Position numbers and translations under genes: made by a program
The notes under the pieces: generated by a model
The model's database searches: none
What the model saw: the letters and a program-made list of their open reading frames with translations, nothing else
Told to the model about the DNA's origin: nothing
Assembly (NCBI RefSeq): GCF_000686805.1
Contig: NZ_JMLP01000005.1
Location: forward strand, 306,307 to 370,306
Length of the DNA stretch: 64,000 bases
Reading direction: 5' to 3'
Origin: Bacillus sp. UNC41MFS5
GTDB lineage: Bacteria; Bacillota; Bacilli; Bacillales_B; DSM-18226
In this document: piece by piece, positions 1-64,000 of the stretch
How the letters are laid out: each line of letters begins with the position of its first letter
How positions within the stretch are numbered: position 1 is the stretch's first letter

Positions 1-1
1 A

Positions 2-205
2 GCGATCATTGCCGCCTCTAGTATGAAACCATCTCAGCTTCGAATTAGTGATTGTTTAAATAGTGAACCAGAAAGCCTTCAAAGCAATGAAAAGCGGGAA
101 ATGGAATGTGCTTACCTCGATGAAAACCGTCAAATCATTGTTGATAGATTACAAGTGTTAATCCAATTAAGACCTAATTTAACGAGATTAGAAGGGGGAC
201 ATTAA
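2..205 (+). CDS. minC: Septum site-determining protein MinC, C-terminal end (partial)
   Basis: The 5' end lies outside the window; the open frame runs from base 2. The visible 67 residues carry the end of the MinC C-terminal beta-helix, including the MKPSQLRI stretch that I recognise from Bacillus MinC. MinC inhibits FtsZ ring formation and is held at the membrane by MinD. The stop lies one base before the minD GTG, so the two genes are one operon and probably translationally coupled. The identification rests on the partial sequence plus the minD neighbour. Confidence 0.85.
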   Translation, partial: AIIAASSMKPSQLRISDCLNSEPESLQSNEKREMECAYLDENRQIIVDRLQVLIQLRPNLTRLEGGH

Positions 206-206
206 A

Positions 207-1010
207 GTGGGAGAGGCAATCGTAATTACATCCGGTAAGGGTGGAGTAGGAAAAACAACAACTTCTGCTAATATCGGCACATCATTAGCCCTTCAAGGTA
301 AAAAAGTATGTTTAGTAGATACTGACATCGGTCTTCGTAACTTGGATGTCGTCATGGGACTTGAAAATAGAATTATTTATGATCTCGTCGATGTTGTTGA
401 AAAAAGATGCAAAATCCATCAAGCTCTTGTTAAGGATAAACGTTTTGATGGGTTATTATACTTATTGCCAGCAGCACAAACCGTTGATAAATCGGCCGTG
501 AAGCCAGAGCAAATGAAAGAACTAATCATCGAATTAAAGCAGGACTACGATTATATTATTATTGATTGCCCTGCAGGTATTGAGCAGGGTTTCCAAAATG
601 CCATCGCTGGGGCTGACAAGGCAATCGTCGTGACAACACCAGAGGCTTCCGCCGTCCGTGATGCGGACCGAATTATTGGTCTCTTAGAGAAACAGCCGAA
701 TATGGAGTCGCCTAAATTAGTCATCAACCGGATTCGAAATCATATGGTGAAGAATGGGGATATGCTTGAGATTGATGAGGTTACTCAGCATCTTTCTATC
801 GAACTCATCGGCATTGTTGCGGATGATGATGAAGTGATTAAAGCTTCGAATCACGGGGAACCGATTGCCCTCAATCCGAATAACAAAGCATCGATTGCCT
901 ACCGAAATATTGCAAGAAGAATTCTTGGTGAATCAATCCCGCTGCAGTCACTCGAAAATACAGACAAGGGAATGTTTACTAAACTAAAGAAATTCTTTGG
1001 TGTCCGTTAA
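207..1010 (+). CDS. minD: Septum site-determining ATPase MinD
   Basis: This is a 267-residue ParA/MinD-family P-loop ATPase. The deviant Walker A motif GKGGVGKTT is at about residues 10-18, with the signature lysine in its first half. The C-terminus ends in the amphipathic helix FTKLKKFFGVR, which in this family is the ATP-dependent membrane targeting sequence. MinD brings MinC to the membrane and poles so that division occurs only at midcell. The GTG start is preceded by a GGGGG-type Shine-Dalgarno inside the end of minC. A strong terminator follows. Length is normal for Bacillus MinD. Confidence 0.97.
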   Translation: MGEAIVITSGKGGVGKTTTSANIGTSLALQGKKVCLVDTDIGLRNLDVVMGLENRIIYDLVDVVEKRCKIHQALVKDKRFDGLLYLLPAAQTVDKSAVKPEQMKELIIELKQDYDYIIIDCPAGIEQGFQNAIAGADKAIVVTTPEASAVRDADRIIGLLEKQPNMESPKLVINRIRNHMVKNGDMLEIDEVTQHLSIELIGIVADDDEVIKASNHGEPIALNPNNKASIAYRNIARRILGESIPLQSLENTDKGMFTKLKKFFGVR

Positions 1011-1032
1011 AAAAAGCGGCACTATATATCAG

Positions 1033-1068
1033 CCTGTCCACTCACTTGTGGACAGGTTGTTTTATTTT
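1033..1068 (+). terminator. Rho-independent terminator after minD
   Basis: A perfect 9-bp stem (CCTGTCCAC / GTGGACAGG) with a 6-nt loop is followed by a T-rich tail. It closes the minCD transcript and separates it from the sporulation-specific spoIVF operon. Confidence 0.85.
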
Positions 1069-1072
1069 AAAG

Positions 1073-1101
1073 ACATACTCTTTCATTCCTCTTCATAGAC
1101 T
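1073..1101 (+). promoter_or_regulatory. Putative sigma-E promoter of the spoIVF operon
   Basis: ACATACT (1073-1079), 14 nt, then CATAGACT (1094-1101). This fits the sigma-E pattern (roughly KMATATT, 14-15 nt, CATACAMT). It sits about 30 bp upstream of spoIVFA, an operon known in B. subtilis to be transcribed by sigma-E in the mother cell. The match is by eye. Confidence 0.6.
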
Positions 1102-1133
1102 TGTACAAATTAGTGTGAAAAGGGTGGATGGAA

Positions 1134-1922
1134 ATGGCGCGGTCTACACCGGAAGAAATTCGGCGACGAATCGCAAAGCGAAAAAATGATAAAGGCACTA
1201 CATCTGTAAAAAGTCCCGACCGCCAAATTGATTGGCCTAGTGACGATGAAAAATATGGCTTTAATCAGTATACCGCTCCAGGAGGGAGCGACGGCGAGGA
1301 CGGGCATCCATTATTTAAGAAGGAAGTTTTCTTTTTCAAAATTTTGTCTTCTGTCCTCCTGTTTTTAGTGATTGGGATATTATTTCGGAACCATTCCACT
1401 GCCTTTGACCCTGCAAGAGCCATGGTGACTAAAACAATGGACCAGGATTTTAAGTTTGCGACCGTATCAAACTGGTACGAAAGCAAATTTGGGAAACCTT
1501 TAGCCCTTTTGCCTTTTTCGGATAAAGATCAAACGGAGAAAAAAGAGGTGACTGAAACAGAGTTTTCCGTCCCAGCTATGGGGAAAATCCTCGAAAACTT
1601 CGAAAAGAATGGGCAGGGAATTATGATTGAAACGGGAAAAGGGGCGTCCGTACAAACAATTAATGAGGGCTTTGTTATGTCTGCAGGTGTAAAAGAAGGT
1701 CTTGGGAAAACAGTCGTCGTTCAACATGCCGATAAAACGGAAACTTGGTATGGAAATTTAGATGAAATCAACGTTAAATTATATGAGTATGTCGAAAAGC
1801 GACAAGTAGTTGGCACCGTCTCAGGATCCACAGGTGAAGATAAAAGCAAAGGTAAATATTACTTTGCCATTAAAAAAGACGATAAATTTATCGACCCAAT
1901 TCAGGTGATACGCTTTGAATAG
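1134..1922 (+). CDS. spoIVFA: Stage IV sporulation protein FA, regulator of SpoIVFB
   Basis: SpoIVFA anchors and inhibits the intramembrane protease SpoIVFB in the outer forespore membrane until SpoIVB cleaves it. The protein has a charged N-terminus (about residues 1-60), one membrane segment (about 64-84, FFFKILSSVLLFLVIGILF) and a C-terminal LytM/M23-like domain. That domain lacks an obvious full set of zinc ligands, as expected for a non-catalytic regulator. I prefer ATG 1134 because the AGGGTGG element lies about 9 nt upstream; ATG 1128 in the same frame is almost on top of that element. The gene overlaps spoIVFB by 8 bp. Confidence 0.92.
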   Translation: MARSTPEEIRRRIAKRKNDKGTTSVKSPDRQIDWPSDDEKYGFNQYTAPGGSDGEDGHPLFKKEVFFFKILSSVLLFLVIGILFRNHSTAFDPARAMVTKTMDQDFKFATVSNWYESKFGKPLALLPFSDKDQTEKKEVTETEFSVPAMGKILENFEKNGQGIMIETGKGASVQTINEGFVMSAGVKEGLGKTVVVQHADKTETWYGNLDEINVKLYEYVEKRQVVGTVSGSTGEDKSKGKYYFAIKKDDKFIDPIQVIRFE

Positions 1923-2784
1923 AGCTATAAATTTACTACGACTGATTACTATTCATCCATTATTATGGATTGTCATTGCACTTGCAGTTGCCACAGCTCA
2001 TTTCCTTGAGGTTTGCTTATTACTAGGAATCATTTTCATCCATGAATTGGGGCATGCAGCTGCGGCTTCTTTTTTTTCATGGAGAATCAAAAAAATTACC
2101 CTGCTGCCGTTTGGCGGGGTTGCCGAAATGGATGAGCATGGCAATCGCCCGTTAAAAGAAGAGATGATTGTCGTTCTAGCAGGGCCGCTCCAGCATGTGT
2201 GGATGGTGGCCTTAGCCTATGGTTTGATTAGCATGGACCTGATTTCTGTGGACCTTTTTCACCTGTTTTTTAGTTATAATCTGATGATACTCGTATTCAA
2301 TCTCTTTCCTGTTTGGCCGCTTGATGGCGGGAAACTGGTATTCTTACTGCTTTCATTAAAAAGTTCCTTCCCGAACGCCCATCGCTTAACGCTTATCCTT
2401 TCCTTGGTTAGCTTGTCGATCTTTTCGCTCGTTATTGTGGTAGCAGCCCCAACCCATATTAATGTCTGGGTCATCATCGCCTTCCTTTATTTTTCGCTCT
2501 ACCATGAGTGGAAGCAGCGCCGCTTTATCTTTATGAGATTTTTATTGGAGCGCCATTATGGCAAGAAATCAAGTCTGCAAACATTGAAACCAATTGAGGC
2601 CAATGAAGAGGATTTGCTTATTCACGTCTTAGAAAAGTTCCAACGCGGCTGCAAACACCCAATTATCGTCGAAGCCGATGGCAAGGAAAAAGGGATGTTA
2701 GATGAAAACGAACTTTTACACGCCTACTTTACCGAAAAACGCCTAACCGACAAAATCAGCGACCTTTTCTTTTCTTATTATTGA
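1915..2784 (+). CDS. spoIVFB: Intramembrane zinc metalloprotease SpoIVFB (site-2 protease)
   Basis: This multi-pass membrane protease cleaves pro-sigma-K to release active sigma-K in the mother cell. HELGH lies at residues 43-47, so His43, Glu44 and His47 fall where I recall the B. subtilis zinc site. The second motif, PLDGGK, appears near residue 138. The C-terminal third is a CBS domain, which in this family senses ATP. The gene starts with TTG inside the end of spoIVFA, a sign of translational coupling. Length (289 aa) is normal. No frame damage is seen. Confidence 0.95.
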   Translation: MNRAINLLRLITIHPLLWIVIALAVATAHFLEVCLLLGIIFIHELGHAAAASFFSWRIKKITLLPFGGVAEMDEHGNRPLKEEMIVVLAGPLQHVWMVALAYGLISMDLISVDLFHLFFSYNLMILVFNLFPVWPLDGGKLVFLLLSLKSSFPNAHRLTLILSLVSLSIFSLVIVVAAPTHINVWVIIAFLYFSLYHEWKQRRFIFMRFLLERHYGKKSSLQTLKPIEANEEDLLIHVLEKFQRGCKHPIIVEADGKEKGMLDENELLHAYFTEKRLTDKISDLFFSYY

Positions 2785-2790
2785 TAATAT

Positions 2791-2919
2791 GTTGACCTTC
2801 GTTCCTGGCACGAAGACTCCTGCGGGAGGACGGGGCAGGGGAGACCCCGCAGGAGCAAAGCGACGAGGAGGCTCCCCGTCACGCCCGCGGAAAGCGAAGT
2901 GCCTGGAACGGAAATCAAC
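2791..2919. repeat. REP-like imperfect palindromic intergenic element
   Basis: A GC-rich 129-bp element has 21-nt terminal inverted repeats (2791-2811 against 2899-2919, about 18 of 21 pairing). Inside are nested complementary segments such as ACTCCTGCGGG and the CCCGCAGGAG block. Its base composition differs sharply from the flanks. I recognise this type of sequence as a dispersed intergenic repeat in Bacillaceae genomes, from memory only. It lies between spoIVFB and rng and could act as an RNA stem or terminator. Confidence 0.75.
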
Positions 2920-2981
2920 AGACAAGTTTAACGTAGCCAATTAAAAAGGTATAATGAAAAGAAAAAAGTGAGGTCGCTTGT

Positions 2982-4445
2982 TTGGAAACATTAATTATTA
3001 ACTACAACTCACGGGAAAAGCGATTGGCTTATATAAAAGATAACCGTGTAGAAAATATCGTCTTTGACCGACCAGAACATCGATCACTGGTCGGTAATAT
3101 TTATTTTGGGACTGTGACGAAAGTATTGCCTGGGATGAATGCCGTGTTCATTGATATAGGCGAGGAGAAAAATGCGTATTTACACCGGGATGTTCTTCCC
3201 TCGTATCTCCTATCCTCTGAAAAACAAAAAAACGTTAGCTCGTTCGTCCATCAAGGAGAAAAAATGCTTGTACAGGTTGATAAGGATGCGACTGGCACGA
3301 AAGGAGCCCGAGTAACGGGGATTATTGAAATCTCGGGGCTCAATCTCATTTACATGCCAAAGGGTCGTTATGTAGCCGTTTCAAAAAAAATTGCTGATGA
3401 TAGACAACAAGCATCACTACGCCGAATCGGAAGTCACTTAAAGACAGACGAAGAAGGGATGATTTTTCGAACCTCCTCCCTTTCCAGTATCGAAGAAGAA
3501 ATACACACTGAACTAAAAAACCTGCGCGAGCAGTATCAACAACTGCTGCAGAAAACGGCAGGCCTAAAAAAGCCAGGGATTGTTTTTCAAAAAGATACTT
3601 TCATCGAAATGATTTTGGATAAAGTGGGGAGAATGTCAGACGGAGAGGTAATCGTCGATGACTTACCACTAAAAAAGCTGGCTGAGAAGCAAAATAATCG
3701 GGTTAAACACAGTTATTACAATGGTAAGGAGAATATATTTTCAGTACATAAGATTGAGCATGAAATTGATAAAGCCCTCAAACGGATTGTCTGGCTTGAT
3801 CAAGGCGCTTACCTGATTTTTGATGAAACGGAGGCGCTGACGATTATTGATGTGAACACAGGCAAATTTTCCGGGAAGACAGATTATCAGGAAACGGTGT
3901 TAAAAACAAACCAGATGGCTGCGAAGGAAGTCGTGCGTCAGCTGCGTCTGCGTGATATTGGTGGAATCGTCCTCATCGATTTTATCGATATGAAACGTGA
4001 AAAGGACAAGCAGGCTATTCATGATCTAATCGAATCGGAATTAACCAAGGACCAAAAAAGAACAAAGATTATTGGCTTTACCCCGTTAGGCATTCTTCAA
4101 CTAACACGAAAGAAAACGAAGGTTACTCTTTCAGAGGCACTCGAGGTGAAGTGTCCTGTTTGTGATGGGACGGGCCGGATTCTCAGCCCAGAAACGGTTG
4201 GCTTTCGACTTGAAAGAGAGCTATTAGAGCACCGCTATTCTGAATTTGAAGCTGTCCTAGTGGAAACGACCGCTGAGGTGAAAGAACAGCTGCTAGGGCC
4301 GAATGAGGCCCATCAGGAAGCATTAGAAGAGCTGTTACATCTTAAGTTATTTTTCTCCATTCAGCCGTCTGCCCGCCATTATTATGTAATAAAGCAGTTA
4401 GGCAATGAAAATGAGATTGCTCAAAAAGGATTGGATTATAAATGA
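2982..4445 (+). CDS. rng: Ribonuclease G/E family endoribonuclease
   Basis: This is a 487-residue Rne/Rng family protein that cleaves single-stranded RNA in rRNA and mRNA processing. An S1-type RNA-binding region is near residues 36-120 (NIYFGTVTKVLPGMNAVFIDIG). The catalytic DNase I-like half has acidic motifs IDVNTG (about 287-292) and DFIDM (about 331-335). The zinc-link CPVCDGTG is near residue 391. The TTG start is supported by GAGGTCG upstream. B. subtilis lacks RNase E/G, so the gene's place between spoIVFB and rplU marks a different Bacillaceae lineage. It lacks the long RNase E scaffold tail, hence the RNase G call. Confidence 0.93.
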   Translation: METLIINYNSREKRLAYIKDNRVENIVFDRPEHRSLVGNIYFGTVTKVLPGMNAVFIDIGEEKNAYLHRDVLPSYLLSSEKQKNVSSFVHQGEKMLVQVDKDATGTKGARVTGIIEISGLNLIYMPKGRYVAVSKKIADDRQQASLRRIGSHLKTDEEGMIFRTSSLSSIEEEIHTELKNLREQYQQLLQKTAGLKKPGIVFQKDTFIEMILDKVGRMSDGEVIVDDLPLKKLAEKQNNRVKHSYYNGKENIFSVHKIEHEIDKALKRIVWLDQGAYLIFDETEALTIIDVNTGKFSGKTDYQETVLKTNQMAAKEVVRQLRLRDIGGIVLIDFIDMKREKDKQAIHDLIESELTKDQKRTKIIGFTPLGILQLTRKKTKVTLSEALEVKCPVCDGTGRILSPETVGFRLERELLEHRYSEFEAVLVETTAEVKEQLLGPNEAHQEALEELLHLKLFFSIQPSARHYYVIKQLGNENEIAQKGLDYK

Positions 4446-4461
4446 TCTTCCTAAATTTCTA

Positions 4462-4491
4462 TTGACACTTTTGCCTAGAATATGTTAGTAT
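4462..4491 (+). promoter_or_regulatory. Sigma-A promoter of the rplU operon
   Basis: A TTGACA -35 (4462-4467) is followed after 18 nt by TAGTAT (4486-4491), with an upstream TG making an extended -10. It lies just before the L21 leader. Confidence 0.75.
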
Positions 4492-4499
4492 TTCAATGT

Positions 4500-4604
4500 T
4501 ATGTTTGTAGCGCACCCGTGCTACAACCGCACAGAACAGGTCTTAAGTCTTTAACTTAAGTTTAAAGCGCCTGTGTATGGCGAGTCTGAGTTTATAAGGA
4601 GGTG
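4500..4604 (+). promoter_or_regulatory. L21 ribosomal protein leader
   Basis: The roughly 100-nt leader holds a hairpin TGTAGC / GCTACA (4506-4525). A second element has an ACAGG / CCTGT closing stem around a CTTAAG / CTTAAG inner stem. It ends at the AAGGAGGTG ribosome binding site of rplU (4596-4604). Position and layout match the L21 leader class of Firmicutes, which is thought to mediate autogenous control of rplU-prp-rpmA. Pairing was drawn by eye. Confidence 0.75.
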
Positions 4605-4610
4605 CAGTTC

Positions 4611-4919
4611 ATGTACGCAATTATCGAAACTGGCGGTAAGCAATTGAAAGTCGAAGAAGGCCAAGCTATCTACATTGAAAAATTAGATGTTGAAGCTGGT
4701 GAAACAGTTACTTTTGACAAGGTTCTTTTCGTTGGCGGTGAAAACGTAAAAGTAGGTTCTCCTGTTGTTGCAGGTGCTACAGTTACAGCTAAAGTTGAAA
4801 AACAAGGCCGTCAAAAGAAAATCATTGTTTTCAAGTACAAGGCGAAGAAAAACAACCGTAAGAAGCAAGGTCATCGTCAACCTTACACTAAAGTAGTCAT
4901 CGAAAAAATCAACGCGTAA
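4611..4919 (+). CDS. rplU: 50S ribosomal protein L21
   Basis: The protein has 102 residues beginning [11 protein letters not shown], the standard L21 start, and the basic [16 protein letters not shown] tail that contacts 23S rRNA. The reading frame can be extended to a GTG at 4602, but that codon is part of the Shine-Dalgarno AAGGAGGTG. ATG 4611 is therefore the true start. It is first in the rplU-prp-rpmA operon, behind an L21 leader. Confidence 0.98.
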
Positions 4920-4934
4920 GGTGTTGAACTATAG

Positions 4935-5279
4935 ATGATAAACATTACGATTAATCGTACTGAGTCCGGAACGATTCAATCATTTGAAATGAGCGGACAT
5001 GCATTGTTTGCAGATCGCGGGAAAGACATTGTTTGTGCAGGCGTATCAGCCGTATCTATTGGTGCGATTAATGCGGTGCATGAACTAACTGGTGTCACAC
5101 CTGATTTGGAACATCGGGCAGATGGTTTTCTCCGCTGTGTGATTCCGGAAACTCTTCCAGAAAACACGCAAGAGAAAGTGCAGATTCTTCTCGAAGGAAT
5201 GGCTGTTTCATTACGGACGATTGAAGAAGAATACGGAAAGCACATAAAGATTACCTTCAAAAAGCAGGAGGTGGAATAA
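4935..5279 (+). CDS. prp: Ribosomal-processing cysteine protease Prp
   Basis: Prp removes the N-terminal extension of ribosomal protein L27, which is required for ribosome function in Firmicutes. The proposed catalytic pair is visible: His22 in SGHALF and Cys34 in DIVCAG, the positions I recall for the S. aureus enzyme. The 114-residue length is normal for the YsxB/Prp family. The gene sits between L21 and its substrate gene rpmA; its stop codon abuts the rpmA ATG, so translation is coupled. Confidence 0.95.
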   Translation: MINITINRTESGTIQSFEMSGHALFADRGKDIVCAGVSAVSIGAINAVHELTGVTPDLEHRADGFLRCVIPETLPENTQEKVQILLEGMAVSLRTIEEEYGKHIKITFKKQEVE

Positions 5280-5573
<294 letters not shown>

Positions 5574-5583
5574 GGATTCTTTG

Positions 5584-5617
5584 AAAACTCTAACCTGATT
5601 GGTTAGAGTTTTCTTTT
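5584..5617 (+). terminator. Rho-independent terminator after rpmA
   Basis: A 12-bp stem AAAACTCTAACC / GGTTAGAGTTTT with a 5-nt loop is followed by CTTTTT. It ends the ribosomal protein operon. Confidence 0.85.
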
Positions 5618-5709
5618 TGCCAGCGAATTTTTCCTTCCATATTATACTTCGGGAAACGCTACGTAGATGCTTCTTTTTGCCTCTAATTAACTTTCATCAC
5701 AAAATAAGC

Positions 5710-5737
5710 TTACTCATGGTTCATTTTTTGATATACT
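5710..5737 (+). promoter_or_regulatory. Possible promoter for spo0B-obgE
   Basis: An extended -10 TG-A-TATACT ends at 5737. The -35 (TTACTC, 5710-5715) is weak. It lies between the rpmA terminator and spo0B, where a promoter is needed. Confidence 0.35.
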
Positions 5738-5780
5738 ATCAGCAAACTAGTGTTGTGACACTTAATGTGGGAGTGTACGT

Positions 5781-6332
5781 ATGGAGAAAGATTGGGATAT
5801 TGTTGAAGTGCTGCGGCATGCTCGGCATGATTGGTTAAATAGGCTTCAATTAATAAAGGGGAACTTGGATTTAAACCGAATCGACCGGGCAAAAGAGGTC
5901 ATCGATGAAATAATTATCGAAACGCAGCATGAGTCAAAGCTTTCGAATTTGAAAATGCCTTTGTTTGCCTCACTGTTGTTAAAATCAAATTGGGAGAATC
6001 CTTCCTTTAAACTTGAATATGAAGTCCTTCATGATACGAAAGTTCATCAAATCAATGAGGACCTGTTGACAAAGTGGACATCCCATTTATTTACATGTTT
6101 AAATGAGACGATTGAAGCCTTTCAAGAAAATCATTTATCCGTAACAATTGACCCGGAATCAAAGGGGATTCGTTTCTTTTTTGATTTTAGCGGGATAATA
6201 ATAAAAAGCGAAGTAATGAATGAATTTCTTTCAGAACCAAATAGTCTACTTGACATCGTGGTCAAAGACTTATCAGAAAGCGAATTCGCATTAGAAGTTT
6301 ATGTACCTTATCAAAAAAATAGGAAAAGCTAA
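5781..6332 (+). CDS. spo0B: Sporulation initiation phosphotransferase Spo0B
   Basis: Spo0B carries phosphate from Spo0F to Spo0A in the sporulation phosphorelay. The N-terminal helical hairpin contains LRHARHDWLNRLQLIKGNL. The phosphorylated histidine is His16 of RHDW, equivalent to His30 of B. subtilis, so this protein has a shorter N-terminus. Length is 183 aa. The C-terminal part resembles a degenerate histidine-kinase ATPase domain. The start is fixed by GTGGGAG 7 nt upstream of the ATG. Its place before obgE is the classical Bacillus arrangement. Confidence 0.93.
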   Translation: MEKDWDIVEVLRHARHDWLNRLQLIKGNLDLNRIDRAKEVIDEIIIETQHESKLSNLKMPLFASLLLKSNWENPSFKLEYEVLHDTKVHQINEDLLTKWTSHLFTCLNETIEAFQENHLSVTIDPESKGIRFFFDFSGIIIKSEVMNEFLSEPNSLLDIVVKDLSESEFALEVYVPYQKNRKS

Positions 6333-6382
6333 AACACTTTTCGTGACATTTTTTGATTTGAAATGCAGACTGGAGGAATAAG

Positions 6383-7678
6383 ATGTTTGTTGATCAAACG
6401 AAGATTTATGTAAAAGGCGGAGACGGCGGTAATGGTATGGTCGCGTTCCGTAAAGAAAAATATATACCAAAAGGCGGTCCAGCAGGTGGGGATGGCGGGA
6501 AAGGTGCCAATGTTGTTTTTGAAGTAAATGAAGGCTTGCGCACATTAATGGATTTCCGTTATCAGCGTCATTTTAAAGCACCACGTGGCGAGCATGGCAT
6601 GTCCAAAAACCAGCACGGTGCCGGTGCAAAGGATATGATTGTCAAGGTACCGCCTGGAACAGTGGTGATAGATGCAGATACGAAAGAAGTGATTGCTGAT
6701 TTAGTTGAAAATGGACAACAAGCAATTATTGCCAGAGGCGGCCGTGGCGGGCGTGGAAATTCACGATTTGCCACCCCTGCAAACCCTGCGCCAGAGCTTT
6801 CTGAAAATGGAGAACCAGGTCAAGAGCGGGAAGTAATCCTTGAATTAAAATTACTTGCTGATGTCGGTCTTGTTGGATTTCCAAGCGTAGGGAAGTCAAC
6901 GCTTTTATCCGTTGTATCTTCGGCAAAACCGAAAATTGCTGAGTATCATTTTACAACGATTGTTCCGAATCTTGGGATGGTCGAAACAGAAGATGGCCGC
7001 AGCTTTGTCATGGCAGACCTACCAGGTTTGATTGAAGGGGCAAGTGAAGGTGTGGGCTTAGGGCATCAATTCTTACGCCATATTGAACGGACAAGAGTAA
7101 TTGTTCATGTCATTGATATGTCTGCGATGGAAGGCAGGGACCCATACGAGGACTACCAGACCATCAATCGTGAATTAAGTGAATATAATTTGCGCTTGAC
7201 CGAACGTCCGCAAATTATTGTCGCCAATAAAATGGATATGCCGGAAGCAGAGGAAAATTTGAAAAAGTTTAAAGAACAGCTCGATGAGGATTATCCGATC
7301 TTCCCGATTTCAGCAGTAACAAGAAAAGGTCTTCGTGAATTATTGTATGCTGTTGCAGATAAGATTGAGGAAACACCTGAATTTCCACTGGAGCATGAGG
7401 AAGAAGAAGAAACAACGGGTGTGCACCGTGTTCTTTATAAGCACGAGGCAGAACCGGAAGCATTTAAAATTACAAGAGAACCGAATGGCACATTTGTTGT
7501 TTCTGGTGAAAAGACAGATAAACTCTTTAAGATGACAGACTTCTCGAGAGAAGAATCCGTTCGCCGTTTTGCACGTCAACTTCGTGGTCTTGGTGTAGAT
7601 GAAGCCTTGAGGGAAAGAGGAGCAAAAGACGGGGATATTGTGAAATTAATGGAGTTTGAATTTGAGTTTATTGAGTAG
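6383..7678 (+). CDS. obgE: GTPase Obg/CgtA
   Basis: This essential ribosome-assembly GTPase is also linked to the stress and sporulation responses. The glycine-rich Obg fold spans about residues 1-158. The G domain follows, with G1 GFPSVGKST (about 165-173), G3 DLPGL and G4 NKMD. A C-terminal OCT domain covers about residues 350-428 and ends in an acidic tail. Length (431 aa) and order after spo0B match Bacillus. The ribosome binding site is TGGAGGAA. Confidence 0.97.
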
Positions 7679-7718
7679 AAGGGAACGTGTCCAAAAGAGA
7701 GTAAGGTAGAGTGATAAA

Positions 7719-8159
7719 ATGGATAAAAAATTTTATTTAGTGCGTGAAGATGTTTTGCCGGAAGCGATGAAAAAAACAATTGATGTGAAAGAGATGCTGG
7801 AAAGAGGGAAGGCAGAATCCGTTGCAGATGCTGTTCAAAAAGTCGATTTAAGCAGAAGTGCCTTTTATAAATACAGAGATACTGTTTTTCCTTTTTCAAC
7901 GATAAAAAAAGAAAAGATTGTCTCGCTTTTCTTTCATTTGGAAGATCGCTCAGGTACGCTGTCACACTTGCTCAGTGTCGTTGCAAACTCAGGCTGCAAT
8001 ATTGTTACTCTTCATCAGACGATTCCGTTGCAAAGCAGGGCAAATGTAACACTCTCATTAAACACTTCAAACATCACGATGGAAATAGATGAGTTACTTG
8101 AGGTACTTAGGAAACTCGAATTTGTAGAGAAGGTAGAAGTGCTGGGAACAGGTGTGTAG
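7719..8159 (+). CDS. pheB: ACT-domain protein PheB
   Basis: This 146-residue protein sits between obgE and pheA. Its N-terminal half contains a helix-turn-helix-like stretch (about residues 35-55, [19 protein letters not shown]). The C-terminal half is an ACT domain (about 68-142, [16 protein letters not shown]). It was once annotated as chorismate mutase, but I see no chorismate mutase motif. A regulatory, amino-acid-sensing role in phenylalanine synthesis is more likely. The family identification is firm; the biochemical role is not. Confidence 0.88.
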
Positions 8160-8215
8160 GACAAACTACACCTGGCTCTCAGCGCTCTTTTTATAAAATA
8201 AGGAGTGGGGAAACA

Positions 8216-9070
8216 GTGAAAGTTGGATACTTAGGACCAAAAGCTACATTCACAGAATTAGCCGTAAAAAAGGTTTTTCAAGGATATGAACACGAGCCCT
8301 ATCAAACAATTCCTGCAAGCATGGATGCCATAGTTGATAAAGAAGTAGAATTGGCTGTTGTTCCAATTGAAAATGCGCTAGAAGGCTCTGTGAACATTAC
8401 CCTCGATTATTTAACACAGGAAGTCCAAATACCAATAATTGGTGAAATCACCTTGCCAATCAAGCAGCATTTGATGGTACATCCAGATAATCAGGAAAAT
8501 TGGCAGGATGTCAGTAAGGTGTATAGCCACTCTCATGCGATTGCCCAATGCCATAAATTTCTACATAACCATTTCAAAGGTGTCCCATTTCAAAGCGTCT
8601 CATCAACAGCGGCAGCAGCATTAATGGTAATGGAACACCCTGATTTGAAAATTGCTGCGATTGCCAATGAACTGGCTGCACAGGAATACGGGTTATCGAT
8701 TGTAAAAAGAAATGTACACGATTTTGATTATAACCATACGCGGTTTGTTGTTCTTTCCAAGAAAGAACTTGATTTTCAGGCGATTAGCGGATCAACCCAT
8801 TATAAAACAACGCTGATGGTTACACTCCCATCGGACCAGGCTGGGGCTCTTCATCAGGTATTATCCGCCTTTGCTTGGAGAAAATTGAACTTATCAAAGA
8901 TTGAATCGAGACCGATGAAAACAGGAATTGGCAATTATTTTTTCATTATTGATCTCGAAATGAAAGTGGATGAAGTATTGATTCCCGGAGCAATAGCAGA
9001 AATAGAAGCATTAGGCTGCGGTGTTACATTACTAGGCAGTTATCCATCTGTTTTGGTGAGTTTAGACTAA
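8216..9070 (+). CDS. pheA: Prephenate dehydratase
   Basis: The enzyme converts prephenate to phenylpyruvate in phenylalanine biosynthesis. The 284-residue protein has the catalytic periplasmic-binding-like domain starting KVGYLGPKATFTE, with the TRF motif in NHTRFVVL. A C-terminal ACT domain (about 200-275) carries ESRP, the phenylalanine feedback site. The GTG start has GGAGTGGGG upstream. It follows pheB by 56 bp and ends at a terminator shared with the convergent niaR. Confidence 0.96.
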   Translation: MKVGYLGPKATFTELAVKKVFQGYEHEPYQTIPASMDAIVDKEVELAVVPIENALEGSVNITLDYLTQEVQIPIIGEITLPIKQHLMVHPDNQENWQDVSKVYSHSHAIAQCHKFLHNHFKGVPFQSVSSTAAAALMVMEHPDLKIAAIANELAAQEYGLSIVKRNVHDFDYNHTRFVVLSKKELDFQAISGSTHYKTTLMVTLPSDQAGALHQVLSAFAWRKLNLSKIESRPMKTGIGNYFFIIDLEMKVDEVLIPGAIAEIEALGCGVTLLGSYPSVLVSLD

Positions 9071-9074
9071 ACAT

Positions 9075-9101
9075 AAAAGGGACCCGATTCGGGTCCTTTT
9101 T
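9075..9101. terminator. Bidirectional terminator between pheA and niaR
   Basis: The stem AAAAGGGACCCG / CGGGTCCTTTT lies between convergent genes with A-rich and T-rich flanks, so it can work in both directions. Confidence 0.8.
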
Positions 9102-9115
9102 ATGTGTGGTTTTAC

Positions 9116-9655
9116 TTATGATTCAATTAAAAAGCCTTCTGCTTTTAAGGCTGTTTCAGCTTCATCTAAGACTTGGGTGCTTGATGCTGAGATCGTGTGA
9201 AGGTGGATTCCCTCGGTTAGCTCAGATAATAGTGCTGCTCCTGTCTTTTGTATGTTTGCCAAGAATTGTTTCACCTCTTGGCGATTAGAAACCATAATTG
9301 ACGCCGTCAAATCTCCATACACCTTGTGTTCAATTTTGACATCCTTCACTAGTACCCCATGGTCCACTAGCAAATTCAATTCTTTTTCGGTGTCATCAGG
9401 AGAATGCTTGCAGGCAATCGTTCTTTCAAAGGAATAAGTGCTGGTATTTTGCTTTAAATAAATATAACCTTGGCTCGTTGCAATAATGGGTTCATTCTTG
9501 GCTTTAAGGAGCGTGATATCACCGACAATCACCTGTCTGCTTACATTGGTTCGATTGGCCAATTCACTTCCTGTCACCGGGATAGGACTGTCTTTTAGCA
9601 GTTGTAAAATGAAAGACCTCCTTTCCTCTCCCAATATTTTTTTTTGCTCTACCAT
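9116..9655 (-). CDS. niaR: NAD biosynthesis transcriptional repressor NiaR
   Basis: NiaR (YrxA) represses de novo NAD synthesis genes with nicotinic acid as co-repressor. The N-terminal winged helix (about residues 10-65) has SELANRTNVSRQVIVGDI. The rest is a 3H domain with conserved histidines, for example in EHKVYGDL and GIHLHT. It is 179 aa, downstream of nifS on the same strand (55-bp gap) and divergent from nadBCA, the standard NAD cluster. A NiaR-like operator lies upstream of nifS. Confidence 0.94.
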   Translation of the reverse strand: MVEQKKILGEERRSFILQLLKDSPIPVTGSELANRTNVSRQVIVGDITLLKAKNEPIIATSQGYIYLKQNTSTYSFERTIACKHSPDDTEKELNLLVDHGVLVKDVKIEHKVYGDLTASIMVSNRQEVKQFLANIQKTGAALLSELTEGIHLHTISASSTQVLDEAETALKAEGFLIES

Positions 9656-9710
9656 ATAATTCCCCCTATTTTCTATTGCTGTTTCCCTATTTTAGCATAG
9701 TTTAATTTTT

Positions 9711-10862
9711 TTATATAACCGCAGTTGCCTTGAAGGCATGAACGATATTCACGATCCTCTCACCCAGTTCTATCACGTCTTCCAAGCTTGTTGACTGACC
9801 GAAAGAAATGCGGATAAATTCTTTTGCTTCGTCACTGGATAATCCTAGTGCCTGAGCCACTTTTGCCGGGGATTGCATGCCGATTTGACAGGCACTGCCG
9901 GTTGAAATGGCATATCCAAGCCGATTACATTCAAGCATCATCCATTGACCCTGAATACCAGAAACCCGGAGCCCGATGATATTTGCGAGTTGCTGAGAGG
10001 CATCGGCCGCTTGATGTATTTTCACCTTTTCTTTAATCGGCTCAAGTGTTTGAATAAAAGCTTTCCTCAGTAATCCATATCTATTTATATCCTCTGGCAA
10101 TTTTCCGGTTATTTTCTGTGCAGCAACTGTCATCGCTGCAATGGCCGGAACATTTACTGTACCTGGACGGAATCCGCGTTCATGAGAACTTCCTGGAAAA
10201 AAAGGCTCCCATTTAAGTTGAGGATCGACGTATACTCCGCCAATTCCTTTTGGGCCATAGATTTTATGACCTGAAAAAGTAAAACTGCTGACAAGTGGAG
10301 CTAGTCTTTTTATATCTATTTTTCCAAACGACTGAACAAAATCACTGTGGAAATGGATTTCGTTGTCCTTGCAAATCTTGGCAATTTTACCGATTGGCTG
10401 GATGGTGCCAATTTCAGAATTCACATGCTGCAGGGTGATTAAAATGGTTTCTCGCTTAATTGAATCGACCAACTGTTCATGATCAATCAGGCCGTTTTCA
10501 TTAAGCGGAAGCAAGGTGATTTCATATCCCGCTTCCTGTAATTTAGTTAGGACTCCATGGATGGATGAATGCTCCGCCATGCCAGCGATTATATGCTTAC
10601 CCTCTTTTTTAGTGGAGGACAACAAAGCTTCGATTGCTAAAAAATTCGCTTCTGTCCCGCCACTTGTAAAGAACAGCCCATTTTTATCAATTCCCATTAG
10701 ACTGGCCAATTCTTCGCGGCAATTTTCAAGTAAGGCAGCTGATTGTCCACCTATATCGTGGAGACTGCTGGAGTTGCCAAAGTATTCTGTTGCCACTTTT
10801 AAATACACCTCAGCTGCTTCGGGGTCTAGTGGAGTGGTCGCTGCATAATCAAAATATTTCAT
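9711..10862 (-). CDS. nifS: Cysteine desulfurase NifS of the NAD cluster
   Basis: This pyridoxal-phosphate enzyme takes sulfur from cysteine. In Bacillus this paralogue serves the Fe-S cluster of NadA. The 383-residue protein has the PLP lysine in SGHKIYGPKG and the active cysteine in STGSACQIG. It differs from the housekeeping desulfurase at 47542-48684, which carries SACTAG. GGGAGAAG precedes the ATG. It is head-to-head with nadB, so both are likely controlled from the 125-bp intergenic region. Confidence 0.93.
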   Translation of the reverse strand: MKYFDYAATTPLDPEAAEVYLKVATEYFGNSSSLHDIGGQSAALLENCREELASLMGIDKNGLFFTSGGTEANFLAIEALLSSTKKEGKHIIAGMAEHSSIHGVLTKLQEAGYEITLLPLNENGLIDHEQLVDSIKRETILITLQHVNSEIGTIQPIGKIAKICKDNEIHFHSDFVQSFGKIDIKRLAPLVSSFTFSGHKIYGPKGIGGVYVDPQLKWEPFFPGSSHERGFRPGTVNVPAIAAMTVAAQKITGKLPEDINRYGLLRKAFIQTLEPIKEKVKIHQAADASQQLANIIGLRVSGIQGQWMMLECNRLGYAISTGSACQIGMQSPAKVAQALGLSSDEAKEFIRISFGQSTSLEDVIELGERIVNIVHAFKATAVI

Positions 10863-10952
10863 GATTCTTCTCCCATTCTTCTTATTTTAGGACGGGGTGT
10901 TTCTACTTTTCTATAAAAATACTTGTTTTTAGTTTAATTCTATGTAAATATA

Positions 10953-10970
10953 TATGTCAAGACACCTGTT
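10953..10970. promoter_or_regulatory. NiaR operator between nifS and nadB
   Basis: TATGTCAAGACACCTGTT contains the inverted repeat TGTC-AA-GACA. On the minus strand it reads AACAGGTGTCTTGACATA, close to the NiaR box as I remember it. The minus-strand TTGACA within it can also be the -35 of nifS (TTAAAC 17 nt on), so a bound repressor would block that promoter. It sits 18 bp before the nadB start. Confidence 0.65.
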
Positions 10971-10987
10971 ATGTCAGGAGGGTCAAC

Positions 10988-12571
10988 ATGACAAATGAAG
11001 ATGTATTAATAATTGGAAGTGGAATAGCCGCCATGCAGCTGGCTGTTCAGTTATCTAGCCATTTGAATGTGAGGATACTCACAAAGGAAAAATTAAGAAC
11101 GGCCAATTCTTATCTTGCTCAAGGCGGGATCGCGGCTGCACTGGGGGAGAACGACCACCCCTCTAAGCACGTGGTCGATACACTTGAAGCGGGAAGATTT
11201 CACAACAATCAAGATGTGGTTCAGGAAGTCATTACTGCGGCGCCGGAGCTTATCAAGAACATGGCACGACAAGGTGAGGTTTTTGATAAAAATCAACATG
11301 GTGAATTGTTTCTTGGGATGGAAGGGGCACACAGTGAAAAGAGAATTGTTCATGGCGGCGGTGATGCTACAGGTAAGAACGTCATGGAGTATCTGATCAC
11401 TGAACTCAAGCAAAAGCAAAATATCACTGTCGAAGAAAATGTTTTCGCTTATGAATTACTCCTCAATAGCGAACAGAACATTTGTATTGGTGTTAAAGCG
11501 AAAACAGCCACCGGTTCCATCCAAAGATTTTATGGACAGCATGTCATCATCGCAACGGGGGGCTGTGGTCAGTTATATACTTATACTTCCAACGCCAAAA
11601 CAGTTTCGGGTGATGGGATTGCAATGGCTTATTTAGCCGGCGCGGACATCGTCGATATGGAGTTTAACCAATTTCATCCCACACTTTTATATATAAACGG
11701 TGAAACAAACGGCTTAATTTCTGAAGCAGTAAGGGGAGAAGGTGCCATTCTCGTTACAGAAGATGGGACCCGCATCATGGAGGGGGTTCACCCCTTAAAA
11801 GACCTCGGACCGAGGCATATCGTCTCCCAACGAATATATGAATACTTGAAAAAAGGAAAACAGATCTATTTAGATATAAGTTCCATTGAAGAGTTTAGGA
11901 AACGATTTCCTTCGATTACATCCCTATGTGAAGACAACGGGATCCGGATTGCAGATGGGAAAATCCCTGTAGCTCCAGGCAGCCACTTTTTAATGGGCGG
12001 AATTAAAACTGATTTAATCGGCCGCTCTTCCCTAAATGGACTTTATGCAATTGGTGAAGCCTCCTGTACAGGTCTACACGGTGCCAATCGTCTAGCAAGT
12101 AATTCCTTGTTAGAGGGATTATTTCAAGGGGAACAGTTATCGAAGTGGATAAATGAAGTAACGAAAAGTCCCAAAGTTGAACCAAAACATCATGATTTTT
12201 ATCTTAAAAAGAAGAAAGTCATTCATTTACCGCATGTCCAACAAATTAAAGATTCGATGATGGAACGGGTAGGAATTGTTCGTAATGAAGTGAATTTAAA
12301 GAAACAGCAAGCTTGGTTACAGCAATTCAAGGCCGAAACGATCCATTTAGATACGTGTACGACTCAACAGATAACAAAGATTTTTATGCTGGTCACTGCC
12401 AAGCTAATTACAGATGCAGCTTTAAAACGGACAGAAAGCCGGGGCGGACACTTTCGAAGTGATTGCCCAAAAGAAGATGATCACCATTGGTTAAGAAAAT
12501 CAATCATTCATAACTTTAAACATGGAAGGGAAAAGTCCAATGAACACATTGAAACTGCGCTCGCAACTTGA
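10988..12571 (+). CDS. nadB: L-aspartate oxidase
   Basis: NadB oxidises L-aspartate to iminoaspartate, the first step of de novo NAD synthesis. The 527-residue flavoprotein has the FAD dinucleotide motif GSGIAA near residues 10-15, SYLAQGGIA (about 44-52) and the catalytic HPT/RH region around EFNQFHPTLLY. A C-terminal helical domain begins near residue 430. Its ribosome binding site is AGGAGGGT. The last 32 bp overlap nadC. Confidence 0.95.
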   Translation: MTNEDVLIIGSGIAAMQLAVQLSSHLNVRILTKEKLRTANSYLAQGGIAAALGENDHPSKHVVDTLEAGRFHNNQDVVQEVITAAPELIKNMARQGEVFDKNQHGELFLGMEGAHSEKRIVHGGGDATGKNVMEYLITELKQKQNITVEENVFAYELLLNSEQNICIGVKAKTATGSIQRFYGQHVIIATGGCGQLYTYTSNAKTVSGDGIAMAYLAGADIVDMEFNQFHPTLLYINGETNGLISEAVRGEGAILVTEDGTRIMEGVHPLKDLGPRHIVSQRIYEYLKKGKQIYLDISSIEEFRKRFPSITSLCEDNGIRIADGKIPVAPGSHFLMGGIKTDLIGRSSLNGLYAIGEASCTGLHGANRLASNSLLEGLFQGEQLSKWINEVTKSPKVEPKHHDFYLKKKKVIHLPHVQQIKDSMMERVGIVRNEVNLKKQQAWLQQFKAETIHLDTCTTQQITKIFMLVTAKLITDAALKRTESRGGHFRSDCPKEDDHHWLRKSIIHNFKHGREKSNEHIETALAT

Positions 12572-13388
12572 GAAGTTTTTTATTGAGGATATCGGGGAAC
12601 AGGATATTACCACTGATTTAATCTTTGCAGATGAAACAAAAGGAGAAATTGTTTTTCTTGCAAAAGACAATGGGATTTTTTGTGGAGAGGAAATTATTAA
12701 GACAGGGTTCCAGTTGCTAAATAACGAGATTTCCACGCGTGTGTTTGTGAAGGATGGCCAAGCAATCAACTATGGCGACAAGTTAGCCCAAGTTTCTGGG
12801 AAAATAGCTGATTTATTAAAAGGGGAAAGAGTGATCCTGAACCTAGTCCAACGTATGAGCGGGATTGCCACGCTCACACGAAAGACGGTTGATACACTGG
12901 ATAGCGGCCATACGAAAATATGTGATACCCGGAAAACTACTCCAGGGCTTCGAATGCTTGAAAAGTATGCCGTTCGCTGTGGAGGCGGATATAATCACCG
13001 TTTCGGTTTATATGATGGGGTCATGATTAAGGATAACCATATCTCATTTGCTGGTTCCATTTCAAAGGCAGTGGAAGCGGTTCGAAAAAAGGCTGGTCAT
13101 ATGGTGAAAGTGGAAGTCGAAGTGGAATCGGAAAATCAGGTGTTGGAAGCGGTACATGCAGGGGCAGATGTAATCATGTTTGATAACCGGACTCCGGATG
13201 AAATTAAAGAATTCATTCAATTGGTTCCAGGGACGATTATTACTGAGGCGTCAGGCGGAATCCAATTAGCTAATATTGCTGATTACCGCGACACGGGTGT
13301 CGATTATATTTCCCTTGGGTACTTAACTCATTCTTACAAAGCACTAGATATTAGTGTTAAAGTGCAATGGAATAAAGGAGATGAGTAA
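12540..13388 (+). CDS. nadC: Nicotinate-nucleotide diphosphorylase (carboxylating)
   Basis: NadC (quinolinate phosphoribosyltransferase) makes nicotinate mononucleotide from quinolinate and PRPP. Recognisable motifs are [21 protein letters not shown] and EVEVES. The frame allows a start at 12522, but GGAAGGGA (12524-12531) lies correctly for ATG 12540, giving 282 residues. It overlaps the end of nadB by 32 bp, implying coupled translation. Confidence 0.95.
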
Positions 13389-13389
13389 C

Positions 13390-14484
13390 ATGAATCTACT
13401 AGCAACGTTACAAAAAAATATGATTCCTGAAAAATACAAACAAATGTCGAGAGAAGAGCTCGAAAACCGGGTCATTGAGGTGAAAAAGGAACTTGGTTCT
13501 CGTCTTTATATTCCTTGCCATCATTATCAAAAAGACGAGGTTGTCCAGTTTGCAGATGCCACTGGTGATTCCTTACAACTTGCACAATTATCAGCAAAAA
13601 ATACAGACGCAGAATTTATTGTGTTCTGTGGTGTTCATTTTATGGCAGAGACAGCAGATATTTTAACGAATCAAAATCAAAAGGTTATCCTGCCTGATAT
13701 GCGCGCGGGCTGTTCGATGGCTGATATGGCTGATCTTCAGCAAACTGAAAGAGCTTGGGAAAAGCTCCAGGAACTTTTTGGAGATACAATTCTTCCATTA
13801 ACCTATGTTAACTCAACAGCAGCAATTAAATCGTTTGTTGGTGCACATGGCGGGGCAACGGTTACTTCTTCTAATGCCGAGACGATGGTTAAGTGGGCAT
13901 TTGAAATGAAGGAACGAATTTTATTCTTACCTGATCAGCATCTTGGCCGAAATACAGCCGTCGAATTAGGGGTTGGCCTAGACGAAATGGCGGTTTGGAA
14001 CCCAATTACGAATGAACTGGAGTTTGAAGGTGACACTTCAGAAATTAAGGTTATCCTTTGGAAAGGTCATTGTTCGGTTCATGAAAATTTTACAGTACAA
14101 AATGTGATTGATACTCGCTATAAATATCCTGATATGAAAATCATTGTTCATCCGGAATGCCGCCGCGAAGTAGTAGAATTAGCCGATATGGCAGGGTCAA
14201 CGAGTTATATTATTAATGCTATCGAAAAGGCAGAGCCTGGAACGGCTTGGGCAATCGGTACAGAAATGAATCTTGTCAATCGCTTAATTCAAACTCATCC
14301 GGATAAAAACATCATTTCATTAAATCCGCATATGTGTCCATGCTTAACGATGAACAGGATTGACCTGCCGCATTTGGTCTGGAGCCTTGATACACTTGAG
14401 GAGACAAATAATATCATTCAAGTTAGTCCTGAGGTTGCCGAGAATGCAAAATTGGCGCTCGAGCGGATGCTAATTAATTCATAA
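13390..14484 (+). CDS. nadA: Quinolinate synthase NadA
   Basis: NadA condenses iminoaspartate with dihydroxyacetone phosphate to quinolinate using a 4Fe-4S cluster. Candidate cluster cysteines are in FCGVHF, HPECRRE and the C-terminal MCPC. I place the start at ATG 13390 (364 aa) because AAAGGAG ends about 9 nt upstream. Longer in-frame starts at 13354 and 13381 lie in nadC or on the Shine-Dalgarno itself. It is last in nadB-nadC-nadA. Confidence 0.95.
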
Positions 14485-14492
14485 ATAGAGAT

Positions 14493-14528
14493 AAAAAGAT
14501 GCAATTTTTCCTGATTGCATCTTTTTAT
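14493..14528 (+). terminator. Rho-independent terminator after nadA
   Basis: The stem AAAAAGATGCAAT / ATTGCATCTTTTT (13 bp) ends the nadBCA transcript and isolates safA. Confidence 0.85.
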
Positions 14529-14553
14529 ATTTCATGAATTCATCAGGCGGGAT

Positions 14554-14582
14554 TCATATTCTTTTGAAAAATAGCATAAGTT
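14554..14582 (+). promoter_or_regulatory. Putative sigma-E promoter of safA
   Basis: TCATATT (14554-14560), 14 nt, CATAAGTT (14575-14582) resembles a sigma-E promoter. safA is sigma-E dependent in B. subtilis. A second element, CATAGACTA (14617-14625), resembles a sigma-K -10, but I find no matching -35 at the right distance. Confidence 0.5.
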
Positions 14583-14657
14583 TTTGTGAAGAAGGATAGC
14601 ACTTTGCCCATTTTCACATAGACTATATGGACTTATGCCATAGGAGGGGAAATCAGA

Positions 14658-16805
14658 GTGAAGATCCATATCGTACAGAAAGGGGATACTCTTTGGAAGA
14701 TTGCCAAGAAGTACGGCGTGAATTTTGAAGAGCTGAAAAAGATGAATTCACAGCTCAGCAACCCTGATATGATTATGCCCGGTATGAAAATAAAGGTCCC
14801 AACTTCAGGTGGAACAATAAAAAAAGAAGCACCATTGGGAACTAAACCAGGTACAAAAATCACTTTAGGAACGAAGAAAGAACAGCCGCTTGCTGAGCAG
14901 CCGTTAGTCAAAGAGAAACCCATAAAAGAAGCACCGATTAAGGAAGCACCAATCAAAGCAATGCCGATTAAGGAAGCACCAATCAAAGAAGCGCCAATTA
15001 AGGAGGCACCAATTAAAGAGGCTCCAATCAAGGAAGCACCAATAATCAAAGAGGCACCAATAGCACCTTATACTCCAAAAATGCCCCTACAAATCGTCCC
15101 AGAAATTGATATTAACAACTATTACATGATGAACATGCAAAATATGACAGTACAACAACCACAATTGCCGCCTAAACCTGCCAATATCCTGCCTCAAATC
15201 AAAGAAGTACCAAAGAAAGAAATGCCAATTAAAGAAATGCCAATTAAAGAAATGCCTATAAAACAAATGCCAATCAAAGAAATGCCAATCAAAGAAGCAC
15301 CAATCAAAGAAATGCCAATCAAAGAAACACCCCTTGTTCCTGCACCGCCTCCAGTGATGGAAGCACCTGAACAGGTAGCACCGCAACAGGATTATTGTGT
15401 TCCAGTTACTCCAATCATGCCTGGACCAGGATTCTGTCCTCCATATGGCGGATTCCCGATGCCTATGCAACCATTCATGCCTTACCCACAAGGGCAAGGT
15501 GGGGTGATTCCAATGCCGCCAGTAATGCCAAGTGGGTTCCCGGGAAGTCCAGGGACAGTGCCATCTGTTGCAGGAACATCGTTTGTTGCACCGCATTTCG
15601 ATGAGGAATCATCCTTTATGCCGCAATTGCCTGTTATGAACCCAGCCTATAATCCGGGTGCAGTAATGGGCGCTCAATCACCACAGGCGCCAATGGGCTA
15701 CCCTTACATGGATCCGTCAGCATTCGGTCAAATGCCACAAGGCTATGGCCAGCCAACGATGCCAGGAGGCTTTGGACAAATGCCACAAGGGTTTGGCCAG
15801 CAAATGCCAGTAGGCTCAGGTCAAATGCCACAAGGATTTGGCCAGCAAATGCCAGTAGGCACAGGTCAAGTGCCACAAGGGTTTGGCCAGCAAATGCCAG
15901 CAGGCACAGGTCAAATGCCACAAGGATTTGATCAGCAAATGCCAGCAGGATTTGGACAAATGCCACAAGGGTTTGGCCAGCAAATGCCAGCAGGCTTCGG
16001 TCAAATGCCACAAGGGTTTGGCCAGCAAATGCCAGCAGGCTTTGATCAAATGCCACAAGGGTTTGGCCAGCAAATGCCAGCAGGCTTTGATCAAATGCCA
16101 CAAGGGTTTGGCCAGCAAATGCCAGCAGGATTTGGACAAATGCCACAAGGATTTGGTCAAATGCCAACCGGTTTCCCAATGGAAAGTCCTTCTGGATTTG
16201 AGATAGCACAAAATCCAGCTGGCTTTGCCCCATCTCCAGTAATGCCTGGTAGCATGTTCGGAAATCCTGCGATGGGAAATCCGTATGGAATGGGCGCACC
16301 GTATGGCCAAATGCCATTCGGCTACCCGCAAATGAGTGGTCCAATGGGTGTACCTGCACATTTTGAATCTCCAGAAATGGCTGGACCTGGTTCGTTCATG
16401 CTGCCACCTCAAGGTTTTCCAGCAGGAGCTGGAGGTGATTGCGGCTGCGGAGGGGCACCATCAGGAATGCCAGTGGGAATGTTGGCACCAATGGCGATGC
16501 CGCAGCAAGCACCAATGGCAATGCCGCAGCAAGCACCAATGGCAATGCCGCAGCAAGCACCAATGGCAATGCCGCAGCAAGCACCAATGGCAATGCCGCA
16601 ACAAGCACCAATGCAACAGCGGGAATCAATACAACAGCAAGCACCAATGGCACAAAACTTTGTGCCGCCAACCCCGCCAATATACAGTGCACCATATACA
16701 GGGCCTGTTAATGCAGCACAGCCTCCTTATATGAATCCATATGGTATGGGTCCGGTGGGAACAAGTCCTTATGGGATGCCTGGTTACCATGATGAGAGCC
16801 TTTAA
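14658..16805 (+). CDS. safA: Spore coat morphogenetic protein SafA, repeat-expanded
   Basis: SafA sits at the cortex-coat interface and directs inner coat assembly. A LysM peptidoglycan-binding domain covers residues 1-49 (IHIVQKGDTLWKIAKKYGV through MPGMKIKVP). The rest is low-complexity. PIKEA/PIKEM pentapeptides lie at about 86-135 and 186-226. About eight 15-residue Q/G/F/M/P units lie at about 371-500, and five AMPQQAP heptads at about 610-652. At 715 residues it is nearly twice B. subtilis SafA as I recall it (about 390). It starts with GTG after AGGAGGGG. The tail overlaps a CotS/YsxE-like gene. Confidence 0.92.
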   Translation: MKIHIVQKGDTLWKIAKKYGVNFEELKKMNSQLSNPDMIMPGMKIKVPTSGGTIKKEAPLGTKPGTKITLGTKKEQPLAEQPLVKEKPIKEAPIKEAPIKAMPIKEAPIKEAPIKEAPIKEAPIKEAPIIKEAPIAPYTPKMPLQIVPEIDINNYYMMNMQNMTVQQPQLPPKPANILPQIKEVPKKEMPIKEMPIKEMPIKQMPIKEMPIKEAPIKEMPIKETPLVPAPPPVMEAPEQVAPQQDYCVPVTPIMPGPGFCPPYGGFPMPMQPFMPYPQGQGGVIPMPPVMPSGFPGSPGTVPSVAGTSFVAPHFDEESSFMPQLPVMNPAYNPGAVMGAQSPQAPMGYPYMDPSAFGQMPQGYGQPTMPGGFGQMPQGFGQQMPVGSGQMPQGFGQQMPVGTGQVPQGFGQQMPAGTGQMPQGFDQQMPAGFGQMPQGFGQQMPAGFGQMPQGFGQQMPAGFDQMPQGFGQQMPAGFDQMPQGFGQQMPAGFGQMPQGFGQMPTGFPMESPSGFEIAQNPAGFAPSPVMPGSMFGNPAMGNPYGMGAPYGQMPFGYPQMSGPMGVPAHFESPEMAGPGSFMLPPQGFPAGAGGDCGCGGAPSGMPVGMLAPMAMPQQAPMAMPQQAPMAMPQQAPMAMPQQAPMAMPQQAPMQQRESIQQQAPMAQNFVPPTPPIYSAPYTGPVNAAQPPYMNPYGMGPVGTSPYGMPGYHDESL
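14918..15335 (+). repeat. 15-bp coding repeats in safA (PIKEA and PIKEM)
   Basis: Two blocks (about 14918-15062 and 15216-15335) of in-frame 15-bp units encode PIKEA or PIKEM pentapeptides. Units vary at third positions (AAA/AAG, ATT/ATC), so the array is old or under selection for the peptide. Confidence 0.8.
15771..16160 (+). repeat. 45-bp coding tandem repeat in safA
   Basis: About eight 15-residue units of the form QQMP(A/V)G(F/T/S)(G/D)QMPQGFG are encoded by near-identical 45-bp DNA. The low divergence suggests recent expansion and possible copy-number variation between strains. Confidence 0.85.
16488..16612 (+). repeat. 21-bp coding tandem repeat in safA
   Basis: Five nearly identical 21-bp units encode the heptad AMPQQAP. 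The DNA is almost invariant between copies, so this block also looks recently amplified. Confidence 0.85.
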
Positions 16806-17781
16806 TACACCAAATCATAAAAAGGGAGACGATGATTATTTTGATCGTCTCCTCTCTTATTTTCAATCTCAGTTCTATGAACGAATCCTTCAGATGGTTC
16901 CGATTCGAAAATCTGTTATTTATTTAAGAACAGATAAAAATACTTACGTCCTAAAAGGGTATCATACCAACAATAGGCTAAGACTCCAAGAAGCCTTTAC
17001 AGCCACTCTGAAAAAAGAAGGATTTGGAAAGACCTATTTATTTTTGACTTCCCAAGTGAGAGAACAGCTTTTTTTTGAAGGAACCTACTTTGGATGTATG
17101 GAGTACATACCTCCAAGTAAATCGGTATTTTCGTTCCACTCGCATAAGAATCGCCAAGAAGGAATTGAGTTATTAGAACAATTTCACCAAACCACGGCAT
17201 CGTTTGAAGCACGCTATCGAACTTTACTTCCAAAAGGACATCTCATCGAAAAATGGTCGGAACGATTAAATGTATTTACTAATAATCTTCCCTATCTTGG
17301 CTATTTTATCAATGAGCCAGTAATCACGGAAATGCTTGCTTGGGCTGACTGGTCACTGGAAGGGATGGAAAATAACCGGAGCTTCTTTCAAACTGAACCC
17401 CCTCTCATTCTCCATGGGGACGTAGCCCATCATAATTTCTTAAGGGATACAGGGGGACAATTAAATCTCATTGATTTTGATTTAATCAGCATTGGTCCTG
17501 CTTCCTTTGATTATTTACAATACGCCAATCGGATTTTACCTTATCTTGATTGGTCATTCGAAAAACTGTCAAGTCTTAAACAAATTAAGAAATACTTACA
17601 CGAAGCCGCTTTTTTATATGCATTAGCCTATCCAGCAGATATTTTTCGGGAATGGAATCGAATGATTCGTGAAAAATCATATATGGACCATATGAAATAT
17701 AAACAAGTAATGGACTTAACAATCAGTCAATTTTATGCTAGGAAAAAATTTATTGATCATTTAAAGAAGTTAGTGGACTAA
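16789..17781 (+). CDS. Phosphotransferase-fold protein, CotS/YsxE-like
   Basis: The protein has an aminoglycoside-phosphotransferase/choline-kinase-like fold. HGDVAHHNF (about residues 209-217) is the catalytic loop, and LIDFDL (about 228-233) is the metal-binding DFD-type motif. Spore coat proteins CotS and YsxE belong to this superfamily. YsxE lies beside spoVID in B. subtilis, and SpoVID binds SafA, so position after safA fits a coat role. The start is uncertain: ATG ATG at 16789/16792 overlaps the end of safA and has a poor ribosome binding site. ATG 16771 has GGTGGG upstream. Substrate is unknown. Confidence 0.72.
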   Translation: MMRAFNTPNHKKGDDDYFDRLLSYFQSQFYERILQMVPIRKSVIYLRTDKNTYVLKGYHTNNRLRLQEAFTATLKKEGFGKTYLFLTSQVREQLFFEGTYFGCMEYIPPSKSVFSFHSHKNRQEGIELLEQFHQTTASFEARYRTLLPKGHLIEKWSERLNVFTNNLPYLGYFINEPVITEMLAWADWSLEGMENNRSFFQTEPPLILHGDVAHHNFLRDTGGQLNLIDFDLISIGPASFDYLQYANRILPYLDWSFEKLSSLKQIKKYLHEAAFLYALAYPADIFREWNRMIREKSYMDHMKYKQVMDLTISQFYARKKFIDHLKKLVD

Positions 17782-17820
17782 ACTGAGTTGGAATTATCCG
17801 TCTGAATGAAATCCCCTCAA

Positions 17821-17849
17821 AAATAACACCCTAATAATGAGCATAGGTT
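17821..17849 (+). promoter_or_regulatory. Possible sporulation promoter before the coxA-like gene
   Basis: AAATAAC (17821-17827), 14 nt, CATAGGTT (17842-17849) loosely matches sigma-E/sigma-K spacing and the CATA core. A short GAGCAT / ATGCTC stem overlaps it. This is by eye only. Confidence 0.35.
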
Positions 17850-17886
17850 TCACATGCTCAGGATGTTAATGGAGGGGGTTTTTCGC

Positions 17887-18582
17887 TTGAACAAGAAACA
17901 GTGGATGATTCCTCTTTCAGCCACATTAATGTTGGGGCTGGCTGGATGTGCAAGTAATAATGATCGTGCAGGGGTTAACGATAACAATAAAAATTCTTTA
18001 AATCCGGTCGGATATTACTCCAATGAAAACCACCCAACCTCAAATAATAATCTTTTTAGAGATGACGACGGGGCAATTACGGAAATGATGGATCATTCTC
18101 TAGGGGATGAGGATCAAGTTACGAACGAAAACAAAAGAAGGCAGCTTCAAACTAAAGATGGAAATGGGAATCCAAAGAATCCAACAAAACCTTTAGCTTC
18201 CAATGACCGTAATATTTTCCAACGAGATAATCGCTTTAGTTCGAGTGATATGAATTATCACGGTCATTTAAATGTAAACACCAGAAATACTGGGGTGGCT
18301 ACTAACCCTGACTTTCAAAATAATGTTACGAATAAAATCAGAAACAAAGTAGGTGCGGTTCCTAATGTACAGGCGGTTCGATCCGTTGCCTATGGAAATA
18401 CAATCATTGTTTCCGTGAATTTAAATAACCATGGCAAAGCCGCAGCTACCAAAAGAGCGATTCAGAAAGCAGTACAGCCATACGCAAATGGAAGAACGGT
18501 AAAGGTCATCATTGATGAGGGAACCCTTGGCCGCGATCGTAACTTTTATAATGATAGTCAGCAGGAAAAAGGCGGAAGATAA
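17887..18582 (+). CDS. YhcN/YlaJ-family sporulation lipoprotein, CoxA-like
   Basis: The protein begins with a lipoprotein signal peptide. From TTG 17887 the sequence runs NKKQWMIPLSATLMLGLAGC, with the lipobox LAGC and the lipid-carrying cysteine at residue 20. An Asn-rich linker follows. The C-terminal YhcN/YlaJ domain (about 150-220) has IRNKVGAVPNVQAVRSV. In B. subtilis the gene next to safA is coxA (yrbB), a cortex protein of this family. ATGGAGGGGG precedes TTG 17887; longer in-frame starts would bury the signal peptide. The molecular function is unknown. Confidence 0.83.
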   Translation: MNKKQWMIPLSATLMLGLAGCASNNDRAGVNDNNKNSLNPVGYYSNENHPTSNNNLFRDDDGAITEMMDHSLGDEDQVTNENKRRQLQTKDGNGNPKNPTKPLASNDRNIFQRDNRFSSSDMNYHGHLNVNTRNTGVATNPDFQNNVTNKIRNKVGAVPNVQAVRSVAYGNTIIVSVNLNNHGKAAATKRAIQKAVQPYANGRTVKVIIDEGTLGRDRNFYNDSQQEKGGR

Positions 18583-18596
18583 TTCTTCCAGGTTGA

Positions 18597-18625
18597 GGGT
18601 AAAGCTATTTAGCTTTACCCTTTTT
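18597..18625 (+). terminator. Rho-independent terminator after the coxA-like gene
   Basis: A perfect 10-bp stem GGGTAAAGCT / AGCTTTACCC with a 4-nt loop is followed by TTTTT. Confidence 0.88.
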
Positions 18626-18712
18626 AACATGTCATGGAGGATAAAAAGGCAAAATAAGGCTAAACTATTACTGTATAGAAGGTTCAATTTTTAACAATAA
18701 GAGGTGAGTAGC

Positions 18713-19267
18713 ATGAGGTATCATTGGATGGCATGGTTTAGGTATATGTTCGCCGGATTCGCTGTTCTTCTCTTCATGTTTATTATTAATGCCAAGGAAA
18801 TGACCATTATTGGCTCAGCCGCACCCATGGATTACCATCAGAAAGAGGAAAAAACTGAACCTTTAAATATTAAGGTTATTTTGGAAAGGGTATATTTGGA
18901 TGGGGAAATAAGTCAAGAAGTGGTCAATGAGACATGCTGGTCCTTGGAGAACTTTTGGGCTAAGTATGACCAATGGCAGCCGATCGACATTGACGGATCG
19001 ACATTGGTTTTTCAAAAACAAGTCAATGACATATCTCCCTTGCTGAAAGCAAATGGCTTTTTTGGAATTACCGAAGAGGGTGTTTTGAGCATTTTTAATG
19101 GAAAACCTGACCAATTAAGAATTATCCAATCATTTTTTCAAATAGATATTAAGAGACTCGAGAGCACAAAGCAAGAAGAATTAATTCAAGGCATTCCAAT
19201 CAAAAATAAGAATCGATATGTAGAAGTGTTAGAGACATTTAAGCCTTATTCTTTAAAAAAAGAATAG
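18713..19267 (+). CDS. bofC: Forespore regulator BofC
   Basis: BofC is a forespore protein that restrains SpoIVB and so delays pro-sigma-K processing. The 184-residue protein has an N-terminal membrane or signal segment (about 8-27, FRYMFAGFAVLLFMFIINA) and an exported domain of about 130 residues. Identification uses the size, the membrane anchor, the sequence and its position before ruvA as in B. subtilis. GAGGTGAG is placed for ATG 18713; GTG 18704 lies within it. Its targets SpoIVFA/FB are encoded near the start of the window. Confidence 0.85.
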   Translation: MRYHWMAWFRYMFAGFAVLLFMFIINAKEMTIIGSAAPMDYHQKEEKTEPLNIKVILERVYLDGEISQEVVNETCWSLENFWAKYDQWQPIDIDGSTLVFQKQVNDISPLLKANGFFGITEEGVLSIFNGKPDQLRIIQSFFQIDIKRLESTKQEELIQGIPIKNKNRYVEVLETFKPYSLKKE

Positions 19268-19278
19268 AAATACTTATC

Positions 19279-19318
19279 AATCAGACTGATGCCGCCCTTT
19301 CAGCCTGGTTTTTTTTTG
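19279..19318 (+). terminator. Likely terminator after bofC
   Basis: The imperfect 11-bp stem AATCAGACTGA / TCAGCCTGGTT has one mismatch and one G-U pair. It is followed by about nine T residues. Confidence 0.6.
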
Positions 19319-19352
19319 AAAAATAGAGATCGATTAGGGTGTTTCAGTGGTG

Positions 19353-19513
19353 CAATGAGCGAATTTCGATGTTCAATGAGCGAATTCCGCACTAAAATGA
19401 GCGAATCCAATTTCTATCAGCGAATTCCAAGCATCTATCAGCGAATATCGCAATTCTATCAGCGAATTCCCAACTTCAATCGGCGAATATCGCAATTCTA
19501 TCAGCGAATCGAA
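19353..19513. repeat. 21-bp tandem array with GCGAAT core
   Basis: Eight copies of GCGAAT start at 19359, 19380, 19401, 19420, 19441, 19462, 19483 and 19504, so the period is 21 bp with one 19-bp step. The first three copies are preceded by AATGA and the last five by ATCA or ATCG. The rest of each unit varies. The stretch between bofC and ruvA contains no credible gene: the frame that crosses it reads only the repeat. Confidence 0.85.
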
Positions 19514-19597
19514 AAATCCCCCTCCTTGCGAAGCCGTATTCCGAATAGTTCGATGTTTCTCCCAATAGTTATTTTCTATAACTTACGTAAAATTGTA

Positions 19598-19606
19598 TGG
19601 TAGAAT
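19598..19606 (+). promoter_or_regulatory. Extended -10 promoter of ruvAB
   Basis: TGG-TAGAAT forms an extended -10 about 35 bp before ruvA. No clear -35 is visible 17 bp upstream, which extended -10 promoters can tolerate. Confidence 0.5.
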
Positions 19607-19640
19607 GAAATACAGTGCAAAACTAGGGGAGAGAATGCAA

Positions 19641-20252
19641 GTGTACGAATTTTTTAAAGGGACCGTCGAATTTGTCGGTCCAGAATATATCGTGATTGAA
19701 AACAACGGAATCGGCTACCAAATCGCAACACCCAATCCGTTTATCTATGCGGGTAAAATGGAAACAATGGTAACAGTATATACCTATCATTATGTTCGTG
19801 AGGATATCAATGCCCTCTACGGCTTTGAAACTAGAGAAGAGAAAAAGCTTTTTACAAAATTATTAAATGTCTCAGGAATTGGTCCAAAAGGGGCACTCGC
19901 CATACTTGCTTCTGGTGAAGTGCAGCAGGTGGTTACGGCTGTTGAAAATGAGGATGAGAGTTTCCTTGTCAAATTCCCGGGAGTTGGCAAAAAAACAGCC
20001 CGTCAAATGATCCTGGACCTAAAAGGAAAATTGCAGGACATTGTTCCAGATTACTTCCCTAACTTATTTAATGCTGACCAACTTGAGCTGCATACACAAA
20101 AGGGTAATTCAAATTTAGAAGAAGCCATTCTTGCCCTGAAAGCATTAGGTTATTCCGAGAAAGAAATCAAAAAGATAACACCTGAGTTAAGAAAAGAACA
20201 AATGTCTACGGACCAATACATTAAAAAAGCCCTGCAGCGGCTTTTAAAATAG
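19641..20252 (+). CDS. ruvA: Holliday junction helicase subunit RuvA
   Basis: RuvA binds four-way junctions and loads RuvB for branch migration. The OB-fold start [19 protein letters not shown] is typical. Two helix-hairpin-helix motifs follow ([16 protein letters not shown] and [13 protein letters not shown]), and a C-terminal domain binds RuvB. I prefer GTG 19641, which gives the family-typical first residues 10 nt after AGGGGA. ATG 19635 is the alternative. It forms an operon with ruvB. Confidence 0.94.
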
Positions 20253-20262
20253 GTGATGATTC

Positions 20263-21264
20263 ATGGAAGATCGGATTATTTCTAGTGAAGTTAACGAGAG
20301 CGAGATGAGCATTGAACAGAGCCTTAGGCCGCAAGTTCTCAGTCAATATATAGGGCAAGATCAAGTAAAGGAAAATCTCGATATTTATATAAAGGCTGCA
20401 AAAATGCGGAAGGAAACGTTAGATCATGTATTGCTTTATGGTCCGCCCGGATTAGGAAAAACGACACTTGCCGTCATTATCGCCAATGAAATGGGTGTAA
20501 ATATCCGAACCACTTCAGGACCAGCAATAGAAAGACCCGGTGATTTAGCAGCGATTCTTACGGCACTGGAGCCTGGAGATGTATTATTTATTGATGAAAT
20601 CCATCGATTGCAACGGACGATCGAAGAAGTTCTTTATCCAGCGATGGAGGATTTTTGCCTTGATATTGTTATCGGCAAGGGACCAAGCGCGAGGTCTGTA
20701 CGCCTTGATCTCCCACCGTTTACTCTGGTTGGTGCGACAACGAGGGCAGGTTCCTTATCGGCTCCATTACGCGACCGGTTTGGAGTTTTAAGTCGTCTCG
20801 AGTATTATAAGGAAGACCAATTGAAAAATATTGTCCTGCGAACAGCTGAAGTGTTCGGTACCGAAATTGACGGCCTTTCAGCAGCAGAAATTGCTCGGAG
20901 ATCACGGGGGACCCCGAGGATTGCGAACCGTCTCCTCCGCCGGGTGAGAGATTTTGCCCAAGTAAGAGGGGATGGAACAATTGATCTTGCTCTTGCACGA
21001 GAAGCACTTGAACTGCTTCAAGTCGATAAACTAGGATTAGATCATATCGACCATAAACTGCTGAAGGGCATTATCGAAAGATTCCGCGGTGGTCCCGTCG
21101 GACTGGATACGATTGCAGCTTCCATTGGAGAAGAATCTGAAACCATCGAAGATGTATATGAACCATATTTATTACAAATTGGTTTTTTACAAAGAACTCC
21201 ACGTGGCAGGGTGGTAACCCCGCTGGTTTATAACCATTTTGGGATGGATATGCCGGCCACTTGA
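20263..21264 (+). CDS. ruvB: Holliday junction helicase ATPase RuvB
   Basis: RuvB is the AAA+ motor of RuvAB. Walker [10 protein letters not shown] is near residues 64-72, Walker B IDEIHR near 111-116, and sensor 1 is in GATTRAG. The C-terminal winged helix includes FLQRTPRGR. Length (333 aa) and the 10-bp gap after ruvA are normal. Confidence 0.98.
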
Positions 21265-21298
21265 TTAATTATTAAAAAATAGATTAGGGTGTCATAAT

Positions 21299-22327
21299 AT
21301 GAAGGTAGATTTATTTGATTTTCATTTACCGGAGGAGTTAATTGCGCAGGTCCCATTGCAAAATCGGACCGACAGCCGCTTAATGGTCCTTGATAAACAA
21401 TCCGGTGAATTAAAGCATGAAGTATTTAAAGATGTGATTGAGTATTTGCGTGAAGGAGATTGCCTTGTCTTAAACGATACAAAGGTACTTCCTGCACGTC
21501 TTTTTGGTGTCAAAAAAGATACAGGTGCAAAAATTGAAGTTTTACTCTTGAAGCAGCTGGAAGGAGACAGTTGGGAAACACTTGTTAAGCCAGCAAAAAG
21601 AGTAAAAGAAGGAACCGAAATCGATTTCGGCGATGGATTACTTACAGCCGTTTGCACTGGAACCTCGGAACATGGCGGGCGTGTTTTAGAATTCAAATAT
21701 GAAGGCATTTTTTATGAGGTGCTTGACCAATTAGGCGAAATGCCGCTCCCACCATACATAAAAGAGCAGCTCGAGGACCGGGATCGATATCAGACTGTGT
21801 ATGCGCGTGAACCTGGTTCAGCCGCAGCGCCAACTGCTGGTCTTCATTTTACAGACCGCTTATTAGAAGAGATTAAAGCAAAAGGTGTCCATATTGCCTT
21901 TATTACCCTCCATGTCGGACTGGGGACTTTCCGTCCTGTGAGTGTAGATGATGTATTAGAGCACGATATGCACTCTGAATTTTATATGATGACAGAAGGG
22001 ACAGCCAGGCTGCTAAATGAGGTTAGAAGTAATGGGGGCAGAATCATTTCAGTAGGGACAACCTCCACTCGCACACTTGAAACCATTGCCTCGGCAAATG
22101 ATGGGCAATTTATAGAAGGAAGCGGCTGGACAAACATTTTTATTTATCCCGGCTATGAATTTAAAGCCATTGATGGAATGATTACGAACTTTCACTTGCC
22201 GAAATCAACCTTGATTATGCTTGTCAGTGCGTTAGCAGGCAGAGAACATGTGCTACATGCCTATCAAACTGCTGTAGCTGAGAGGTATCGTTTTTTTAGT
22301 TTTGGTGATGCGATGTTAGTCATCTAA
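21299..22327 (+). CDS. queA: S-adenosylmethionine:tRNA ribosyltransferase-isomerase
   Basis: QueA transfers the ribosyl group of SAM to preQ1 in tRNA, giving epoxyqueuosine at the wobble position of GUN anticodons. The 342-residue protein has the family start [15 protein letters not shown] and the conserved APTAGLHFT and [10 protein letters not shown] stretches. It lies between ruvB and tgt as in B. subtilis, so both queuosine-insertion enzymes are co-transcribed. Confidence 0.97.
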
Positions 22328-22339
22328 GGATTGCATTAG

Positions 22340-23494
<1,155 letters not shown>

Positions 23495-23523
23495 TAGATG
23501 TTTATTGAAAGGAGGGAAACAGG

Positions 23524-23814
23524 ATGTCTGGAGGAATTGGTACAATCATTCCATTAATATTAATGTTTGTGTTATTTTATTTCCTATTAATTCGCCCGCA
23601 ACAAAAGCGCCAAAAAGCGGTTCAGAAAATGCAAAGTGATTTAAAAAAGGGTGATAAAGTAGTCACGATTGGTGGATTACATGGTTTTATAGATTCAATT
23701 GATGACAATAAAGCCGTCATTAAATGTGGTGACGGAAGCCGTCTTACATTTGACCGTAATGCTATTCGTGAAGTCACTGCTGATGCAGGCGAAAGCGTAA
23801 ACCTATCAAAATAA
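23524..23814 (+). CDS. yajC: Preprotein translocase accessory subunit YajC
   Basis: YajC associates with SecDF in the Sec translocon. The 96-residue protein has one N-terminal membrane segment (about 4-22, GIGTIIPLILMFVLFYFLL) followed by the signature IRPQQKRQK and a cytoplasmic SH3-like domain. GGAGGGAAACAGG precedes the ATG. The gene lies after tgt and about 3.5 kb before secDF. Confidence 0.95.
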   Translation: MSGGIGTIIPLILMFVLFYFLLIRPQQKRQKAVQKMQSDLKKGDKVVTIGGLHGFIDSIDDNKAVIKCGDGSRLTFDRNAIREVTADAGESVNLSK

Positions 23815-23823
23815 TATCAAACA

Positions 23824-23853
23824 AAAAGGAAGCCGCGGTGTTGGCTTCCTTTT
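23824..23853 (+). terminator. Terminator after yajC
   Basis: The 11-bp stem AAAAGGAAGCC / GGCTTCCTTTT has an 8-nt loop. It separates yajC from the convergent yrzE-like gene and may act both ways. Confidence 0.82.
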
Positions 23854-23864
23854 ACTATTGTTAG

Positions 23865-24257
23865 CTAAGCAGATCTACGAGAATTATTCGTAGATATGTT
23901 TACTCCTAAAATACCACCCATCATCGCAATTAATGTGTAGCAAGTATGGTAAATGACTTGTTCGCTATCAAACAAGCGATCATATCCTAAGTACTGGAAT
24001 AAAAAGACAATGACTGAGTAGATTAAGCCAGTCATTCCCCCAATAAGCCAACCCTTTTCTTTTCTTTTTCCTCCAGATAAAAAACCGCCTCCGAATAGCC
24101 CGATAAAAGATAGTGCCGTAACTACGTATTGAAGTGATACCTCACGTGCAGACGTAAACCTAAGAATAAACGCAAATATTAGGCTGCTAATTACAGCAAA
24201 AACGAGAATAAAAATTAATCCGTACAGAATGGAAGTGCCAAAGCTTTTCGATTCGAT
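23865..24257 (-). CDS. yrzE: TIGR04086/YrzE-type membrane protein with a non-canonical start codon
   Basis: An uninterrupted minus-strand frame runs from the TAG at 23867-23865 up to a TGA at 24275-24273. It encodes about 130 residues with four hydrophobic segments: GTSILYGLIFILVFAVIS, QYVVTALSFIGLFGGGFL, GWLIGGMTGLIYSVIVFL and TLIAMMGGILGVN. Content, size and position after yajC match the TIGR04086/YrzE family as I know it. No ATG, GTG or TTG occurs in frame before about residue 75. AGGGGG lies 9 nt upstream of an ATC at 24257, so ATC is the best start unless the sequence has an error. Confidence 0.75.
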   Translation of the reverse strand: MESKSFGTSILYGLIFILVFAVISSLIFAFILRFTSAREVSLQYVVTALSFIGLFGGGFLSGGKRKEKGWLIGGMTGLIYSVIVFLFQYLGYDRLFDSEQVIYHTCYTLIAMMGGILGVNISTNNSRRSA

Positions 24258-24484
24258 TTTAACTCTCCCCCTTCAATTGCCCTTTAGGCTGGCATTTATA
24301 TAAACTCTTTCGTGCCTGCCCCTAGTTAAGTTTCTTCCTAGTACAAGCGTATTCGTGAAAGGGGAAAAGTAGAATAAATTTTATATGATTTTTTAATGGA
24401 AGAGGGTGTTGGTATTTTATTCCGCTAATTTTTCACTTTATAATGCAAACAATATCGTTGAATGTAAAAAAAGGGGCGACAGTT

Positions 24485-25144
24485 ATGGAAGAATATGTGA
24501 CGATTGTGTATCGAACATTGTTTTTTTATGTACTTATCCTAGTTATTTTTCGTGTAATGGGGAAAAGGGAAATTGGAGAATTAAGTATTCTGGATCTCGT
24601 TGTTTTTATCATGATTGGTGAAATGGCTGTTGTTTCAATCGATGAACCAAAAGATCCTTTGATTTATACAGTTGTGCCTATGATTTTACTAATGATCATT
24701 CAAATACTTCTAGCGCTCATTTCTTTAAAAAGTAAAAAATTCCGTAATCTCATTGATGGGCAGCCAAGCATTATTATTAATCGAGGGAAAATTGATGAGA
24801 AAGCGATGAGGAAGCAGCGGTATAATTTTGATGATTTAATGACACAGCTCCGTGAAAAAGACATTCGTAGTATTGCCGACGTTGAATTTGCGATTCTTGA
24901 ATCCTCGGGAAGTTTGTCCGTCATTGAAAAGCTAAAGAATGAAAACGCAGAATCTCAGCAAGGAGATATTACAATCCCTTTAATACTAGATGGGAATATT
25001 GATGATGAAAATTTAATAAGAATTAATAAAACAAATCTCTGGCTGCGTCAGGAGTTGAAAAAACAGGGCTATCGAGATGTTAAGAAGATCTCTTTTTGTA
25101 GTTTTGAAAACGGAAAATTCTTTATCGACTTAAAGGATGAATGA
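24485..25144 (+). CDS. yrbG: DUF421 membrane protein YrbG
   Basis: This YetF/YrbG-family protein has three predicted membrane segments in the first 80 residues (including TLFFYVLILVIFRVMGK and PMILLMIIQILLALISL). The family motif GKREIGELSILDLVVFIMIGE follows at about residues 24-44. A cytoplasmic DUF421 domain covers the second half. Function is unknown; relatives affect spore germination or permeability. Start ATG 24485 has AGGGGCG upstream. The longer frame from 24443 lacks a ribosome binding site. Order yajC-yrzE-yrbG-spoVB matches B. subtilis. Confidence 0.88.
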   Translation: MEEYVTIVYRTLFFYVLILVIFRVMGKREIGELSILDLVVFIMIGEMAVVSIDEPKDPLIYTVVPMILLMIIQILLALISLKSKKFRNLIDGQPSIIINRGKIDEKAMRKQRYNFDDLMTQLREKDIRSIADVEFAILESSGSLSVIEKLKNENAESQQGDITIPLILDGNIDDENLIRINKTNLWLRQELKKQGYRDVKKISFCSFENGKFFIDLKDE

Positions 25145-25148
25145 ACAA

Positions 25149-25175
25149 AAGACACGCGCATGCGTGTCTTATTTC
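25149..25175. terminator. Bidirectional terminator between yrbG and spoVB
   Basis: The palindrome AAGACACGC / GCGTGTCTT with a GCAT loop lies between convergent stop codons, with A-rich and T-rich flanks. Confidence 0.82.
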
Positions 25176-25176
25176 T

Positions 25177-26724
25177 TTAGGCAAAAATGTTTCCAATCCA
25201 AGGAATTCGTTTTAGTTCATCCCTTTTTATTAAACCTAACATAAGTACCAAAACAGTATAGGAAATGGACATGGCTAGCAAAGATAGAAGGACTCTTATG
25301 GCTAACGATTCATTAAGAAATAGGTGTGCAAATGACCAATAACCAAGCCAGCCAGATCCACCCATAACAAGAAATCCCTTTATATAATCGCGAACATAAA
25401 ACGAAAAAGAAATCTTTTTTAGTACAGTGGCAAAATGAAGAATGGTCACTAAAACAAAGCCGACGAGAATTCCTATTGCCACCCCATTAATACCAAAGGA
25501 GGCTTGGGATGCCAGTAAAAAGATGACTGCTGTTTTAACGATGGCACCAATCAGACTATTAATCATAGCCGCCCGGGCAAGATTCAATGCCTGCAATACT
25601 GCCTGTAATGGTCCTTGATAGTAATAGAATAAGAAGAAAGGAGCCATCAATCGGATGAAATAAGAGCCTTTAGAAGAGCCATACATCAGCTCCATTAAAG
25701 GGTCGGCCAATACATAAAGCACAACGACCGCCAATCCTCCTGATAAGAAGGCAAATCTTAGGGCTTGTTGTAATCGGTATTCAATTAATTTTTTGTTGTT
25801 TTGGGTATTGGCTTCACTAATCGCAGGGACGAGTGAAGTGGCTAAAGAAAAAGTGATGAATGATGGTAACATCAATAGTGGCATGGCAAAACCGGTTAAG
25901 GCCCCATATTGTTTAGTGGCTTCGACGGTGACGACACCCGCAAGGGCTAAGCTATGAACCACAACAATTGGTTCAAAAAACCATGCCACCGATCCAATCA
26001 TCCGGCTTCCCATGGTCGGCAGGGCAATATCCATTAGGTCTTTAAATGTTTGTTTCCCACTGTGAACAAATTGAAAGAATTTTTTCCGGAGCCTAAAACG
26101 TTTTTTTAATTTAAAGGTAGTCATTAAATAAATGAGTGATACAAGTTCACCAATCACAGAAGAAATCATAGCAGCAGCGGCTGCATATTCGATTCCATAA
26201 GGAAGGAACGCTTTTGTCATAACGGCAATCAGGGAAATTCGTACAAATTGTTCTAAAATTTGTGAGATTGCAGAAGGACGCATCTGTTGTCTTCCTTGAA
26301 AGTATCCTCTTAGTACCGAGGAAATAGCAATCACAGGAACGACTGGAGCTATGGCAATTAAGGGATAAAAGGTCCGTGGGTCCGTAAACAATGTTTTCGA
26401 GAGCAGTGGTGCAAGTAATAATAGAGCTGGGGTAAAAATAAGAGACAGTGAAATTGTTATCGCAAGGGAAACGACAAGAATTTTTTTAATCTCTGCAAAA
26501 TTGCCTTTGGCTTCTGCCTCAGCCACATTTTTTGAAATAGCCACAGGCAGTCCCATCTGTGTGAGCGTCACTACAAGGATAAAGGTAGGAAACGCCATCA
26601 TGTATAAGCCAACGCCTTCTTCCCCTATACTCCGAGCTATAACAATTCGATTTATGAAACCAAGGACTCTTGTGATAAGGCCTGCGATTAATAGGATAAA
26701 GGTCCCTTTTAAAAACTTCGACAT
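25177..26724 (-). CDS. spoVB: Stage V sporulation protein B, lipid flippase family
   Basis: SpoVB is a multidrug/oligosaccharidyl-lipid/polysaccharide exporter superfamily member needed for spore cortex synthesis, probably flipping lipid-linked precursors. The protein has about 14 membrane helices. It starts MSKFLKGTFILLIAGLITRVLGF, with the conserved N-terminal KG/R-GF pattern. AAGGTGGG precedes ATG 26724, giving 515 aa; an in-frame GTG at 26736 lies in that Shine-Dalgarno. It is transcribed against yrbG and divergently from comN. Confidence 0.93.
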   Translation of the reverse strand: MSKFLKGTFILLIAGLITRVLGFINRIVIARSIGEEGVGLYMMAFPTFILVVTLTQMGLPVAISKNVAEAEAKGNFAEIKKILVVSLAITISLSLIFTPALLLLAPLLSKTLFTDPRTFYPLIAIAPVVPVIAISSVLRGYFQGRQQMRPSAISQILEQFVRISLIAVMTKAFLPYGIEYAAAAAMISSVIGELVSLIYLMTTFKLKKRFRLRKKFFQFVHSGKQTFKDLMDIALPTMGSRMIGSVAWFFEPIVVVHSLALAGVVTVEATKQYGALTGFAMPLLMLPSFITFSLATSLVPAISEANTQNNKKLIEYRLQQALRFAFLSGGLAVVVLYVLADPLMELMYGSSKGSYFIRLMAPFFLFYYYQGPLQAVLQALNLARAAMINSLIGAIVKTAVIFLLASQASFGINGVAIGILVGFVLVTILHFATVLKKISFSFYVRDYIKGFLVMGGSGWLGYWSFAHLFLNESLAIRVLLSLLAMSISYTVLVLMLGLIKRDELKRIPWIGNIFA

Positions 26725-26862
26725 GCTGATTCCCACCTTCTCAAATAAGAAGAATTCATATACAATTAACTATATGCGTAAGGGTGGACAAAGCATGACA
26801 AGTTGTATCAGCTTTTTGGCAAGGTTCAATTAAAGGGGAGATTCTCCAAGGAGGCAGTCGTA

Positions 26863-27159
26863 ATGGATGAACGTCACAGATTCGAACATTTTCGCTCCCA
26901 GGTCCAGCCAGCCGTAGCGAGTAAACTTATAGAGTTTCAGTTGCTAGGGCTTGATTCGGTAACGGAGGAGGAATTTTGGGATTTTTTAATTAAGAAAAAG
27001 TGGAAAAAAATCAAGAAAGAAATGAAACTGTACGAAATGATCCAAGAAATACTGTCTGTTAAAGCAAGTGATTTTATCAATTTTGCGACAATTGAGGCCT
27101 ATAAAGCTTCCGACTTCTCCATGGATAATGAAGATGAATTAAAGGAACTTTTAAAATAG
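26863..27159 (+). CDS. comN: Post-transcriptional regulator ComN (YrzD)
   Basis: ComN promotes accumulation and septal/polar localisation of comE mRNA in B. subtilis. The 98-residue acidic/basic protein has no membrane segment. The middle is rich in Lys and aromatic residues (FWDFLIKKKWKKIKKEMK). AAGGAGG lies 8 nt before ATG 26863; the longer frame to 26803 is unsupported. Position between spoVB and secDF matches B. subtilis. The call rests on sequence type and synteny. Confidence 0.82.
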   Translation: MDERHRFEHFRSQVQPAVASKLIEFQLLGLDSVTEEEFWDFLIKKKWKKIKKEMKLYEMIQEILSVKASDFINFATIEAYKASDFSMDNEDELKELLK

Positions 27160-27189
27160 AAATAAGATAGATTCTCATATTATTGTAAA

Positions 27190-27218
27190 TTGACAGCCAA
27201 TCCATCTTCTTTCATAAT
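27190..27218 (+). promoter_or_regulatory. Sigma-A promoter of secDF
   Basis: TTGACA (27190-27195), 17 nt, CATAAT (27213-27218). It is the only strong promoter between comN and secDF, and leaves an untranslated leader of about 80 nt. Confidence 0.7.
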
Positions 27219-27303
27219 GAAGGAAGTGACTTTTTTCTTATTTTTATATAAGGATTAGACGGAACAGTGCTGATGTACATGCATTAAGGAGGAACAATAC
27301 ATA

Positions 27304-29568
27304 ATGGTAAAGCGCAGTAGAATCATTGCTTTCTTACTTGTGGTCCTAATTATCGGAAGCACAATGGGAGCAACTACAAAGAACATAATAAACAATATTA
27401 AACTCGGTCTAGACCTGCAAGGTGGATTTGAGGTCTTGTACGATGTTAAGGAAGCTAAGAAGGGTCAAAAAATTGACAAAGAGGTATTAGCAAGTACTGC
27501 TGAAGCACTTGACAGACGGATTAATGTTCTTGGTGTAAGCGAACCGAATATTCAAATTGAGGGGAATAACCGGATTCGTGTTCAACTAGCTGGGGTTACC
27601 GATCAAAATCAAGCACGTGAGATTTTATCTACCCAGGCAAATCTAACTTTCCGAGATGCTAATGATAAATTGATGATGGATGGCTCTGACTTAAAACAAG
27701 GCGGTGCTAAGCAAACCTTTGATGAAAATGGAGCCCCAAGCGTTTCTCTAACATTAAAGAGTGCGGACAAATTCCGTAAGGTGTCCGAACAAATTATGAA
27801 TATGGCTCCAAATAATGTCCTTGTTATTTGGCTTGATTTTGTAGAAGGAAAAGACTCTTTTAAAAAAGAAGTAACAAAAGAGAACCCAAAATACTTATCA
27901 GCACCAACAGTAAAACAAATTTTTAATCAAAACACCGTTTCGATCGTTGGAAGTTTCACTACTGAAGAATCGCAAACTTTGGCTTCGCTATTAAATGCTG
28001 GGTCGTTACCAGTTAAGCTTGATGAGGTATACTCCACTTCTGTTGGAGCTAAGTTCGGGGAACAGGCATTACATGATACGGTTTTAGCTGGTATCATTGG
28101 TGTCATCATTATTTATCTGTTTATGATTTTTTATTATCGTTTTCCAGGCCTTATTGCGACCGTTACATTAACTATTTTTACTTATCTAGTTTTATTAATT
28201 TTCGATTGGATGAATGGGGTTCTTACTTTACCGGGAATTGCCGCGATTATTCTCGGAATCGGTATGGCAGTTGACGCCAATATTATTACCTATGAACGGA
28301 TAAGAGAGGAACTAAAGGTAGGAAGAAGTGTTAAATCTGCGTTCCAAGCTGGTGAGCAGCATGCATTTACAGCCATTCTTGACGCAAACTTAACAACTAT
28401 CTTAACTGCATGTGTATTATTCTTTTACGGAACAAGCTCTGTAAAAGGGTTTGCAACTATGTTAATCGTGAGTGTCCTTATGAGCTTTCTTACGAATGTT
28501 TATGGTGCAAGGCTATTACTTGGGCTATGGGTTCACAGTGGCTTATTAAATAACAAACCAGGATGGTTTGCTGTACGCAAGTCCCAAATTAAATCTATTA
28601 ACGATAATGTAGATACTATCGATCTTCCGACTCGATTTGATAAAATTGATTTTGTTAAACTTAGGAATAAAGTATTCGTCCTATCGGGAGTTCTCATTGT
28701 TGCTGGAATTATTGCTATTTCTATATTCCGTATGAATTTAGGAATTGATTTTTCAAGTGGTACACGTGTTGAGGTTCAATCAAAAACACCTTTAACAACT
28801 ACTCAAGTTGAAAATGCTTTTACTAAACTAAATTTAACACCAGATGATGTTGTCATTTCTGGTGAGAAAAAGGAAATTGGGGCAGTCCGAATGATAGGGG
28901 TACTGTCAAAAAATGAAATTGCCAATTTAAAAGCAGATTTTAAAAAGCAATTTGGCTATGAGCCAAATGTCAGCACCGTTTCTCCGACTATTGGGAAAGA
29001 ACTAGCGAAAAATGCCTTTTTCGCGGTATTGATTGCATCAATCGGTATCATTCTCTACGTTTCGATTCGATTTGAAGCATATATGGCAATCGCAGCGATT
29101 GCGGCCATCCTTCATGATGCCTTTTTTATGATTGCTTTTTTTAGTATTACAAGACTTGAAGTCGATTTAAACTTTATCGCGGCGATATTAACCATTATCG
29201 GATACTCAAACCATGATACGATTGTTACATTCGATAGGGTTCGTGAGAATATGCAAAAGAAAAAACGGCTTAAAACAGTTCAGGATATTGCTGATGTGGT
29301 AAATGTAAGTATTCGTCAAACGTTAACTCGGTCATTTAACACCGTGTTAACAGTCCTCATTACGGTATTATGCTTAATGATTTTTGGAAGCCCGTCAATT
29401 TTCAATTTCTCAATCGCCTTATTTGTGGGATTGGTTATCGGTGTATATTCTTCCGTCTTTGTCGCAGGTTCTTTATGGTATGTTATGAAATGTAAAGAGT
29501 TGAAGAAGAAAGGCGTTATTAAAACGGTAAAAGAAAAAAGAAAATATTCAGATCAACCACAAGTATAA
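27304..29568 (+). CDS. secDF: Fused protein translocase subunit SecDF
   Basis: SecDF uses the proton motive force to help pull secreted proteins out of the SecYEG channel. The 754-residue protein joins SecD and SecF halves, as in Bacillus: twelve membrane helices in two sets of six and two large external domains. SecD signatures are LGLDLQGGFEVLYDV and the IILGIGMAVDANIITYERI helix. The SecF half restarts near residue 450 with FRMNLGIDFSSGTRVEV. Both halves are intact. Confidence 0.97.
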   Translation: MVKRSRIIAFLLVVLIIGSTMGATTKNIINNIKLGLDLQGGFEVLYDVKEAKKGQKIDKEVLASTAEALDRRINVLGVSEPNIQIEGNNRIRVQLAGVTDQNQAREILSTQANLTFRDANDKLMMDGSDLKQGGAKQTFDENGAPSVSLTLKSADKFRKVSEQIMNMAPNNVLVIWLDFVEGKDSFKKEVTKENPKYLSAPTVKQIFNQNTVSIVGSFTTEESQTLASLLNAGSLPVKLDEVYSTSVGAKFGEQALHDTVLAGIIGVIIIYLFMIFYYRFPGLIATVTLTIFTYLVLLIFDWMNGVLTLPGIAAIILGIGMAVDANIITYERIREELKVGRSVKSAFQAGEQHAFTAILDANLTTILTACVLFFYGTSSVKGFATMLIVSVLMSFLTNVYGARLLLGLWVHSGLLNNKPGWFAVRKSQIKSINDNVDTIDLPTRFDKIDFVKLRNKVFVLSGVLIVAGIIAISIFRMNLGIDFSSGTRVEVQSKTPLTTTQVENAFTKLNLTPDDVVISGEKKEIGAVRMIGVLSKNEIANLKADFKKQFGYEPNVSTVSPTIGKELAKNAFFAVLIASIGIILYVSIRFEAYMAIAAIAAILHDAFFMIAFFSITRLEVDLNFIAAILTIIGYSNHDTIVTFDRVRENMQKKKRLKTVQDIADVVNVSIRQTLTRSFNTVLTVLITVLCLMIFGSPSIFNFSIALFVGLVIGVYSSVFVAGSLWYVMKCKELKKKGVIKTVKEKRKYSDQPQV

Positions 29569-29580
29569 GTTCTCGAATCA

Positions 29581-29607
29581 AACCGCAGACCCTCTGCGGT
29601 TTTTTCT
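29581..29607 (+). terminator. Terminator after secDF
   Basis: The 8-bp stem AACCGCAG / CTGCGGTT with a 5-nt loop is followed by a T run. Confidence 0.85.
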
Positions 29608-29612
29608 TTTGA

Positions 29613-29641
29613 TTGAATCCTGTCCTGTACTCCTGTATAAT
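29613..29641 (+). promoter_or_regulatory. Sigma-A promoter of recJ-apt
   Basis: TTGAAT (29613-29618), 17 nt, TATAAT (29636-29641), placed 28 bp before the recJ start codon. Confidence 0.72.
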
Positions 29642-29668
29642 GAGAAAGTCTGAGGGGTGAACATACAC

Positions 29669-32032
29669 ATGTTAAGTTCGAAAACTAGATGGATTGTTCG
29701 GAAATCCGATGAGCAACTAATCAAAAAGCTAGAAACTGAATTAAAAATTACGCCTCTTGTCGCTTCACTGCTTGTTAACCGTGGCTATGATACCGTTGAA
29801 TCAGCACGGTATTTTTTATTTGGAAAGGAAAAGTTCCACGATCCTTTTCTTTTAAAAGGGATGGATATAGCAGTTAAAAGAATTCGTCAAGCCATTGAAC
29901 AACAAGAGCCGATTCTTATTTTCGGTGATTATGATGCGGACGGAGTAAGCAGTACATCCGTATTAATGATTACGCTTCGAGACCTTGGTGCCAATGTACA
30001 ATTTTATATCCCTAACCGCTTCACTGAAGGATATGGTCCGAATGAGACTGCATTCCGACATGCAGCGGAAAATGGAATAAAATTGATTATTACTGTGGAT
30101 ACTGGAATATCGGCTGTCCATGAGGCAGCCATTGCCGAAGAGCTTGGATTGGATCTAATTATTACCGATCACCATGAGCCAGGTCCGGTATTACCAACGG
30201 CAATTGCAATTATTCATCCAAAGCTCCCTGATAGTACCTATCCGTTTCGTGAGTTGGCTGGAGTAGGTGTAGCCTTTAAATTAGCCCATGCCCTCTATGG
30301 AGAAGTACCAGAGCATTTATTGGAGATTGCTGTAATTGGTACAATTGCTGACTTAGTCTCACTAAAAGATGAGAATCGTCTAATTGCTAAAAAAGGACTT
30401 GAAAAGTTAAAAACAACTAAAAATATTGGCCTGAAAGCCATATTAAAACTGGCAGGGGCTGACCCTCTGTCAATAAATGAAGAAACGATTGGTTTTACCC
30501 TCGCACCAAGGATTAACGCCGTGGGCCGTTTGGAAGATGCTGACCTTGCCGTCCAGCTAATCTTAACGGATGATCCAATAGAGGCGGAGAACTTGGCCGC
30601 GGAAATGGATGACCTTAATAAATCCAGGCAGTCTATTGTTAATACGATTACGACTGAGGCAATGGAAGAGGTTGAAACGCACTTCCCCATTGAGACCAAT
30701 AAAGTTCTTGTCATTGGTAAGGAAGGCTGGAATGCTGGTGTAATAGGTATTGTCGCCTCAAGGCTAGTTGAAAAGTATTACAGGCCGGTGATTGTTTTAA
30801 ATTTTGATTCAGAAAAGGGAGTAGCTAAGGGTTCTGCCCGTAGTATTGCTGGATTTGATCTCTTTAAGAATTTATCAACCTGCCGTGAAATTTTGCCTCA
30901 CTTTGGCGGACATCCCATGGCAGCAGGAATGACCTTAAAACTAGAAGATGTTGCTGAACTTCGCACACGATTAAATACACTAGCAGAAGAGCAACTTACC
31001 GATGAAGATTTTATTCCGGTGACATATCTTGATGAGGAAATCCCACTGGAACATGTAACTTTATCTTCATTAGATGAAATGAGTCTTTTAGCTCCTTTTG
31101 GCATGGACAACCCCAAGCCAAAGGTTTTAATAAATAATGTTGATATTACAAGTATCAGAAAAATTGGCAGTGAGCAAAACCATTTAAAGCTCCTTGTAAA
31201 AGAGAAGGATGCAAATCTGGATGGTGTCGGTTTTGGGTTAGGCCACTTGGTGGACCATATCTCACCAGCATCAAAAATTTCGTTAATTGGAGAATTATCT
31301 GTCAACGAATGGAACAATATACGTAAACCACAAATTTTTATCCATGATATCTCAGTAGAGTCATGGCAATTATTTGATTATCGGGGACAAAAGCGAATAA
31401 ACAGTCTTTCAAATACAGTCCCAGCAGAAAACCGGAAATTTATTATTTTTAATGAAGAGCACCTTGAAAAAATAAATCCTAATTTGATGGCCGAGACCAT
31501 TCTAATTCACGATATTGAGGCAGCAAAAGCTTTCGATGGGAAAAAGGCGAATATTGTTCTGGTTGATTTTCCATCATCGAAAGAGATCCTCAAGGTTTTA
31601 TTTAAAGGGAAACAACCTGCGAGGATTTATGCTTATTTTTATAAAGAATCGAGTGATTTCTTCAGCACGGTTCCGACTCGTGATCATTTTAAATGGTTTT
31701 ATGCTTTTCTCTTAAAGAAAGGGCCGATTGATCTTAAACGTAATGCTGATGACCTTGCTAAGCACCGCGGTTGGTCGCAGGAAACCATTAACTTTATGTC
31801 AAAGGTGTTTTCTGACCTGGATTTTGTTACAATAAACAATGGATTTATCACTTTAAAAACTGGAGCGCAAAAGCGTGACTTAACGGACTCTCGAACCTAT
31901 CAGTTAAAACAAGCACAATATGAACTTGAAAGAGAGTTATTGTTTTCGTCCTTTCAGGAATTAAAAGGCTGGTTCGATCAAGTAATTCAAGAGTCGGTTG
32001 AATTTGAGGAGGCAATTACAGAATGGACTTAA
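29669..32032 (+). CDS. recJ: Single-stranded-DNA-specific exonuclease RecJ
   Basis: RecJ is a 5'-3' ssDNA exonuclease in recombination and mismatch repair. The DHH phosphoesterase core has [10 protein letters not shown] (about residues 88-97) and TDHHEPG. The DHHA1 motif GGHPMAAGM is near 412-420. An OB-type domain and a long Firmicute-specific C-terminal domain follow. ATG 29669 with GAGGGGTG upstream is preferred over GTG 29657. The last 10 bp overlap apt. Confidence 0.95.
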
Positions 32033-32535
32033 AGGAATTTATTACAATTGTGCCAGACTGGCCAAAAGAAGGAATTAAATTTAAAGATATTACGCCTTTA
32101 ATGAATAATGGTGAAGCATATAAATATGCAACTGACCAAATCGTTGCATACGCCAAAGAACGTAAGATTGATATTATCGTTGGACCTGAAGCCCGTGGTT
32201 TCATCATTGGCTGTCCAGTGGCATATGCCTTAGGTATTGGTTTTGCCCCAGTCCGTAAAGAAGGAAAGCTTCCTAGAGAAACCATTAAGGTTGGTTATGG
32301 TCTTGAATATGGGAAGGATATTCTAACCATCCATAAAGATGCTATTAAGCCAGGGCAACGCGTCCTTATCACGGATGATTTATTAGCTACTGGTGGAACA
32401 ATTGATGCTACGATTCAATTAGTGGAGCAACTTGGCGGTGTAGTTGCCGGTATCGCTTTCCTAGTTGAGTTAAGCTATTTAGAAGGCAGACAAAAACTTG
32501 ATGGTTATGATGTTTTAACATTAATGCATTATTAA
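32023..32535 (+). CDS. apt: Adenine phosphoribosyltransferase
   Basis: Apt salvages adenine to AMP with PRPP. The 170-residue type I PRTase has the PRPP-binding motif [13 protein letters not shown] (about residues 116-128) and the flexible-loop region [10 protein letters not shown]. It starts inside the end of recJ, with GAGGAGG in the recJ coding sequence, so translation is coupled. Order recJ-apt-relA is the standard Bacillus arrangement. Confidence 0.98.
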
Positions 32536-32544
32536 ACCATTAGT

Positions 32545-32575
32545 GAGGGCACTCGAAGCGCGAGTGCTCTCTTTA
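32545..32575 (+). terminator. Terminator after apt
   Basis: The 11-bp stem GAGGGCACTCG / CGAGTGCTCTC has one G-U pair and a 5-nt loop. The following T tract is short, so termination may be partial. Confidence 0.68.
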
Positions 32576-32600
32576 TATAATAAAAAAACTTCTCAATCCC

Positions 32601-32629
32601 TTTACAACTTGGCTATTTTTTTCGATAAT
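32601..32629 (+). promoter_or_regulatory. Sigma-A promoter of relA
   Basis: TTTACA (32601-32606), 17 nt, GATAAT (32624-32629), about 85 bp upstream of relA. Confidence 0.55.
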
Positions 32630-32714
32630 AGTAACAATCATTCATATTCAAGGAACTAATTTTTAGCGAATGACATTTATATAAATAAAATGAGACGAAA
32701 ATAAAGGTGATTTC

Positions 32715-34913
32715 ATGGCGAATGATTTAGTGTTGACAGCCGACCAAGTCATCGACAAGACTCGGAACTACTTAAATGAGGAACATGTTGAATTAGTAAA
32801 AAATGCATACGAATTCGCAAAACATGCTCATCGTGAACAATATCGAAAATCGGGAGAACCCTACATCATCCACCCCATCCAGGTTGCGGGCATTTTAGCT
32901 GACTTGGAGATGGATCCTGCTACGGTTGCTGCTGGTTTTCTTCACGACGTCGTAGAAGATACGAGTGTATCCTTAAAAGATATAGAAACAGCTTTTAATG
33001 ACGAAGTGGCGATGCTTGTCGACGGCGTAACAAAATTAGGGAAAATTAAATATAAATCTCACGAGGAACAGCAAGCAGAAAATCACAGAAAAATGTTTGT
33101 GGCCATGGCTCAGGATATCCGGGTTATTCTGATTAAGCTTGCCGACCGTTTGCATAATATGCGGACACTTAAACACCTTCCTTTAGAAAAGCAGCGTCGG
33201 ATTTCAAATGAAACACTTGAAATTTTTGCACCTTTGGCACATCGTCTTGGGATTTCTAAGATTAAATGGGAGCTCGAAGATACTGCATTAAGGTATTTAA
33301 ATCCGCAGCAATACTATCGAATTGTTAACTTAATGAAAAAGAAGCGAGCCGAACGCGAGCAATATTTAGAGGATGTCATTGAAGAAGTAAAAAGCCGAAT
33401 GGGAGAAGTGGCTATTAAAGCAGAGCTTTCTGGCCGCCCTAAGCATATTTATAGTATTTACCGAAAAATGGCTTTGCAAAATAAACAGTTCAGTGAAATT
33501 TATGATTTACTGGCCGTACGTATCGTCGTGAACAGTATTAAAGATTGCTATGCTGTCTTAGGGATTATTCACACCTGCTGGAAGCCGATGCCTGGCCGAT
33601 TTAAGGATTATATTGCGATGCCGAAGCCGAATATGTATCAATCATTACATACCACGGTAATCGGGCCAAAGGGAGATCCGCTTGAGGTTCAGATTAGGAC
33701 GAAGGAAATGCATCGGATTGCGGAATTCGGGGTTGCTGCTCACTGGGCATACAAAGAGGGCAAAGATGCAATCAACGATACCACTACTTTTGAACAAAAA
33801 CTAACCTGGTTTAGAGAAATTCTTGAATTTCAAAATGATACTGCCAATGCGGAAGAATTTATGGAGTCATTGAAAATCGACTTATTTTCCGATATGGTGT
33901 TTATTTTTACGCCAAAAGGCGATGTGATCGAGTTGCCATCTGGTTCTGTTCCTATTGATTTTGCTTATCGAATTCACTCTGAAATTGGCAATAAGACGAT
34001 AGGTGCAAAAGTGAATGGCAAAATGGTTACCCTTGACTATCGACTCAAGACTGGCGATATTATTGAAATCCTTACTTCGAAACATTCATACGGTCCAAGT
34101 CAGGATTGGTTGAAGCTTGCGCAAACATCGCAAGCGAAAAACAAAATCCGGGCCTTCTTTAAGAAACAACGCCGTGATGAAAATGTTGATAAAGGTAAAG
34201 AGTTAGTTGAAAAAGAAATTCGTAATATGGAATTTGATATTAAAGAAATATTAACCACAGACAATCTGAAAAAAGTTGCTGAAAAGTTTAATTTTTCCAA
34301 TGAAGAAGATATGTATGCAGCGGTTGGCTATAATGGAGTAACGGCCTTACAGGTGGCAAACCGTCTGACTGAGAAATGGCGTAAAAAGAGGGATCAGGAA
34401 CAAAGTTCGAATATTACGAATGCCATAACGGATTTAAAAACCTTCCCAGCAACGAAAAAGCGTGAATCCGGTGTCCGTGTATCCGGCATCGATAATTTAT
34501 TGATTCGCTTATCAAGATGCTGTAACCCTGTACCTGGAGATGAAATCGTAGGTTTTATTACTAAGGGCCGCGGGGTATCTGTTCATCGTTCGGACTGCAC
34601 GAATATCGATTCGAATGATGCCCAGTCAAGGTTAATCCCAGTTGAATGGGAATCTTCTTTAAATGACCGGAAAGAATATAATGTTGACATAGAAATTAGC
34701 GGCTATGACCGCAGAGGGCTTCTGAATGAGGTGCTTCAAGCGGTAAATGAAACGAAAACGAATATTTCTGCTGTTTCTGGTAAAACGGATCGGAATAAAA
34801 TGGCTACAATTAACATGTCGATTGCGATCCATAATGTGGCGCACTTACAAAAGGTGGTCGAGCGCATTAAACAGATCCCAGATATCTATTCAGTACGTCG
34901 AATGATGAATTAA
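32715..34913 (+). CDS. relA: Bifunctional (p)ppGpp synthase/hydrolase RelA
   Basis: This long RSH protein sets the stringent-response alarmone level. The N-terminal HD hydrolase domain has HDVVEDT (about residues 77-83). The synthetase domain (about 190-340) has [22 protein letters not shown] (about 390-450), zinc-finger/helical and C-terminal ACT (about 660-730) domains follow. HD motifs and the synthetase signature are both intact, so it should be bifunctional, as in other Bacillus. It precedes dtd by 10 bp. Confidence 0.97.
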
Positions 34914-34923
34914 GGAGTTTAAA

Positions 34924-35367
34924 ATGCGTGTAGTTGTTCAACGAAGTAAAAATGCCAGCGTAACCGTTGCTGGGGAAGTAACCGGGCAAATAACCAAAGG
35001 GCTTGTCTTACTTGTCGGTATTACTCATGAGGACAAAGAAGAGGATGCGGCCTATTTAGCTGATAAAATTGCCAATCTCCGTATTTTTGAAGATGAAGAT
35101 GGAAAGATGAATTTTTCTTTAATGGATGTTGGTGGGGAAATTCTTTCAGTATCACAATTTACCCTTTACGGTGATTGTCGAAAGGGAAGAAGGCCGAACT
35201 TCATGGACGCGGCACGTCCAGAACAGGCTGTTGAACTTTATGAGGTTTTTAATGGCCTGCTTCGGGAAAAAGGGATCCGTGTTGAAACTGGCATATTTGG
35301 TGCCATGATGGATGTAGAACTAATCAATGACGGTCCCGTGACGTTGATTATTGAAAGTAAAGCATAA
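34924..35367 (+). CDS. dtd: D-aminoacyl-tRNA deacylase
   Basis: Dtd hydrolyses D-amino acids, and glycine mischarged on tRNA-Ala, from tRNA. The 147-residue protein has the signature motifs [10 protein letters not shown] (about 75-84) and NDGPVTL near the C-terminus, which form the cross-subunit active site. It is co-transcribed with relA. Confidence 0.97.
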
Positions 35368-35405
35368 AAAAGGCTTAGCACTTATATGAAGTGCTAAGCC
35401 TTTTT
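35367..35405. terminator. Bidirectional terminator between dtd and yrvJ
   Basis: A stem of at least 13 bp (AGGCTTAGCACTT / AAGTGCTAAGCCT) is flanked by A and T runs between convergent genes. Confidence 0.88.
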
Positions 35406-35407
35406 GG

Positions 35408-36946
35408 CTATGGATTTTCTTTAAAATATCGTGCCAATCCATCAAATACACCCGAAGCGGCGTTTTCTTGGAATCCAGCAGATTTTATCATCATTTCTTC
35501 AGCCGGATTGCTTAAATAGCCTAGTTCCATTAAAACAGCTTTTTGACTATTTTCACGGATGACATGAAAATCGCCAAAACGGACCCCGCGGCTGTCCAAT
35601 TTCGTATTCCAAACGGTTGATGCGAAAATGGACTCTGCAAGGGCTTGCTGGTAGGAGTGATAATAATAGCCAGTCATACCACGGGTACTTGGGTCGACAC
35701 TGCTGTCGTAATGGAGGCTGATAAAGGCATCTGCATTATAGGTACTTGCCATATTCACGCGAGAGGCAAGTTGTAAATACGAATCATCCATTCTCGTTAC
35801 ATATACATTAGCACCTGCCGCCATTAATTTATCTGACAAAAGCTGTGCCGTCCGTAGTGTGAGGTCTTTTTCATATGTTCCGCTGACTCCAGTTGCCCCT
35901 TTATCCGTACCGCCATGCCCTGGATCAAGGACAATCGTTTTATTTTTAAGATAGCCTTCAGCGCCTGGCTTTTTAATCTGTGGTTTGGTTCCGTTAATGG
36001 AAACCAGCCAGCCAGCAATATAACCACTTCTTCCATCTTCTAACTTAATTTCATACCAGTCATTGATGATACTTTTTACGGAATAGGTTGCGCCTGTATT
36101 GGTCCGTTCGATGACATCTGATTGTACATCTGGTCCTTTGCGGATATTGGTCCCGTTATTTATTATCGTAACAATATTTTCCTTCTCGGCTTGTCCAGTT
36201 TGAGATTTAGAAGCCTCTTTCTCGAGAAACCAACCGGCTACCCACCCGAAACTACCAGACTCGTACTCTATCTTTGCCCAATTATTCATTTCTTCCACGA
36301 TCGTAAAACTTTGCCCCATGGTTACAGTCCCAATGAGGTTGGAATTCAATGAGGCACTGGAGCGGACACTAAGGCTGTCAGCAGTTACTGTTCCAATCAA
36401 GCCACTCTTTTGTGCAGTACCTGAGGATGAGTCACCTGTTGCTTGGCCGTCAATAAACTCAGAAATAACCCAGCCTCTTACATTTGAAAAGCCAATCTCC
36501 AGCCAATTATCTTGTTTTGAATAAATGGTTACGCTTGTCCCATAGGTAAGTTTCCCAACAACTGGGCTGAATGCGGAAGGTTCCTGGCGCATATTTAAGG
36601 TATCAGCATTCACGATACCGTAATTAAGTTTTATAGCCGAATCTGTTGTGACACCAGAATTATTTGAATCTGTTTCTTTGGTGACGAGCCAATTAACGAG
36701 CCAGCCCGTTTGCCCATTATCAAGTTCAATTTCAATCCAATCGCCTTGTTCTTTCACAATCGGATACGTTTCGCCCCGATTTACTATTTTTATTAGAGGG
36801 TAACTCAGACCCGGACCGCCGCGAAGATTGACAAAATCGGTGGAAATCGTAATGGACTCTGTTGCTGCCACACTTTTACTATGAGGAATAAAGACTCCAA
36901 TAATAAGAATAATAGATAATAGCCATAAACTACCTTTTTTGACCAT
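35408..36946 (-). CDS. yrvJ: SH3b-repeat N-acetylmuramoyl-L-alanine amidase (YrvJ-like)
   Basis: This exported cell-wall amidase cuts the bond between N-acetylmuramic acid and L-alanine. A signal peptide (about residues 1-28, ending KSVAA) is followed by four bacterial SH3 domains (about 38-88, 110-163, 190-240, 262-312). Each has the NLR/NMR/SVR/NIR...GP/W pattern. The Amidase_3 domain (about 333-510) has VLDPGHGG, FISLHYD and MELGYLSN, carrying the zinc ligands and the catalytic Glu. GGAGGG precedes the ATG. Its position between dtd and hisS matches B. subtilis yrvJ. Confidence 0.9.
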   Translation of the reverse strand: MVKKGSLWLLSIILIIGVFIPHSKSVAATESITISTDFVNLRGGPGLSYPLIKIVNRGETYPIVKEQGDWIEIELDNGQTGWLVNWLVTKETDSNNSGVTTDSAIKLNYGIVNADTLNMRQEPSAFSPVVGKLTYGTSVTIYSKQDNWLEIGFSNVRGWVISEFIDGQATGDSSSGTAQKSGLIGTVTADSLSVRSSASLNSNLIGTVTMGQSFTIVEEMNNWAKIEYESGSFGWVAGWFLEKEASKSQTGQAEKENIVTIINNGTNIRKGPDVQSDVIERTNTGATYSVKSIINDWYEIKLEDGRSGYIAGWLVSINGTKPQIKKPGAEGYLKNKTIVLDPGHGGTDKGATGVSGTYEKDLTLRTAQLLSDKLMAAGANVYVTRMDDSYLQLASRVNMASTYNADAFISLHYDSSVDPSTRGMTGYYYHSYQQALAESIFASTVWNTKLDSRGVRFGDFHVIRENSQKAVLMELGYLSNPAEEMMIKSAGFQENAASGVFDGLARYFKENP

Positions 36947-37113
36947 AACACCCTCCTTTTCTATTTATTTTATTTTAGCGTATAAAAAGCTGAAAATCAT
37001 TCCTAAATTGCTAATATTGACCAATTTGATGAGAAATCCTTATCTAGGATGCAAGTTTTTCACCAATGGTGGAGATAATATCAGTAATGAAGAAAAGGCT
37101 GAGGTGATTAGTA

Positions 37114-37290
37114 ATGAGAGCAAGTGAAAAAGGAATGAACATCCAATCTATGGATGGACGGCTTTTCGGTGTTGATTTTCATGATTTTATTCAAAAAGAA
37201 CAGCATGCAAACTCGTTTGAACTTGCATCAGAATTCGGAATAACAATTGGTGATGTCAGAAAGTTAAAAAAACATTTAGAAAGATCATAA
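37114..37290 (+). CDS. Small HTH-like protein (YrzK-like)
   Basis: This 58-residue reading frame lies between yrvJ and the hisS T-box. GAGGTG lies 7 nt before ATG 37114. The C-terminal half, FELASEFGITIGDVRKLKKHL, looks like a helix-turn-helix or sigma-70 region 4-like helix pair. B. subtilis has a similarly placed small gene, yrzK, so this is likely its counterpart. The start, ribosome binding site and composition look like a real gene. Function is unknown. Confidence 0.7.
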   Translation: MRASEKGMNIQSMDGRLFGVDFHDFIQKEQHANSFELASEFGITIGDVRKLKKHLERS

Positions 37291-37297
37291 TTGGCTA

Positions 37298-37326
37298 TTG
37301 ACAATAGCTGCGATGCTCCGTAATAT
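37298..37326 (+). promoter_or_regulatory. Sigma-A promoter of hisS-aspS
   Basis: TTGACA (37298-37303), exactly 17 nt, TAATAT (37321-37326), directly upstream of the T-box leader. Confidence 0.85.
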
Positions 37327-37332
37327 TAATTA

Positions 37333-37618
37333 AATAAAATGACATATTGTGATATACCAATGATGGAGCATAGTAATTAAGCAAACTCATGAATAGAGAG
37401 GAAATGTCCTGGGCTGAAAGCATTTCTACATGGAACTTAATGAATGAACACTCCGTAGGCTTCTCTCTGAAAAAGGGTACCCTCTAGTAGGAGAAGAACG
37501 TAGCAGGCGTTAACTGTTAAAGAGGAAGTGCATGTTGTTTATGCCTTCAACTAGGGTGGCACCGCGGGATTATTCAAACTCTCGTCCCTTGTATTCATAC
37601 AAGGGATGGGAGTTTTTT
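37333..37618 (+). promoter_or_regulatory. T-box leader of hisS-aspS
   Basis: The leader contains the T-box consensus AGGGTGGCACCGCGGG (37553-37568). A long intrinsic terminator follows (37577-37618, stem AAACTCTCGTCCCTTGTA with its complement, then TTTTTT). The stem I base pairs GGAG with CTCC, and the AGTA / GAA loop-E elements are visible. Uncharged tRNA bound to the T-box stabilises an antiterminator. The specifier region reads GAATGAACACTCC; CAC (His, 37449-37451) is the likely specifier, but the register is not certain. Confidence 0.9.
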
Positions 37619-37690
37619 GTTTGTTTTTATTTAGGAAAGTAGTAATAACTCCATCTACTTACATAAGAAAAAATAAGGAGGTTTTCCACT

Positions 37691-38962
37691 ATGTCCATAA
37701 GCATTCCTCGGGGAACGCAAGACATTTTACCTGGAGAGGTAGAAAAGTGGCAACTGATTGAGGCTAAAGCGCGTGAACTTTGTGAGAAATATCAATATAA
37801 AGAGATTCGCACCCCAATATTCGAACATACAGATCTTTTTTCAAGAGGCGTTGGCGATAGTACAGATATTGTTCAAAAGGAAATGTACACATTTGAAGAC
37901 CGCGGCAAACGAAGTCTAACCCTTCGACCAGAAGGTACCGCAGCGGTTGTTCGCTCTTATGTGGAGAAAAAAATGTTTGGGCTAGCTAATCAGCCGGTCA
38001 AGCTTTACTATATGGGACCGATGTTCCGATATGAACGTCCACAAGCAGGCCGCTTTCGCCAGTTTGTTCAATTCGGAATTGAAGCATTAGGCAGTAATGA
38101 CCCTGCCATTGATGCAGAAGTCATTTCCCTTGCGATGAACTTGTATAAAGAAATGGGTTTAAAAAAGCTTAAGCTAATTATTAATAGCCTGGGTGATAAG
38201 GAAAGTCGCAGTGCTCACCGCGATGCTCTTGTAAACCACTTCAAACCAAGAATCGGTGAGTTTTGTCATGACTGTCAAAATCGTCTTGAAAAAAATCCAC
38301 TCCGAATCTTGGATTGTAAGCAGGACCGCGAGCATGAATTGATGCAAACAGCACCATCGATCCTTGAATTCCTAAATGATTTTTCAAAAGATTATTTTGA
38401 AAAATTACAGAAGTATTTAACCCAATTGGATATTCCTTTCGAAGTCGATGCCAATTTAGTTCGTGGACTCGATTATTACAACCACACGGCATTTGAAATT
38501 ATGAGTAATGCCGAAGGGTTTGGTGCGATCACCACATTGTGCGGCGGAGGCCGTTATAATGGTTTAGCTGAAGAAATTGGCGGTCCTGAAACACCAGGTA
38601 TCGGCTTTGCCTTAAGTATTGAACGCTTTATTGCGGCTCTTCAAGCAGAAGGGATTGAGCTTGCCGTCAACGAAGGCATTGATTGTTACCTAGCCGCACT
38701 CGGGGAGGAAGCGAAGGATTACACCGTTGGATTGTTACAGCAGCTCAGGCGGGCAGGTTTTTCAACAGAAAGAGATTATTTGGATCGAAAAATTAAAGCT
38801 CAATTTAAAGCGGCTGATCGTCTAAAAGCTAAGTTTGTAGCAGTTTTAGGCGATGAAGAACTTAAAAATAATAAAATCAATGTAAAAAATATGGCTACAG
38901 GTGAGCAAGTAGAAATTGATTTAGCAGCTTTTATTACACAATTTAAAGAGTTACAGGATTAA
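37691..38962 (+). CDS. hisS: Histidyl-tRNA synthetase
   Basis: This class II synthetase has 423 residues. Motif 2 lies in [16 protein letters not shown], the histidine-A motif in [14 protein letters not shown], and motif 3 in [13 protein letters not shown]-terminal anticodon-binding domain starts near residue 330. AAGGAGG precedes ATG 37691. It is the first gene of a T-box-controlled operon with aspS (13-bp gap). Confidence 0.98.
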
Positions 38963-38975
38963 GAGGGGGATAATT

Positions 38976-40745
38976 ATGTTTGGCAGATCTTATTTTTGTG
39001 GGGAAGTCCCAGAATCAGCAGTCGGTGAAAAAATAACCTTGAAGGGTTGGGTCCAAAAAAGACGCGACCTAGGCGGATTAATTTTTATTGATCTCCGCGA
39101 CCGTTCAGGGATTGTTCAAGTAGTCTTTAATCCGGATTTATCACAAGAAGCATTGCAAATTGCTGAAAAAATTCGTAACGAGTTTGTTTTAGATATAGTT
39201 GGAACTGTTGTCGCGCGTGATGCAGCAACCTTCAATGATAACTTAAAAACTGGGAAAATTGAAGTGCAGGCAGAAAAAGTAACAATCATTAATGAAGCAA
39301 AGACACCGCCATTTATGATTTCTGATAAAACAGATGCGTCTGAAGATATCCGCTTAAAATACCGCTACCTTGATTTCCGTCGTCCGGTTATTTTTGAAAC
39401 CCTAAAGATGCGTCATCAAGTGACCAAGCAAATCAGAGATTTTCTTGATGGAGAAGGCTTCTTAGATATTGAAACACCAATTTTGACAAAAAGTACTCCT
39501 GAGGGAGCAAGGGATTATTTAGTGCCAAGCCGTGTTCATCCTGGCGAGTTCTATGCCCTGCCACAATCACCACAGCTTTTTAAACAATTGCTTATGGTCG
39601 GCGGCATTGAACGCTATTACCAAATTGCCCGCTGCTTCCGTGATGAGGATTTACGTGCTGACCGTCAGCCAGAATTTACCCAAATCGATATCGAGACAAG
39701 CTTTTTAAGCCAAGAAGATATCATGGGCATGATGGAAAAAATGATGACAAAGTTAATGAAAGAAGTAAAAGGTGTAGACCTGCCTGAGGCATTCCCACGG
39801 ATGACCTATGACGAGGCAATGAGCCGCTATGGCTCAGATAAACCTGATACTCGTTTTGGATTAGAACTCGTCGATCTTTCCGAAATCGTTAAGGACTCAG
39901 GCTTTAAAGTATTCGCATCTGCAGTCGCAAATGGCGGTCAAGTAAAAGCAATCAATGTGAAAGGCGCCGCTGACAACTACTCACGTAAAGACATTGATGC
40001 CTTAACAGAGTTTGTTGCTGTATATGGCGCGAAGGGGCTTGCGTGGCTTAAAGTCGATTCTGAAGGGCTAAAGGGTCCTATCTCTAAATTCTTCTCAGAA
40101 GAGGATGCCCAAGCGCTTAAAGCGACCCTTGAAGCAGCAGAAGGAGATTTACTTCTATTTGTTGCCGACAAGAAAAAGGTTGTCGCCGATGCTTTAGGTG
40201 CCCTTCGCCAAAAGTTGGCTAGAGATTTAGATTTAATTGACCCAAGTTTATTCAATTTCTTATGGGTAACAGACTGGCCGCTCCTTGAGTACGATGAGGA
40301 GGAAGGACGTTATTATGCGGCCCACCATCCATTTACAATGCCGTTTAGGGAAGACCTTGAATATTTAGATTCTGACCCGTCCAAAGTACGTGCGCAGGCT
40401 TATGATATTGTCTTAAATGGATATGAGCTTGGCGGCGGATCACTCCGTATTTTCGAACGTCCGATCCAAGAAAAAATGTTTAACATTCTTGGATTTACAC
40501 CGGAACAGGCAAATGAGCAATTCGGTTTCTTATTAAATGCGTTTGATTATGGCACACCGCCACACGGCGGGGTCGCGCTTGGATTGGACCGATTGGTGAT
40601 GCTTCTTGCTGGAAGCACCAACCTAAGAGATACCATTGCATTTCCTAAGACCGCTAGTGCCAGCTGCTTGTTAACGGACGCTCCGGGTGAAGTTTCTGAG
40701 GCCCAATTGAAGGAATTATATTTGTCACTAAATGTTAAAAAATAG
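38976..40745 (+). CDS. aspS: Aspartyl-tRNA synthetase
   Basis: This bacterial-type class II synthetase has 589 residues. The N-terminal OB-fold anticodon domain has [20 protein letters not shown]. Catalytic motif 2 is in [17 protein letters not shown]. The bacterial GAD insertion covers about residues 290-420, and motif 3 is [13 protein letters not shown]. Whether it is discriminating or also charges tRNA-Asn cannot be told without knowing if asnS or gatCAB exists elsewhere. Confidence 0.98.
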
Positions 40746-40768
40746 CAGGAATTCGCTTTCATGAATCC

Positions 40769-40797
40769 TTGAATCAGGTTTTTTAATATGCTATTAT
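40769..40797 (+). promoter_or_regulatory. Sigma-A promoter of 6S RNA
   Basis: TTGAAT (40769-40774), 17 nt, TATTAT (40792-40797), with an upstream TG making an extended -10. Confidence 0.75.
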
Positions 40798-40803
40798 AAA
40801 AGC

Positions 40804-41018
40804 AACAAAGAAGAGTCCTGAGATGTACGTTGCGTTGCCTGAAGTTTTGACCGAACATTAATTATCCGGGAGTCTAGAGTTTCCTGATTGCGTAAATGCC
40901 CCACTCTAATACGGGTAAGGGGACTTACAATTTCGGGAACAGGACACCCACCTGCTGAATGCGGGATCAAAACTAAGGATGTTAAAAGTGACGGCATAAT
41001 TGGGACTCTTTTCTATTT
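40804..41018 (+). ncRNA. ssrS: 6S RNA (BsrA-like)
   Basis: 6S RNA binds sigma-A RNA polymerase and mimics an open promoter. This region between aspS and tcdA (yrvM) is where B. subtilis encodes its 6S-1 RNA. The ends pair: AAGAAGAGTCC near 40808-40818 with GGGACTCTTTT near 41002-41012. The interior has the AGTTTTGACCGAACATT and GGGATCAAAACTAAGG segments that I associate with Bacillus 6S RNA. A promoter sits just upstream and a terminator just downstream. Exact mature ends are estimated. Confidence 0.85.
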
Positions 41019-41029
41019 GCAAAATGCTC

Positions 41030-41060
41030 AACCTCCTGAACGTATCGGGAGGTTTTATTT
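41030..41060 (+). terminator. Terminator after 6S RNA
   Basis: The 10-bp stem AACCTCCTGA / TCGGGAGGTT with a 5-nt loop is followed by a T-rich tail. Confidence 0.8.
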
Positions 41061-41092
41061 TGCTTTTTACTATATTAATCCTATCAAGATAC

Positions 41093-41120
41093 TTGTTTTT
41101 GATGGAGTGTATGATATATT
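41093..41120 (+). promoter_or_regulatory. Promoter of tcdA
   Basis: TTGTTT (41093-41098), 16 nt, TATATT (41115-41120), with an upstream TG (extended -10). Confidence 0.5.
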
Positions 41121-41170
41121 TTTAATCGGGAAAAAGAAACATAACGAATTTAATAATTGGAGTGAACATT

Positions 41171-41938
41171 ATGTTGCATCAATTTTCACGTAACGAACTT
41201 GCCATCGGTAAAGAAGGCCTAGAAATTATGAAAAACAGTACGGTCGCTGTTTTAGGTATCGGCGGTGTCGGTTCTTTTGCAGCCGAAGCATTGGCCCGTT
41301 CAGGGGTCGGCCGGTTAATTTTAATAGATAAAGACGATGTAGATATTACCAATATCAACCGCCAGTTGATCGCTTTGCTTTCCACTGTTGGTAGGCCGAA
41401 AGTGGAAATTATGGAGGAGCGGATTAGAGATATTAATCCTGACTGCGAAGTTATTTCCTTAAAAATGTTTTATACAGAAGAAACCTATGAACAGATTTTT
41501 AGCCATAATTTAGATTTTGTGGTTGATGCCTCTGATACGATTATTTATAAAATACATTTAATGAAGGAATGTTTAAAAAGAAATATTCCAATCATTTCAA
41601 GTATGGGAGCAGCTAATAAAATGGACCCAACCCGTTTTAAAATTGCTGATATTTCAAAGACTCATACGGATCCAATTGCCAAAGTCATCCGTACGAAACT
41701 GCGTAAGGAACGAATCCACAAAGGAATTCCGGTCGTGTTCTCTGATGAAAGCCCGATTGTGATTCGTGAAGATATTAAAAAAGAAGTAGGAAATGAAAAT
41801 GCACCAATCCGCAAAGCGCAAATGCCGCCTGCATCAAATGCCTTTGTTCCATCAGCTGCTGGTTTGATTATGGCAAGCTATGTGGTGCGACAATTATTAA
41901 GCAGCATTAAAATTCAACGTGTATCGGATGAGAAATAA
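41171..41938 (+). CDS. tcdA: tRNA threonylcarbamoyladenosine dehydratase
   Basis: TcdA (YrvM) is an E1-like enzyme that cyclises t6A37 of tRNA to ct6A using ATP. The 255-residue protein has the nucleotide-binding GIGGVGSFAAEALARSG (about residues 27-43) and the DKDDVDITNINRQ stretch typical of ThiF-fold proteins. ATG 41171 is chosen because TTGGAGTG lies upstream. The 9-bp longer GTG frame lacks a ribosome binding site. In B. subtilis rarA follows directly; here about 3.7 kb intervenes. Confidence 0.94.
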   Translation: MLHQFSRNELAIGKEGLEIMKNSTVAVLGIGGVGSFAAEALARSGVGRLILIDKDDVDITNINRQLIALLSTVGRPKVEIMEERIRDINPDCEVISLKMFYTEETYEQIFSHNLDFVVDASDTIIYKIHLMKECLKRNIPIISSMGAANKMDPTRFKIADISKTHTDPIAKVIRTKLRKERIHKGIPVVFSDESPIVIREDIKKEVGNENAPIRKAQMPPASNAFVPSAAGLIMASYVVRQLLSSIKIQRVSDEK

Positions 41939-41980
41939 GCTTTTTTGTTTTGCCCTGAACATTTATTGGTTTGGGGTTTT

Positions 41981-42605
41981 TCTAGAGGAGATTCTACGTG
42001 CCCGACCACATGAGAAAAAGGGTAGGAGGGTAACGTAGGGTGGTTCTACGAGCCCGAAGGCGTGAGAAAAAGGATAAGAGTGTAACGTGGGGAGGCTCTA
42101 TGTGCCTAATCGAATGAGATAAAGTGGTAGAGGGTAACGTAGGGAGGTTTTACGAGCCCGAAGGCGTGAGAAAAAGGATAAAAGGGTAACATAGGGAGGT
42201 TCTATGTGCCTAGCCGCATGAGATAAAGTGGTAGAGTGTAACGTAGGGAGCTTCTACGAGCCCGAACGCGTGAGAAAAAGGATAAAAGGGTAACGTGGGG
42301 AGGCTCTACGTGCCTAGCCGCATGAGATAAAGTGGTAGAGAGTAACGTAGGGAGGTTCTACGAGCCCGAACGCGTGAGAAAAGGATAAAAGGGTAACGTG
42401 GGGAGGCTCTACGTGCCTAGCCGCATGAGATAAAGTGGTAAAGGGTAACGTAGGGAGGTTCTACGTACCCGACCACATGAGAAAAAGTGTGAGTGGGTAA
42501 CGTAGGAAGGTTCAACGTTACCAAACTCGTGTAAAGTAAGTTGGGAGGGGAACATAGAAAAGTCTATGTGCTCCAAACTTAGAAAAGAAGAACGAGGTAA
42601 CGTGC
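41981..42605. repeat. 52-bp tandem array with a conserved hairpin per unit
   Basis: Eleven hairpin modules begin at 42034, 42086, 42138, 42190, 42242, 42294, 42346, 42397, 42449, 42501 and 42553, so the step is 52 bp with a single 51. A degenerate twelfth is at about 41981. Each has a 5-bp stem such as CGTAG / CTACG around about 7 nt. Two linker types alternate, one with CGAGCCCGAACGCG and one with TGTGCCTAGCCGCA, giving a 104-bp higher order. No credible gene lies inside. The 699-bp gap after tcdA holds little else. Confidence 0.92.
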
Positions 42606-42636
42606 ATGCCAAATTCTTGGAAATAGCCTCCACCAT

Positions 42637-43545
42637 TCATTCATAGTAGAACCATCGACCATAACCAATTGCTTTATAATTTTTCATTAATATTCTCCTA
42701 ATCATCTTCTTTGACTTAATCACCCTACACCATTCATAAACCAGACTAGTGGTAATTTTTATATCAGGAAAAAGAAACTTTAGTTCTTCCACGGTACGTA
42801 GTACTGCTGATTCGATAGATTCTACATCTCCACATTTTTCACAAACAACAACCTTTTCTCCATCAGAAACCATAAATGAGTTGCATTTTGTATGGACAAT
42901 TCCCTTCGTCAGTTTTCGATATTCATAAGTAGGTAACCGATTAGGATAGGGGGATTTATTTGAATGCAATGATATTAAACGCTCAGCTAACTTTTTGTGT
43001 CTGTCATTTAGTTTTGATGGTGTCCTGTCGAAATCTTCCATAAATCCATTAATCTGAGTTGGATAAACAATCGGCTGGTTAAGAGGCGCTTGATATAAGG
43101 TAAACGTGGGGTTTATAAAAATGACAGTTGTTTTAATGGATATGTTATAACCGAGATTTTAAAGCAACTGGTGGAGTAATAATTTACTACGTTTTATCTG
43201 GTCTAATGGATTAGTAATATCGTTCCCGGCTATTTTATGAAATCCTTCAGAGTCGTAAAAATAATCTCCAGAGTAATTTTTTATCTCAAATGGATAAATT
43301 GTATTTTGAGCAATGATTAACGTATCAATTTGAAATACTGTGTCGTTAATCTCAAGGCATAAGTCATTTATAACAAACATATCACTTTGAAGCTTTTCTG
43401 TTAAAAGATCAAACATTAATTCACCTTGGTAACCTTTCTCAAGTTTAAAATAGTATTTCTTTTCTTTTGAAGAGAGATTACTTCGTGCATTTAAAGCTCT
43501 CATAATTTTTAATTCAGTTGATTCAGAACGATACTTTAATGGCAT
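42637..43545 (-). pseudogene. NERD-domain protein interrupted by one nonsense codon
   Basis: The minus-strand frame 43545-42637 is continuous for 303 codons except for one TAA at 43161-43159 (codon 129). The N-terminal part carries a nuclease-related (NERD) domain (GYQGELMFD, IDTLIIAQNTIYPFEIKNYSG). After the stop the same frame continues with NLGYNISIKTTVIFINP, then a two-CxxC zinc-ribbon-like segment (HTKCNS and CEKCGD) and a basic C-terminus ending GYGRWFYYE. CAA to TAA would explain the stop. NERD function is not settled; nuclease activity is only predicted. Confidence 0.85.
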
Positions 43546-43720
43546 GGTCTACTTCCTCTCATTTAATAAAACCCAATCTAATCTTATAAAACCTTAGGTG
43601 TGATGTGTATGAATATTTTGTTAAAATTTGGCGAATCAATTTTTGATGTTATCATTATAGAGGTAAATTTTTCTAGAATAAGATAAACTAGTGTGAGAAT
43701 ATATAGCGAGGAGAGAGAGT

Positions 43721-44650
43721 TTGGAAAAAATCGTTGAGTTGAAAAATGTAACGAAGGTAATTAAAGGTCGAACCATCATAGATAATATTAGCTTTCAGGT
43801 AAATAAAGGAGAGGTATTTGGCTTTTTAGGTCCAAATGGCGCAGGAAAAACAACGACAATTCGAATGATTGTAGGATTAATGGCGATTACATCTGGAGAC
43901 ATCGAGGTTGGCGGTTCCAGTATAAAGACTAATTTTGAAGAGGCTGTTCGTCATATCGGTGCAATTGTAGAGAACCCGGAAATGTATAAATTTTTGACGG
44001 GGTACCAAAATTTAATTCACTATGCAAGAATGGCAAATGGTATTTCCAAAGAGAAGATTGTTGAAATAGTAGAACTAGTAGGATTAACTGATCGGATTCA
44101 CGACAAAGTAAAAACCTATTCTCTTGGAATGCGCCAAAGACTAGGATTGGCTCAGTGTCTCTTACATGATCCCCAAGTCTTAATTTTGGACGAACCAACA
44201 AATGGATTAGATCCTGCTGGCATCCGGGAGATCCGCGACTATGTCCGCTTACTGGCACGTGAAAAAAATCTCGCTGTAATTGTTTCAAGCCATATGCTTT
44301 TAGAAATGGAAATGATGTGTGATCGGATTGGCATTATCCAAAATGGCCGCTTAATTGATGTGCAGCTTGTTCAGGAACTTGTTCATGGAGCCTCTGAAAT
44401 GACCTATGAACTAGAAGTAGTCCCCGCGGATAAAGCCTTGAACCTGATTGGAGTTCACTATCCAAATGTTCGAGCAAACCTTTCAAGGAATGGAATAACC
44501 ATCGAACTTCCGAAGGAACAAATTCCAACCCTAATTAAAACTTTCGTAACCGAGGATATTCAAGTTTATGGAATCAGGGAAGTTGCCAAGACGTTAGAAG
44601 ATCGTTTCCTTGAATTGACAACCGAAAAGGGGGCGCCAAGTCGTGGTTAA
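43721..44650 (+). CDS. ABC transporter ATP-binding protein, bacitracin-export type
   Basis: This 309-residue ABC ATPase has Walker A GPNGAGKTTT (about residues 38-47), signature YSLGMRQRLGLA (about 134-145), Walker B VLILDEPTNGLDP (about 155-167) and a switch His in SSHML. The C-terminal extension is of the BcrA/YhcH type used with ABC-2 permeases. It starts at TTG after GAGGAGAGAG and overlaps the permease gene by 8 bp. It lies in the block inserted between tcdA and rarA. Substrate cannot be told; peptide antibiotic export or lipid-related stress are the usual roles. Confidence 0.85.
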   Translation: MEKIVELKNVTKVIKGRTIIDNISFQVNKGEVFGFLGPNGAGKTTTIRMIVGLMAITSGDIEVGGSSIKTNFEEAVRHIGAIVENPEMYKFLTGYQNLIHYARMANGISKEKIVEIVELVGLTDRIHDKVKTYSLGMRQRLGLAQCLLHDPQVLILDEPTNGLDPAGIREIRDYVRLLAREKNLAVIVSSHMLLEMEMMCDRIGIIQNGRLIDVQLVQELVHGASEMTYELEVVPADKALNLIGVHYPNVRANLSRNGITIELPKEQIPTLIKTFVTEDIQVYGIREVAKTLEDRFLELTTEKGAPSRG

Positions 44651-45587
44651 TTTAATTAAAAATGAGTGGATGAAAATTTTTAAACGGCCTGGGACCTATG
44701 TAATGATTGCCATCCTAGTAGTTATCACTGCTATCTTTGGTATTTTTCATAAGTATCAAGAAAAGGATTTCACCCTCGATAAAAATTGGGAACAGACATT
44801 ACAGCAGGAAAATGATGCTCTAAAGAAGCAGATGAAACAAAGCAATTCAAAGCTGGAGAAGCAATTTTTCAAAGAAGAAATCGCGATAAATGATTACCGC
44901 ATCAAGCATCATATTCCCTTTAATGAAAAATATAATGTCTGGACATTTGTAAAAGATGCGTCCCAACTGATTATCCTGCCTGGATTATTTACAATTATCA
45001 TTTCAGCAGGGATTGTCGCCAGTGAATTCAACTGGGGAACCATCAAATTGTTATTAATTCGACCATTTAATCGCAGCAAGATATTGATCTCCAAATATTT
45101 GACTGTATTATTGTTCGCGTTATCAATGCTCGGCATTTTATTTGTTTTCTCGGCTTTGCTAGGGGCACTTCTTTTCGGAATGCCAGACCATGCAGTACCA
45201 TATCTAAATTATTCTAATGGTCAAGTAACTGAACAACCGATTGTCATCTACTTGTTGATTTATTATGGATTAAGTTCGATTGATACGATTATGTTAGCGA
45301 CGATGGCATTCATGATTTCATCAGTATTCCGGAACAGTTCCTTAGCCATCGGCTTATCCTTGTTTTTATTGTTCACAGGGTCTCAATTTACTGTTTTGTT
45401 AGCCCTTAAATTTAGCTGGGCAAAATACATCTTGTTTGCAAACACTAACCTTATGCAATATGTGGACGGGACACCCATGGTGGAAGGAATGTCGATGACA
45501 TTCTCAATCATCATGCTGCTCATCTACTTTGTCATATTCCAATTCCTAGCCTTCATAGTTTTCAACAGACGGGATGTGGCCTCATAA
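44643..45587 (+). CDS. ABC-2 type transporter permease
   Basis: The 314-residue membrane protein has six predicted helices: one near the N-terminus (about 15-33) and five from residue 112 on. Between them is an exported or cytoplasmic coiled-coil-like segment rich in Gln/Lys (about 38-90). The layout is that of the BcrB/ABC2_membrane permeases paired with BcrA-type ATPases. A GTG start inside the ATPase gene indicates coupled synthesis in a 1:1 complex. No sensor kinase or regulator is encoded beside it. Confidence 0.83.
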   Translation: MVNLIKNEWMKIFKRPGTYVMIAILVVITAIFGIFHKYQEKDFTLDKNWEQTLQQENDALKKQMKQSNSKLEKQFFKEEIAINDYRIKHHIPFNEKYNVWTFVKDASQLIILPGLFTIIISAGIVASEFNWGTIKLLLIRPFNRSKILISKYLTVLLFALSMLGILFVFSALLGALLFGMPDHAVPYLNYSNGQVTEQPIVIYLLIYYGLSSIDTIMLATMAFMISSVFRNSSLAIGLSLFLLFTGSQFTVLLALKFSWAKYILFANTNLMQYVDGTPMVEGMSMTFSIIMLLIYFVIFQFLAFIVFNRRDVAS

Positions 45588-45596
45588 AAAAGAAAA

Positions 45597-45641
45597 GGGT
45601 GTCAGGCACCATGTGAAGAATTCACATGGTGCCTGACACCC
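45597..45641. terminator. Long perfect palindrome, bidirectional terminator and repeat family
   Basis: Perfect 21-bp arms (45597-45617 and 45621-45641) containing GTGTCAGGCACCATGTG surround a GAA loop, with A-rich and T-rich flanks. It lies between the convergent permease and rarA and touches the rarA stop. I recognise GTGTCAGGCACC-type palindromes as dispersed terminator-like repeats in Bacillus genomes, from memory. Confidence 0.82.
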
Positions 45642-46912
45642 TATTTTTTCCTTGTTAACTTTTCGTATACTATTGCAAGTGCTTGTTCGAATTTTCCGGT
45701 TTTCTTTGGTTGGTAGTATTGTTTGTGTTTTAACCGGTCGGGTAGATATTGTTGCGGGACCCAGCCATTCTCGTAGTCATGAGGATATTTGTAGTCGATT
45801 CCTCTGCCAAGTTCCTTTGCTCCTTTATAATGAGCATCCTTGAGATGATCAGGCACTTCCCCGACAATGCCTTTTTGAATATCTTCGAGTGCGGCCTGAA
45901 TAGCTACAACAGCCGAGTTTGATTTTGGCGACAAACATAATTCAATCACGGCATTGGCCAGTGGAATTCTTGCCTCTGGAAAGCCAATTCTCTCAGCTGT
46001 TTCAATCGCAGCTAACGTGCGTGCACCTGCTTGTGGGTTAGCTAACCCGACATCTTCATAGGCGATCACGATTAATCTTCGGCTGATACTCGGCAGGTCC
46101 CCTGCTTCGATTAATCGGCCGAGATAATGGAGTGCAGCATTGACGTCGCTTCCGCGGATGGACTTTTGAAAGGCTGATAGGACATCATAATGCCCATCCC
46201 CGTCTTTATCGGCAACGAGGCTCTTTTTTTGCAAACATTCTTCTGCTGTTTCCACATCGATATGAATGATCCCATTTTCGTCTTTATCCGTTGACAATAC
46301 AGCTAATTCTAAGGCATTAAGAGAACTTCTTACGTCCCCATTGGATCCTTGGGCAAAATGCAGCAAAGCTTCATCAGCCATTTCTACCATTATCTTACCT
46401 AACCCGCGTTCCTCATCCTCGAGTGCACGCTTTAATGCTAGTTTTACTTCATCAGGTGTTGGCGGCTTTAACTCGAAAATTTGACATCTACTCCTAATTG
46501 CAGGGTTAATGGCATGATACGGATTACTCGTGGTGGCACCAATTAAGACAATCATTCCGTTTTCTAAGTAAGGTAATAAAAAATCCTGCTTCCCTTTATC
46601 CAAACGATGGACCTCATCAAGGAGCAAAATAACTTTTCCTGACATTTTTGCCTCGGCGGCAACAATTTCCATATCCTTTTTATTATTCGTGACGGCGTTA
46701 AGTGTCCGAAAGGCATATTTGGTGCTGCCGGCAATTGCACTGGCAATGGACGTTTTACCGATACCGGGCGGACCATATAAAATCATCGAGGTCAGTTGTT
46801 TCGCTTTCACCATTCTTGATATGATTTTTCCATCGCCAACCAAATGCTGCTGCCCGACAACTTCTTCGATCGTTCTAGGCCGCATCCGAAATGCTAAAGG
46901 CTTTTGCTGCAT
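45641..46912 (-). CDS. rarA: Replication-associated recombination ATPase RarA
   Basis: RarA (MgsA/WRNIP1 family) is a tetrameric AAA+ ATPase acting at stalled forks. Walker A GPPGIGKTS is near residues 46-54, Walker B LLLDEVHR near 96-103, and sensor 1 is in GATTSNP. A C-terminal oligomerisation domain ends KTGKFEQALA. Length (423 aa) is normal. It is transcribed away from cymR; in B. subtilis rarA (yrvN) neighbours tcdA and cymR. Confidence 0.95.
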   Translation of the reverse strand: MQQKPLAFRMRPRTIEEVVGQQHLVGDGKIISRMVKAKQLTSMILYGPPGIGKTSIASAIAGSTKYAFRTLNAVTNNKKDMEIVAAEAKMSGKVILLLDEVHRLDKGKQDFLLPYLENGMIVLIGATTSNPYHAINPAIRSRCQIFELKPPTPDEVKLALKRALEDEERGLGKIMVEMADEALLHFAQGSNGDVRSSLNALELAVLSTDKDENGIIHIDVETAEECLQKKSLVADKDGDGHYDVLSAFQKSIRGSDVNAALHYLGRLIEAGDLPSISRRLIVIAYEDVGLANPQAGARTLAAIETAERIGFPEARIPLANAVIELCLSPKSNSAVVAIQAALEDIQKGIVGEVPDHLKDAHYKGAKELGRGIDYKYPHDYENGWVPQQYLPDRLKHKQYYQPKKTGKFEQALAIVYEKLTRKK

Positions 46913-46978
46913 GGTTACATCTCTCCAAAAATTCGAATAACAATCTAACTATTTATAGCCCTACTTTACCATTTTCCA

Positions 46979-47008
46979 TTGAAAAAGCATATTAAAGAAG
47001 AATATGAT
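46979..47008 (+). promoter_or_regulatory. Promoter of cymR
   Basis: TTGAAA (46979-46984), 18 nt, TATGAT (47003-47008). An overlapping TGATATAAT (47005-47013) is an alternative extended -10. Confidence 0.5.
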
Positions 47009-47076
47009 ATAATTAATGCCTATCAAATTACTATGGATTTTAAATTTTATTTAATAGATACGAATAGAGGTGCGAT

Positions 47077-47496
47077 ATGAAAATATCAACAAAGGGTCGC
47101 TATGGTCTAACGATTATGATTGAACTTGCTAAAAAGCACGGTGAGGGTCCAACTTCATTAAAAACAATTGCACAAGCGAATGATTTGTCCGAACATTATT
47201 TAGAACAATTAATAGCTCCGTTGCGTAATGCAGGTTTAGTAAAAAGCATTCGAGGAGCATACGGTGGCTATATTCTAACGAACATCCCATCCAAAATTAC
47301 TGCTGGTGATGTGATCCGTGTCCTGGAAGGACCAATTGCCCCCGTTGAAGGGATAGAGGATGAAGAACCTGCTAAGCGGGAATTGTGGATTCGAATTCGA
47401 GATGCTATTAAGGACGTATTGGACAATACTACCTTAGAGGATCTAGCGAATCATAGTAATGACGAAACGCCAGAAGGATATATGTTTTATATTTAG
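47077..47496 (+). CDS. cymR: Cysteine metabolism repressor CymR (Rrf2 family)
   Basis: CymR represses sulfur uptake and cysteine synthesis genes and works in a complex with CysK. The 139-residue Rrf2 protein begins KISTKGRYGLTIMIELA, with the winged helix in residues 1-80 including SLKTIAQANDLSEHYLEQL. It has no cysteine cluster of the IscR type, as expected for CymR. It precedes iscS and mnmA, linking sulfur regulation to sulfur mobilisation. Confidence 0.93.
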   Translation: MKISTKGRYGLTIMIELAKKHGEGPTSLKTIAQANDLSEHYLEQLIAPLRNAGLVKSIRGAYGGYILTNIPSKITAGDVIRVLEGPIAPVEGIEDEEPAKRELWIRIRDAIKDVLDNTTLEDLANHSNDETPEGYMFYI

Positions 47497-47541
47497 GGTA
47501 AAAAAGAAACATTGAGAATTATTTTGATAGAAGGTGTAAAT

Positions 47542-48684
47542 GTGGAACGAATCTATCTCGACCATGCGGCAACATCGCCTATGCATCCTATGGTTATTGA
47601 AAAAATGCTTGAGGTGATGCAATCAACTTTCGGAAATCCTTCAAGTATCCATTCCTATGGGAGGGAAGCCCGTCACCTGATTGACCAAGCACGTTCGGTG
47701 CTAGCAGGCAGCATTGGCGCAAAGGAAACCGAGATTATTTTTACAAGTGGCGGAACAGAAGCAGATAATATGGCGTTATTTGGAGCCGCTGAAACGTATC
47801 AGCATAAGGGCAAACATATTATCACCACTGAAGTGGAGCACCATGCTGTCCTTCATGCATGCCAAAAATTAGAAAAACTAGGATATGAGATCACTTATTT
47901 ACCTGTCGATGATATAGGCCAAATTTCGTTGGCTGACCTTCAAGCTGCACTAAGGGAAGATACCATTCTAGTGTCAATTATGTATGGTAACAACGAAGTA
48001 GGGACGCTCCAGCCAATCAAGGAAATTGGACTGTTATTAAAAGATCATCAAGCAATCTTCCATACGGATGCTGTCCAAGCATATGGCGTTGAAGAAATTG
48101 ATGTCAATCATAGCTTCATTGATTTATTATCTGTCTCAGCCCATAAAATCAATGGACCAAAAGGAGTAGGGTTCCTTTTTTCAAAATCAAATATTAAGCT
48201 TTCTCCACGTTCCTTCGGTGGTGAGCAAGAACGAAAAAGACGGGCAGGGACTGAAAATATTGCCGCGATTGTTGGTTTTCATGAAGCAGTTTTACTATCA
48301 AATGAAAATCGACTGGCTAAGCGTGAACAATTCCTTGAACTGAAACGAACGTTAATCGATAAGCTGCGAGAGCTAGATGTAGAATTTGACATAAACGGAT
48401 TACTTGAAAACTCTTTGCCACATGTATTAAACTTAAGCTTTCCTGGGACAAGTGTGGAAGCAATGCTAGTCAATCTTGATTTAGCGGGAATTGCTGTATC
48501 GAGCGGTTCAGCCTGCACGGCGGGCTCAATTGAACCTTCCCACGTGCTTGTTGCCATGTTTGGTAAAAACTCAGAACGATTGACTAATTCGATTCGTTTC
48601 AGCTTTGGCTATAATACAACAATTGAAGAAGTTGTTAAGGCAGCGGAAGAAACGGCAAGAATTGTTTCACGTTTGAAAAAATAA
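47542..48684 (+). CDS. iscS: Cysteine desulfurase IscS/YrvO
   Basis: This PLP enzyme hands persulfide sulfur to MnmA for 2-thiouridine. The 380-residue protein has YLDHAATSP at the start, PLP lysine in SAHKINGPKG and the catalytic cysteine in SSGSACTAGS. GTG 47542 with AAGGTG upstream gives the family-typical N-terminus; TTG 47512 is too long. It lies between cymR and mnmA as in B. subtilis. It is distinct from the NAD-cluster paralogue NifS at 9711-10862. Confidence 0.94.
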   Translation: MERIYLDHAATSPMHPMVIEKMLEVMQSTFGNPSSIHSYGREARHLIDQARSVLAGSIGAKETEIIFTSGGTEADNMALFGAAETYQHKGKHIITTEVEHHAVLHACQKLEKLGYEITYLPVDDIGQISLADLQAALREDTILVSIMYGNNEVGTLQPIKEIGLLLKDHQAIFHTDAVQAYGVEEIDVNHSFIDLLSVSAHKINGPKGVGFLFSKSNIKLSPRSFGGEQERKRRAGTENIAAIVGFHEAVLLSNENRLAKREQFLELKRTLIDKLRELDVEFDINGLLENSLPHVLNLSFPGTSVEAMLVNLDLAGIAVSSGSACTAGSIEPSHVLVAMFGKNSERLTNSIRFSFGYNTTIEEVVKAAEETARIVSRLKK

Positions 48685-48718
48685 AATCTAGTTAAGCTTT
48701 TGGGCAATAGAGAGGTGA

Positions 48719-49843
<1,125 letters not shown>

Positions 49844-49849
49844 TAGAAG

Positions 49850-49882
49850 ACCTGATTCCTTATTTGGAGTCGGGTTTTTTTG
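49850..49882 (+). terminator. Terminator after mnmA
   Basis: The stem ACCTGATTCC / GGAGTCGGGT (10 bp with G-U pairs) is followed by seven T residues. Confidence 0.78.
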
Positions 49883-49939
49883 TTCAGGTTATTTTTTTAT
49901 AAAATATGATATACTTTCTCTTAGATTGGAGTGGTAATA

Positions 49940-50593
49940 ATGGATAAAAACCAATTAGGTGTACAATACATGCAGGATGGCAATCTGGAAGAGGCGGCAA
50001 AGGCCTTTAATGAAGCCATTCAAGAAAACCCAAAAGACCCTGTTGCCTATATAAATTTCGGAAATGTACTTTCCGCGGTTGGGGACGACGAAAAGGCTCT
50101 TAATTTTTATCAAAAAGCAATTGAAATAGATGAAAACGCTGCGGCGGCTTATTATAGTATTGGGACTTTGTTATTTAGCAGGGACCTATTCAACGAAGCT
50201 AAGAATATGTTTGAGACTGCCATGAAAAAGGGTTTGCAATCCAGTGATAATTATTTCATGTTAGGGCTGACTCTTGTTCAGTTGGATCAAGGGAAATTTG
50301 CGCTCCCTTACTTACAAAGAAGTGTGGAGTTAAATGAGAACGATGCTGAAGCTCGTTTTCAATACGGATTATGTTTGGCGCAGTTAGAATTAATCCCCGA
50401 GGCTGTCATTCAATTTGAAAAATGTATCGAATTGGATCCAACTCATTCCGATGCTTTTTATAATTTAGGTGTCTCCTACGCCTTTCAAGACAATCTGACA
50501 AAAGCATTAGAAATGTTAAATAAAGCACTCGACATTCAACCGGACCATCTGCTTGCAGGTCATGCGAAAAAATTATTAGAAAGCAATCAATAA
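49940..50593 (+). CDS. yrrB: TPR-repeat protein YrrB
   Basis: The protein has 217 residues made almost wholly of about six 34-residue tetratricopeptide repeats, with the W/L-G-Y-A-P pattern in DPVAYINFGNVLSAVGDDEKAL and AEARFQYGLCLAQLE. YrrB of B. subtilis is a TPR scaffold placed in the same spot between mnmA and recD2. Its partners are not established. ATG 49940 follows TTGGAGTGG; GTG 49931 lies in the Shine-Dalgarno region. Confidence 0.9.
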   Translation: MDKNQLGVQYMQDGNLEEAAKAFNEAIQENPKDPVAYINFGNVLSAVGDDEKALNFYQKAIEIDENAAAAYYSIGTLLFSRDLFNEAKNMFETAMKKGLQSSDNYFMLGLTLVQLDQGKFALPYLQRSVELNENDAEARFQYGLCLAQLELIPEAVIQFEKCIELDPTHSDAFYNLGVSYAFQDNLTKALEMLNKALDIQPDHLLAGHAKKLLESNQ

Positions 50594-50625
50594 TAATCAT
50601 TATTTTATAGAAGGGAGGGAGCTAA

Positions 50626-53076
50626 ATGGAAAAGCAAGACGCGTTGGATTTATTTGCTGAACAGGGGAAATTTGTAAAAGGCAGACCGATTGTCACCATT
50701 TTTCACAATGAACAAAACCTTTATACGGTTTTACGGATAAGAGTTGATGAAACAAATCATCCTTATGAGGACAAAGAAGCTGTGGTCACCGGTTATTTTC
50801 CAAAAGTCCATGAACAGGAGACCTATATCTTTTTCGGTGAATTTAAGGATCATCCTAAGTTTGGACTGCAATTTCATACCAATCACTTCCGCAAAGACAT
50901 GCCCCAATCGAAACAAGGGGTCATCAACTATTTATCGGGAGAGATGTTTAAAGGTATTGGGAAAAAGACGGCTGAAAACATTGTTGAAACCTTAGGAGAA
51001 GACGCCATCTCAAAGATTCTCAACCAGCCGTCCTTGCTTGAATCCATTCCAAAACTCCCTCCTGAAAAAGCAAAAATGCTCTACGATACATTAATGGAGC
51101 ATCAAGGATTAGAGCAAGTTATGGTTGCTTTAAATCAATATGGCTTCGGACCCCAAATCTCGATGCGTATATATCAAGCCTATAAAGATGAGACGCTTGA
51201 AATTATGCAGAAAAATCCTTATAAACTTGTTGAAGATATCGAAGGAATCGGTTTTGGCCGGGCTGATGAGCTAGGTTACCAACTGGGGATTTCAGGGAAT
51301 CACCCTGACCGGATTAAAGCTGCCTGTCTCTATATCCTTGAAAATGAAAGCATGCAGACGGGTCATGTATACATTCATGCTGAGGACTTATTAGAACAAG
51401 TAAAAGCACTTTTAGAAGAGAACAAGCGCGATCAAATAGAATACATAGATATTTCAAATGAAGTCATCAAGCTGCAAGAAGAGGGGAAATTAATTGGTGA
51501 AGAGAAACGCGTGTACTTGCCATCCTTATATTTTGCCGAAAAAGGGCTAGTAACAAATATCCAGCGTATCCTCGAACAAACAGAATATAAGGATCAATTT
51601 CCGGAATCTGAATTTCTACTTTCATTAGGAAGTTTAGAGGAACGACTGGGTGTGCAATATGCACCCTCGCAGCGCGAGGCCATCCAAACGGCGTTAATGT
51701 CGCCGATGTTGATTCTAACCGGTGGACCAGGAACAGGAAAAACAACTGTTATCAAAGGAATTGTAGAACTTTATTCAGAACTGCATGGTTGCTCCTTAGA
51801 GCTTAAGGATTACCAGAAAAAAGGCGAACCCTTTCCGTTCTTATTGGCAGCCCCGACAGGAAGAGCCGCAAAAAGGATGAGTGAATCCACCGGCCTCCCA
51901 GCTGTAACCATACATCGCTTACTTGGATTTAATGGTCAAGAAGGATTTGACCGTGACGATGCAAGTCCGCTCGAAGGGAAAATTATCATCGTAGATGAAA
52001 CCTCGATGCTCGATATATGGCTCGCAAATCAATTGTTTAAGGCGCTTCCCGAAAACATACAAGTCATCATGGTAGGTGATGAAGATCAATTGCCATCGGT
52101 TGGACCGGGACAGGTCTTAAAAGATTTGCTCACATCTGAACGGATTCCAACCGTACGTTTAACGGATATTTACCGACAGGCAGAAGGCTCTTCGATTATT
52201 GAACTTGCCCATGAAATTAAAAAAGGCTACTTGCCCGCCGATATTACAGTAAAGCAAGCAGATCGTTCGTTTATTAAATGTTCAACAACACAGGTTGCAC
52301 AAGTGGTTGAGAAAGTCGCCTTTAATGCCAAAAATAAAGGCTATTCGGCGAAGGATATACAAGTGTTAGCCCCTATGTACAGGGGGCCGGCCGGAATTGA
52401 CCGCTTGAATGTTTTATTGCAAGAAATTTTTAATCCTAATCCTGATGGTAAAAGAAAGGAAATTGCTTTTGGTGAGGTAAAATATCGGATTGGTGATAAA
52501 GTACTCCAACTGGTAAACCAACCAGAAAGCAATGTCTTTAACGGGGATATTGGGGAAATTATCTCGATTATCTATGCGAAGGAAAACACCGAAAAACAGG
52601 ATATGATTTACATTTCCTTTGAAGGCAATGAAGTCGAGTATACCAGGCAGGATTTAACTCAAATTACTCACGCTTATTGTTGTTCCGTCCATAAATCGCA
52701 GGGCAGTGAATTCCCGATTGTCATCTTACCTGTGACAAGAAGCTATTATCGGATGTTACGTAGGAATTTAATCTATACTGCCATTACCAGAAGTAAACAA
52801 TCCTTGATTCTCTGCGGCGAAGTAGATGCCCTTAAAATGGGTGTAGAAAGGGCGGATGAACTTTCCCGCCAAACTACCTTGTGTCAAAAGCTGCAAGAGT
52901 CGATTACAGCTGCTACACTTATTGGCGAAAAGCTTGAGTCAAATACATCTAAAGAAAATATTGACCAAGGTGAAGAAATAGGCTCTGTCTTGTCCTACGA
53001 AGAAAAATTCATGCAGGCTAATCCAATGGTTGGTATGGAAAACGTTTCACCTTATGATTTTATGTTAAATGACTAA
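50626..53076 (+). CDS. recD2: ATP-dependent DNA helicase RecD2
   Basis: This superfamily 1B 5'-3' helicase acts at replication forks without RecBC. The N-terminal region carries OB-like and helix-hairpin-helix repeats (FKGIGKKTAENIVETLG, VEDIEGIGFGRADELG). The motor has Walker A GGPGTGKTT (about residues 366-374), motif II VDETSM, motif III MVGDEDQLPSVGPG and motif VI YTAITRSKQ. The 816 residues and the long N-terminal extension distinguish RecD2 from RecD. GAAGGGAGGG precedes the ATG. Confidence 0.96.
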   Translation: MEKQDALDLFAEQGKFVKGRPIVTIFHNEQNLYTVLRIRVDETNHPYEDKEAVVTGYFPKVHEQETYIFFGEFKDHPKFGLQFHTNHFRKDMPQSKQGVINYLSGEMFKGIGKKTAENIVETLGEDAISKILNQPSLLESIPKLPPEKAKMLYDTLMEHQGLEQVMVALNQYGFGPQISMRIYQAYKDETLEIMQKNPYKLVEDIEGIGFGRADELGYQLGISGNHPDRIKAACLYILENESMQTGHVYIHAEDLLEQVKALLEENKRDQIEYIDISNEVIKLQEEGKLIGEEKRVYLPSLYFAEKGLVTNIQRILEQTEYKDQFPESEFLLSLGSLEERLGVQYAPSQREAIQTALMSPMLILTGGPGTGKTTVIKGIVELYSELHGCSLELKDYQKKGEPFPFLLAAPTGRAAKRMSESTGLPAVTIHRLLGFNGQEGFDRDDASPLEGKIIIVDETSMLDIWLANQLFKALPENIQVIMVGDEDQLPSVGPGQVLKDLLTSERIPTVRLTDIYRQAEGSSIIELAHEIKKGYLPADITVKQADRSFIKCSTTQVAQVVEKVAFNAKNKGYSAKDIQVLAPMYRGPAGIDRLNVLLQEIFNPNPDGKRKEIAFGEVKYRIGDKVLQLVNQPESNVFNGDIGEIISIIYAKENTEKQDMIYISFEGNEVEYTRQDLTQITHAYCCSVHKSQGSEFPIVILPVTRSYYRMLRRNLIYTAITRSKQSLILCGEVDALKMGVERADELSRQTTLCQKLQESITAATLIGEKLESNTSKENIDQGEEIGSVLSYEEKFMQANPMVGMENVSPYDFMLND

Positions 53077-53109
53077 CACTATGAATGTTCACAGGAGGTG
53101 GGACACTCT

Positions 53110-53583
53110 TTGCGGACATTCTCTTTATTAAAAGGACAGCCTGTTTTTGAAACAAACAGCGGACAAAAAATTGGCGAGGTAAGTGATTTATGTATCTCGA
53201 GCACCGGTAAGGTAGACGGTCTATTGGTAAAAAAAGGCGTTTTTTTCAAACAATCCTTTTTTTTGGATATCCAAAAAGTGGCTTCCTTCGGTGCAGATGG
53301 GGTAATGATTAAGGCTAACGACTCTTTAGTAAAACTGAAAGACCCCCAATATACACTTACACATCAACAGCCATTAGACGGGATGATGATGCTTTCAAAA
53401 AGCGGAGAATCCCTCGGTTTGTTAAAAGATGTATATTTTCAGGAGGAATTGGGCACAATCATAGGGTACGAAATCACGGATGGCTTCTTTTCGGATCTTA
53501 CGGAAGGCAAACAAGTCATTCAATCCGGGAAGCCCTTAGCAATCGGAAAGGATGCCATTATCGTTGACGTAAATAATACGTGA
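53110..53583 (+). CDS. yrrD: PRC-barrel domain protein YrrD
   Basis: The protein has 157 residues with two PRC-barrel-like halves: SLLKGQPVFETNSGQKIGEVSDL at the start and MMMLSKSGESLGLLKDVYF near residue 95. PRC barrels are beta-barrels also found in RimM and photosynthetic reaction centre H subunits. B. subtilis yrrD follows recD2 in the same way. I choose TTG 53110 because AGGAGGTG (53092-53099) lies upstream; GTG 53098 overlaps it. Function is unknown. Confidence 0.82.
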   Translation: MRTFSLLKGQPVFETNSGQKIGEVSDLCISSTGKVDGLLVKKGVFFKQSFFLDIQKVASFGADGVMIKANDSLVKLKDPQYTLTHQQPLDGMMMLSKSGESLGLLKDVYFQEELGTIIGYEITDGFFSDLTEGKQVIQSGKPLAIGKDAIIVDVNNT

Positions 53584-53594
53584 GGTGTCTTTTC

Positions 53595-53786
53595 ATGTTA
53601 AAGTGTCCCAATTGTCAAAGCAAGGATATCGGTAAGATTGGTATTAACCAATATTATTGTTGGAATTGCTTTATTGAACTTTCAGTAAACAAAGGCCTAA
53701 TCAATACCCATCAAGTCGAAGAAGACGGGTCACTTAGTTCCTTGGACGATTTGTTTGAAGAAGAAGAGCGTCGTTACACCCTTTAA
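53595..53786 (+). CDS. Small zinc-ribbon protein
   Basis: The protein has 63 residues. Two CxxC pairs, CPNC (residues 4-7) and CWNC (residues 21-24), form a predicted zinc ribbon. The C-terminal half is acidic (SLSSLDDLFEEEER). GAGGTG lies 7 nt before ATG 53595, and the gene follows yrrD by 11 bp. B. subtilis has small yrz genes here. Function is unknown; a nucleic-acid or protein adaptor role is only a guess. Confidence 0.72.
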   Translation: MLKCPNCQSKDIGKIGINQYYCWNCFIELSVNKGLINTHQVEEDGSLSSLDDLFEEEERRYTL

Positions 53787-53867
53787 GAGAGAAAAGCGGA
53801 AACGCTGAGCTAGATCGTTATCAAAGTAGCAGAAACTTATTTAACGTCTATTAAAGAGGTGAAACGT

Positions 53868-54002
53868 ATGAATAAAATGATGACGACGATGATTGCGTTT
53901 GGTGCGGGGATGGCGGCCTATAATGTCGCCCAAAGAAATAATATGATGTCCACCCGCAATATGAAAAGAATGACAAGGAAAGTGAAACGAGCGATATTTT
54001 AG
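53868..54002 (+). CDS. DUF3918/YrzQ-like small protein
   Basis: This is a 44-residue gene with AGAGGTG 8 nt upstream. The sequence has a hydrophobic N-terminal half (MMTTMIAFGAGMAAYNVAQR) and a strongly basic end (NMKRMTRKVKRAIF). This is the composition of the DUF3918/YrzQ family that I associate with the yrrD-yrrI interval in Bacillus. A strong terminator follows immediately, which supports it being the last gene of a transcript. Function is unknown. Confidence 0.7.
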   Translation: MNKMMTTMIAFGAGMAAYNVAQRNNMMSTRNMKRMTRKVKRAIF

Positions 54003-54006
54003 AACG

Positions 54007-54034
54007 AATCCCCCTCAAACCAGAGGGGGATTTT
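54007..54034 (+). terminator. Terminator after the DUF3918 gene
   Basis: The 10-bp stem AATCCCCCTC / GAGGGGGATT is followed by TT and an A/T stretch. Confidence 0.82.
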
Positions 54035-54088
54035 AAATGTATATTTCACCCAAGTGTCTCTAAAACTAATCTGAAGGAGGCTTGGAAC

Positions 54089-55168
54089 GTGGAAATTCGA
54101 ATGAAATGGTATTACCGCATCGGTTTTTTACTCCTTTTATTAATTGCCATTTATGTTTTTCTAAAAATCCGCTTTGTATGGCTGCCAATCCTAAGAGTCG
54201 CTGTCATTATTATCCTTCCGTTTGCCATTGGAGGATTTATCACTTATTTACTCCATCCAGTTGTGGAGAAACTACATCAAAAGGGCCTCCACCGAGGGCT
54301 TGCTATTTTTCTTATTTATATTTTATTTTTTGGCGGACTGGGCTTTTGCGTGTATAAAGGCGTTCCGGCAATCATTGACCAGATAAAAGACCTCTCTGAA
54401 AGTGCACCAGTATTAGCAGAGCAATACAGAGGATGGATTACTACGCTTCAATCGCACACAAGGGAATGGCCAGATGGTCTGCAGACTAGAATGGATGAAG
54501 GCATTGATGCGTTTGAAGAAAAACTGGATTCCTTATTAACAGTAATCGTCAATATATTAATTAAGTTTCTTAATTCGGCCTTAATTATGATGATTATACC
54601 TTTTATTGCCTTTTATATGTTAAAGGATTTTCCTTTGATAAAACGGGCACTTTGGTATATAACACCTAAACAATGGCGGAGAAAAGGAACACTATTTCTT
54701 AAAGATGTCGATGAATCCCTTGGCAGCTATATTAGGGGACAACTCTTGGTATGTATCATTATAGGCAGTGTCTCTGCCCTTTTGTTTTGGCTGTTCCATT
54801 TAAATTACCCGTTGATATTAGGTTTAATAGTTGGGATTACAAATGTCATTCCTTATTTTGGACCCATCATCGGAGCAGTCCCTGCCGTCATTATCGCGGC
54901 TACATCATCCGTAAAATTGGTATTGATTACATTAGTCATTGTGTTTGGTCTCCAATTTCTAGAAGGAAACATCCTATCCCCCATGATTGTCGGGAAGAGT
55001 CTTCATATGCACCCCTTAATTATTATGGGTGCATTAACAGCTGGAGGAGAAATAGGCGGGATTCTGGGATTAATCTTGGCCGTCCCTGTCCTTGTTGTCA
55101 TCAAAGTAGCCATTATTCACGCGAAAAATCATTTTATCCGAAGGAATGCAAAAGAACCTTCCACTTAA
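54089..55168 (+). CDS. yrrI: AI-2E family transporter YrrI
   Basis: This 359-residue multi-pass membrane protein of the AI-2E/PerM family has about eight helices and a long amphipathic extracytoplasmic segment (about residues 95-160). The C-terminal signature GITNVIPYFGPIIGAVPAVI is visible. Relatives export autoinducer-2 or act as Na+/H+ antiporters, so the substrate is open. GTG 54089 follows AAGGAGG. In B. subtilis glnQHMP lies between this gene and alaS; it is absent here. Confidence 0.88.
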   Translation: MEIRMKWYYRIGFLLLLLIAIYVFLKIRFVWLPILRVAVIIILPFAIGGFITYLLHPVVEKLHQKGLHRGLAIFLIYILFFGGLGFCVYKGVPAIIDQIKDLSESAPVLAEQYRGWITTLQSHTREWPDGLQTRMDEGIDAFEEKLDSLLTVIVNILIKFLNSALIMMIIPFIAFYMLKDFPLIKRALWYITPKQWRRKGTLFLKDVDESLGSYIRGQLLVCIIIGSVSALLFWLFHLNYPLILGLIVGITNVIPYFGPIIGAVPAVIIAATSSVKLVLITLVIVFGLQFLEGNILSPMIVGKSLHMHPLIIMGALTAGGEIGGILGLILAVPVLVVIKVAIIHAKNHFIRRNAKEPST

Positions 55169-55182
55169 GCGGAAAGATTGAT

Positions 55183-55211
55183 TTGACAAACTTTTTTCGG
55201 GTGTCTATAAT
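55183..55211 (+). promoter_or_regulatory. Sigma-A promoter of alaS
   Basis: A perfect consensus pair: TTGACA (55183-55188), 17 nt, TATAAT (55206-55211), before the T-box leader. Confidence 0.88.
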
Positions 55212-55216
55212 TCGTG

Positions 55217-55481
55217 ATATAGAGTAATTGTATGAAAATGTTGAAGGATAAAGTATGTTGTAGACCATCTGTATCGCATTTGCGAAGAAGAGAGGAGCTT
55301 CCCTAGCTGAAAGAAGCTCTAGATGAAGGACGACAGAAAGCTAATCTGGAGTGCAGCTAATCACTGCCGTATGCCTGCGTTAAGGGATTTTTGAGAGATG
55401 GATACGTTTTATTGTATCCATAATCAGGGTGGTACCGCGAGACAAGCTCTCGTCCCTGTTTTTGGGGATGAGGGCTTTTTT
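55217..55481 (+). promoter_or_regulatory. T-box leader of alaS (tRNA-Ala)
   Basis: T-box AGGGTGGTACCGCGA (55426-55440) is followed by a 12-bp intrinsic terminator (AGCTCTCGTCCC / GGGATGAGGGCT, 55445-55476) and TTTTTT. The likely specifier is GCT (Ala) at 55340-55342 within GAAAGCTAATC, in the usual GAA-N-codon context. It senses uncharged tRNA-Ala and permits alaS transcription. Confidence 0.9.
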
Positions 55482-55512
55482 GTATGCTTATTTATATAAA
55501 GGAGGACTACAT

Positions 55513-58149
55513 ATGAAGAATTTAACAGGTTCACAAATTCGTTCCATGTTTTTAGAGTTTTTTAGTAAAGAAAAAGGTCACACAATCGAACCAAGTGCAT
55601 CACTAGTGCCTCATGATGATCCATCACTTTTATGGATTAACAGTGGTGTCGCAACCTTAAAGAAATATTTTGATGGGCGTGTTGTTCCTGAAAATCCGAG
55701 AATTACAAATGCACAGAAATCAATCAGAACCAATGACATTGAGAATGTTGGGAAAACGGCTCGACACCATACATTCTTTGAGATGCTAGGTAACTTTTCC
55801 ATTGGTGAATATTTTAAGGTGGAAGCGATTGAATGGGCATGGGAGTTCTTAACATCTGAAAAATGGATTGGCTGGGATCCAGAACTGCTATCAGTTACGA
55901 TCCATCCTGAGGACAACGAGGCATATGACATTTGGCGAAACACAATTGGTTTGCCAGAAGAGCGGATTATTCGTTTGGAAGGGAATTTCTGGGATATTGG
56001 AGAAGGTCCAAGCGGCCCGAATACTGAAATTTTTTATGACCGCGGTCCAGAGTATGGAAATAATCCATCAGACCCTGAGCTTTATCCGGGCGGTGAAAAT
56101 GACCGATATCTTGAAGTCTGGAACCTTGTATTTTCTCAATTCAATCATAATCCTGATGGCACTTATACACCACTGCCAAAGAAAAATATTGATACGGGGA
56201 TGGGATTAGAACGTATGGCTTCTGTTGTACAAAACGTCCCTACCAATTTTGATACAGATTTATTTATCCCGATTATTCGTGCAACAGAAGAGATTTCTGA
56301 TGAAAAGTACGGTCAAAACAAAGAAACCGATGTTGCTTTCAAAGTTATTGCTGACCATATTCGGACGGTTGCTTTTGCTGTCGGAGATGGAGCATTGCCT
56401 TCCAACGAAGGCCGTGGCTATGTGCTTCGCCGCCTGCTTCGCCGAGCTGTTCGGTATGCAAAACAAATCAACATTAATCGTCCATTCATGTATGAACTCG
56501 TACCTGTGGTTGGCGAGATTATGGATGATTTTTATCCAGAAGTTAAGGATAAGACAGATTTCATTCAAAAAGTCATCAAGAGCGAAGAAGAACGCTTCCA
56601 TGAGACTCTTCATGAAGGCTTAGCGATTCTTGCTACTGTCATTAAGAAGGAAAAAGAAAAAGGCAGTGATATCATCACAGGTGCTGATATTTTCCGACTT
56701 TACGATACCTATGGATTCCCTGTTGAATTAACAGAGGAATATGCAGAAGAAGAGGGTATGAAGGTAGATCATGCCGGCTTCGAGGTCGAAATGGAGCAGC
56801 AGCGTGAACGTGCACGGGCGGCAAGACAAGATGTCGATTCGATGCAGGTTCAAGGTGGAGTTCTTCGTGATGTAAAGGTCGAGAGTAAATTTGTTGGCTA
56901 CGATGAACTCAAAACAAATTCCACTGTGGCCGCGATTATTAAAAATGGTGAACTTGTTGACAGTGCGACTAGTGGTGAGGAAGTACAATTAATTCTTGAT
57001 GTGACACCATTCTATGCCGAGAGCGGCGGTCAAATTGCGGACCGTGGAGTGATCGAAGGTGAAGGTAGCAGCGTTGCTGTTAAGGACGTACAAAAAGCAC
57101 CTAATGGTCAAAACCTTCATCAAGTCATGGTTACAGCTGGAACCTTAAGAACGAATGACAAGGTGAAAGCTGAAGTGGATGCCGAGAATCGTGTCAAGAT
57201 TATTAAAAACCATACAGCGACACATTTGTTACACCAAGCCTTAAAAGACGTTCTTGGCGAGCACGTGAATCAAGCTGGTTCCCTTGTAGAACCAGATCGT
57301 CTCCGCTTTGATTTTTCGCATTTCGGTCAAATTAAGCCAGAAGAACTTGAACAGGTTGAACAAATCGTCAATGAAAAAATCTGGAGAAATATCGAACTGG
57401 ACATCAGCTTAAAACCGATTGCTGAAGCAAAAGCAATGGGAGCAATGGCTCTTTTTGGCGAAAAATATGGAGATATTGTCCGTGTAGTAAGGGTGGGAGA
57501 CTACAGCCTTGAGCTTTGCGGGGGATGCCATGTGCCAAATACCTCTGTGATTGGATTATTTAAGATTGTTTCTGAGGGTGGAATTGGTGCTGGTACAAGA
57601 AGGATTGAAGCAATAACCGGTGAATCGGCATACAAGTCTCTAAATGAGCAGGTTGGTTTATTAAAGGATGCAGCTGAGAAACTAAAAACCAATCCTAAAG
57701 ATATCGCTAACCGAATTGATAGTTTGATGCTTGAAATCAAACAACTTCACAGAGAAAACGAATCTCTTGCGACGAAGCTTGGAAATATTGAAGCTGGAAA
57801 CCTCGTAACAAAAGCAAAAGAAATTGATGGGGTGACTGTATTAACGGCAAATGTTCAAGGTGCTGATATGAATAACCTCAGAAATATGGCGGATGATTTA
57901 AAGCAAAAGCTAGGCTCTGTTGTAATTGTTTTGGGAAGTGCACAGGAAGGAAAGGTAAACTTAATTGCAGCGGTAACGAAGGATCTTATTGAAAAAGGTT
58001 ACCATGCTGGTAAGTTAATCAAAGAAGTTGCTACACGCTGCGGCGGTGGCGGCGGTGGTCGTCCTGACATGGCTCAAGCTGGTGGTAAAGACCCTGAAAA
58101 GCTGGATGCAGCGCTTCAATCCGTAGAGGAATGGGTAAAATCCATTTGA
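55513..58149 (+). CDS. alaS: Alanyl-tRNA synthetase
   Basis: This class II synthetase has 878 residues. The catalytic domain opens with [20 protein letters not shown] and has [14 protein letters not shown]. The editing domain carries the zinc site in [11 protein letters not shown] and CGGCHV. The C-terminal DHHA1-like region ends in [26 protein letters not shown] precedes ATG 55513. The frame stays open upstream to 55429 only because it runs through the T-box; that extension is not coding. Confidence 0.98.
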
Positions 58150-58222
58150 TATTGAAATAAAGTAGTGTAAAATGTAGTTAATATAGAATAATTTTCCTCA
58201 AATAAAAAGCGAGGTGCATGCA

Positions 58223-58489
58223 ATGAGCTCATTTGACAAAACGATGCGATTCAATTTTCCTGAAGAACCATTTGAACATGATATTAATGATGTTCTTAAT
58301 CAAGTGTATGAAGCTTTGCAGGAAAAAGGCTATAACCCGATCAACCAAATTGTTGGTTATCTTTTATCTGGAGATCCTGCCTATATTCCACGTCATCGTG
58401 ATGCCCGCAATATAATTCGCAAGCTTGAACGTGATGAAATTATTGAGGAATTGGTAAAATCCTATCTTAAACAACAGCGAGAGGGTTAA
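58223..58489 (+). CDS. yrzL: IreB/YrzL family regulatory protein (UPF0297)
   Basis: The 88-residue protein opens [14 protein letters not shown]. Its enterococcal homologue IreB is phosphorylated by the PASTA kinase IreK and affects cephalosporin resistance. The conserved [20 protein letters not shown] stretch is present. ATG 58223 with GAGGTG upstream is the start. It is almost always followed by ruvX (yrrK) and yrzB, as here, with a 2-bp gap to the next gene. Confidence 0.95.
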
Positions 58490-58491
58490 TA

Positions 58492-58908
58492 ATGCGCGTA
58501 TTGGGTTTAGATGTAGGCACGAAGACAGTCGGTGTTGCGTTAAGCGATGAATTTGGCTGGACTGCTCAGGGCCTCACCACTCTCAAAATCAATGAAGAAA
58601 GAAATGAGTTTGGTTTTGAGGAAATTGGTCAATTAATAAAAGAGTATCAAGTAGAGAAAGTTGTCATCGGTCTGCCTAAGAACATGAACGGGACCATCGG
58701 ACCGCGTGCAGAAGCGAGTATGCAATATGCCAATGAAATTGAAAAGCAATTTGCGGTTCAAACAATTCTTTGGGACGAGCGTCTTACAACCATGGCAGCT
58801 GAGCGAGTGCTACTTGAAGCCGATGTGAGTCGGAAAAAACGGAAGAAAGTTATTGATAAGATGGCAGCGGTAATGATTCTGCAAGGCTATCTAGATAGTA
58901 AAAATTAA
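58492..58908 (+). CDS. ruvX: RuvX/YqgF family nuclease
   Basis: This 138-residue RNase H-fold protein is tied to pre-16S rRNA 5'-end processing and called a putative Holliday junction resolvase. The first acidic residue is in [16 protein letters not shown], the second region is [11 protein letters not shown], and [11 protein letters not shown] carries the third acidic residues. It is in an operon with yrzL and yrzB. Confidence 0.95.
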
Positions 58909-58920
58909 TGAGGTGAAGAA

Positions 58921-59232
58921 ATGGTAAACGAGCACGAACACGAACATGATGAGGAACAATATATTACATTGGTAGACGAAAATGGTAATGAACAATTACA
59001 TGAAGTACTTTTTACTTTTGATTCTGAGGAATTCGAAAAATCCTATGTATTCTTTTATCCAGTCGGATCTTTTGATGATGATGAAGAGGATGTCGACATT
59101 CATGTCTATGCCTACATTCCAACAGAAGACGGCGGATATGGTCCGTTAATGCAAATTGAAACGGATGAAGAATGGGATATGGTTGAAGAAGTTTTCAATA
59201 CCTTCAACGAAGACCAAGAAGACGAAGAATAG
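58921..59232 (+). CDS. yrzB: DUF1292 protein YrzB
   Basis: The very acidic 103-residue protein (DEEQYITLVDENGNEQ, then VLFTFDSEEFEKSYVFFYP) is the DUF1292/UPF0473 family member always found beside yrzL-ruvX in Firmicutes. The N-terminus has an unusual EHEHEHD His/Glu run that may bind metal, by inference. Function is unknown. It is the last gene before a terminator. Confidence 0.92.
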   Translation: MVNEHEHEHDEEQYITLVDENGNEQLHEVLFTFDSEEFEKSYVFFYPVGSFDDDEEDVDIHVYAYIPTEDGGYGPLMQIETDEEWDMVEEVFNTFNEDQEDEE

Positions 59233-59240
59233 AAAGTGAA

Positions 59241-59271
59241 AAACCGGCCATTTCCATGGCCGGTTTTTTTA
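59241..59271 (+). terminator. Terminator after yrzB
   Basis: A perfect 11-bp stem AAACCGGCCAT / ATGGCCGGTTT with a 4-nt loop is followed by a T run. Confidence 0.9.
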
Positions 59272-59398
59272 TAGATTGCGTTTTATAATCCGACAAATTT
59301 ATTGTTAAATTGACATTTTTCTTACTATATGCTGAAATAATTAAGATGGTCTATTTTTTCGTGCGTCGTTCTATGAGTCAAAGGAAAGGGGGAGTCAG

Positions 59399-60535
59399 AT
59401 GACAACAGACAAAACAGATACAAAAAAAGATGTTATTCGTAAAAAAATGTTAGAACATCAAAAAGAAGCAAAAGTTGTCAGAAAGATAGTTTTGATTATT
59501 TCCATTTTATTGCTATTATTTATACTCTTAATTAGTGGTGGAGGATATTTGTATATAGATTCAGCGCTTAAACCTATTGACGCAGGTAGTAAGAAGTTTA
59601 AACAGGTTGATATTCCGTTGGGTTCATCGGTCACTGGTATTGCCGAAACATTAGAATCAAATGGCATAATAAAGAGTGCAAAAGTATTCAAATATTATGT
59701 TAAGTTAAAAAATGAAGGCGGGTTTATGGCAGGGCAATATCAACTAAGTCCGTCTATGGATGTTCCTGAAATCGTCAATCGCCTCAAGACAGGAAAAGTA
59801 CTGGCACAAGCCAGCTTCAAAATTACGATACCTGAAGGAAAACAACTAAAAGAAATCGCTGCGATAATGGCGAAAGCTACTAAACAGAATGAAAATGATG
59901 TGTTTAATAAATTGAACGATCAGGAATTTATTAAAACATTGATGGCTAAATATCCTGATATCTTAACAGAAGAAATTTTAAATTCTTCAGTGAAATATCC
60001 TCTTGAGGGGTATTTATACCCTGCAACCTATCCGTTTTATAAAAACAATCCCTCAGTAGAGGAAATGGTTGCCGCTATGCTTACGAAAACGCGGGCAGTA
60101 TTATCTGATTATGCGGAACAAAGTGAGAAGAAAAAGCTTTCTGTTCATCAACTTTTGACAATGGCCTCTTTAGTCGAAGAGGAAGCAACCGAAAAAGCAG
60201 ACCGCAAAACGATTGCAAGTGTATTTTATAATCGCATAAAAAAGGGAATGATGCTCCAAACGGATCCAACCGTTCTCTATGCCCAAGGGAAACACAAGGC
60301 AAGGGTATTATATAAGGATCTTGAAGTGGATTCTCCCTATAACACCTATCAAAATACCGGTTTACCTCCTGGTCCAATTGCCAATGCCGGAAAGTCTTCG
60401 ATTGAAGCATCACTTAATCCTGCGCAAACAGATTATTATTACTTCATAGCAACAGCTGACGGAGATGTTATTTTTACAAAAACACTCGAAGAACATAATA
60501 TAGAAAAAGCAAAACATATTACTAGTAAAAAATAA
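59399..60535 (+). CDS. mltG: Endolytic murein transglycosylase MltG
   Basis: MltG cleaves nascent glycan strands and sets their length. The 378-residue protein has a short cytoplasmic head, one membrane helix (about 28-52, IVLIISILLLLFILLISGGGYLY shape), a LysM-like region and a YceG domain. The catalytic Glu is in ASLVEEEATEKADR, with the conserved VFYNRIKKGM and LQTDPTVLYA following. GGGGGAG precedes the ATG. A TTGACA at 59310-59315 may be part of its promoter, but the -10 is unclear. Confidence 0.95.
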   Translation: MTTDKTDTKKDVIRKKMLEHQKEAKVVRKIVLIISILLLLFILLISGGGYLYIDSALKPIDAGSKKFKQVDIPLGSSVTGIAETLESNGIIKSAKVFKYYVKLKNEGGFMAGQYQLSPSMDVPEIVNRLKTGKVLAQASFKITIPEGKQLKEIAAIMAKATKQNENDVFNKLNDQEFIKTLMAKYPDILTEEILNSSVKYPLEGYLYPATYPFYKNNPSVEEMVAAMLTKTRAVLSDYAEQSEKKKLSVHQLLTMASLVEEEATEKADRKTIASVFYNRIKKGMMLQTDPTVLYAQGKHKARVLYKDLEVDSPYNTYQNTGLPPGPIANAGKSSIEASLNPAQTDYYYFIATADGDVIFTKTLEEHNIEKAKHITSKK

Positions 60536-60543
60536 TGGATTCC

Positions 60544-60575
60544 ACGAGGGAAACTATCGCTTTCCCTCGTTTTTG
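60544..60575 (+). terminator. Terminator after mltG
   Basis: The 10-bp stem ACGAGGGAAA / TTTCCCTCGT with a 7-nt loop is followed by TTTT. Confidence 0.88.
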
Positions 60576-60577
60576 TA

Positions 60578-60607
60578 TTGAAATTTACAATTGGTTTATG
60601 ATAAAAT
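60578..60607 (+). promoter_or_regulatory. Sigma-A promoter upstream of a structured RNA and trmR
   Basis: TTGAAA (60578-60583), 18 nt, TAAAAT (60602-60607), with TG one base before the -10 (extended). A transcript would start near 60614, just before the structured element. Confidence 0.65.
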
Positions 60608-60633
60608 AGTTCAAGTGTTTTAATAAAGGATCC

Positions 60634-60738
60634 ATAGCGTAACTCACAGTAAAGGTACTCTAAGCAACAACTGCTTGGAACGCATGATGGCGGATTTTTA
60701 CCGTTAAATGCTGAAGATTACTGTGAACGCTATTTTTT
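60634..60738 (+). ncRNA. Unclassified structured RNA ending in a terminator-like stem
   Basis: The ends pair in two perfect 7-bp helices: ATAGCGT (60634-60640) with ACGCTAT (60727-60733), and CACAGTA (60645-60651) with TACTGTG (60719-60725). Only a small internal loop (4 nt against 1 nt) separates them. Inside are a hairpin CTAAGCA-ACAAC-TGCTTGG (60660-60678) and a second arm GCAT...ATGC (60682-60711) with inner CGG / CCG. TTTTTT follows. I do not recognise it as any known riboswitch. It may be an sRNA or a leader of trmR. Confidence 0.6.
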
Positions 60739-60838
60739 CATGTCTAAAGAGCATTATGGATAGAGATAATAAAAGTATTTTACTTAGAGAATTGCTACAT
60801 GAGTGCAATTCTTATTTAAGGATAGAGGTGAGGGCAGC

Positions 60839-61489
60839 TTGTTAAATGAAAAGCTGCATTCTTATATAGAAGGTCTTATTTCAGAACGAAATCCGTTACT
60901 AACAGAAATGGAAAACTATGCTAGTATTCATAATGTTCCTATTATGGAACTCTCTGGTATAGAAACCATGCTTCAATTATTGCGAATTAATCGTTCGGAA
61001 AGAATACTTGAGGTAGGCACGGCAATCGGTTATTCAGCATTACGAATGGCTGATGCACTGCCAAAAGCCCATATAGTTACCATAGAACGAGATATGGAAC
61101 GGCTGCAAGTGGCAGAAGAATTTATCCAACGTTCGGAACATCATAATCAAATTACTTTGATCAAAGGTGATGCACTAGAGGTTGAGGATGCTGTGAAAGA
61201 ACATGCCACATTTGACGTCATTTTTATTGATGCAGCAAAAGGTCAATATAAAAAGTTCTTCGAAATGTATTCAAAATATTTAAGTGACGATGGAATGATT
61301 ATTACTGATAATGTTTTATTTAAAGGACTGGTTGCCGAACCAGAAATTGAAACAAAAAGAATCCGTAATCTTGTTAAAAAAATTGATGAATTTAACCACT
61401 GGTTAATGAGCCACCCAGATTACCATTCGGTCATTCTACCCGTAGGGGATGGGGTTGCGATAAGTAAAAGAAGAGGTGAGAGTAAATGA
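60839..61489 (+). CDS. trmR: tRNA 5-hydroxyuridine methyltransferase TrmR
   Basis: TrmR (YrrM) methylates 5-hydroxyuridine-34 to 5-methoxyuridine. The 216-residue SAM-dependent O-methyltransferase has motif I ILEVGTAIGYSALRMA (about residues 56-71) and the metal-binding VIFIDAAKGQYKKFFE and ITDNVLFKG stretches. TTG 60839 follows GAGGTGAGGG at 8 nt; the frame to 60803 has no support. It overlaps trhP1 by ATGA. An 8-bp hairpin (60788-60812) lies just before its ribosome binding site. Confidence 0.93.
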   Translation: MLNEKLHSYIEGLISERNPLLTEMENYASIHNVPIMELSGIETMLQLLRINRSERILEVGTAIGYSALRMADALPKAHIVTIERDMERLQVAEEFIQRSEHHNQITLIKGDALEVEDAVKEHATFDVIFIDAAKGQYKKFFEMYSKYLSDDGMIITDNVLFKGLVAEPEIETKRIRNLVKKIDEFNHWLMSHPDYHSVILPVGDGVAISKRRGESK

Positions 61490-62415
61490 AAAAACCGGAA
61501 TTACTTGTAACTCCCTTGACAGTTGATGATATCTTGCCATTAATTGAAGCAGGAGCAGATGCGTTTGTAATTGGTGAACAACGCTATGGGCTGAGGCTGG
61601 CTGGTGAATTTACCCGTGATGATGTACAAAAAACAATTGAACTAGCTCATTCAAAAGATAAAAAGGTCTATGTGGCCTTGAATGCGATTTTTCATAATGA
61701 AAAAATTGCTGAATTAGATGATTATATTAAATTTGTATCAGATGCTAAGGCTGATGCAATTATTTTTGGTGATCCGGCTGTATTAATGACCGTCAGAGAA
61801 GTTGCTCCTGATATGAAACTCCATTGGAGTACGGAAACCACTGGAACTAACTGGTTTACCTGCAACTATTGGGGCACAAAAGGGGCGAAAAGAGCTGTCC
61901 TAGCACGAGAAATAAATATGGATGCCGTTGTGGAAACAAAAGAAAATGCAGAAGTGGAAATCGAAGTCCAAGTTCATGGGATGAGTTGTATGTTCCAATC
62001 GAAACGCTCCTTGCTGGGGAATTATTATGAATACCAAGGGAAGGTATTGGAAATCGAAAACCGCAAAATGGAAAAGAACATGTTTCTCCATGATAAAGAG
62101 CGTGAAAATAAATATCCCATTTTTGAAGACGAAAATGGCACACATATTATGAGCCCAAATGATATTTGTATCATTGATGAACTGCAAGAGATGCTAGAAG
62201 CGGGTGTTGACTCGTTTAAAATAGATGGAATCTTAAAAAGCGCTGAATATATTCTTGCAGTAACAAAGGCTTACCGTGAAGCAATCGATTTGTTTAGTGA
62301 AGATCCAGACGCATATGAAGATAAAAAGGACGAGCTATTAGCTGCAATTGAAGAAATTCAGCCAGAAAATCGTTCATTAGATACAGGATTCTATTTTAAA
62401 GAGACAGTGTACTAA
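61486..62415 (+). CDS. trhP1: tRNA hydroxylation protein TrhP1 (U32 family)
   Basis: This 309-residue U32-family protein is formerly annotated as a peptidase. With TrhP2 it is needed for prephenate-dependent 5-hydroxylation of U34 in B. subtilis tRNA, the step before TrmR. It has the TIM-barrel-like start ELLVTPLTVDDILPLIEAGADAF and the VQVHGMSCMFQSKRSLLGNYY region. It has fewer cysteines than TrhP2. The ATGA overlap with trmR shows coupled translation. Confidence 0.92.
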   Translation: MKKPELLVTPLTVDDILPLIEAGADAFVIGEQRYGLRLAGEFTRDDVQKTIELAHSKDKKVYVALNAIFHNEKIAELDDYIKFVSDAKADAIIFGDPAVLMTVREVAPDMKLHWSTETTGTNWFTCNYWGTKGAKRAVLAREINMDAVVETKENAEVEIEVQVHGMSCMFQSKRSLLGNYYEYQGKVLEIENRKMEKNMFLHDKERENKYPIFEDENGTHIMSPNDICIIDELQEMLEAGVDSFKIDGILKSAEYILAVTKAYREAIDLFSEDPDAYEDKKDELLAAIEEIQPENRSLDTGFYFKETVY

Positions 62416-62429
62416 GGAGGGGTTCAACT

Positions 62430-63701
62430 ATGAATACAGTTAAAGATAAGATTTCTGAAATTATCGATGGAAAACGTGTCATTGTAAAGAAGCCGGAACT
62501 CCTTGCTCCAGCTGGAAATCTCGAAAAATTAAAAATTGCTGTCCATTATGGTGCCGACGCCGTGTTTATTGGCGGCCAAGAGTATGGACTTCGTTCAAAT
62601 GCAGACAACTTTACCTTCGAAGAAATGAAAGAAGGGGTTGAGTTTGCTAAGAGCTACGGAGCAAAGATTTATGTGACCACTAACATTTTTGCTCATAATG
62701 AAAATTTGGATGGATTAGAAGAATATATCCTAGGCTTGAAGGAAACTGGAATTGCGGGAATTATTGTCGCAGACCCGTTAATTATTGAAACCTGCCGCCG
62801 TCTTGCGCCGGAAATTGAAATCCATATTAGTACACAACAATCACTTTCTAACTGGAAGGCAGCTCAGTTCTGGAAAGAGGCCGGGGCAGAGCGAGTCGTT
62901 TTAGCACGTGAGGTAAGTGCTGATGAAATTAAAGAAATGAAAGAAAAGGTCGACGTTGAGATTGAAACCTTTATTCATGGTGCCATGTGTATCGCTTATT
63001 CCGGCCGTTGTACATTGAGCAACCATATGACTGCAAGGGATTCGAATCGTGGTGGCTGCTGTCAATCATGCCGCTGGGATTATGATCTTTACCAACTTGA
63101 AGGAAGCGATGCAGAAGTGGCTCTCTATGAAGAGGGGGACGCTCCGTTTGCAATGAGCCCGAAAGATCTTAACTTAATTCAAGCAATCCCGCAAATGATT
63201 GAACTTGGAATCGATAGTTTAAAAATTGAAGGCCGAATGAAATCCATCCACTATATTGCAACAGTCGTTAGTGTATATCGCAAAGTCATCGATGCCTATT
63301 GCGCCGATCCTGAGAATTTTGTCATACAGAAGGAATGGTTAACAGAGCTGGACAAGTGTGCCAATCGGGAAACAGCACCAGCATTTTTTGAAGGTGTTCC
63401 GGGGTATAAAGAGCAAATGTTTGGTAATCATAGCAAGAAGACAAATTTTGAATTTGTAGGTCTTGTTTTGGATTATAATCCAGAAACCCAAATGGTTACT
63501 CTTCAGCAGCGTAACCATTTTAAACCAGGTGAAGAAGTGGAATTTTTTGGACCTGAAATTCAAAACTTTACACATGTAATTGATAAAATTTGGGATGAAA
63601 AAGGGAATGAATTGGACGCTGCAAGACATCCACTTCAAATTGTACAATTTAAAGTGGACAAACCGGTCTACCCTAACAACATGATGCGAAAGGAGAACTA
63701 G
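62430..63701 (+). CDS. trhP2: tRNA hydroxylation protein TrhP2 (U32 family)
   Basis: This 423-residue U32-family protein is the partner of TrhP1. The start [30 protein letters not shown] segment is near residues 20-45. Cysteines of a likely Fe-S cluster are in [12 protein letters not shown] and [13 protein letters not shown]-terminal beta-barrel domain covers about 335-420. It follows trhP1 by 14 bp with AAGGAGGGG between, and udk starts one base after its stop. Confidence 0.93.
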
Positions 63702-63702
63702 C

Positions 63703-64000
63703 ATGATGCGCAAACCGGTTGTTATTGGTGTAACCGGCGGCTCCGGCTCCGGAAAAACCAGTGTAACAAAATCCATTTATGAAACGTTGAAAGATCATTC
63801 CATTTTAGTGCTAGAACAGGATTATTATTATAAGGACCAGAGTAATTTACCATTTGAAGCGCGTTTGAAAACAAATTATGATCACCCGCTCGCCTTTGAT
63901 AATGACTTACTAATTGAACATATCGAACAACTTTTACGATATGAAATCATCCAAAAACCTGTTTATGACTATTCAATCCATACACGTTCAGACAAGGTCA
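63703..64000 (+). CDS. udk: Uridine kinase, N-terminal part (cut by window end)
   Basis: Udk phosphorylates uridine and cytidine in pyrimidine salvage. The first 99 residues are visible: the P-loop [12 protein letters not shown] (about residues 9-20), [10 protein letters not shown] and NYDHPLAFD, all typical of bacterial uridine kinase. AAAGGAG precedes ATG 63703; a second ATG follows immediately. It is last in the trmR-trhP1-trhP2-udk operon, as in B. subtilis. The 3' end is outside the window. Confidence 0.96.

Follow-up and report, generated by a model that had tools for sequence, protein, structure and literature searches.

The window analysed here, a stretch of 64,000 nucleotides from Bacillus sp. 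UNC41MFS5, carries a tandem array of 52-bp units between a ThiF-family gene and a gene for a NERD-domain protein. The locus is made up of the following features.

41162..41938, plus strand: ThiF-family gene (by family match), the upstream conserved neighbour and anchor for the locus survey
41952..41983, plus strand: terminator-like hairpin with a T-run, belonging to the upstream gene and abutted by the first array unit
41978..42600, plus strand: 52-bp phased array of 11 clear units and a twelfth near 42549 that is weaker by eye (motif scan, Tandem Repeats Finder)
42030..42054, plus strand: example palindrome with arms GTAACGTAG and CTACGAGCC, three mismatched outer pairs and a 7-nt loop, then the 27-bp A-rich linker
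41984..43659, no strand: module of 1,676 bp comprising the array, the NERD gene and some 114 bp of sequence before the start of that gene (delimited by comparison with relatives)
42637..43545, minus strand: NERD-domain gene running towards the array, a single frame of about 302 codons that includes zinc-ribbon cysteines (Pfam, tblastn)

The ThiF-family gene is presumably tcdA. A motif-only scan, with the linker excluded from the pattern, places the unit starts at 41978, 42030, 42082, 42134, 42186, 42238, 42290, 42342, 42393, 42445 and 42497, so that every step is 52 bp except one of 51 bp. This is the same count and spacing of eleven modules described by the first-pass annotation, a model's reading of the sequence alone, and the stem variants quoted there are all present. 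Tandem Repeats Finder (TRF) reports period 52 at 41987-42518 (score 552) and period 104 at 41993-42487 (score 771); since the latter is found, the 104-bp higher unit of two alternating linker types, also described there, is real. The array is intergenic and its unit length is no multiple of 3; its linkers recur, and there is little difference between the units of one array. A related pattern with up to two mismatches matches six times in the window against 0.01 expected, and the best background score of a 28-nt weight matrix, over 160 kb of a relative on both strands, is 6.2 bits, array units being called at 16 bits or more. A chance origin of the window array matches is excluded.

Each unit consists of 9-nt arms around a 7-nt loop, with outer pairs that are often mismatched, followed by a linker. 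The loop is as first annotated, but the stem, given there as 5 bp, is longer at 9 bp. Compensatory change in the stem, claimed from the window's units, is supported by 53 units from many genomes: the covariation score is reached by none of 500 shuffles, paired stem cells make up 84.9% against 80.4% in shuffles (a share likewise reached by 0 of 500), and both sides change in five of nine stem pairs (a number reached by 13 of 500), though these shuffle counts are no probabilities because the units are related. Slid controls all fall below the observed pairing and covariation of these 53 units. Among 96 consensus units of the 52-bp class, which like the 101 near loci described below hold some loci twice (ThiF loci having been fetched in two ways), an uninterrupted stem of at least 6 occurs in 50, against 103 of 1,920 shuffles, and none of at least 5 in 25; loops are mostly 5, 7 or 9. 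Among seven consensus units of 61-63 bp, six reach a stem of at least 8. At 40-42 bp, a stem of at least 5 is found in 5 of 12 units and not in the other seven, and 0 of 4 units of 21 bp have a stem of that length. The palindrome is thus common but not general.

The first-pass annotation saw the array and overlooked the partner gene next door. In the window, an in-frame stop near codon 130 splits the NERD gene into ORFs 43159-43545 and 42637-43041. The N-terminal ORF matches the Pfam NERD family (E 1.5e-14), and the C-terminal ORF matches no Pfam family. The gene has one full-length tblastn match in a single frame, at 55% identity, and is the sole NERD gene that tblastn detects in the window. 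A Pfam scan of five window proteins found no transposase domain.

The proteins linked to arrays score above the cut-off of the NERD profile (PF08378). Across 77 NERD sequences, E42, Q72 and K89 are invariant, as are cysteines 218, 221, 235 and 238 of the putative zinc ribbon, and D74 is nearly so. The array-linked protein thus shows features of the PD-(D/E)XK nuclease type, and nuclease activity is predicted. A structure model built from the 77 sequences is confident (mean pLDDT 94.8) and supersedes an earlier, poor model from 5 sequences (pLDDT 50.4). NERD is the sole certain domain in Pfam, an RPB9-type zinc ribbon staying below threshold, and weak matches to solved structures include zinc-ribbon subunits of RNA polymerase. 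We infer that the C-terminal helices form a DNA-binding fold. NERD proteins in general share the domain match and the catalytic-type residues with this subfamily, which adds the zinc-ribbon cysteines and a helical C-terminus; proteins with the NERD core only are without arrays (0 of 21). Elsewhere, a figure legend names NERD as a putative CRISPR auxiliary gene (PMC10910872). A known anti-phage defence gene was also considered and rejected: of two NERD proteins scanned with PADLOC, one gave a weak match at E 0.027 over 70 of 1607 model positions and the other gave none. Plasmids and phages yielded neither the NERD protein nor copies of the window's array type.

Comparison with relatives defines the limits of the module. 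The window matches G039 and G001, the two nearest relatives, up to 41983 and again from 43660, and where the window has the module G039 carries just 19 bp and G001 18 bp. The first-pass annotation had placed the array in a block that breaks synteny with B. subtilis; this fits in so far as these two relatives, with which the comparison was made, lack the block. The module is present in G044 and G058 and absent from the nearer G039 and G001, which allows loss as well as gain. No terminal repeats or target duplication are obvious by eye at the module ends.

The ThiF locus was compared in 60 genomes and the window, and 14 of these 61 sequences hold a 51-53-bp array there. Such an array accompanies 13 of 15 loci with NERD as opposed to 1 of 44 without it (Fisher p 3.5e-10, the truncated loci L243 and L272 being left out). 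The lone array without NERD belongs to G059, and NERD without a clear array is seen in G052 and G024; in G052 (L237) the NERD gene is broken and a single unit is left. The array type at this locus varies between species. Array and gene therefore mostly occur together at the window's locus, where their joint presence and absence is shown. A 21-bp array without NERD occupies the ThiF locus of G007 (L216, 929-1025).

The association extends to other loci. The NERD subfamily, searched for from a five-sequence alignment, occurs in 179 of 193 genomes of the family, with 1 to 11 matches per genome where present (at most 12 candidates scored). Comparison of flanking genes indicates that NERD proteins adjoin arrays at unrelated loci, and many of these arrays are unrelated in sequence to that of the window. 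Seventy high-scoring NERD loci, the best-scoring among the matches listed and not a random sample, were scanned up to 1 kb on each side, a self-identity of at least 0.62 counting as a pass. A phased array lies within 1 kb 3′ of 65 of the 68 genes with enough 3′ flank (the contig-end loci L167 and L301 were left out), 61 of the 65 at a lag of 51-53 or 102-105. On the 5′ side 0 of 70 pass, and of 160 background pieces 5 do so whatever the lag. The three exceptions are L305, with no array, and L162 and L163, with a weak signal (0.59) at lag 52. Among 29 further NERD loci from the class, 26 of them outside the family, all pass on the 3′ side and one on the 5′ side. In contrast, none of 21 NERD-core-only proteins outside the class has an array on either side (Fisher p 1.6e-17 for 65/68 against 0/21). 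The link between gene and array is well supported, and a placement of the array mainly 3′ of the NERD gene is shown by computation.

Strict 3′ placement holds only in the near clade, because periodic stretches also occur 5′ in 6 of 32 far NERD loci, compared with one in the near group of 101. No 3′ periodicity is seen in 7 of the 32 far loci. The 5′ stretches have lags of 41 (L335), 42 (L354), 32 (L355), 82 (L356), 49 (L359) and 20 (L361). At several loci, for instance G018:C43, G030:C14, G051:C8 and G033:C201, the NERD gene ends 100-300 bp from a contig end. Assemblies seem to break in arrays, so unit numbers from draft genomes are unsure.

Gene and array also show joint descent. Array sequence types require 20 changes on the NERD tree (41 labelled rows), fewer than in any of 300 shuffles, where the minimum is 29. 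Identity between arrays rises with identity between their NERD proteins (Mantel r 0.38, 0 of 2,000, 86 loci). Mapping the period classes onto a tree of 123 NERD proteins takes 9 changes, a figure given without shuffle control. Pairs of NERD proteins at 55-65% identity mostly have unlike arrays of the same period. As gene and array are linked, joint evolution here means that they travel together, which is no proof of recognition.

The length of the unit follows the NERD clade. In the 29 further loci, the TRF period is 51-53 bp for NERD proteins with 41% or more identity to a query; among those more distant, most have about 41, 62-63 or 21 bp. The 101 near loci have lags of 52 (81 loci), 51 (6), 53 (4), 43 (1) and 15 (6), with none in 3; the six lag-15 loci were taken as low complexity or N runs and left out, and in two of these, L317 and L321, the TRF periods are 51 and 52. 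The 32 far loci, which include 20 more distant ones, have lags of 21 (3), 40 (1), 41 (7), 42 (3), 51 (1), 61 (3), 62 (3), 63 (1), 83 (1) and 103 (2), with none in 7. Two further distant loci have lags of 40 and 82. Within arrays the step is kept closely: in 112 arrays of the ACGTAG type, 617 of 699 steps are exactly 52 bp, 49 are 51 and 10 are 53.

Grouped by unit sequence, these loci form 52 clusters with periods of 21, 40-42, 51-53, 61-63 and 83 bp, which lie close to whole multiples of some 10.4 bp (R 0.95). The count of 3 at 21 bp may be 2, since L357, a low-complexity and probably coding locus, was retained by its lag. The optimum is broad, with R still 0.93 for 10.0 bp and 0.90 for 11.0 bp. 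The 18 clusters outside the 5-turn class give R 0.92 by themselves, a value reached by 0 of 20,000 random sets, and the true strength of the rule lies below these figures because clusters partly share ancestry, period classes being common within NERD clades. That the period amounts to whole helical turns over unrelated sequences is well supported.

These results bear on the idea of a neutral satellite, in which replication slippage made the arrays and the link to the gene is due to chance or simple linkage. The near-identical units within one array are what slippage or unequal exchange gives. However, the same period recurs over unrelated sequences, linker length is kept, palindromes are present, and the arrays are linked to one protein subfamily with negative controls, all of which make this account very improbable. 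The first-pass annotation had said that copies explained as simple slippage products of one sequence would undo its reading; that origin is disfavoured by the common period, the palindromes and the gene link.

A multi-hairpin RNA is a second alternative: the arrays would be transcribed as hairpin RNAs, with NERD as processing enzyme or bystander. The paired stem change agrees with this, and RNA-seq reads are described as transcription over 52-nt repeats in B. coagulans (PMC8625621). A plus-strand RNA is predicted to tolerate G-U well above A-C, but mismatches of the two types number 106 and 84 (p 0.13), and DNA fits better than RNA because wobble pairs show no clear strand polarity. A terminator-like hairpin separates the stop codon from the array in 19 of 44 cases, against 0.6 expected, and follows the array in 2 of 44; in the window, the array starts directly after the T-run of the upstream gene. 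At gathering thresholds, Rfam has no match between 41011 and 55231, array included, and spacing by helical turns has no reason in RNA. Although the covariance supports pairing, RNA as the main level was rejected on wobble polarity, terminators and period quantisation, and is judged improbable. Transcription of the arrays, including read-through, is possible and compatible with the terminator placement. Of the three options left side by side in the first-pass annotation, a protein-binding array, a multi-hairpin RNA and a mobile repeat, a protein-bound DNA array travelling with its gene is thus favoured, and the RNA is disfavoured as the main level.

Arrays of the window's type are widespread among relatives in genus and family. 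Within the genus, BLAST with the window array hits 24 of 61 genomes, and a covariance model of the 53 units at least 55 of 61 at E 0.001 or better. At E 1e-5 the model matches at least 61 of 193 family genomes, in 10 of 25 genera, and, in a class sample with 14 candidates scored per genome, at least 2 of 398, both in the same family. These counts are lower bounds because limited numbers of candidates were scored per genome. Exact-pattern matches occur in Neobacillus rhizophilus, N. mesonae, N. dielmonensis, Bacillus marasmi and two Bacillus sp. strains. In G053, a single contig of 5.19 Mb, 148 units are listed, grouping into 27 arrays.

The arrays persist at their sites. Among units with exact spacing, loci of one genome are 80% identical in stems and 45% in linkers (516 pairs), non-orthologous loci of different genomes 76% and 42%, and 11 orthologous array pairs 90% and 80%. 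The arrays are therefore old at their sites, with linkers that are free in sequence but not in length. The evidence for active spread is weak, since orthologous arrays stay in place and unlike linkers show no recent copying. Against the best explanation given below, a NERD ORF neighbours only 2 of 24 fetched array loci in G053. L092, from the same genome, has nine units beside a NERD ORF of just 115 aa.

Such persistence could be expected of a host-serving nucleoid or boundary element, in which NERD proteins and their phased arrays would be kept for organising the chromosome or insulating gene ends, for instance by holding supercoils or by stopping polymerase behind terminators, their spread being incidental. 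Orthologous arrays are kept between species, and the arrays follow same-strand genes: the strands of the flanking genes of 78 array pieces, which include single units and strand-split parts and whose genes were called by ORF length only, are (+,+) in 33 cases versus (-,-) in 10, and convergent (+,-) in 28 versus divergent (-,+) in 6, one piece being without an upstream call. In G053, 24 of 27 arrays point with replication if the terminus lies at the GC-skew switch (2.47-2.55 Mb); the alignment may reflect gene direction. A proposal of Subirana and Messeguer, that a protein polymerises on such repeats (PMC8161180), also agrees with a nucleoid role. What speaks against it is the patchy presence of the arrays, as in the 14 of 61 sequences at the ThiF locus, the number of NERD matches, which ranges from 1 to 11 among genomes with the gene, and the decay of NERD while arrays stay, as with the stop codon in the window and the short ORF at L092. 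A host-serving element is therefore considered unlikely, if more credible than an RNA. In L070 (G053 129000-134000), two opposite arrays lie tail to tail between convergent genes, each behind its own gene.

The arrays by themselves belong to a known class. Repeats of 52 nt and 20-21 nt with constant length and variable sequence are described in Bacillus and Firmicutes (Subirana and Messeguer, 2019, 2021; PMC6749651, PMC8161180). The window array has at least four repeats of 51-53 nt, and the related arrays are constant in size, variable in sequence and several per genome (27 in G053); the window array is taken as a member of this class. Published and present arrays are alike in period (51-53), in their many arrays per genome and in short motifs with their reverse in each unit. 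PMC8161180 reports no evidence for a Cas-like protein interacting with the 52-nt repeats and offers two views of their role, one of a protein that may polymerise on them and stabilise the nucleoid and the other of small RNAs; it equates 20-21 nt with two helical turns and reports only two family sizes. Relative to this work, the present analysis adds a candidate partner gene, three further sizes (near 41, 62 and 83 bp), a rule of helical turns over all sizes, stem covariation and a module-free site. A term search does not find NERD in the main texts of PMC8161180, PMC6749651 and PMC8625621, and no report joining NERD to tandem repeats is among the matches listed in the open literature, subscription papers lying outside it.

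Other systems offer partial parallels. Like the REPtron, which pairs REP sequences with RAYT (PMC3733652), the locus combines a DNA-processing gene with its own palindromes, solo palindromes are dispersed outside genes, the type is tied to the enzyme, and presence is variable. In contrast to the REPtron, which has an HUH tyrosine transposase and single or paired hairpins, the partner here is a NERD protein of PD-(D/E)XK type, and the repeats form tandem, helically phased arrays mainly 3′ of it. Membership of that group was rejected, as the neighbour is a PF08378 NERD gene instead of an HUH transposase, and the GTAG or CGTC tag that marks one end of the 20-40 bp REP palindromes is missing: GTAG lies inside the stem of one type and many types are without it. 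CRISPR loci share a regular array beside a nuclease-type gene, with a palindromic and a variable part; here, however, the linkers recur within an array and are not captured spacers, and there are dozens of arrays in a single genome. With linkers that recur instead of unique spacers, the locus was rejected as CRISPR. The combined gene-array system could not be matched to any known kind found, while the arrays alone are a known class for which a polymerising protein was already guessed in print.

The array and the NERD gene are best explained as a chromosomal, REPtron-like two-part element acting on duplex DNA, a reading to which we give a probability of roughly 0.6. The array would be the DNA half, and the adjacent protein, with its nuclease fold, zinc ribbon and helical C-terminus, the other half. 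The NERD protein is predicted to bind the phased palindromes, most likely recognising that of each unit as duplex DNA. Unit spacing would correspond to 5 turns, or 52 bp, in the main clade and to about 2, 4, 6 or 8 turns elsewhere. Because this spacing equals whole helical turns, bound molecules would line up on one face and could join along the array. The module, sitting behind the terminators of host genes, would do little harm. Arrays at other sites in the genome that lack the gene may be copies or relics on which the protein could still act in trans, like REPs with RAYT transposases. From these comparisons we infer that NERD molecules would bind and cut the DNA, join along the array and act in trans, and that the repeats would arise and spread through cutting or repair.

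A tentative extension, possible but somewhat doubtful, is that the repeats are self-amplifying and phase-locked, with NERD as a putative ruler that both makes and reads the array. In this scenario NERD would cut or nick a bound palindrome, and repair would copy the stretch up to the next bound molecule. The number of turns between neighbours in a protein filament would fix the unit length, each clade writing its own period, and its products would be the 52-nt, and perhaps also the 20-21-nt, satellites published for Bacillus. The literature has described constant-length Bacillus satellites since 2019, naming no partner and giving no reason for their length. The partner subfamily and the helical rule make the question testable at the bench with one protein, one array and one phase shift. 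If NERD does build arrays, this would represent a new way of making bacterial satellite DNA and a natural protein-DNA ruler.

Other repeats and RNAs are present in the window. About eight 21-bp units with the core ATCAGCGAAT, or near it, lie at 19345-19511 behind a terminator-like hairpin. They stand between the plus-strand genes 18704-19267 and 19593-20252 and are of the same kind as the published 20-21-nt class. By likeness, we take these two genes to be bofC and ruvA. Repeat runs of 15, 18, 24, 30 and 45 bp (TRF) at 14908-16648 are multiples of three and probably encode a repetitive protein. Rfam identifies T-box leaders at 37351 and 55232, an L21 leader at 4515, and a 6S RNA (89 bits) at 40812-41010, just upstream of the ThiF-family gene.
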